From assembly GCF_900104815.1 (NCBI RefSeq), contig NZ_FNTD01000002.1:1-29193 (forward strand): a stretch of 29,193 bases of DNA. The letters run 5' to 3'. Made by a program: the position numbers and the translations under genes. The notes beneath the pieces were generated by a model. It was not told where the DNA came from and did not search any database. It was given only the letters and a program-made list of their open reading frames with translations. The DNA is from Streptomyces misionensis (GTDB taxonomy: Bacteria > Actinomycetota > Actinomycetes > Streptomycetales > Streptomycetaceae). Shown piece by piece: positions 1-29,193 of this stretch. Numbering within the stretch: the stretch's first letter is position 1; every line of letters begins with the position of its first letter.

Positions 1-3000
1 GCTGATATGCGCCGGGATACGTAGCGTCTTACCGGTCACGCTCGCGGTGCTGCCGTCGGACTGCTGCACCTTGGCGGTGTCCTGGACGGAGGACCACGTG
101 CCGACCCAGTGCTGGGCGTCGGACCCGCTGCCTGCGACGCTCATCGGCGCAGGCCGAGGGCCGAGGATGTGCAGTGAGGGCTGTCCGGCCTGGACTCCGT
201 TGGTGAACAGGGGCAGGGAGATACTGCTGATGATCGAGCCGGGGGCACTGGAGCGGGACACTGACGGCGTAGATTTTCGGGCCGGAGCTTGGGCTGGTCT
301 GGGTGTTGTCCTTGTGGTTCTCGTGGACCAGGGTCAGCGAGGCCGCCGCGGTGGCCCGCTGATCCAGTCGGGCACGCTGTCCAGCTGGTACGACTGGTCA
401 GCCGGGTTGCCGTCCGGGTCCAGGCAGTTGTCCTTGGCGTAGGTGATGGTGCCGATGGCTCCCTTGGCCGCACCGCCGGTGGCGAAGGCAAGGAAGACCA
501 CCGAGTCACCGGTGTTCACCACACCGCTGTCCGGGACGGTGATGGTCTGGCCGGAGGCGAGCATGTTGTCGTAAGCGCCGCTGCCGAACTTCGGCAGCGT
601 GACGTTGGCGCCGTCCACGGTGACCGTCTGCCCCACCCTGCCAGCCGAGGCACTTGTCAGGTCGGCGGAGTTGATGCTGTTGCCGGATCCGTCGGCGTCG
701 GCGGTGCTGGTCGTGGTCGTGAACGTGCTGGTGGCGGTGTTGTTCAGGCAGCTTCCGGTGCTGTTGATCGCGCACGCCAGCGCCGGTCCGAGCCGCAGCA
801 CGTCGATACCCGCCTGGAACCCAGAGGAACTGGATTCTTGCCCGTCAGGGTGAGCGTCAGCGTGTGGACACCCTGCCTGAGGGTGAGCAACTGGCCGCTG
901 GAGTCCTTCGGTACGCCCAGGTTGAGGAACTGGGTGGTGACGTAGGAGTTGTAGGGTCGTACCCGCTGATCAGCGTCGACTGCGTGGGCTTGCCCGCGTC
1001 CAGGACCAGCCGGTAGATGCCGTAGTCCTTTGCCTTGGTCAGGTTGGCACCGAAACTCCAGGGCCCGTCTTTCGGAATGTCGAAGCTGAGGGTGACACTG
1101 TCACCGGAGACGACCTTCGAGGTACTGCTCTTGTTGCCGAGGAACGCCTGGTAGCCGTCAGCGAACTCGTAGCCGCTGCCGGCGGCCTGGCTGATCAGCT
1201 GACCACCCTTGGTGGTGACCGTAGCCGCGGGCACCGAGGTCGTCGTATTGTCCGCGTTGGTCGCGCTCCAACCGGTGATCATCTTGTCGCCGTAGGCGTA
1301 CGCCGGAGTGCTGCTACCCGCGTAGAAGACGTAGGACGCCTGAGTGAGAGACGTCGAGCCTGCCTGGTCCACGGCCTTCGCATACAGCGTGTGCGGTCCC
1401 GTTGCCCCGGGAGCAAAAGCGGGGGAGGCACTGCCGTTGATGACCGACGTGCCGGTGCCCGAAGCGTTGTCGGAGCTGACGTAGTACGCCGTGCCCGGCG
1501 CGATCTTCGTGCCCGTGCTCCACTTGGTGACACCACTGCTGGTGTACATGGTGTTCCCGAGCGTGCTGTCCAGACGGAACAGATAGCCAGTGATGTTGTT
1601 GGTGTGATTGTTGCTGAGGGTGAAGGTTCCCTTGTCGCCGTAGGCGGCACCGATCTGTTTGGCCGGGAACTGACTCGACGTCACCGTCGGGCCGGCGGCG
1701 CGCTGGTGTCGACGGTGAAGGTCTGCGTCTTCGTCCAGACGCCAGAGCCCGTCCCGGCCCAATAGCCGGCCGCGTTCTGAGCGGTAGCCTTCCAGGTGTA
1801 GGTGCCGTCCGGCAGACTCGGCGAGGTCCAGTCACTGCCGTTGGTGTTGTACCGGGCACGCTTCTTCGAATCCGTGCTGGGGCCAAAACCCTGATGTATC
1901 AGCGTGCCGGAGGAGTTGTAGACGTTGTACTCCATGCGGACCAGTTCGCTGCCGCCGGCCAGGTCGGGATCGACCGCGCGCGCGGACAGCGTCGGGGTGT
2001 GGGTGGTGGTCATCGTCTTGCCCATGCTCACCGTGGACGGCTTGAGCGCGGGAGTGCCGTTCAGCTTGGGCCGGTAACTGTAGGTGACCGACATAGTGGC
2101 GCCGCCACCGTAGGCAAGCTGCTTCCACTGAGTGGCGTCGTTCATGTCGGGTGACTGGACCATCAGCGTCATGCTCTTCCAGCCGCCGGCCGCCGCGCTC
2201 TGCGCACGCGAGGTCACGTCGAACTCGAGCGATGGCGGGCTGACCCAGGAGTTGGCCCCATCGGTCACCGGACAGGTGCCGGCCTCATGGCTCTTCGGGT
2301 TCGAACCCAACGCGCCGGTACGCCCTCCGGCTCGTGGCCCCAGTACAGCGAGGAGGAACTCCAACCGGCGGGGCGGTCGGTGCCGTAAACGGCAGCCGGG
2401 GTGTCGGAGCAGGAGGCGGCGGAGAGCTGCTTCACATACAGCGAGGCGTGAGTGACCACGGCACCTTTAATGCCGCTGGTGTTCATCTGGTAGTACGTCC
2501 GAGCCCGTTCACCGTTGCCGGGGTAGGAGTTGTCCCATCCCTCGCGGGCGTTGGTGGAACCCGAGGTGGACGTCGAGTTGTAGACGTTCCACCCGTTGTC
2601 GGAGATCCGAGCCCAGTCCAGTTGGGATGGTCGGCCGCTCCACTCGGGGTCGATGTAGACAGGATAGGCCGTGCTCTTGGCCGAAAGCAGGTTCTCGTCA
2701 ACCCCCAGCAGCTGCTTGCCGGACTCGAGGCTCATCCTGACCTGGGCGTGGTGCTTGCCGACCTTGGCCGCCGCCCGATGCTCGGCCCGGGCCGAAGACA
2801 CGGACGTGGTGCGCACCAGAGAGGCGGGGGTCTTCTGGCCGGTGCTGTCCCACATCAGCGCGGTGTCGCTGTGGAACACCGTCCTGCCGGTGTGCTTGTC
2901 CGTGGCCTGGACGCCGCCGTCGCGCGTCGCGGCCAGCTTGATACCGGCCGACGAGGTGCCGAGGGCGAGGCGCCGCAGCCGCGGATCGGTCGCCGCCTTC

Positions 3001-3626
3001 GCGGATTTGACCACAAGGACCGAGGAGTAGCCAGAGGCGTCCGCGGTCAGCTGGAGATCGACCTGGGGCAGCACGTCCGGATACGTAGCAGTGTCTCCGG
3101 ACACCACTGGTGTGGGCAGGGCGCCCGGCCAGGAGAAGCCCAGCTTGTCCTGGCCGTTACGCATCGTGGCCAGCGCACCGGAGCCACCACCGGAGAAGGA
3201 CACGTCCGTGACCACGGCCTTGGGCGCCCAGGTCCCGTCAGACCGCCGCACCAGCGTGGTGTCGATCGGCACCCACTTCCCGTGCTGGAAGGTGCGCTGC
3301 GGCATGGAAGAGTCGGTGCGGGTGAAGGTGCCATCCGGGTTGGCCACCACCACCGTTCCGGTATCGGTGAGTTGATCGATGGTCACCGGTTTACCCGTGG
3401 CCTTCGCCCGTGCAGAGGCGGACTCGGTGGCGTTGAGGCTGCGTTGGGCCCCCGGTGTGCTGCCGGACGAATCTGCATGCGGCGACCGGGTGGGGCCGGC
3501 CGGTGCCGCATGGGCCACCACGGCCGAAGTCAGTGACCCGGCGGCGAGAGCGGCGACGACGGTGACGGCAACGGGTCTGGACGTGGAACGTCTGAATGCC
3601 CATATGGCTGGGCGAAAGGCTGACAT
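1..3626 (-). pseudogene. Broken DNRLRE-type secreted surface protein, possibly with a GDSL/SGNH-like 3' part; runs off the left edge
   Basis: A large secreted cell-surface protein is readable on the minus strand only by switching frame several times. It starts at ATG 3626, with AAGGACG upstream. It has a signal peptide (hydrophobic stretch around residues 18-40, ending near VVAHA), then a DNRLRE-type domain (about residues 320-440, near 2340-2670) common in Streptomyces wall proteins. Fibronectin/Ig-like modules follow (text such as SVTYSYRPKL and VDTSAPAGPTV across a frame change). Coding text jumps frame near 2310-2330, 1695, 955, 830, 350 and 255. After the last jump the text contains QHWVGTWSS, which resembles the start of GDSL/SGNH hydrolase domains, but that assignment is tentative because the domain lies outside the window. 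Each segment still reads as good protein, so decay is recent or some indels are read errors. It is divergent from the Rhs gene. Confidence 0.75.
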
Positions 3627-4200
3627 CGAGGTTGGCGTCCTTCGCGGGACTCAGGCGGCCCCCCCTTGGGTCCGCGCCGCTGTGCATTCTGAATGCAAGG
3701 AGCGGCGTGAACCATCGACAATCGACCGCCGAGCGCACGTGTCTGGCTTATTCTTGACGTACTTCCATAGCCGGTCTTGCTATCCAGATGCCTACTTGCG
3801 CATGTTTTGCCGGGCAGGTGCAGGGCGAGCGATGTCAGGCTCGCGCGGGGTGTTGTGTAGCACTGTGCCCTATATGGGGGTGAGGAATCGGGTCAGGTCG
3901 GGGTCGGAGTATGCGGGACGCAGCTACGTCTTGGGAGCCCGGGCCTAATTGAGCGCTCGACTGGTTGCCGTTGATGCGGGTGACCTATTCTCGATCGTGG
4001 ACTACGAGATTCCGTTCCATTCAAGGTAATTCCTTTACTGATTCACAAAAGTTTTTTTACTTTAAGTGTTGGTCTGACCGCTTAGCGTGAGACTTTGCGG
4101 GGGGAGTGATCTATGTTTGCCCCTGCTTTGACGTGCCCTCAAACAGCGCCGGCAGAAGAGTGCTTGTGCTTGCGAGGCGTTGAGGAGGGGAACGCACGGT
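3627..4200. promoter_or_regulatory. 574-bp divergent intergenic region between two secreted-protein genes
   Basis: No convincing gene lies here. The stretch at about 4009-4085 is strikingly A/T-rich for this genome, with a run of T and A tracts. It sits where the promoter of the Rhs gene, and perhaps that of the minus-strand gene, would be expected. I could not define -35 and -10 boxes with confidence. The Rhs start is set by GAGGAGGGGAA at 4182-4192, ten bases before ATG 4201. Confidence 0.45.
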
Positions 4201-7200
4201 ATGGGGCGGGTAGCCTGGTGGAGACGGGACAGCCGGTCGGTCTGGGCCGGTCACAGTGTTCGACGTACGGCAGTTGTCGCCGTCGGTGCCCTGGTTGTGG
4301 GGCTACTGCCCGCGGACGCGGTGGCGGCCCCCTCTTCGACAAAGCACGGCGTCGCAATCTCTGCGGCACCGCATAACAAGCGGATTCCGTTCACGCGGCA
4401 AACGCCTAGGCGGGGACCGTCTCCCAAGCCGTTCAAGCATTTCAACCCCAGTGGGCACGCGAAGCTTCCCGCCCCGGGCAGCGCCACCGTCACCTTGCCC
4501 GTCACAGTCGCCCCAGGCCTGAGTGCCAAAGCGACTCAAGTCCGGGCCGGGAAGATGCCCGTGCTGCTCAGCACCGCACCGAGTGTGCAGGACCGGTCGG
4601 CAGCTGTCACTGCAACGCAGCGCGTACGAGTGACGATGCTGGACCAGAAGTCCGCGCTCGCGGCCGGCATCCACGGCGCACTGTTCACCTTGCAACGCAC
4701 AAGCCCTGGCAACGGCAAGATCGCGCTTCAGGTGGACGACTCCTCATTCCGCTATGCCTTCGGCGGAGACTTCGCCTCCCGCCTTCATCTCGTCGAACTC
4801 CCCGCGTGCGTGCTGACGACACCGAAACTGGCACGTTGCCAGGTACAGACGTCGGTGCGCACGACACCAGATGCACCACTGTCTGGTCAGGTGTCTGTCC
4901 CAGGTGCAACCCATGTGAAAGCTGGCGGTACCTCCGGTCGCCACGAAGTGCCCGCATCCGGGACCACGGTTGTCATGGCCGCCACCTCCGGCACCTCGGG
5001 CTCCTCCGGCGACTACTCAGCGACCAGTCTGTCACCGGCCGGTTCCTGGTCGACCTCGGCGAACACTGGAGCGTTCACCTACAGCTATCCGATCACAGTG
5101 CCACCAGCTGTCGGTGGAGCATCACCGAGCGTGACTCTGTCGTATGACTCCTCCAGCCAGGACGCGCGTACCGAGGGCACGAACAACCAGTCCTCGTGGT
5201 TGGGTGACGGCTGGAGCATGGCAGACAGCTATATCGAGCGCACCTACAAGCCATGCAGCGACGACTCCTCGTCCGGCGCGCCGAAGGGCGACGGTGACGA
5301 ATGCTGGGCAGGCCAGATCCTGACTCTGTCGCTGAACGGGGCATCCACCGACATCGTGTACGACGATGCCACCAAAACTTTCCGGCCAACCTCCGACGAC
5401 TCCACCACCAAAATCGAAGACCTGACTGGTGCCTCGAACGGCACGGCGAACGGGGAGTACTTCAAGGTCACCGAGGGCGGTGTGCAGTACTTCTTCGGTC
5501 TCAACCACCTGCCGGGCTGGTCCAGTAGCAAGGACGAGACCAAATCCGCCTGGACCGTTCCGGTTTACCACGCTCACAGCGGTGTCTCCGCGTGTCCGGA
5601 CAGCACGGACTTTGCCTCCACTACTTGCACACTGGGTTACCGATTCAACCTGGACTACGCGGTCGACACACACAACAACGCCACCGCCTGGTACTACACG
5701 CCGGAGACTGGCTACTACGGCGCAGATATGAAGGACACCGCAGTCGCCTACACCCGCGGCGGCACCCTCGCACGCATCGACTACGGCATGACCTCCTCGA
5801 CCATCTACTCCGGCACCGCACCGGAACAGGTCGTCTTCAACACCGCCGAGCGCTGCATTTCGGGAACTCCGTCGGGAAACACCTGCGCCGACAGCCAGTT
5901 CACGCCGTCGAACGCCTCCTACTGGCCAGATGTGCCCGTCGACCTCAACTGCACTTCTTCAGGAGCAAGCTGCACCAACCATGGCCCGAACTTCTGGTCA
6001 CGCAAGCGGCTGACTTCCATCATTACGCAAATCCAGACGAACGGTGCGACCCAGCAAGTAGACAGGTACACCTTCACCCAGTCCTTCCCCGACGGCGGTG
6101 ACCACGCTCCGACCTTGTGGCTGGACTCCATTCAACGCACCGGCCTCGACACTCTGGGCGGAGCCACGGGCAGCATCTCCACGCCGGCGGTGAACTTCGA
6201 CCCGCCGCTGCAACTGCCCAACCGGGTGGGAACGATCCCGCAGATGCCGCTGATGTACCACGACCGCATCCAGACCGTCACCAGCGAGACCGACGCCCAG
6301 ACCACCGTCACCTACGACCGCCCAGACTGCTCCAAAGCCCCCGCCAGCGACCCCAACGACCCGACCGACGCAGCCGCCCAGTCGTTCGCCTCAACCAACA
6401 CCCTCTCCTGCTTCCCGGTGTACTGGACGCCCTACGGGCAGCCGTCACCATGGATGGACTGGTTCTACAAGTACAAGGTCTCGTCGGTCGTCACCGAAGA
6501 CACGCACAACTCCTACCAGGACGGTACCGAGCCCAAGCTGGAGACGGACTACGACTACAAGGGCAACCCGGGCTGGCACTACGACGACGACGAGGTCGTC
6601 AAGGCGAAAAACCGGACCTGGGGCCAGTTCCGTGGTTACCCCGAGGTGGACGTCACCACCGGCGACCCGACTGTCTTCCATGAAACGAATGGCGCCGCGG
6701 TCCATGACAAGAAGACGCTGACGAAGACGTACTACTTCCTGGGCATGAACGGCGACACACTGCCAGGCGGAAAAACCCGCTCGGTGCCGGCACTCAAGAG
6801 CCAAGACGGCGCCACTACAGTTGCAGACGACAACGCCCTGGCCGGCCAGACGTTCGAGACTGATACCTACACCGCCTCGGACGGTGGGCTTGACAACGCA
6901 GTCGTCGACGTCCCCACGGTCATCGGTCCGACCGCAAGCCGTTCACGTTCCGGACTGGCGGCACTAACGGCACAGATGGTCCGCCCGGCCAAGAGCCTCA
7001 CTCGCAAGACAGTCTCCTACGGCTGGCGTAAGACCGAGACCGACACCTTCTACGACACGACCCTCGGCAAGCCAACGACCGGCATGCCCGTCCAGGTCGA
7101 CGACCGCGGCGAGACGGCAGACAGTAACAACATCTCCAAGTGCACCTATACCCACTACATCACCAGCAGCTTGGACACTCTGGTGCTGCCCGCAGAGGTC

Positions 7201-10200
7201 ATCTCCACAGCCCAGGACTGCTCCAGTGCGGGGGCGGCTCCGGGCGGCTCCCTGATCTCCGACGTCCGTACCTCCTACGACCACAACGCCTTCGCCTATG
7301 ACGGAGACGGCCAGCAAAACCCGGCACTCCCCAAGACCGGCGACGCAACGCTGGACCAGCAGGCGTCCGCCGCCAGCGGCGCCACCGCCACCACCTTCGT
7401 CAATATGGCGGCCACCTACTACGACTCCTACGGCCGCGTGACCAAGGTGGTCCGCACTCCCAACTCCACGTCCCCCGATGGCAAGAGCCTCGCCGAGAAC
7501 GTCTACACCACCTACACCCCGGCAAGCGGCGCGCTGCCCACCAGCACTACGACCGTCACCCAGGTCACTTCCGGCGCGGACTGCTCAACAACCACCACAT
7601 CGTCCAAAGACTGCCAACTCACCAGCACCACCCTCGATCCCGCACGCACCCTACCCACCGCCAAGACCGACGCGGCCGGCCTGCTCACCTCCCTCACCTA
7701 CGACGCGCTGGGCCGCAGCACAGCCGTATGGCTGCCCAACGAAAACAAAGCCGCCAGCGCGCCAGCGAACATTACCTACACCTACAAGCTGGCTCAGCAA
7801 CCGCCCATAGTCGCCACCAACACCCTTCTCGACGACGGCAGCTACAAAACCAGCGAAACGCTCTACGACGCCATGCTGCGCCCCCTGCAGACGCAGGAAA
7901 CCGCCGAGAACTCAAGCACCACGGTCAGTGATACACAGTACGACTCGCATGGCTGGACGGTCCTCACCAACAACGCCTACAACGTCGGAGGCAGCCCCAC
8001 AAGCAGCCTGGACACCCCGTCCCGGCTCACCATGTCCGACACCACTGTCACCGACCACGACGGCATGGGCCGCGCCGACCTGGTCACCGAGGAACACAAC
8101 TACGCCAAGACCTGGGCAACGACCACCGCCTACACCGGCGACAAGACCACCGTCCTGCCCCCCAAGGGCGGTGTGGCCACCACCACTGTCGTCAACGCCC
8201 GCGGCCAGACCACCGAACTCGACCAGTACACCGCCGCCCCCACCCTCTCCGGCACCGCGGCCAACGGATACACCGCAAGTGGAGGAACCACCTCACCCAC
8301 CACCTACGGCTACAACGCCGCTGGTCAACAGAACCAGGTCACCGGCCCCGACAAGAGCCAATGGACAGTCGACTACGACCTGCTCGGCCGCAAGAAGACC
8401 CAGCAGGACCCAGACGCTGGCAAGTCAGACTACGGCTGGGACGACGCCGGCAACCTGACCTCAACCACCGACGCCAAGAAGGTCGAACTCGACTACACCT
8501 ACGACCTCCTAGGCCGCAAACTCACCGCCAGCGACAAGGCCAAAAGCGACTTCGAATTCGCCTCGTGGGCCTACGACACCCTCCGCATCGGCCTGCCCAC
8601 ATCATCGACCCGCTACGTCCAGGGCACCACGGGCGGTTACACAGTCGCCGTTACCGGCTACACCACTCTCGGAAAGCCCACCGGCACACAGATCACTCTG
8701 CCGACGTCGGAGGCGCCGCTGCCGACGACCTACAGGACGACCTACAGCTACTCGACCAACGACCAGTTGCTGCGGTCACAGTCTGACCCCCCGACCCAGG
8801 GCCTGACCAGCGAAACCATCAACTACGGCCATGACACGCTCGGCAACCCGACCACCTCGGGCAGCGGCGTCTTTGGCTACATCACCGGCACCACGTACGA
8901 GGACTTCGCACAGCCTTCCCAGCTCACGCTCGGCCCCCCCACCAATCAGGCAACGACCACCTACAGCTACGACGATCAGACCCTCCGGCCGACAGAACGG
9001 GTTATCCAACGTACCCAGGCCCCCGGCCCCACAGTCGACGACACCAAATACACCTATGACGACGCCGGCAACCCCACCTCCACCACCGATCAGCAATCGG
9101 AAACCGGCAACACCGTCACCGACCAACAGTGCTACAACTACGACGCCCTGGACCGGCTCACCGACGCCTGGACCGCCAACGACAACTGCGCAGCCAACCC
9201 ACCGACCACAACCACCCTCACCACCGCACCCGGATCGTACTGGCAGACCTTCAACTACGACGCCATCGGCAACCGCCACCAGAGCATCGATCACGCTCTC
9301 GGCACCACCAGCACAACCACCACCACCTACAACGACGGCTGCACCGCCAACTGCAACTCCACCGGAGCGCAGCCCCACACCCTGACTTCCACCACGGGTG
9401 GAACCAACCCGACCACCTTCGGCTACGACGAAGACGGCAACCTTCACAGCCGCACTCCCACCACAGGCCCAGGACAGACCCTCACCTGGGACGACGAGGG
9501 CAACCTTGCCGCGGTGGACACCACCGGACCCAGCCCCACGACGACCAAGTACCTCTACGACGCCGACGGCAACCAGTTGATCCGCCGGGACCCCGGCCAG
9601 ACGACTCTCTTCGCCGGCGACACCGAGATTGTCGTCAACACCAGCGTCACCCCCAACGTCCTCCTCGGAGCCGTCCGCACCTACACACACGGAGGCACCG
9701 GAAGCCCAGTGGCCGTCTGGTCCAGCCTCAAGGGCGGCGGCAAGAAGTACCTCTTCAACGACGCTCACGGCACCGCGACTCTCTCAATGGACTTCGCCAC
9801 CCAGCAGGTCGCCCGCCAGCAGTACACGCCCTTCGGCCAACCACGGGACAGCGCCAACACTTCCACATGGCCCGACCTCACCCACAGCTATCTGGGCAAG
9901 CCCCAAGACACCTCGACCGGTTACACCGACGTGGGTGCCCGCAAGTATGCCCCCGACCTGGGCCGCTTCATCAGCGTCGACCCGGTCTTTAAGGCCGACA
10001 GCCCTCAAGAGCTCGGTGGTTACGCATACGCAGCCAGCAACCCCGTTACGAACAGTGACCCCAGCGGCCTGTTCCTGCCAGGAGACATGCTGGCCGGGGG
10101 TACTCCCAGACGCGGAAGCAACGTGGACACGTCCGAACAGGACAACAACAAGAAACTCTTGAACCAGCTTCCGCGGTGGGACGGCGACAGGCTGAACCAG

Positions 10201-11304
10201 GTATGGGTGTACTACGGGTACAACACCGATGGCAATAGCTACTGGCAGACGCCGGTGGGAGACGGCCACCGCACGGCTATGGCGTGCTTCGGACGTACCG
10301 GTTGCCAGCAGGCAGCCAAGGTATGGATGAACACACACGACCTAGCCAAGGCCAAGCTAGTCGCCGCCACCTACTGCGTGACGCACCTCAAACGCTGCCT
10401 AATAGATCAGGGCGCATATGACTCCATGAAAGGCGCCGCCGAAACTGTGCCCCTGCTTCTTGCCGGTGGAGAGGGCATTGCAGCAGAGGAAGCAGAAGGT
10501 GCGGGGGGCGCGAAATGCAGCTTTAGCCCCAGCACTCCTGTCCTCATGGACAAAGGCAAGACCAAGCCGATCGGAAAGATCAAAGCCGGTGACAAGGTCG
10601 AAGCTGCAGACCCCAAAACCGGAAAACACCAAGGATCGCGGACCGTCCAGCACGTATGGATAAACCGTGACCACGACCTACTCGACGTCACCATCCGCAC
10701 CGAGAACGGTCACACAGCAACCCTACACACCACCGCTAACCATCCCTTCTGGAACGACACCGCTCACGCCTGGACCCCAGCAGGCAAGCTTCACCACGGC
10801 GACGCCCTCAACACAGCCACCAACCACCACGCGTACGTTGTCGCCACTCACCGCACATCCGGCACCGCCGACCGCTGGAACCTCACAGTTCAGCAACTCC
10901 ACACGTACTATGTACTCGCCGGTACGACGCCAATCCTGGTGCACAATACTGATGGGGCAGCTTGTGGGCTGGTTCCGTACGGCAGTACTGAGCTGAGTAG
11001 GGCAACTGCGTTCCAGCGGCTGATAGAAAACAACAAGGGAAATAACTACGCCGCTGCGCGGTTGCAGGACGGGACAATTCTGGTCGGGCGATCCAGCGCG
11101 GGTATCCATGCGGAAGAAGACCTGATCAGGAAAGCTGGCGACAGGAGGATTGTGGAGCTATACTCCGAACGTCAGCCATGCGCGAATAAGTGTGAAGGTC
11201 TAACGGCTGGAATGAATACTAGCTGGTCCTGGAATTGGAACGGTGTTGATCGAGGAGCGGTCAATGCGGAAATCAAGGCCACGATCAACGATCTATTCAA
11301 GTAG
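4201..11304 (+). CDS. Secreted Rhs/YD-repeat polymorphic toxin with SpvB-like N-terminus, Hint domain and C-terminal deaminase toxin
   Basis: A giant exported toxin of 2367 residues, probably displayed on the cell surface to deliver a toxic tip into competing cells. Start is ATG 4201, preceded by GAGGAGGGG; an in-frame TTG at 4180 lies before that site and is rejected. Domains in order: an arginine-containing N-terminus with a hydrophobic core, signal cleavage near residue 42 (DAVAA); a threonine/serine-rich linker; an SpvB/TcaC-like region (GAFTYSYPITVPPAVGG, then LGDGWSM, about 285-345); many YD repeats (YDALGR, YDLLGRK, YDDAGN, YDADGNQ, about 1150-1810); the Rhs core motif (DVGARKYAPDLGRFISVDPV, then DPSGL, about 1910-1955); a Hint domain (2106-2249); and a deaminase-like toxin (2250-2367). 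Rhs shells protect their toxin by encapsulation. It is intact, unlike the divergent neighbour, and is followed by an immunity gene. The shell and Hint calls are firm; the exact toxin family is less so. Confidence 0.92.
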   Translation: MGRVAWWRRDSRSVWAGHSVRRTAVVAVGALVVGLLPADAVAAPSSTKHGVAISAAPHNKRIPFTRQTPRRGPSPKPFKHFNPSGHAKLPAPGSATVTLPVTVAPGLSAKATQVRAGKMPVLLSTAPSVQDRSAAVTATQRVRVTMLDQKSALAAGIHGALFTLQRTSPGNGKIALQVDDSSFRYAFGGDFASRLHLVELPACVLTTPKLARCQVQTSVRTTPDAPLSGQVSVPGATHVKAGGTSGRHEVPASGTTVVMAATSGTSGSSGDYSATSLSPAGSWSTSANTGAFTYSYPITVPPAVGGASPSVTLSYDSSSQDARTEGTNNQSSWLGDGWSMADSYIERTYKPCSDDSSSGAPKGDGDECWAGQILTLSLNGASTDIVYDDATKTFRPTSDDSTTKIEDLTGASNGTANGEYFKVTEGGVQYFFGLNHLPGWSSSKDETKSAWTVPVYHAHSGVSACPDSTDFASTTCTLGYRFNLDYAVDTHNNATAWYYTPETGYYGADMKDTAVAYTRGGTLARIDYGMTSSTIYSGTAPEQVVFNTAERCISGTPSGNTCADSQFTPSNASYWPDVPVDLNCTSSGASCTNHGPNFWSRKRLTSIITQIQTNGATQQVDRYTFTQSFPDGGDHAPTLWLDSIQRTGLDTLGGATGSISTPAVNFDPPLQLPNRVGTIPQMPLMYHDRIQTVTSETDAQTTVTYDRPDCSKAPASDPNDPTDAAAQSFASTNTLSCFPVYWTPYGQPSPWMDWFYKYKVSSVVTEDTHNSYQDGTEPKLETDYDYKGNPGWHYDDDEVVKAKNRTWGQFRGYPEVDVTTGDPTVFHETNGAAVHDKKTLTKTYYFLGMNGDTLPGGKTRSVPALKSQDGATTVADDNALAGQTFETDTYTASDGGLDNAVVDVPTVIGPTASRSRSGLAALTAQMVRPAKSLTRKTVSYGWRKTETDTFYDTTLGKPTTGMPVQVDDRGETADSNNISKCTYTHYITSSLDTLVLPAEVISTAQDCSSAGAAPGGSLISDVRTSYDHNAFAYDGDGQQNPALPKTGDATLDQQASAASGATATTFVNMAATYYDSYGRVTKVVRTPNSTSPDGKSLAENVYTTYTPASGALPTSTTTVTQVTSGADCSTTTTSSKDCQLTSTTLDPARTLPTAKTDAAGLLTSLTYDALGRSTAVWLPNENKAASAPANITYTYKLAQQPPIVATNTLLDDGSYKTSETLYDAMLRPLQTQETAENSSTTVSDTQYDSHGWTVLTNNAYNVGGSPTSSLDTPSRLTMSDTTVTDHDGMGRADLVTEEHNYAKTWATTTAYTGDKTTVLPPKGGVATTTVVNARGQTTELDQYTAAPTLSGTAANGYTASGGTTSPTTYGYNAAGQQNQVTGPDKSQWTVDYDLLGRKKTQQDPDAGKSDYGWDDAGNLTSTTDAKKVELDYTYDLLGRKLTASDKAKSDFEFASWAYDTLRIGLPTSSTRYVQGTTGGYTVAVTGYTTLGKPTGTQITLPTSEAPLPTTYRTTYSYSTNDQLLRSQSDPPTQGLTSETINYGHDTLGNPTTSGSGVFGYITGTTYEDFAQPSQLTLGPPTNQATTTYSYDDQTLRPTERVIQRTQAPGPTVDDTKYTYDDAGNPTSTTDQQSETGNTVTDQQCYNYDALDRLTDAWTANDNCAANPPTTTTLTTAPGSYWQTFNYDAIGNRHQSIDHALGTTSTTTTTYNDGCTANCNSTGAQPHTLTSTTGGTNPTTFGYDEDGNLHSRTPTTGPGQTLTWDDEGNLAAVDTTGPSPTTTKYLYDADGNQLIRRDPGQTTLFAGDTEIVVNTSVTPNVLLGAVRTYTHGGTGSPVAVWSSLKGGGKKYLFNDAHGTATLSMDFATQQVARQQYTPFGQPRDSANTSTWPDLTHSYLGKPQDTSTGYTDVGARKYAPDLGRFISVDPVFKADSPQELGGYAYAASNPVTNSDPSGLFLPGDMLAGGTPRRGSNVDTSEQDNNKKLLNQLPRWDGDRLNQVWVYYGYNTDGNSYWQTPVGDGHRTAMACFGRTGCQQAAKVWMNTHDLAKAKLVAATYCVTHLKRCLIDQGAYDSMKGAAETVPLLLAGGEGIAAEEAEGAGGAKCSFSPSTPVLMDKGKTKPIGKIKAGDKVEAADPKTGKHQGSRTVQHVWINRDHDLLDVTIRTENGHTATLHTTANHPFWNDTAHAWTPAGKLHHGDALNTATNHHAYVVATHRTSGTADRWNLTVQQLHTYYVLAGTTPILVHNTDGAACGLVPYGSTELSRATAFQRLIENNKGNNYAAARLQDGTILVGRSSAGIHAEEDLIRKAGDRRIVELYSERQPCANKCEGLTAGMNTSWSWNWNGVDRGAVNAEIKATINDLFK
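10516..10947 (+). other. Pretoxin Hint (intein-like) autoprocessing domain inside the Rhs protein
   Basis: The domain opens with Cys2106 (CSFSPSTPVLM), the nucleophile of Hint domains. It continues with KIKAGDKVEA, a TANHPFWN-type His block and LHTYYVLAG, and ends in PILVHN (His2248-Asn2249), the usual C-terminal cleavage signature. At 144 residues it lacks room for a homing endonuclease. Hint domains in polymorphic toxins release the tip by self-cleavage. Cleavage after Asn2249 would free a toxin of about 118 residues. Confidence 0.9.
10948..11301 (+). other. C-terminal toxin domain with cytidine-deaminase-fold motifs
   Basis: The last 118 residues hold the two zinc motifs of the deaminase fold: HAEEDL with His2303 and catalytic Glu2305, then PCANKC with Cys2327 and Cys2331. 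The spacing between the cysteines is three residues; many deaminases have two. The text LYSERQPC, placed 14 residues after the HAE block, resembles the XOO_2897-type and other bacterial toxin deaminases described in polymorphic toxins, and DddA is a more distant relative. The likely substrate is cytosine or another base in nucleic acid or a nucleotide of the target cell. Which one cannot be read from the sequence. Codon use is more A/T-rich than the Rhs shell. Confidence 0.75.
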
Positions 11305-11312
11305 CTAGGAAG

Positions 11313-11345
11313 AGCGGCACCTCATCCAGCGGATGGGGTGCCGCT
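11313..11345. terminator. 15-bp hairpin between toxin and immunity genes
   Basis: AGCGGCACCTCATCC pairs with GGATGGGGTGCCGCT around an AGC loop; the only imperfection is one G-T pair. It starts nine bases after the Rhs stop. There is no long T-run, as is common for Streptomyces terminators. It may end or attenuate the Rhs transcript, so the immunity gene may also have its own promoter. Confidence 0.7.
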
Positions 11346-11377
11346 TCTCTAGGGTAACGTTCGGATGAGGGTGTCCA

Positions 11378-11878
11378 ATGGTGGATCTGACTGACGAGAA
11401 CTGGCCGTCTTTTGCCATGGTGCAGATCCATGGTTCAAGTGCTGGGAATCCCGACTGGGACGGTCCGGATCTAACGCTTGAGGTCCCGAGGGCAATGGTC
11501 GGGGCGACGTATCGGGCTGCGGATGCTCTAACGAGGGGCCATGGAAGCCTCGTAAGGTTCGGTTCGACCGGGCTCTTTGGCAGCATTCTGCTCGATACCG
11601 TAACGGGTGCAGTGGTTAAGCTTGAGCGAGACGCGCACCATGTGAGCATCGTGAATTCTTCACTCCCCAACTTTGTTGTGGTGGTGAGGGCGGTGATTGA
11701 GCGGTTTCCCTTCTATGACTCAGGCAGCGATGATAGCGAGTGGATGGCTGCCGCAAGGGCAGTAGAGGAAATCGTTCGAGGTGTCGACCCAGGTGCCTTC
11801 ATTCGGGATGGATTCTGGGAAACGCTCGTTAATGATATTGAGATGGGGGATTTTTCTACAGAAGATGTCCTGGGGTAG
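11378..11878 (+). CDS. Probable SUKH-family immunity protein for the Rhs toxin
   Basis: A 166-residue cytoplasmic-looking protein with no signal or membrane segment, starting at ATG 11378 behind GATGAGGG. It lies 73 bp after the toxin gene on the same strand, the standard place for a cognate immunity gene. Seen in sequence: RFGSTGLFGSILLDTVTGAV followed by VSIVNSSLPNF and an acidic C-terminal half. The pattern of a glycine-rich strand, an acidic D-x-x-TG turn and VNSSL-x-x-F resembles the SUKH-4 branch of the SMI1/KNR4 superfamily. SUKH proteins are frequent partners of nuclease and deaminase toxins and neutralise them by direct binding. Position makes the immunity role likely; the family assignment rests on motif resemblance only. 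Codon use is A/T-richer than in the Rhs shell, matching the toxin tip, so the two probably moved together. Confidence 0.72.
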   Translation: MVDLTDENWPSFAMVQIHGSSAGNPDWDGPDLTLEVPRAMVGATYRAADALTRGHGSLVRFGSTGLFGSILLDTVTGAVVKLERDAHHVSIVNSSLPNFVVVVRAVIERFPFYDSGSDDSEWMAAARAVEEIVRGVDPGAFIRDGFWETLVNDIEMGDFSTEDVLG

Positions 11879-12314
11879 TGGCAGGATATTGCGATGGCCT
11901 TTATGTCGGGTCGCTGAGAATCGCCGCGAGGTTTCGAGCCTGGCCGGACCGACCATTGGGCCTGGATTCCCAGAGCATTTTCTGAATAGCGATCAATCCG
12001 TGCCATTAATCTCAGGAAGCCCCCCGCTAGGCCGTCCTGGACGATCCGGAGTTGGTGGAGTGGCGCGGCGGAGGCCTCCCGGCCAGCTCTTTACTGCCGC
12101 CGGACGGTGCGCTGTCACGCCGGGTGGGAGAGCCGGGCACCGGTGATGTCCGTGGCGTGCAGGGAGATCTGCCCTTGTCCTGGACCGTCGGTGGCCTACG
12201 GGCCGCCGACGGGTGCTCCTGCTTGGTGGGACTGGTCCACCCACGCCTCCGGGTTCCGGGTGACCACCCAGCTCCTGACTCGGGTGGCCGGCCCTTCCCA
12301 GGTGCTGCTGGGGC
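11879..12314. other. Gene-poor stretch after the immunity gene, possible unrecognised gene debris
   Basis: No intact gene is supported here. On the minus strand, from about 12330 down to 12100, there is protein-like text (VVTRNPEAWVDQSHQAG, then after a stop ISLHATDITGARLSHP) that could be debris of another gene. I do not recognise its family. The tap homology stops just to the right, near 12370, so a deletion or insertion boundary lies about here. Confidence 0.4.
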
Positions 12315-13138
12315 TCACCACCAGCGGCCAGCTCTGGAATGGCCCGGCATCAGCCTCCTTTGCCCGGGCAGGCCGTACCGCTCGCACGCGGCCTCGGTGA
12401 GCACCAGCAGCGGGTCGGCGTCCTTGCCCGAACCGTGCAGCCTCTCCGCCCCCAGCCGCGCCTCGGCCAGCGTCCATTCGATCAGGGCGGGCAGGGACTT
12501 GGCGGGTACGTCCAGGATCAGGCCGCCGACGTCGTAGCCGGTCACATGCCGGTCGGTGGCGGTGTTGGTGTTGGTGTCGAGGGCGAGCAGCGGGCCGTGC
12601 GCGTACGCGCCGCCGGGCGTGGGCGTGTTCGCCGGGGAGGCCTTCTTCGCATCCGGACGACGCGAGCCGTGCGACGTCCGCCCTGCATGTGGATGCGACC
12701 CGGCGGCCGGTGCCCGGACGGCCGCCGGGGGAGCGGAAGCGGAGCCCTCTTCTTCTGGCCCGGTCGTGGCCGCAGGGTCCGGTGCCCCGCCTGTCGGCGG
12801 CGTTGTTCGTCTCGATGACGCGGCCGCCGCCTGGGCTGGGTGCCGCAGCGGGTTGCGGCAGCGCGGTGTCCTCTTGCGGGACACCGGTGGTCTCGGGGAC
12901 GGGGTAGAGCGTGGCGAGGTGCTCCAGCAGGTGTGCGTACGCCTCCCGCTTCGGTGGCCGCGGCTCGGTCTTGCCCGGCTCCCAGCGGCCGAGGGTCGCC
13001 TGCCGCGCCTTCAGTGCGGCGGCCGCCTCGTCCAGGGTCGAGCGCGTGGGCCTGGCGTGACCGCTTGCGTTCCGCCGGCGGCGGTAGCGGGGACGGGGAG
13101 GCGGCCAGCGCGTCGACCGCGTCGAACAGCTCGGACAT
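12315..13138 (-). pseudogene. tap: Truncated and frameshifted telomere-associated protein gene (tap remnant)
   Basis: Tap is the Streptomyces protein that binds telomere DNA and recruits the terminal protein during end replication of linear replicons. The remnant starts at ATG 13138 behind GGAGGTG and reads MSELFDAVDAL, then PLPPPAERKR, the expected N-terminus. One extra base near 13050 moves the XRE-type helix-turn-helix into the next frame (STLDEAAAALKAR, then LGRWEPGKTEPRPP). A second shift in the linker near 12810-12840 leads to the conserved block GGLILDVPAKSLPALIEWTL and SGKDADPLLVLTEAACERYG. Homology ends near 12370 after roughly 250 residues, whereas full-length Tap is about 740. The gene is therefore dead by two indels and loss of its C-terminal two thirds. 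No terminal-protein gene (tpg), the usual partner, is in the window. Confidence 0.82.
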
Positions 13139-13173
13139 GGAACACCTCCACCTTAACCCCAACCGCATGTAGC

Positions 13174-13212
13174 GCGTACGTACTGCGTACATGTCGCGTA
13201 CATTTCGCGTAC
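13174..13212. repeat. Four GCGTAC repeats at exact 11-bp spacing (iteron-like operator)
   Basis: GCGTAC occurs at 13174-13179, 13185-13190, 13196-13201 and 13207-13212, each exactly 11 bp from the last, so the sites face the same side of the helix. The block lies between the divergent starts of tap (13138) and the helicase (13324). A possible -10 box, TAGGGT at 13232-13237, would put its -35 region over the last repeat. It looks like a cooperative binding site for a regulator, perhaps Tap itself through its helix-turn-helix; that is inference. Confidence 0.72.
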
Positions 13213-13323
13213 GAATGGGTTTGTCGGGTGGTAGGGTCCCTAGGCGGCCCGTCTTCGGTGGGCTCAGCGCCTCCCGGCCCGGCTGCTGCCTGGATGCATG
13301 CCTGCGTATCGAGGGAGAGCTTG

Positions 13324-15762
13324 ATGACTGTGGTCGAATTGCCGCGGCCCGGCCGCTCCGAACGGTCCCAGCTCTTCCCTGACCAGGCGGAGGCAGTCGA
13401 TCGGCTGGTACGCCACCTGCACCGCCCGGGGACGAGAGCGCTGTTCGTGTCGGCGACGGGGACCGGGAAGACGCTGACCTCGATCCGGGTGGCGGACGGG
13501 CTCGGTGCGCGGCTGGTGCTGTTCGTGGTGCCCACCCTGGACCTGGCAGCGCAGACCGCGCTGGCCTGGCGACGGGACGGCCACGGCGAGCACATGGTGA
13601 TCGTCTCCTCCCTGGACGCCGCCGGCCGTGACGATCTGGTGGCCGCCCGGATCATGTCGACCACCAGCCCACACGCGCTGGGCGGGCTGATGTCGGTCGT
13701 GGGGGAGGGCGAGGACCAGATTCGGGCGTTGACGGTGATCTGCACCTACGACTCCCTGACCAAGATCGAACAAACCCAGAGGACGGGGTACGCCGTCCCG
13801 CCGTTCGACCTCGCGGTCATGGATGAAGCGCACCGGATCGCCGGCCGGGCCGACAAGAAATGGGTGATCGTCAACGACGCGCAGCGGATCCGCGCGGACC
13901 GCCGTCTCTACATGACCGCCACCCCCCGCATCTTCGCCGCGCCTGAGCTGGCGGAGTCCGCCGACACCACCCGCCCCCGCCGCCGCCCGCAGGGCGAGGA
14001 GGTGGACGCGTTCGCCAACTCCATGGACAACGAGCAGGTGTACGGCAAGAAGATCGTCGACTACCCCCTCGCGCAGGCCGTGGCGGACGGCCGCGCTGCG
14101 GACTACCGGATCGTGGTGCCCACCCTCACCGACACCGACCTGCGCCGCCGCCTCAACCTGCCCGCCCCCGGCACCACCCCCACCGGCGCCACCGCGCCCC
14201 GGGAGCCGAACGACGACAGTGCGCTGCGCACCACCGCCCTGCACCTGGCAGTCCTGCGCGCCATGACCGAGCACCGTCTGAAGAAGGTCCTGGTCTACTT
14301 CAACCTGGTCTCCGATGCCCGCCGCTTCGCCCGCGAACTCCCGCACACCCTGCGCCTGCTCGCCCAAACCGACCCCGGCCTCGTCCCCGGCATCGACCCT
14401 CAGCTGTTCTTCGCCCACGGCGAGCACACCTCCGCCCAACGCGCCGACATCTTCACCGCCTTCGCCGCCGCCGACACCGCGATCCTCGCCAACTCCCGCC
14501 TGATCTCAGAAGGCGTCGACATCCCCAGCGTCGACGCGATCGTCTTCGCCGACCCCACCCGCAGCGTCATCCGCTGCGTCCAGGCCCTCGGCCGCGCCCT
14601 GCGCCTGGACGTGAGCGGCAAGACCGCCTCACTGATCGTCCCCGTCTACATCCCGCCCGGCGCCGACGCCGAGAACATCCTCGGCACCGCCTACGAACCG
14701 GTGTGGGCGATCGCCTGCGCCCTGGCCAGCCACGACCACCGCATCCTCGAACGCCTCCCCGACAAAGCCAACCGCCTCCCACGCGAGACCAGCCAGGTCA
14801 TCGCCCGGCGCTGGCACTTCGACTTCACCGTCCACCCCGAACGCATCGCCCAGGCGATGGACCTCATCTCCTTCGACCCCCGCGACCCGGCCGTCTCCCG
14901 CTCCCGCCGCCTCGGCCTCGCCGCCGCCCACTCCTACCGCGACGAGCACGGCCACCTCGACGTCCCCGCCGACCACACCGATCCCACCGGCTACCGGCTC
15001 GGCACCTTCATCACCACCATGCGCGACGCCGCGAAGGCCGGCCGCCTCGAAACCGACTGGATCGCCGAACTCGACACCCTCGGCATGATCTGGGACAAGC
15101 ACGACGCCGCCTGGCGCGCCCGCCTCGCCGCCGCCACCGACTACCACCGCACCCACGGCCACCTCGCCGCCCCCGCCACCACACCCGTCGGAGCCTGGCT
15201 CGCCGAACAACGCCACCACGCCACCAAGAACGTCCTCGACACCGCCCGCGCCGACGCCCTCACCGCCCTCGACCCCGACTGGCGCCTTCCCCATGGTGCG
15301 GACTGGCACCGCAAATACCACCTCCTGCGCGCCCACCTCGCCACCGGCGCCGACCCCGCCGCCCTCACCCGCGACACCGTCCTCGCCGGCGTGAAGATCG
15401 GCTCCTGGCTGGCCCGCCAGCTCACCACCTGGCCCACCCTCACCCCCGGCCAGCAACAGCTGATGACCGCGCTCGGCCTCACCCCCGAGGCGAACCCGCT
15501 GGCTCCCGCCCGCCGTACCCGCCGCACGTTCGAGGAGACCGTCCAGCTGCTGGAGCTCTTCCTGCACCGCGAGGGCCGCACCCCGGCCGCCCGAGAGACG
15601 ATCCGCGTCGACGGCGACGCCGTCAAGATCGGCGCCTGGCTCGCCAAGGCCCGCACCAAGCACCGCGCAGGCCAGCTCCCCGGCCATCACGTACGCCTGG
15701 TTGCCGCCCTCTTCGAGGGGGACTGGACGGCCGAGGACGCCGTGCCGGCCGTCCTGATGTAG
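13324..15762 (+). CDS. DEAH-box superfamily 2 helicase with helicase-associated (HA) repeats
   Basis: An ATP-driven nucleic-acid helicase of 812 residues. Start is ATG 13324 (TTG 13321 is also possible) behind GAGGGAG; the open frame runs further upstream across tap but has no coding character there. Motifs: Walker A ATGTGKT (44-50), DEAH (167-170), motif III TATPR (about 197-201), SEGVDIP and the arginine-finger motif QALGRALR (420-427), all typical of the type III restriction-subunit (ResIII) branch. From about residue 530 to the end are repeated HA-type units (for example HSYRDEHGHLDVP, YHRTHGHLAAP, VGAWLAEQR, VKIGSWLARQL, VKIGAWLAKAR). Such HA-repeat helicases are common on Streptomyces plasmids and chromosome arms; their cellular role is not settled. 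Helicase-like genes also occur at Streptomyces telomeres (ttrA), but I cannot say this is one. Confidence 0.9.
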   Translation: MTVVELPRPGRSERSQLFPDQAEAVDRLVRHLHRPGTRALFVSATGTGKTLTSIRVADGLGARLVLFVVPTLDLAAQTALAWRRDGHGEHMVIVSSLDAAGRDDLVAARIMSTTSPHALGGLMSVVGEGEDQIRALTVICTYDSLTKIEQTQRTGYAVPPFDLAVMDEAHRIAGRADKKWVIVNDAQRIRADRRLYMTATPRIFAAPELAESADTTRPRRRPQGEEVDAFANSMDNEQVYGKKIVDYPLAQAVADGRAADYRIVVPTLTDTDLRRRLNLPAPGTTPTGATAPREPNDDSALRTTALHLAVLRAMTEHRLKKVLVYFNLVSDARRFARELPHTLRLLAQTDPGLVPGIDPQLFFAHGEHTSAQRADIFTAFAAADTAILANSRLISEGVDIPSVDAIVFADPTRSVIRCVQALGRALRLDVSGKTASLIVPVYIPPGADAENILGTAYEPVWAIACALASHDHRILERLPDKANRLPRETSQVIARRWHFDFTVHPERIAQAMDLISFDPRDPAVSRSRRLGLAAAHSYRDEHGHLDVPADHTDPTGYRLGTFITTMRDAAKAGRLETDWIAELDTLGMIWDKHDAAWRARLAAATDYHRTHGHLAAPATTPVGAWLAEQRHHATKNVLDTARADALTALDPDWRLPHGADWHRKYHLLRAHLATGADPAALTRDTVLAGVKIGSWLARQLTTWPTLTPGQQQLMTALGLTPEANPLAPARRTRRTFEETVQLLELFLHREGRTPAARETIRVDGDAVKIGAWLAKARTKHRAGQLPGHHVRLVAALFEGDWTAEDAVPAVLM

Positions 15763-16051
15763 TCCCTCTCCCGGCTGGTGCGGCCACAGACTTGGCCAGT
15801 TCCCCACCGTCGGCGAGAGCTGCGACCTGCGTGGTTGTGGTGCGCCGCCGTCGGTCCGCCGTCGTCGCCGTCAGTTTGCCCGAGATCATGGCCAGGTTGT
15901 GTGTCGCGGATCGACTCATCCGTACCCCATTCTGAGGAGTGGCCTCCTGCCGAATCCAGGCACCGTCTTGCGTCGCACCACCGCTGGCGACCGTGGGCCG
16001 TTGGCCGGCGCGCCGCCAGTGCGCACGCGTCGCGCCGAAACGGCAGGGAGG
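15763..16051. other. Convergent intergenic region, nothing identified
   Basis: This 289-bp gap lies between the ends of the helicase and the nuclease genes. Open frames crossing it are arginine/proline-rich shadows without a ribosome site. No clear strong hairpin was seen. Confidence 0.4.
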
Positions 16052-16696
16052 TCACCAGTCGCCTGGCTCATCGTCTCCGGCGTCAGCGAGCCGCTCTTCC
16101 TCCGCGAGCCGCCTTATGTCCTCGTCGACGCGAGCTGAGGTGAGTGAGGCACCCTCACCGAATCGGATCAGTTGTTCTGCCGGGCTGTAGAAGCGAGGGG
16201 TGGCGCCAAGGCTGGCGCGGCAACTGCGGCACCGCCATGGCCGGCGCAGGGTCACCCACTGGGCGCGGGCGCACGACGGGCACTCAGTGAGATAAGCGCT
16301 CGCACCGTACGCCGAAGCCCACCATGCGTGCCCCCAACGGCCGCGGTAGCCGATCTGGTTGGGACTGCGGTGGGAGGGCCAGCCCAGCAGGACCAGCTGG
16401 CCCCCGCGCCACCGGCAGCTGCAGACACCAGTGCATCCGCAGGCACGGGCGTTACCGAGTTCTGTCGCCTTCTCCCGCCGTGGTGTGTGAGGGCCTTTGA
16501 CTTCCAGCCATGTTCCTATCTCGGGAAGCCAGAAGTCCGGCACGTACTGGGTGCCGGAGGGAAGGGTGATCAGCTCGGGCTCGTAGTCCCACGCAATGCC
16601 GAGGCCGTTGAGCGTGATAGCCCAGTCAGCTTCAAGGCGGGACCGGAAGCGAGTGCCGGCGTAGGTGGTGGGGACGGCGTCTATCGGCTTGGTCAT
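16052..16696 (-). CDS. PD-(D/E)XK-like nuclease with C-terminal zinc ribbon
   Basis: A 214-residue protein starting at ATG 16696 behind AGGGGACC. The N-terminal half has the restriction-endonuclease core: YAGTRFRSRLEADWA with Glu22, then YVPDFWLP with Asp54, then TWLEVKGP with Glu65 and Lys67. This is the full E...PD...ExK signature and predicts metal-dependent DNA cleavage. A cysteine cluster (ACGCTGVCSC, residues 85-94) follows the core, and a zinc ribbon CPSC...CRSC (Cys139, 142, 156, 159) lies in the C-terminal third, probably for nucleic-acid binding. It is the second gene of an operon, 14 bp after the HEPN-like gene. Similar stand-alone nucleases occur in actinobacterial phages and mobile elements. 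The fold is well supported; the substrate and role (defence or recombination) are unknown. Confidence 0.75.
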   Translation of the reverse strand: MTKPIDAVPTTYAGTRFRSRLEADWAITLNGLGIAWDYEPELITLPSGTQYVPDFWLPEIGTWLEVKGPHTPRREKATELGNARACGCTGVCSCRWRGGQLVLLGWPSHRSPNQIGYRGRWGHAWWASAYGASAYLTECPSCARAQWVTLRRPWRCRSCRASLGATPRFYSPAEQLIRFGEGASLTSARVDEDIRRLAEEERLADAGDDEPGDW

Positions 16697-16710
16697 CGTA
16701 GGGTCCCCTG

Positions 16711-17550
16711 TCAGGCGTGCAGCTGTACGGAGTAGTCCTGGTCGTCGATCTCGCGCAGGACGCTGACAGCGAGCATGAGGGCGATCACGGCGTTGGCAGC
16801 GGTGTACTGGACGGCGCCGGCAGCGTGGGCGGTGGCGTGCCGGTTGAAGCCTTCCGGCACGGAGTTAGATCGCCGGAACTCCTCCAGTGTCTGGGCGAAG
16901 GGCAGGAAAACAGCTGCTCTGCGGAACTGACCAATCGTGGCGTCGTCATCTACGTCGACCGTCGGGACGCTCTGTTTGATCTTGGTGTAGCCAGGCCACC
17001 AGCCCCTGTCGGTGAGCCACGCCGGGTTGGCGAAGGCCAGACCGCGAACGAAGGTGTCCCAGACATTCGCGGCGAGGGCCTGCGCACCGCTGAACATGCC
17101 GCCCTCGATCATCCGCACGCATTCCTCGAGCAAGGCCCGCTGCGCGGTAAAGCGCGCGTCGGTCACGGAGACCAATACCTTGCTGCAGGAGGCGAGGATC
17201 TCTGTCCGAGAGTCGTCGAGGACCTTCGCGCGGGAACGAACGTCATCCGCTGCGAGCAGCAGCCGGATCACGTCGGCCGGGGGGACCCATGCCAGGGGCA
17301 CCCCTTCCAGCATCAGCCGGATCATGTCGTTGTAGGCCAGGCGCTGGCCCTGCCAGTTTTCCGGCATCATCGCGTCCAGGCGTTCCAGCGCTGACTGCAA
17401 AGGCGCGACAGCCTTGGACAGGCCCTCCAGCCGCGGCGCTGGAAGTGCCACCTTAGGCGCCGGTATCAAGTTCGCAGCCACCGTCCGCCGGATGTTCTCC
17501 GTAGCCGCGTTGAGAACCTCGGCCAGCCGTGCATCGAAGCTGTTCGTCAT
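16711..17550 (-). CDS. HEPN-like protein with an Rx4H motif, first gene of a nuclease operon
   Basis: A 279-residue, mostly helical protein starting at ATG 17550 behind GGGAGGGG; a longer reading frame with start at 17577 adds only nine residues that overlap the ribosome site. The C-terminal part carries FNRHATAHAAG, with Arg237 and His242 giving the R-x4-H signature of HEPN ribonucleases, followed by a hydrophobic helix (ANAVIALMLAVSVL). HEPN proteins typically cut RNA in toxin-antitoxin, abortive-infection and CRISPR systems. The rest (LARLDAMMP-like helices, WVPPADVIRLLLAADD, RGWWPGYTKI) I do not recognise. Its tight linkage to the PD-(D/E)XK gene suggests a two-component module, possibly anti-phage. 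No membrane protein or methylase accompanies it. The HEPN call rests on one motif and its setting, so it is moderate. Confidence 0.62.
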   Translation of the reverse strand: MTNSFDARLAEVLNAATENIRRTVAANLIPAPKVALPAPRLEGLSKAVAPLQSALERLDAMMPENWQGQRLAYNDMIRLMLEGVPLAWVPPADVIRLLLAADDVRSRAKVLDDSRTEILASCSKVLVSVTDARFTAQRALLEECVRMIEGGMFSGAQALAANVWDTFVRGLAFANPAWLTDRGWWPGYTKIKQSVPTVDVDDDATIGQFRRAAVFLPFAQTLEEFRRSNSVPEGFNRHATAHAAGAVQYTAANAVIALMLAVSVLREIDDQDYSVQLHA

Positions 17551-17593
17551 CCCACCCCTCCCTGTACCTGGGAGCATTTTCCGGCATGGAGTC

Positions 17594-17883
17594 GTGCCGA
17601 CGTCGGCTCTTCATGCTGACCAGCCGCGGTACCCGGTCTGGGACCGCTTCCGCCAACCCGGCACGGAGCCGACGCGCGGACATGGCTCCTTCCGCGTCGC
17701 CATCGTCCTGCTCACTGCCGCCCTCGCCCTCGTGCTCGCGCTCCTCGTTGCAGCAGTGGGCACCCTTGCCCCTATCGACGGCGCCACGTACCCGCCGCCC
17801 TCCTGCGCGCCGCCACCGCGTTCGCCACTGTCCTCATCCTCGCCGCCGCCACAATCGGAGCCCTCGCCCAATTCCTCCCGTGA
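17594..17883 (+). pseudogene. Possible broken small two-helix membrane protein
   Basis: Between two divergent genes, one frame gives DQPRYPVWDRFRQPG and a strong membrane helix (FRVAIVLLTAALALVLALLV). The next frame over, from about 17794, gives a second helix (LLRAATAFATVLILAAATI) that ends at TGA 17881 with AQFLP. Together they read as a roughly 97-residue two-helix protein with a single-base loss near 17790. Without the shift, the first frame continues as a proline/serine-rich tail to 17998. The start is uncertain (GTG 17594 lacks a well-spaced ribosome site). The rest of 17551-18034 holds nothing else except the inverted repeat before the next gene. Confidence 0.4.
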
Positions 17884-17988
17884 GCCGGCCGCTGCCGCCC
17901 CCGGCGTGACACTCCCGGATGGCTTCGAAACCTGTCTCGAAGTCGCTGTGCCGACCTGCTTTCCAGTCGTGTACTACTGGGCATCAAA

Positions 17989-18012
17989 AGTGCTGTAGCC
18001 AATTACAGCAGT
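17989..18012. promoter_or_regulatory. Inverted repeat (operator-like) upstream of a TTG-start gene
   Basis: AGTGCTGTA, six bases, then TACAGCAGT: nine-base arms with one mismatch and a perfect inner core GCTGTA-N6-TACAGC. It ends eight bases before the ribosome site at 18021-18030, where a repressor could block the next gene. The next gene itself has a helix-turn-helix-like block, so autoregulation is possible but unproven. Confidence 0.5.
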
Positions 18013-18034
18013 TGTGTTGAGGAGGGGGAGCACG

Positions 18035-19405
18035 TTGGTTTACGACATTCGTCCGCTCGCGAACGGGCTGCGGACCGACCACCCGGTTCCGGGTCTGCCG
18101 TTCGTCGACGACTCGCATCTGCCGCTTGACGACGGCCCTGACGCCATCGAGGCGGTCGGCCGCAACAAGGGCGAGGGCATGTGGGGCCGCTGCGACACCT
18201 CCCACGAGGGAGGGTGGCTGGCCTTCACCACCGACCCGATCGCCCACCACCTGGGCTGGGCCGTGCGCCACCACCCCGAGCACGGCCGCACCGTCCTTCT
18301 GCTCCGCGACGAGGACACCGCAAGCCTGCACACCCACTGGTCCGGCGCGCCGCTGCTGTTCAGGTCCGGCGGCTACTGGTGGGACGGCGACACCTGGTAC
18401 CGGCCCGGCCAGATCTGGGACCCGGTCACCGAGGACTACGCACGCCACACCGCACGCGCCACCGCCACCGTCCACGCCGCCGACCTCCTCGACGGCCACG
18501 CCCACCCCGACCGCGCCCACCTGCACAAGGTCACCACCTTTGATCCGGCCACCGCCAAGCCGGACAACTGGATCGACGACCTGACCCGGTGGGCACAGCA
18601 CCACCAGAAGCAGGACGACCCCCTGCCGCTGGAGCGCTGCGTCGTCGACCTCGCCTGCCCCGAACTCGCCGGGGACCGGCTGCTCGGCGTGCCCGAGATG
18701 GCCGCACTCGGCGGCATCACGGCCTCCACCCTGCGCGGCTACATCTCCCGCGGCGAGAACGACGTCCCCCTGCCCCAGGCCACCGTCGGCGGCCGCGCAC
18801 AGTGGTCCCGCCCGGTCGCCGAAGACTGGGCCGAAGCCCGCCGCCGCTCCGCCGAGGGGCTGAAGGAGGCCATGTCGGCCGGCGACCGCCACCGTCTCGC
18901 CCCGGGGGCCGCCCAGATCCGCGACCGGCTCAGCGAGACCTTCTTCCGCCTGCTGTGGAAGCGCCCTGACACCCGCAAACGCTGGGCGCTGCGCCACCGC
19001 AACGAACCGAGCGTGCGGGAGGTCGCCGACCAGCTCGCCTTCGAAGTCGCCGACAGCCTCCGGCAGATCATCCCCACCGACGCCCTCGGACCGACCATCC
19101 GCCACGCCGTCCTGGAGGACTTCACCACCTCGCTGCGCACCGCCGAACGCCGGGGCGGTGAGCTCAAGGGCTTCGACCTCATCCTGTCGCTGCCCCTGGC
19201 GAAGATGATCAGCTGGTTCATCCAGCACTTCCCGACCTCGGCCCAGTGGTACCTCGGCGAGGTCATGAGCGAGGCGGACAAGCAGCTCGGCATCCCCGCG
19301 CAGGTGTCCGGCGAAGCGCTGCGGCGGTCCGCGATCACGAACGGGGACCTCGACGTCCAGGCAGCGAAGGAGTTCTTCTCCCGCCTCGTGCCGCGGGAGA
19401 GCTGA
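18035..19405 (+). CDS. Conserved actinobacterial protein of unknown function with a helix-turn-helix-like segment
   Basis: A 456-residue soluble protein. The best start is TTG 18035, placed by a strong GGAGGGGGAG at 18021-18030; the upstream GTG 18014 would read through that site. I do not recognise a named family. The N-terminal half is rich in His, Trp and Asp (GYWWDGDTWYRPGQIWDP, about 110-130). Around residues 216-265 it has LLGVPEMAALGGITASTLR followed by RGENDVPLPQ and GGRAQWSRPVAEDW. That looks like an excisionase or MerR-type winged helix in which a tryptophan-containing wing follows a recognition helix. The C-terminal part is helical with no membrane segment. It stands alone, with an operator-like palindrome ahead and a GC-rich hairpin behind. 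A plasmid or mobile-element regulatory protein is a guess. Confidence 0.8.
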   Translation: MVYDIRPLANGLRTDHPVPGLPFVDDSHLPLDDGPDAIEAVGRNKGEGMWGRCDTSHEGGWLAFTTDPIAHHLGWAVRHHPEHGRTVLLLRDEDTASLHTHWSGAPLLFRSGGYWWDGDTWYRPGQIWDPVTEDYARHTARATATVHAADLLDGHAHPDRAHLHKVTTFDPATAKPDNWIDDLTRWAQHHQKQDDPLPLERCVVDLACPELAGDRLLGVPEMAALGGITASTLRGYISRGENDVPLPQATVGGRAQWSRPVAEDWAEARRRSAEGLKEAMSAGDRHRLAPGAAQIRDRLSETFFRLLWKRPDTRKRWALRHRNEPSVREVADQLAFEVADSLRQIIPTDALGPTIRHAVLEDFTTSLRTAERRGGELKGFDLILSLPLAKMISWFIQHFPTSAQWYLGEVMSEADKQLGIPAQVSGEALRRSAITNGDLDVQAAKEFFSRLVPRES

Positions 19406-19554
19406 GCCCACCAGCGGACACCGGGATCCGGCGCGCAAGCCAGCACAGCGGCTCCCGCCTCGAGGCGGTGCGCAAGAGCGTCCCGACTCGCGGCCCGCCC
19501 TGTGCGGCGCACGTGTACCGCACGGACGACGCGGACGCAATGCGGTTCGGCAGC

Positions 19555-19582
19555 GCCCCGCCCGCTCCAGGGCGGGCGGGGC
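19555..19582. terminator. 11-bp perfect GC hairpin
   Basis: GCCCCGCCCGC and GCGGGCGGGGC flank a TCCAGG loop, 150 bp after the preceding plus-strand stop. It is a likely terminator. A second short palindrome (GGCCCCCGGGGGGCC) follows at 19641-19655. Confidence 0.65.
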
Positions 19583-19692
19583 TCCGTCTGCGCGCCCCGC
19601 GACTCCCTACCTGATGCTCGGCGCCAGGACGGCCCTGCTCGGCCCCCGGGGGGCCTACCTGAGTCGGGTGGCGCACGGCACTATGGCTGTCC

Positions 19693-20595
19693 ATGAGGGA
19701 TCAGCGAGCTGAGGAATTCGCCCGGTGCGCCGTTGTGCTGGCCGCGGAGTTGCGCGAGACACGGCGAGACGATGCGGTCCCCGCCGATCCTGAGGAAGCT
19801 GATGCTTTCGCCGCTCCGGCCCCGACGGGTGATGACCCCTTCGCTCCGCTTATGGCGGGCCGGGAGGGCGTCTTCGACCAGGCGCTGTCCAACGGGCTGG
19901 CGGCGATCGTCGCTTGCGAGTGGCCGGGGAAGGAGGTGGACCGTAAGGGACGGGTCCTGTCGGCCAGCGCGCTGCTCAAGGTGATCGAAGAACACCTCCC
20001 CGCCACGGAAGGCATCGTCTGCGTGCCTGACGAGCATCTGATGCCGGACATCCCCCAGAGTGACGTGAACTCGCTGTTCCAGGCGGGGCCTCGTCCGTCG
20101 TCACACACCCGGATCGATGTGCGCACGCTTCAGAACGGGATCGAGGCCAGTCAGGCGGCGCGTCACGGCCGCGGCGCCGGAGCTCTGCAGCAGCGCCACA
20201 TTGAGGCCCTGCTGGCTCTCGACGGCCACCGAAGCCTTGGCGCCATGGGAGAGGAACAGCAGGATCGGATCCAGCGGATCGCACAGACAGAGGATGCGGT
20301 CTCCCAGAAACGAGCTGCCGAGTACCTCGAACGCATCGGGGATGAAGAAGCCACCCGGCGCGCCGAGAACGTGGCCAACCCCAACGCCTACCACCCGAAG
20401 CACAATCCGGACGGACACGACCTCGACATCTGCCCCGTCTGCGGGCACGAGGCGTTCTGCGTCGAGGGCCTCGACCCGATCTTCGGCCAAGTCACTTATG
20501 GGCAGTGCCTGGTGTGCACCTACGTGCGTAGTCCGGGCGCCGCAGAGGACCAGGCCTTCACCGAACACCTCCGGTCGATCATGGACGACGAGTGA
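19693..20595 (+). CDS. Protein of unknown function with a C-terminal zinc ribbon
   Basis: A 300-residue soluble protein with coding-like composition throughout. It opens MRDQRAEEFARCAVVLAAEL at ATG 19693. No ribosome site precedes this ATG, so either the message is leaderless or the start is elsewhere. The centre is charged and helical (QQRHIEALLALDGH, KRAAEYLERIGDEEATRRAE). The C-terminus has paired cysteines CPVC at 247-250 and CLVC at 272-275, a probable zinc ribbon for structure or nucleic-acid binding. I do not recognise the family. It is followed within about five bases by a hairpin, and its downstream neighbour is convergent, so it is a single-gene unit. Confidence 0.72.
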   Translation: MRDQRAEEFARCAVVLAAELRETRRDDAVPADPEEADAFAAPAPTGDDPFAPLMAGREGVFDQALSNGLAAIVACEWPGKEVDRKGRVLSASALLKVIEEHLPATEGIVCVPDEHLMPDIPQSDVNSLFQAGPRPSSHTRIDVRTLQNGIEASQAARHGRGAGALQQRHIEALLALDGHRSLGAMGEEQQDRIQRIAQTEDAVSQKRAAEYLERIGDEEATRRAENVANPNAYHPKHNPDGHDLDICPVCGHEAFCVEGLDPIFGQVTYGQCLVCTYVRSPGAAEDQAFTEHLRSIMDDE

Positions 20596-20599
20596 TGCC

Positions 20600-20620
20600 T
20601 CCCGGCACCCAGAGCCGGGG
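20600..20620. terminator. Short hairpin immediately after a stop codon
   Basis: TCCCGGC and GCCGGGG pair (one G-T) around ACCCAGA, starting five bases after the stop of the zinc-ribbon gene. Confidence 0.5.
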
Positions 20621-20755
20621 CCATGGGCGGCCAACCCCGCCACCCTTCCTACCGCGCCTCGGCGCGCGCCGGCCTCCGAGGGCGGGCAGGGATGGTTCGA
20701 GCCCGGGCGAGCGGCTGGGGCGGGACGTGCGATGTGATCCTCGTGGGCCCCGACG

Positions 20756-21067
20756 TCAGGGGAGGGCGCTGCGGAGGTAGGCGGGCAGCGCCCGGCGGAC
20801 GGCCGGGTCTGCTTCCCAGCCGGGGTCGGTGAGTTGGTCGGCGGTGATGACGGCGTGGACTTCGTGGTCGGTGCGGACGTCGACGCGGAACGTTTCGCCC
20901 CGGCTGTCCCGGCCGGCGAGGTAGGCGGCGAGGACGGTCCGGCCCAGCTCGGCGGGGTCCGCACGGGTGGTCGTCTGGCCGAGGTCTTTGCAGATCCACA
21001 CGCCGCTGAACGGTTCGTGCATCAGGATCTCCCACCGCACGCAAGCGGGCTTGTCATCGCGTAACAC
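20756..21067 (-). CDS. Small conserved hypothetical protein
   Basis: A 103-residue soluble protein, start GTG 21067 (reads MLRDDKPACVRWEILMHEPF), with a weak GGGGGC upstream. Conserved-looking features are GVWICKDLGQTT, RTVLAAYLAGRDSRGETFRV and a basic/hydrophobic C-terminus (ALPAYLRSALP). There is no membrane segment, signal or known motif. It is convergent with the zinc-ribbon gene and divergent from the truncated gene copy at 21204. The family is not recognised; a real gene is supported by amino-acid composition and by the shadow frames being worse. Confidence 0.6.
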   Translation of the reverse strand: MLRDDKPACVRWEILMHEPFSGVWICKDLGQTTTRADPAELGRTVLAAYLAGRDSRGETFRVDVRTDHEVHAVITADQLTDPGWEADPAVRRALPAYLRSALP

Positions 21068-21203
21068 AACGCGATCGTGCCCCCACCAGCCAGCGTTCAG
21101 TTCCGCTACCTGCGAGTACTGGCCAGAAAGCGTGCCTTCCGTACCGGGGCCGGACGGCTAAACGGTTACCTCGCGCGGCCGTTGCGTCCTACCGCCGCCG
21201 GGC

Positions 21204-21338
21204 ATGAGTACCCAGGCCTTCGAGGGCGCCTATCTTCTGCCGCTGTTCCACGCGATCCAGCAGGCCCGCGGTGAGCACGCCTACCGGCAGCTTCCCGCGC
21301 CCACCCCGGCCAGCAGTCTGACCGCCGACGACGCCCCG
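21204..21338 (+). pseudogene. Truncated 5' copy of the gene repeated at 22720
   Basis: The first 45 codons (MSTQAFEGAYLLPLFHAIQQ and on to ADDAP) match the start of the gene at 22720-22854, with 124 of 135 bases identical by my count. Most differences are at third positions. After 21338 the similarity stops and the frame enters antisense of the next minus-strand gene, so this is a fragment. No ribosome site precedes the ATG in either copy, although both share a TACCG-containing upstream stretch. Confidence 0.75.
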
Positions 21339-21355
21339 CGGCGAAGTCCGCTGGC

Positions 21356-21838
21356 TCAGCCCTTCTCGCCCGGCTTCGCGGCAAGTCGGCGTAGGGCGCG
21401 CTTGATCGAGCCAAGCTCCTTCAGTACCTGATCCATCGCGGAGTCCATCAGCATGACCGGATCGTCAGCGGACCAGAAGCGCACGACCTGTGCCACCTGA
21501 TGCTTCCAGAACTCGTCCTCCTCGGCATGTTCGAAGCCGAGCTGTGACGCCAGGTCGGCAAAGCCGGACCCGGGCCGGCCGGTTGCCTTGCCAACGACGA
21601 GCGCCGACAGCAGCGGCCGACCATGCTGGTGCTCGTACACGCTGATGTGGCCGAGCTTCGGGTAGAGCCCACGCATCTGGCCCTGCGACGTATAGGGATC
21701 CAAGCCGTGCGGGTCAACGCGCTGTGCGAATTCCTTGTAGCCGATGCAGGCAGAAAGCGGGTCGACCGGGTCGCCGGCCTTCGCGAGGGAACGCAGAAGG
21801 CGGTGCATGTCGCGTTCGATAGGCGTGAGTGTGAGCAC
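21356..21838 (-). CDS. Conserved hypothetical protein
   Basis: A 160-residue soluble protein, start GTG 21838 (MLTLTPIERDMHRLLRSLAK) behind GAGGAG. It has IGYKEFAQRVDPHGL near residue 33, then GRPLLSALVV and GRPGSGFADLASQLGF, and DEFWKHQVAQVVRFW before a helical tail (MDQVLKELGSIKRALRRLAA). The glycine-proline-glycine-phenylalanine block after a PLLSALVV strand recurs in a widespread family of small proteins of unknown function. I cannot give a biochemical role. Its 3' end abuts the point where the truncated gene copy at 21204 is cut off, so it may belong to the DNA that interrupted that copy. Confidence 0.75.
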   Translation of the reverse strand: MLTLTPIERDMHRLLRSLAKAGDPVDPLSACIGYKEFAQRVDPHGLDPYTSQGQMRGLYPKLGHISVYEHQHGRPLLSALVVGKATGRPGSGFADLASQLGFEHAEEDEFWKHQVAQVVRFWSADDPVMLMDSAMDQVLKELGSIKRALRRLAAKPGEKG

Positions 21839-22101
21839 GCGAACTCCTCAGAGGGAGAGGACCCGTAGGTCACGATGTCCGTGGACGCAGCGCCCGTAGG
21901 CGCACTTTGACGGTAACGCACCTCCGTGCGGCTCGGCTAGGCCCCTCCCCGTACCGCAACCGCCTTCTGCGCCCCCGCGCACCGACGACCCTCCTACCCG
22001 CGGACGGTGGGATGGACCTGGGCGCGTGGTGGCAGGCTTCCCTAACGTTCAAACCGATCACCGGTGCCTGAAGTCCGTGCACCCTCAGACAAGGAGCACT
22101 C

Positions 22102-22355
22102 TTGGGATTCATCGCCAAGCTGTTAGGCAAGCCGCCCTACAGCAACTGGCCCGCGAGCTATGACAGTTTCCGCGGTGACATGGCCAAGGCCGCAGGCCTG
22201 GGGGTGGCACGCATCCGTTGCCACCGCAACACCTGGGCCTACCTGCTGGAGAACGTCCCCAAGGACAGCGAGACGGTCATCGCCGGGCACGAACGAGGAC
22301 AGGGCAGCGCGTTCCGTCCCCCGTGCAGGACGAGGTCACCGCCGAGGAGGGTGCG
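22102..22355 (+). pseudogene. 5' portion of a frameshifted small hypothetical gene
   Basis: A start TTG 22102 behind AAGGAG gives MGFIAKLLGKPPYSNWPASY and continues with protein-like text (AKAAGLGVARIRCHRNTWAY, LENVPKDSETVIAGHERG). Near 22312-22325, next to a run of five C, the good text moves to the frame of the following gene (PSPVQDEVTAEEGAM). The original was therefore probably one protein of about 163 residues ending at 22592, or two genes whose junction is disturbed by an indel. The long uninterrupted frame from 22102 to 23091 is an artefact of joining unrelated pieces. The family is unknown. Confidence 0.5.
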
Positions 22356-22592
22356 ATGGTCACGGTGCCGCTGTCCGGTACCACCCTCGCCGCCGTGCTC
22401 AGCTGGTGCCGCAACATCCAGCCGAACACCCTGCGCAGCCCCTGGACTGAACTGGACCGCTCGATCGGACGCCGTGTCGGCGCCGCGATCGCCCAGGCCC
22501 TGGTCAACGTCATCCCCTCCAACGGCGCGGACGGGCCGACGGCCGTCATCTACCTCGACGACCGCCTCACAGCCAAGGACACCACCCCATAG
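22356..22592 (+). CDS. Small hypothetical protein
   Basis: Seventy-eight residues from ATG 22356, with GAGGAGGG four bases ahead. The text reads MVTVPLSGTTLAAVLSWCRN, then LRSPWTELDRSIGRRVGAAI and AVIYLDDRL. A terminator-like 14-bp hairpin begins 12 bases after the stop, which supports this as a true gene end. Because coding-like text continues upstream in the same frame (QDEVTAEEGA), it may instead be the 3' half of a frameshifted longer gene beginning at 22102. The function is unknown. Confidence 0.6.
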   Translation: MVTVPLSGTTLAAVLSWCRNIQPNTLRSPWTELDRSIGRRVGAAIAQALVNVIPSNGADGPTAVIYLDDRLTAKDTTP

Positions 22593-22604
22593 CCCCTCCT
22601 GCAC

Positions 22605-22644
22605 CCGCTCTGCCCCGGAGCAACGCAGGCCCGGGGCAGAGCGG
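22605..22644. terminator. 14-bp perfect hairpin
   Basis: CCGCTCTGCCCCGG (22605-22618) and CCGGGGCAGAGCGG (22631-22644) form a perfect stem around a 12-base loop, just after the stop at 22592. Strong terminator candidate. Confidence 0.8.
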
Positions 22645-22719
22645 CCCGGACACCCCCCGACCTGGGCGGCACAAAAATCCGCTACCCCTTCTGCTCCTCC
22701 GCTTCTACCGTGGCCGGTC

Positions 22720-23431
22720 ATGAGCACGCAGGCCTTTGAGGGCGCCTACCTTCTGCCGCTGTTCCACGCGATCCAGCAGGCCCGCGGTGAGGACGCCTAC
22801 CGGCATCTGCCCGCGCCCGCCTCGGCCAGCAGTCTGGCTGCCGACGACGCCCCGCTGGGCCCGTACCGGCGCGCACCTGATCCGCAGCTCCTACACCGCC
22901 GGCCTGGCCCACGCCGACGCGCCGCTGCTGCGCGGCGCCCTGGAGAACTTCGCCACCGGTCTGTGGCTCCTCGACGGCCAAGGGGCGTAGCGAGCGCCGC
23001 CGCCGCGCGCTGTCGCTGTGGGACGAGGACATGCGCAACCGGCAGCAGCACGAGACGGACACCGCCCACCTTCCGTCCGGCGGCGGCCTGACCGGTGCGC
23101 AGCGCCGGGCCGAGATCCGCGCCATCGCCGACCAGCTTGGCCTGGCCCCGCTGACCGCACCCAGAACCCACCAGATCCTGCTCACGGCCGCACCGGTCGC
23201 GGGCCTGACCGCGGGAAGGTGTGCGCTGCCTGGCGGGCAGCCTCCGGGTTCGCGCACGGCCGCTACTGGCCCCACCTGCGCGCATCCCAGTCCCGCGCGA
23301 CCATAGCGGGGGACGACGGCGTCCACACCGTCGCCTTCGTCATCGATGCGGACCAGCACCGGCCGCTGGCCGAGTACTGTCACACCATGCTGCGCCGACT
23401 GCAGGAGCACTACACCGCCCAGGCCCACTGA
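22720..23431 (+). pseudogene. Frameshifted full-length copy of the gene truncated at 21204
   Basis: The reading starts at ATG 22720 (MSTQAFEGAYLLPLFHAIQQ) and needs three frame changes. Near 22870 it moves to HLIRSSYTAGLAHADAPLLR and LENFATGLWLLDG. Near 22978 it moves to GRSERRRRALSLWDEDMRNR, then GGLTGAQRRAEIRAIADQLG. Near 23214 it moves to KVCAAWRAASGFAHGRYWPH and a C-terminus ending LQEHYTAQAH at 23431. Put together it is a soluble helical protein of about 237 residues with a conserved SGFAHGRYW motif. I do not know the function. Loss of frame at three points makes a functional product unlikely unless these are read errors. Confidence 0.68.
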
Positions 23432-23554
23432 CACAGTGGCACCCAGCGCCCTTGGACACGGCCGTAGGCGGCACCAGAGGCTGGGGCACTTGGCCATACG
23501 ATGCCAACCCGAATTCCACTAACACGGAAGCCGGACGGATGGAAGCCTGGACGG

Positions 23555-24835
23555 ATGGGGCATTACTCGTACCTGGTCATCGGCAACTACCAGTACCTCT
23601 ACACCCGCAGCCACTACGATCCAGAGCTCGCGGCGCTCTTCAGCGAGGACGACCGGCAGTACAACCCTGCCACCGAGGCGCCTGCTGAGGACTGGGACGA
23701 GGAGGGCCGGTCGTTCGGGTACTTCACTACGGCCCACGCGCTGAGGCAGCGCCTGCAGGTGCAGGGTTACACCTCTCGCAGGGCTCACACAGACGCAGTA
23801 GAGAGCCTGGAGCGATGGCGAGCGAGATACGACGCCGAACATGAGCTGCGCGAACGGCAGGAGCAGGAAGGCAAGGATGACCCCTTCACTGACCTCACCC
23901 GCAGGCCGCGGGAACTCGCGGATCTGCTAGCGGACATCCGCAGTGCGATCGGCCCCCACCAGCCCATCGGCGCCTTCGACACGCCCGGAGAGTACCTGAC
24001 GTACGAGGACCGGTTCGTTGAGGCCGCCAAGGACGTCGACCGCCTCTACTGGGAGACGGATACCCGAAGCGTGATACGCCTGCTGATCGACCAGGCGCCC
24101 GACGACACCGTGGTCGGACTCGATCTCAGCGCCTTGACGGGCTGCTGCGTCCACCTGAACCCGGCGCAGCCCATCGCAGGACCGTCACGCCGCCGCCAGC
24201 TCGCCTCCCTGCCCGCCGACGCACCGGTGATCGTGCTCACCGAGGGCAGTACGGATTCCCGGCTGCTTACGAAGGCCATGCACATCACTCACCCCCACCT
24301 GGATGGCTTCATCCGCTTCATTGACTACACCGGTCCCAGCGCGGAGGGAGGCGTCAGCGCCCTGAGCCGCATGGTGAAGGCATTCATTGCGGCTGGCGTT
24401 GCCAACCGCTTCGTGGCCATCGCGGACAACGACACCGCCGCGCACACACATCTCGCCGAGCTCAAGAGCCGCCAACTGCCAGAAGGATGCCGCCTCCTTC
24501 ACTACCCGGATCTCCCGCTGCTCGCCGACTACCCTGTGCTCGACCCGACGTCCTCTGAGATGACCCGGGACGATGTGAACGGCATCGCCGGCTCCCTGGA
24601 GATGTACCTCGGCAGGGACGTGCTCACCATCGACGGCTCCCTGGCACCCGTGCACCTGACCGCTATACACGAAACGAAGAGCCACCAGGGCGCCCTGTCG
24701 CAACACCACAAGAGACGGGTACAAAAGGCCTTCGACAAAAAGGTGAAGAGAGCCCGAAAAGGCCACCCCGTCGATGGTTCCGACTGGAGCGGTGTCCACG
24801 CCATCATCGAAAGTATCGTCCACGCCTTTGACTGA
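23555..24835 (+). CDS. HEPN/Toprim-associated domain protein (candidate phage-defence nuclease)
   Basis: A 426-residue soluble protein. The start is ATG 23555, giving MGHYSYLVIGNYQYLYTRS, the characteristic beginning of the HEPN/Toprim N-terminal family; an in-frame ATG at 23501 would add 18 atypical residues. A long charged helical middle (about 85-200) follows. The Toprim core is clear: VIVLTEGSTDSRLL with Glu230, and VAIADNDTAAH with Asp291 and Asp293, the metal-binding residues of topoisomerase-primase folds. The C-terminus is basic (HHKRRVQKAFDKKVKRARKG), suiting nucleic-acid contact. Toprim domains in OLD-type and related proteins cut DNA, and the HEPN link suggests RNA targeting as well. 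Family members sit in defence islands; a role here is inferred. It stands alone, convergent with the sigma operon. Confidence 0.83.
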   Translation: MGHYSYLVIGNYQYLYTRSHYDPELAALFSEDDRQYNPATEAPAEDWDEEGRSFGYFTTAHALRQRLQVQGYTSRRAHTDAVESLERWRARYDAEHELRERQEQEGKDDPFTDLTRRPRELADLLADIRSAIGPHQPIGAFDTPGEYLTYEDRFVEAAKDVDRLYWETDTRSVIRLLIDQAPDDTVVGLDLSALTGCCVHLNPAQPIAGPSRRRQLASLPADAPVIVLTEGSTDSRLLTKAMHITHPHLDGFIRFIDYTGPSAEGGVSALSRMVKAFIAAGVANRFVAIADNDTAAHTHLAELKSRQLPEGCRLLHYPDLPLLADYPVLDPTSSEMTRDDVNGIAGSLEMYLGRDVLTIDGSLAPVHLTAIHETKSHQGALSQHHKRRVQKAFDKKVKRARKGHPVDGSDWSGVHAIIESIVHAFD

Positions 24836-24846
24836 GCAGCTGAGGA

Positions 24847-24893
24847 GCCGCCCTCCTATCTACATCGCTATGGCCTCGGACAACGGAGGCGGC
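24847..24893. terminator. Imperfect hairpin between convergent genes
   Basis: GCCGCCCTCC (24847-24856) can pair with GGAGGCGGC (24885-24893) with one bulged base across a 28-base loop. It fills most of the 69-bp gap between two converging stops and could serve both strands. Confidence 0.45.
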
Positions 24894-24904
24894 TTCTGGC
24901 TTTC

Positions 24905-26191
24905 TCACTGATCGGCAGCCGTTCCGGAGGCCAGCGCCCTGCGCACCACCTCTCTCGATGGATTGCCGCTTTCTGCGTCTCCGCCCTGGTCCGCGTTGAT
25001 CCAGCGGAAGGTGAGGACACCTTCCTCCTGCCTGATCGCAGCCCTCGCGGGTGCGTGGGTGCCCCCGGGACTTTCGTCCCGCTCGATGTTGCACGACCAG
25101 AGCGCGAGGATGCCCCTTACTTCCTGCAGCGAGGCAGCCATAAGCCTGCGCACTTCGGATGACTTTCTGACGCCATGGAGAGTGACAGGCGTGCCTTCAG
25201 CTACTGTCCCTGGCTCGGCGAGTACTCGAAGGGCCTTGGGAAGTACCGGCAGGCTGTCGTCCTGTCGTCGGTGAACGCTCACCGCCCTGAGCTCGTCGGC
25301 GGCCATCTCCCAGAAGGCGCGTGCTGGGTTGCCCAGCCAGACGAGCTGCCACAGCGCCTGCGGAATGTACACCTCGTCTCCCCCCGAAGCGGCGGGGAGC
25401 TTCGGTGACTCGTCCGCGGCGCTGCCAAATACCTCACTGGAGTCATACAGCCGAACCTGCCAACGCTCCTCACCCTCGCTGCGTCGTACACGGCGACTGG
25501 CGCCGACTTTCTGTTCACGTGACCTTTCTTCACCGAGACCAGAAGCAGACCTTTGCGCGTCGGCGATAATCACCTCAGCCTGCTGCTTGGCCTCTCTCAG
25601 GATGACGTCGGCCGCGTGGTGGGCGTCTTGACGGATCTGCTTGGCCGCCGACTGCACTTGCTCCGCCTCGGCAAAGAGCTTGGCGATTGTCCGGCGGGCC
25701 TTCTCCAGGCGGCGCATGGCGTCAGCCCAGTCGGGAGGCTGAAAGTCGACAGCGTGGCGGCCGTTCCGCCTCCTCACATACTTCGGCTCGGCCTTTGTCG
25801 CCGGTGTCGCGTGGCCGGACGCCAGGTACTCCCGGTCCAGCGAGGTCCAAGGCTCGCAGCTGTCGAGCATGACGGGACGCGACGAGACCGGCGGCCTGAC
25901 ATCGATCTCCTCGAGGGCCTGCTCGGCGCCAGGGACGCTGTGGTCGGCAGCCACACGCAGCCACCTCTTCGCAGCGACGTAGTTGCCGCGCCCGAGGTAC
26001 TCGTGAGCCAGCGCATATGCATCGTGACCCAGCTCAGCGGCATCGGCCTGCGCACGCAACTGGGCGCGCTCTTCCGGGCTACGGTCCTTCAGACGCTGCA
26101 TGATCGCGGCGAAGCTGTGAGTCTTCCCGGAGCCGCTGCCGAGTGTGACGTGAGCGCGCTGCTCATTGTCCTGGTGCTGTTCGTGGTTCAC
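24905..26191 (-). CDS. Sel1/TPR-like and coiled-coil protein translationally coupled to an ECF sigma factor
   Basis: A 428-residue soluble protein starting at GTG 26191, whose GTGA overlaps the sigma-factor stop by four bases. Residues about 50-95 contain a Sel1/TPR-like unit (YALAHEYLGRGNYVAAKRWL, then AADHSVPGAEQALEEI). Residues about 160-240 are a strong coiled coil (MRRLEKARRTIAKLFAEAEQ, DVILREAKQQAEVIIADAQ). The C-terminal 170 residues form an unrecognised globular part (YIPQALWQLVWLGNPARAFW, ILALWSCNIERDES). There is no signal peptide or membrane segment and no zinc anti-sigma motif. Translational coupling to the sigma gene suggests matched amounts, so it could regulate or serve the sigma factor; that is inference. 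A function outside sigma control is equally possible. Confidence 0.78.
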   Translation of the reverse strand: MNHEQHQDNEQRAHVTLGSGSGKTHSFAAIMQRLKDRSPEERAQLRAQADAAELGHDAYALAHEYLGRGNYVAAKRWLRVAADHSVPGAEQALEEIDVRPPVSSRPVMLDSCEPWTSLDREYLASGHATPATKAEPKYVRRRNGRHAVDFQPPDWADAMRRLEKARRTIAKLFAEAEQVQSAAKQIRQDAHHAADVILREAKQQAEVIIADAQRSASGLGEERSREQKVGASRRVRRSEGEERWQVRLYDSSEVFGSAADESPKLPAASGGDEVYIPQALWQLVWLGNPARAFWEMAADELRAVSVHRRQDDSLPVLPKALRVLAEPGTVAEGTPVTLHGVRKSSEVRRLMAASLQEVRGILALWSCNIERDESPGGTHAPARAAIRQEEGVLTFRWINADQGGDAESGNPSREVVRRALASGTAADQ

Positions 26192-26802
26192 CTGTGCACC
26201 TCCTTCGCCGTCCCAGCGGTCTTGTAGCCGTCCATGTGGGGAGACTGCCGCAGTTTGCCTGACGCCGTCTTCAAGATCTTCTTCATGTTGTCTATGCCAA
26301 CCCCCAGAACCTCGGCACAGTCCTTCACCGGAAGATCTGCCAGATACCGCAACGCCAAGGCCTGCCGCTCGCGCTCGGTCAGCTCGGCCAGCGCCCTCCC
26401 CAGATCGACGCGCCGGATGAGGTCCGCGAGTTCGTCAGGGCAGGTCCCTCTGGCTGCGATCTCCGCAAGATCACCAGTCTCGAGGGTAAGAACCCGGCCC
26501 CTACGCCGAAAGTGATCATTGAGGCGACAGCGCGCAATCCGATACAGCATCGCCACCGGCTTGGGATGCTCCGGGTTCTTCGGCCACCACTCGAAGAATT
26601 CCTCGAACGCCTGGCTGAAGATCTCTCCACCATCCTCCGGGCCTGCCTTGGAAGTCAGGAACCTGAGCACCCCGCCCTGGTGCGCCTCGAAGAAACCTTC
26701 GAGCATCGCCTCGTCCATTGCCTGGACACCGATGATCGGCCTGCTGGGCCCGACCGCATCAAGGCCAGGGCCCACCACGCCAGACTGATCCTGCACGGTC
26801 AC
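26188..26802 (-). CDS. ECF-type RNA polymerase sigma factor
   Basis: A 204-residue sigma-70-family factor of the extracytoplasmic-function size class. It starts at GTG 26802, overlapping the stop of the upstream gene by four bases, with GAGGCGG before it. Region 2 runs about residues 33-100: LEGFFEAHQGGVLRFLTSK, AFEEFFEWWP and the -10 recognition helix text YRIARCRLNDHFRRRGR. Region 4 runs about 135-190: LAELTERERQALALRYLADL, CAEVLGVGIDNMKKILKTA. The first 30 residues are an extra leader; Met29 (MDEAMLEGFF) is an alternative start. It should direct RNA polymerase to a small regulon, possibly including its own operon. No classical membrane anti-sigma with a zinc motif is adjacent; the membrane protein upstream or the coiled-coil protein downstream might replace it. 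Confidence 0.88.
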   Translation of the reverse strand: MTVQDQSGVVGPGLDAVGPSRPIIGVQAMDEAMLEGFFEAHQGGVLRFLTSKAGPEDGGEIFSQAFEEFFEWWPKNPEHPKPVAMLYRIARCRLNDHFRRRGRVLTLETGDLAEIAARGTCPDELADLIRRVDLGRALAELTERERQALALRYLADLPVKDCAEVLGVGIDNMKKILKTASGKLRQSPHMDGYKTAGTAKEVHR

Positions 26803-27191
26803 CGGCGCCGCCTCGCCGCGACCGTACCCCCACGTACCGCCGCCGTGACTCCGACGGACGTATCACGGCCGGCCGCACTATCCCCAGCGGTACCCGTCAG
26901 CGTCCAGGCGCCAGCCGAACCGCCGTGGTGCACCTGCACCTCACGGCCGCCCTCGGCGACCCCGCTCACCATCTCGGCCAGCAGCTCCTGCTCGCGCTCC
27001 CGGCGCCGTTCCCGGGCCAGCTGCACTCGCCTCCACTCGCGCGCGATGACGATCACCACCCCGACGACAAGGGCACTCACCCCCTCGGGCCCCCAAGTCC
27101 CTTGCACCGCTCCACCGCCCCGTTGCTCGTTGAACTCGACTGACACCCCTCCATCGCGTGAGCCGACCAGGACGGGTACCGAATCCTTCAA
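26799..27191 (-). CDS. Small single-span membrane protein upstream of the sigma factor
   Basis: Up to 130 residues, with the stop overlapping the sigma start (GTGA). One membrane helix (GVSALVVGVVIVIA, about 37-50) is followed by a very basic, helical stretch (REWRRVQLARERRREREQEL) and a glycine/threonine-rich tail. The start is uncertain. TTG 27191 has no ribosome site, and in-frame GTG codons closer to the helix have GGAG-like sequence set too near. The operon position before an ECF sigma gene suggests a membrane sensor or anchor for the pathway, but there is no recognised anti-sigma domain. The downstream gene order is membrane protein, sigma factor, coiled-coil protein, all overlapping. 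Confidence 0.6.
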   Translation of the reverse strand: MKDSVPVLVGSRDGGVSVEFNEQRGGGAVQGTWGPEGVSALVVGVVIVIAREWRRVQLARERRREREQELLAEMVSGVAEGGREVQVHHGGSAGAWTLTGTAGDSAAGRDTSVGVTAAVRGGTVAARRRR

Positions 27192-27238
27192 GATTTTTTA
27201 GGCGGGCCGTTCACCAGGGCCGTCGTCTGCGCCGCGGG

Positions 27239-28378
27239 TCACCGCCCTCCTGGACCCGGCAACTCGCGTACAGTCCGCATCCAGGTCTCGCCGAAGCCGG
27301 CCGGGCCGGTGTCGTCACCGGGGACGAGGAAGATGTCCGGGTCCTCGCCGAGTTGTTCCAGGAGCGCCTCGTACAGGTTGTCGAAGGGCGGTTCCATGCA
27401 GATCGCCAGGGATTCGGCGAACTGCGTGGGGGAGGGGTCGAGACCGATCATGTGGTCCAGGACCGGGAACATGCCCCATGCGTCGATCCGCCGCCGCAGC
27501 GCGGCCAGGGCCGGGGTGTCCGGCAGGAGCAGCCCGTGCAGCACGTACAGCCCGTAGAACCCGCGCAGGCCGACGAGAACCGCCCGCGCCCGCACCAGTT
27601 CCTCACCACTGGCCCGCTTCACCGGCCCCACGATGTCCCCGAGCTGCTGCAAAAGCCCCCAGTCCACCGGCGGTCGCTCACCGCGCTCCGCCGCGCCGAG
27701 CGCCTGCTCCCAGTCTTCGACCGTCAGGTCGAACATGCCGGACGCGGCGAACGCCTCGGCCAGCGCACCTGCGCCGGCCTCCTGCGCCCCGAAGCCGATC
27801 GCGGCAACCAGGTGCACCATGCTCCTGAAGTCCGGCCTCTCCGCCTCGACCGGCACGTCCTCGCCAGCTTCGAGGGCCGCGCGCACCAGAGCGGGGTTCG
27901 CCGCCCCGCGGTACGGCCTCACGAGCCGGCGGGCCACCTTATTCAACGCCTCCAGCCCTCCCTCACCCGCCCAGGCCGCGTCACGGGCGAACGCCACCAG
28001 GCGCTGCGACACCGACCTCTCCAGCGCCCATTCAAGGGCCTCCCGGACGGCGCCGATCGGGGGCTCCGGCACCCGCACAGTCCCCGGCTGCACCGGCAGG
28101 CCGGCCTCGGCGAACCACTCCAGCACGGCCAGCCGCCGGTCCCGTCCCTGCCGAAGGTGCCGCGCCAGCGCCGCCGCGCTCTCGACCACCACCGGGTCGA
28201 CCGCGTCGACCACCGACCCCCGGCCCCGCCTGAGCCCGCGGCGCCGGTGCCGCGGCAGCAACCCGGCCCGCCGCCAGCCCTCCAACTGGCTCGCCGTCAC
28301 TACCAGCTCTCGTGACGCAAGTTCGCCGATCACCTGCTGGTCAGCCGGGCTTGGCGCTCCTCGTGGCATGCCCTCCAT
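27239..28378 (-). CDS. MerR-like helix-turn-helix protein with a long helical effector region, function unknown
   Basis: About 379 residues from ATG 28378 (ATG 28399 and 28369 are also possible; none has a well-placed ribosome site). The N-terminus has VIGELASRELVVTASQLEGW and RRAGLLPRHRRRGLRRGRGS, a MerR-type winged-helix pattern: helix-turn-helix, GLLP turn, then a basic wing. The next section is helical (ESAAALARHLRQGRDRRLAV, LEWFAEAGLPV). The remainder is long and helical, with no membrane segment (GLRGFYGLYVLHGLLLPDTP, DAWGMFPVLDHMIGLDPSPT). Length is well above classic MerR regulators, whose effector domains are short, so this is probably a distinct Streptomyces family. It may regulate itself or the divergent small membrane gene through the palindrome at 28404. 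The sigma-operon gene upstream boundary is 48 bp away on the same strand. Confidence 0.75.
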   Translation of the reverse strand: MEGMPRGAPSPADQQVIGELASRELVVTASQLEGWRRAGLLPRHRRRGLRRGRGSVVDAVDPVVVESAAALARHLRQGRDRRLAVLEWFAEAGLPVQPGTVRVPEPPIGAVREALEWALERSVSQRLVAFARDAAWAGEGGLEALNKVARRLVRPYRGAANPALVRAALEAGEDVPVEAERPDFRSMVHLVAAIGFGAQEAGAGALAEAFAASGMFDLTVEDWEQALGAAERGERPPVDWGLLQQLGDIVGPVKRASGEELVRARAVLVGLRGFYGLYVLHGLLLPDTPALAALRRRIDAWGMFPVLDHMIGLDPSPTQFAESLAICMEPPFDNLYEALLEQLGEDPDIFLVPGDDTGPAGFGETWMRTVRELPGPGGR

Positions 28379-28403
28379 TACAACCCCGGGAAGTGACATT
28401 TTC

Positions 28404-28417
28404 TGCGGAATACCGCA
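28404..28417. promoter_or_regulatory. Palindrome between divergent genes
   Basis: TGCGG-AATA-CCGCA is a perfect five-base inverted repeat in the gap between the MerR-like gene and the small membrane gene. It is a possible operator for the neighbouring helix-turn-helix protein, though short enough to be chance. Confidence 0.3.
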
Positions 28418-28482
28418 TCTGGCTCACTGGTCTTCGACACCACCTCCGGTATCCCCGCCAACTCCGAGGAGCCAGCCCAACC

Positions 28483-28749
28483 ATGACCCCAGAGCACCGA
28501 ACCAGCACCCGCACCAGAGCCGCCACCGCCCTCACCACCGGGCTGCTCACCACCCTCATCACCTTCGCGCTCAACCACGCCGGCCACCTGACGAGCCTCC
28601 TGCTGACCCTCACCGCCGCGCTCAGCGCGATCACCATCACCCTCGCCCTCACCGCGGTCTTCGCCCCCAACACCTCCACCCGCCAAGCCGCCACCCGCAC
28701 CCTCGACCTCCTCCTGCGCCTGGTGCCGTGGTACGCACCCCGAAGCTGA
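28483..28749 (+). CDS. Small two-helix membrane protein
   Basis: Eighty-eight residues from ATG 28483, with GAGGAG at 28466-28471. It reads MTPEHRTSTRTRAATALTTG, then two hydrophobic threonine/leucine-rich helices (TTLITFALNHAGHL and LLTLTAALSAITITLALTAV), and ends LLRLVPWYAPRS. No family is recognised. It is the last gene before the palindrome cluster at the right end of the window, and it is divergent from the MerR-like gene. Confidence 0.65.
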   Translation: MTPEHRTSTRTRAATALTTGLLTTLITFALNHAGHLTSLLLTLTAALSAITITLALTAVFAPNTSTRQAATRTLDLLLRLVPWYAPRS

Positions 28750-28841
28750 CCCGCAGACCCCAGCGATCACCGACCTGAATCTCTGTGCAACCGAGTGGAG
28801 CTGCCATCACCACACCCCGCAGCACACGCACCGGAATCTCC

Positions 28842-29121
28842 AGCCGGGGAGGCACTACCCCCGTATCAGGATCCGCAGAAACTTCTCAGCGAAGGAAACA
28901 CCCTCTCCCTCAGCTGCCAGCTGCCCGCGAAGCGGGCCAAGTCCGGGAGCGCAGCGGACGGACCCCAAAGCCCCGGGGACCGGGGCCCCCTGAGCCTGCG
29001 CCAGCAGGCTCAGGTCCCTGGAGCGCAGCGAAAGGGACCACCGGCTCGAAGCGCAGCTTCGAGCCGGAAAGGCACCAGCCCCAATCCCGGATTCACCGAA
29101 AGTTCCCACCGAAGGAAACAC
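28842..29121 (+). repeat. Diverged 60-bp direct repeat, copies 28842-28901 and 29062-29121
   Basis: The two copies align without gaps at exactly 220-bp spacing, with 45 of 60 positions equal by my count. Both start AGCCGG and end in the identical CGAAGGAAACAC. Each copy is followed by a hairpin-forming stretch, so the region looks like an old tandem duplication of a telomere unit. Confidence 0.65.
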
Positions 29122-29193
29122 GGCTCGGAGCGCAGCGCAGAGCCCACCCCGAGCAACGCGAGGGGTGCCACTCCGTCAACCCCCGCGCAACGC
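28842..29193. repeat. Telomere-like cluster of GC-rich palindromes at the right end
   Basis: At least seven hairpins are packed here: GCCCGC-GAA-GCGGGC (28923-28937); GTCCG...CGGAC with a GC-GCA-GC tip (28941-28959); CCCCGG-GGA-CCGGGG (28971-28985); an 11-bp stem with loop GCCA (28989-29014); GGTCCCT...AGGGACC with a GC-GCA-GC tip (29013-29039); a perfect 12-bp stem with loop GCA (29041-29067); and CACCCC...GGGGTG with a GCAACGC tip (29145-29167). Three-base GAA/GCA loops closed by GC pairs are a hallmark of Streptomyces telomeres, where the 3' overhang folds before terminal-protein priming. The sequence differs from the archetypal telomere start as I remember it. Nothing in 28750-28841 was identified, and no credible gene lies in the cluster. 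Confidence 0.75.

Follow-up and report, generated by a model that had tools for sequence, protein, structure and literature searches.

The right end of the 29,193-bp stretch examined here (the window) raises the question of whether a gene-free run of hairpins at a contig end represents a new class of Streptomyces telomere. The original prediction read the last 350 bases as a non-archetypal telomere or, alternatively, as its inner part. That it is a telomere was borne out by overlap with the chromosome contig, by an inverted repeat, and by colinearity with a contig end of Streptomyces cinerochromogenes; the non-archetypal label was not supported, given two complete relatives capped by palindrome I and two tap-tpg pairs in the genome, and the alternative wording, an inner part, fits. 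We conclude with high confidence that the right end is the Tap/Tpg-type telomere of the terminal inverted repeat of a Streptomyces-type linear chromosome, with the outermost ~50 bases left unassembled. This would make it a real chromosome telomere, archetypal in type so far as this can be tested, and most likely not a new class.

The window is the whole of contig C2 (29,193 bp) in a 5-contig, 8.47 Mb genome, so base 29193 is indeed the contig end. The palindrome block occupies 28842..29193, and its + strand would be the 3' strand that forms the overhang. No open reading frame of at least 100 aa (the minimum set) extends beyond 28778, in agreement with the predicted lack of a gene in the last 350 bases, and the last 352 bases are present once in the 5-contig genome rather than dispersed through the chromosome. 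The + strand of the block folds far better than shuffled sequence (−87.1 kcal/mol versus −67.75 on average for shuffles; z −4.74; none of 100 shuffles did as well). Five perfect hairpins (stem of at least 5, loop of 3 to 4 bases) were found in the last 352 bases: one with a GCC loop (28911-28923) and, on the + strand, a 6-bp stem with a GAA loop (28923..28937), a 7-bp stem with a GGA loop (28970..28986), an 11-bp stem with a GCCA loop (28989..29014), and a 12-bp stem with a GCA loop (29041..29067). Three-base loops close four of these five, compared with an average of 0.55 in shuffles, only 2 of 1000 of which reached four. When 352-base stretches were slid across the window (n = 328), one reached four, and it overlaps the right end; four elsewhere reached three. 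The GCGNAGC core occurs five times on the + strand and never on the other strand of the last 352 bases, versus 12 (+) and 16 (other strand) in the remaining 28,841 bases. GNA loops on the 3' strand, as in archetypal telomeres, are thus present both as perfect GAA, GGA, and GCA hairpins and as a strand bias of the core. The count of seven or more palindromes with GAA or GCA loops was too high, as only two such loops sit on perfect stems of at least 5 (28923-28937 and 29041-29067), the other cores at the right end having short or interrupted stems.

The chromosome contig C4 (8,162,950 bp) overlaps at its right end with positions 1..7145 of the window (+ strand; 99.79% over 7152 aligned columns), with C2:1 corresponding to C4:8155807. 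The first 2637 bp of C4 are a perfect inverted repeat of C4:8152492-8155128, just inside the C2 overlap. From the overlap with the right end of C4 and the inverted repeat at its left end, C2 is placed by sequence as the outer part of the chromosomal terminal inverted repeat, by overlap on the right arm and presumably also on the left. If the left arm, which was assembled less far, continues like the right, the terminal repeat would measure ~32.5 kb, to which the missing end must be added. In this way C2, an orphan contig of 29 kb, is connected to the chromosome end.

The bases that should lie outside the window were recognized in relatives. S. cinerochromogenes JCM 3385 contig NZ_BMRM01000033.1 starts at base 1 with palindrome I, CCCGCGGAGCGGG, and the reverse-complemented window is colinear with it for 1.5 kb (84.6% over 1504 columns), base 1 of that reverse complement falling on base 51 and 38 of the first 40 aligned bases being identical. 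The offset is exactly 50 at the outermost anchors and 47-48 further in, through small indels. Palindromes II and III are both complete in S. cinerochromogenes, the latter as AACCCCCGCGC-GTT-GCGCGGGGGTT, with a 3'-strand loop of AAC, not GCA. The window holds only the inner (right) arm and loop of palindrome III (29178..29193, + strand), located by 14-mer anchors at the window end with an offset of 50. Read inward, it appears from this alignment to start two bases before the palindrome III loop and to be missing both palindromes I and II as well as the greater part of the outer arm of III, which lies beyond the contig end. Because the alignment starts at base 51 of the relative, ~50 terminal bases are absent from the window, and this most likely explains why its terminal bases, as had been remarked, do not resemble the archetypal start. 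Presumably the cell has these bases, and sequencing or assembly dropped them at the hairpin. Directly inside palindrome III lies an exact TGACGGAGTG box (29169..29178, − strand; position 16 of the reverse complement). By-eye comparison places an imperfect palindrome next to the box (29145..29167, + strand); its stem has two mismatches and is perfect in S. cinerochromogenes, a difference that may be real variation or sequencing error near the contig end.

S. cinerochromogenes was the sole locus titled Streptomyces among 12 found by an exact-pattern scan of the named genome collection. Two of the 12 were opened, and the second, L075 on an Actinomycetes MAG contig, had no telomere-like start. A same-genus blast set of 295 genomes gave matches in 40, including the window's own genome, many by short stretches only. 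Among them, contig 16 of genome G138 starts with CCCGCGGAGCGGGTA and aligns to the window from its base 81, and genome G151, a single 8,106,388-bp contig, carries a relative of this end sequence at both ends, aligned from base 67, and itself lacks the outermost bases. G138 and G151 have one more palindrome, which puts the distance at ~80 instead of 50. Named plasmids searched by blastn yielded 115 matching records, many short or weak, of which three linear plasmids, a pair from S. anthocyanicus and one from strain NL15-2K, extend 57-64 bases past the window end. No nearer complete end was found in a closest-relative search of 81 genomes (55 matching, mostly by short stretches), and identity to the nearest complete relative is no more than ~85%. 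Nothing decisive came from the right end of NZ_CP109572 or from the ends of S. althioticus and S. durmitorensis.

The 13-nt palindrome I stands at base 1 of both complete relatives, S. cinerochromogenes and G138 contig 16, and as CCCGCGGAGCGGGTA, the defining cap, it has no exact match in the present genome assembly. PMC7205883 gives it, written as the 3' strand, as the end palindrome of archetypal telomeres; a literature search for the string CCCGCGGAGCGGG did not find it as such, and its complementary form appears in that paper. In the genus sample, 57 places matched CCCGCGGAGCGGGTA, and 15 of the 30 loci examined carry it right at the end of a contig; in a sixteenth it lies one base in, and the others are internal or wrongly oriented. 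As a presence count the pattern is in only moderate excess (47 of 295 genomes versus 26 of 295 for the reversed control), so that only its position at contig ends is telling; the control was compared by genome count.

Both tap-tpg pairs lie on minus strands. The first is on the chromosome contig (C4:223392-226195; tap at C4:223991-226195, 1120.9 bits, followed by a tpg 64% identical to the S. anthocyanicus query), and the second is on contig C3 (C3:10289-13030; tap at C3:10874-13030, 1041.4 bits, followed by tpg). NCBIfam NF047541 and NF047542 identify the query proteins as Tpg and Tap, respectively, and both Taps of the genome exceed the NCBIfam cut-off, which gives the genome cognate tap-tpg pairs, either of which may serve this end. 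The right end shares with the archetypal Tap/Tpg-type telomere its closely spaced palindromes, its 3'-strand GNA loops, a genome with tap-tpg pairs, and complete relatives capped by palindrome I and then II and III; the differences are the ~50 unassembled outer bases and, in the complete relatives, the lack of a perfect complement between palindromes I and IV together with the presence of a TGACGRAGTG box.

That base 29193 instead begins a distinct non-archetypal class with its own terminal protein seems very unlikely to us. The terminal bases of the window are unlike palindrome I, and there is a precedent in PMC7205883, where some telomeres with CTTG loops are classed as non-archetypal even though a close relative has palindrome I; at this level, the choice between archetypal and non-archetypal is partly a convention. 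Against a separate class, the complete relatives carry palindromes I-III outside the aligned stretch, and the two tap-tpg pairs are present. Moreover, S. cinerochromogenes nt 14-65 give an alignment z >3 against 15 of the 17 other palindrome-I-capped ends (z 0.5 and 1.3 against the remaining two), and the perfect hairpins here have GCA, GAA, GGA, GCC, and GCCA loops, none of them CTTG. The Sg2247, SCP1, Sg13350, pRL1, and pRL2 classes share hairpin-rich 3' ends with this one when compared by their descriptions in PMC8743542, where GAA, GGA, and GTA are given as the most common loops; according to the same account, no Tap/Tpg was detected in the Sg2247 genomes, unlike this genome with its two pairs.

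We regard as similarly improbable a real, physically shortened telomere of archetypal type from which palindromes I and II were lost in the cell. This idea draws on contig C1 of the same genome (15,918 bp, linear), which has a perfect 901-bp terminal inverted repeat. An exact TGACGGAGTG box lies 14 bases inside the start of C1, compared with 15 in the window and 65 in plasmid pSCL1, and both C1 ends stop 14 bases outside the box, so that C2 and the two ends of C1 break off at almost the same place; the last 10 bases of C1 can also pair with an internal site, as a real end might. Yet palindrome I is the part first synthesized and II and III are the Tap sites in the account of PMC4513846, so their loss should be harmful, and the stopping depth varies among other assemblies, with the S. 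anthocyanicus plasmids and G151 ~13-14 bases short and S. althioticus NZ_CP109219 23 bases shorter than C1. Such varying stops look like assembly loss. Judged by the box, C1 probably ends at the equivalent place, the apex of palindrome III, like the window contig, and for both contigs a loss at the hairpin during library preparation or assembly would account for the missing bases. No relative of C1 with a longer end was found in 392 genus genomes (188 matched, the listed matches being mostly short, GC-rich, and contig-internal), so the case for truncation of C1 is the box position alone. One contig-start candidate that was opened (G341 C354) has a different palindrome array without palindrome I, and NCBIfam scans of ten C1 frames gave sigma-like and DnaB-like matches with no bearing on the telomere.

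It is extremely unlikely that the contig simply broke inside the chromosome at a cluster of hairpins, or that the block is the relic of an old internal telomere: internal telomere-like blocks do exist elsewhere, near 951 kb in SNP1 and near 4.98 Mb in G007, but the present stretch is single copy in its genome, C2 extends the chromosome contig outward beside an inverted-repeat arm, and G151 carries a relative at both ends of one contig. The first of these blocks, on S. nigrescens plasmid SNP1 (NZ_AP026074.1), consists of two head-to-head internal copies of this telomere and subtelomere, matching on opposite strands and meeting near 11941/12001 of a locus at ~10700-13160, one with a degenerate palindrome I; either a telomere fusion or an assembly join may have produced them. 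The second (G007 contig 1, 4979969-4980898) sits almost exactly in the middle of a 9,959,088-bp contig, with no telomere palindromes evident in the 300 bases outside it, and reflects either a circularized chromosome or a misjoined, rotated assembly.

Returning to a Tap/Tpg-type telomere with unassembled outer bases, its replication can be sketched by homology with the end-patching mechanism drawn from PMC4513846 and PMC3572947. Bidirectional replication would leave a 3' overhang of ~300 nt, here on the + strand, whose GNA-loop hairpins would fold. Patching of the end would then be started by Tap, bound to palindromes II and III, together with a Tpg that is covalently linked to the first C. A practical consequence is that a contig end left incomplete can be mistaken for a new telomere class, since the diagnostic palindrome is the part that assemblies lose.

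What is mildly novel about the right end concerns its sub-type only. In typical telomeres, palindrome I is complementary to part of palindrome IV (PMC4513846). As palindrome I is not in the window, this pairing was examined in the complete relatives, where the best complement within bases 41-160 was 10/13 (S. cinerochromogenes) and 9/13 (G138), not above shuffles. Of 18 palindrome-I-capped ends (16 genus loci, S. cinerochromogenes, and pSCL1), only 4 have a perfect (13/13) complement in that interval, which argues that the I/IV pairing is not a general feature; its lack in the complete relatives is why we use the label "archetypal-type", a variant. The TGACGGAGTG box (at most one mismatch) occurs in 3 of the 18, namely G138, S. 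cinerochromogenes, and pSCL1, and stands at position 66 both in pSCL1 (exact) and in S. cinerochromogenes (one mismatch). Even with up to two mismatches allowed, it was not found in the ends of S. anthocyanicus and NL15-2K, close relatives in other respects, and it is thus not universal in the group. The S. cinerochromogenes telomere differs from the window in having the outer 50 bases and a perfect box-adjacent palindrome. The pSCL1 end (S. clavuligerus, NZ_CP086230.1) shares the box and the terminal palindrome I; it has different inner palindromes, aligns with no more of the window query than bases 206-278, and holds a 12/13 complement of palindrome I within its palindrome III. By these comparisons the window appears as a variant behind palindrome III, with a less common subterminal part, and not as a different cap. 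Rather tentatively, we suggest a palindrome-I-capped sub-type in which a conserved TGACGRAGTG box behind III replaces the perfect I/IV fold-back, a possibility that we consider doubtful; it would include S. cinerochromogenes, G138, pSCL1, by its box this chromosome, and probably C1. If the sub-type holds, the end would fold differently or offer an additional protein site, with Tap/Tpg still serving it. The right end also offers a comparative way to ask which subterminal features Tap/Tpg truly requires.

Inside the telomere, the first large open frame (27239..28399, − strand) encodes a hypothetical protein with no Pfam or NCBIfam match; the product is 71% identical over 374 aa to a protein encoded at 859-2022 on an S. 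anthocyanicus linear plasmid, likewise beside the telomere. Further in, a helicase with helicase-associated domains (13324..15762, + strand; start set by alignment, the listed ORF beginning at 12556) is 85% identical (694/815) to a helicase of the S. anthocyanicus linear plasmid NZ_CP109572, where the gene lies divergent to tap. The label TtrA was not adopted, the relative compared being this tap-divergent helicase. Beside the helicase of the window lies a probable decayed tap remnant (12360..13113, − strand), recognized by two partial NF047542 matches (111 and 47.4 bits), both below the cut-off of 600. Sub-cut-off matches to NF047542 also occur in 4 of 14 control genomes, so the call depends on the stronger match and on gene order. 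The remnant with its divergent helicase (12360-15762) suggests an exchange of the chromosome arm with a linear plasmid.

Among the other contigs, C3 (203 kb) is probably a second linear replicon with incomplete ends: an inverted repeat of 217 bp (96.8%) lies near the ends, and of its three tpg-like frames two are open and one is interrupted by a stop. In contig C5, the region 46707-62239 contains a stretch of 12.3 kb that is inverted on itself (49991-62239, 99.6%) and also repeats 9.4 kb of the start of the contig, attributable to either an assembly artefact or a plasmid dimer. Within the window itself, a 2374-aa frame at 4180-11304 combines an RHS repeat, a pretoxin HINT domain, and a deaminase-like C-terminal domain (XOO_2897-type), and its product resembles a polymorphic toxin carried in the terminal arm.
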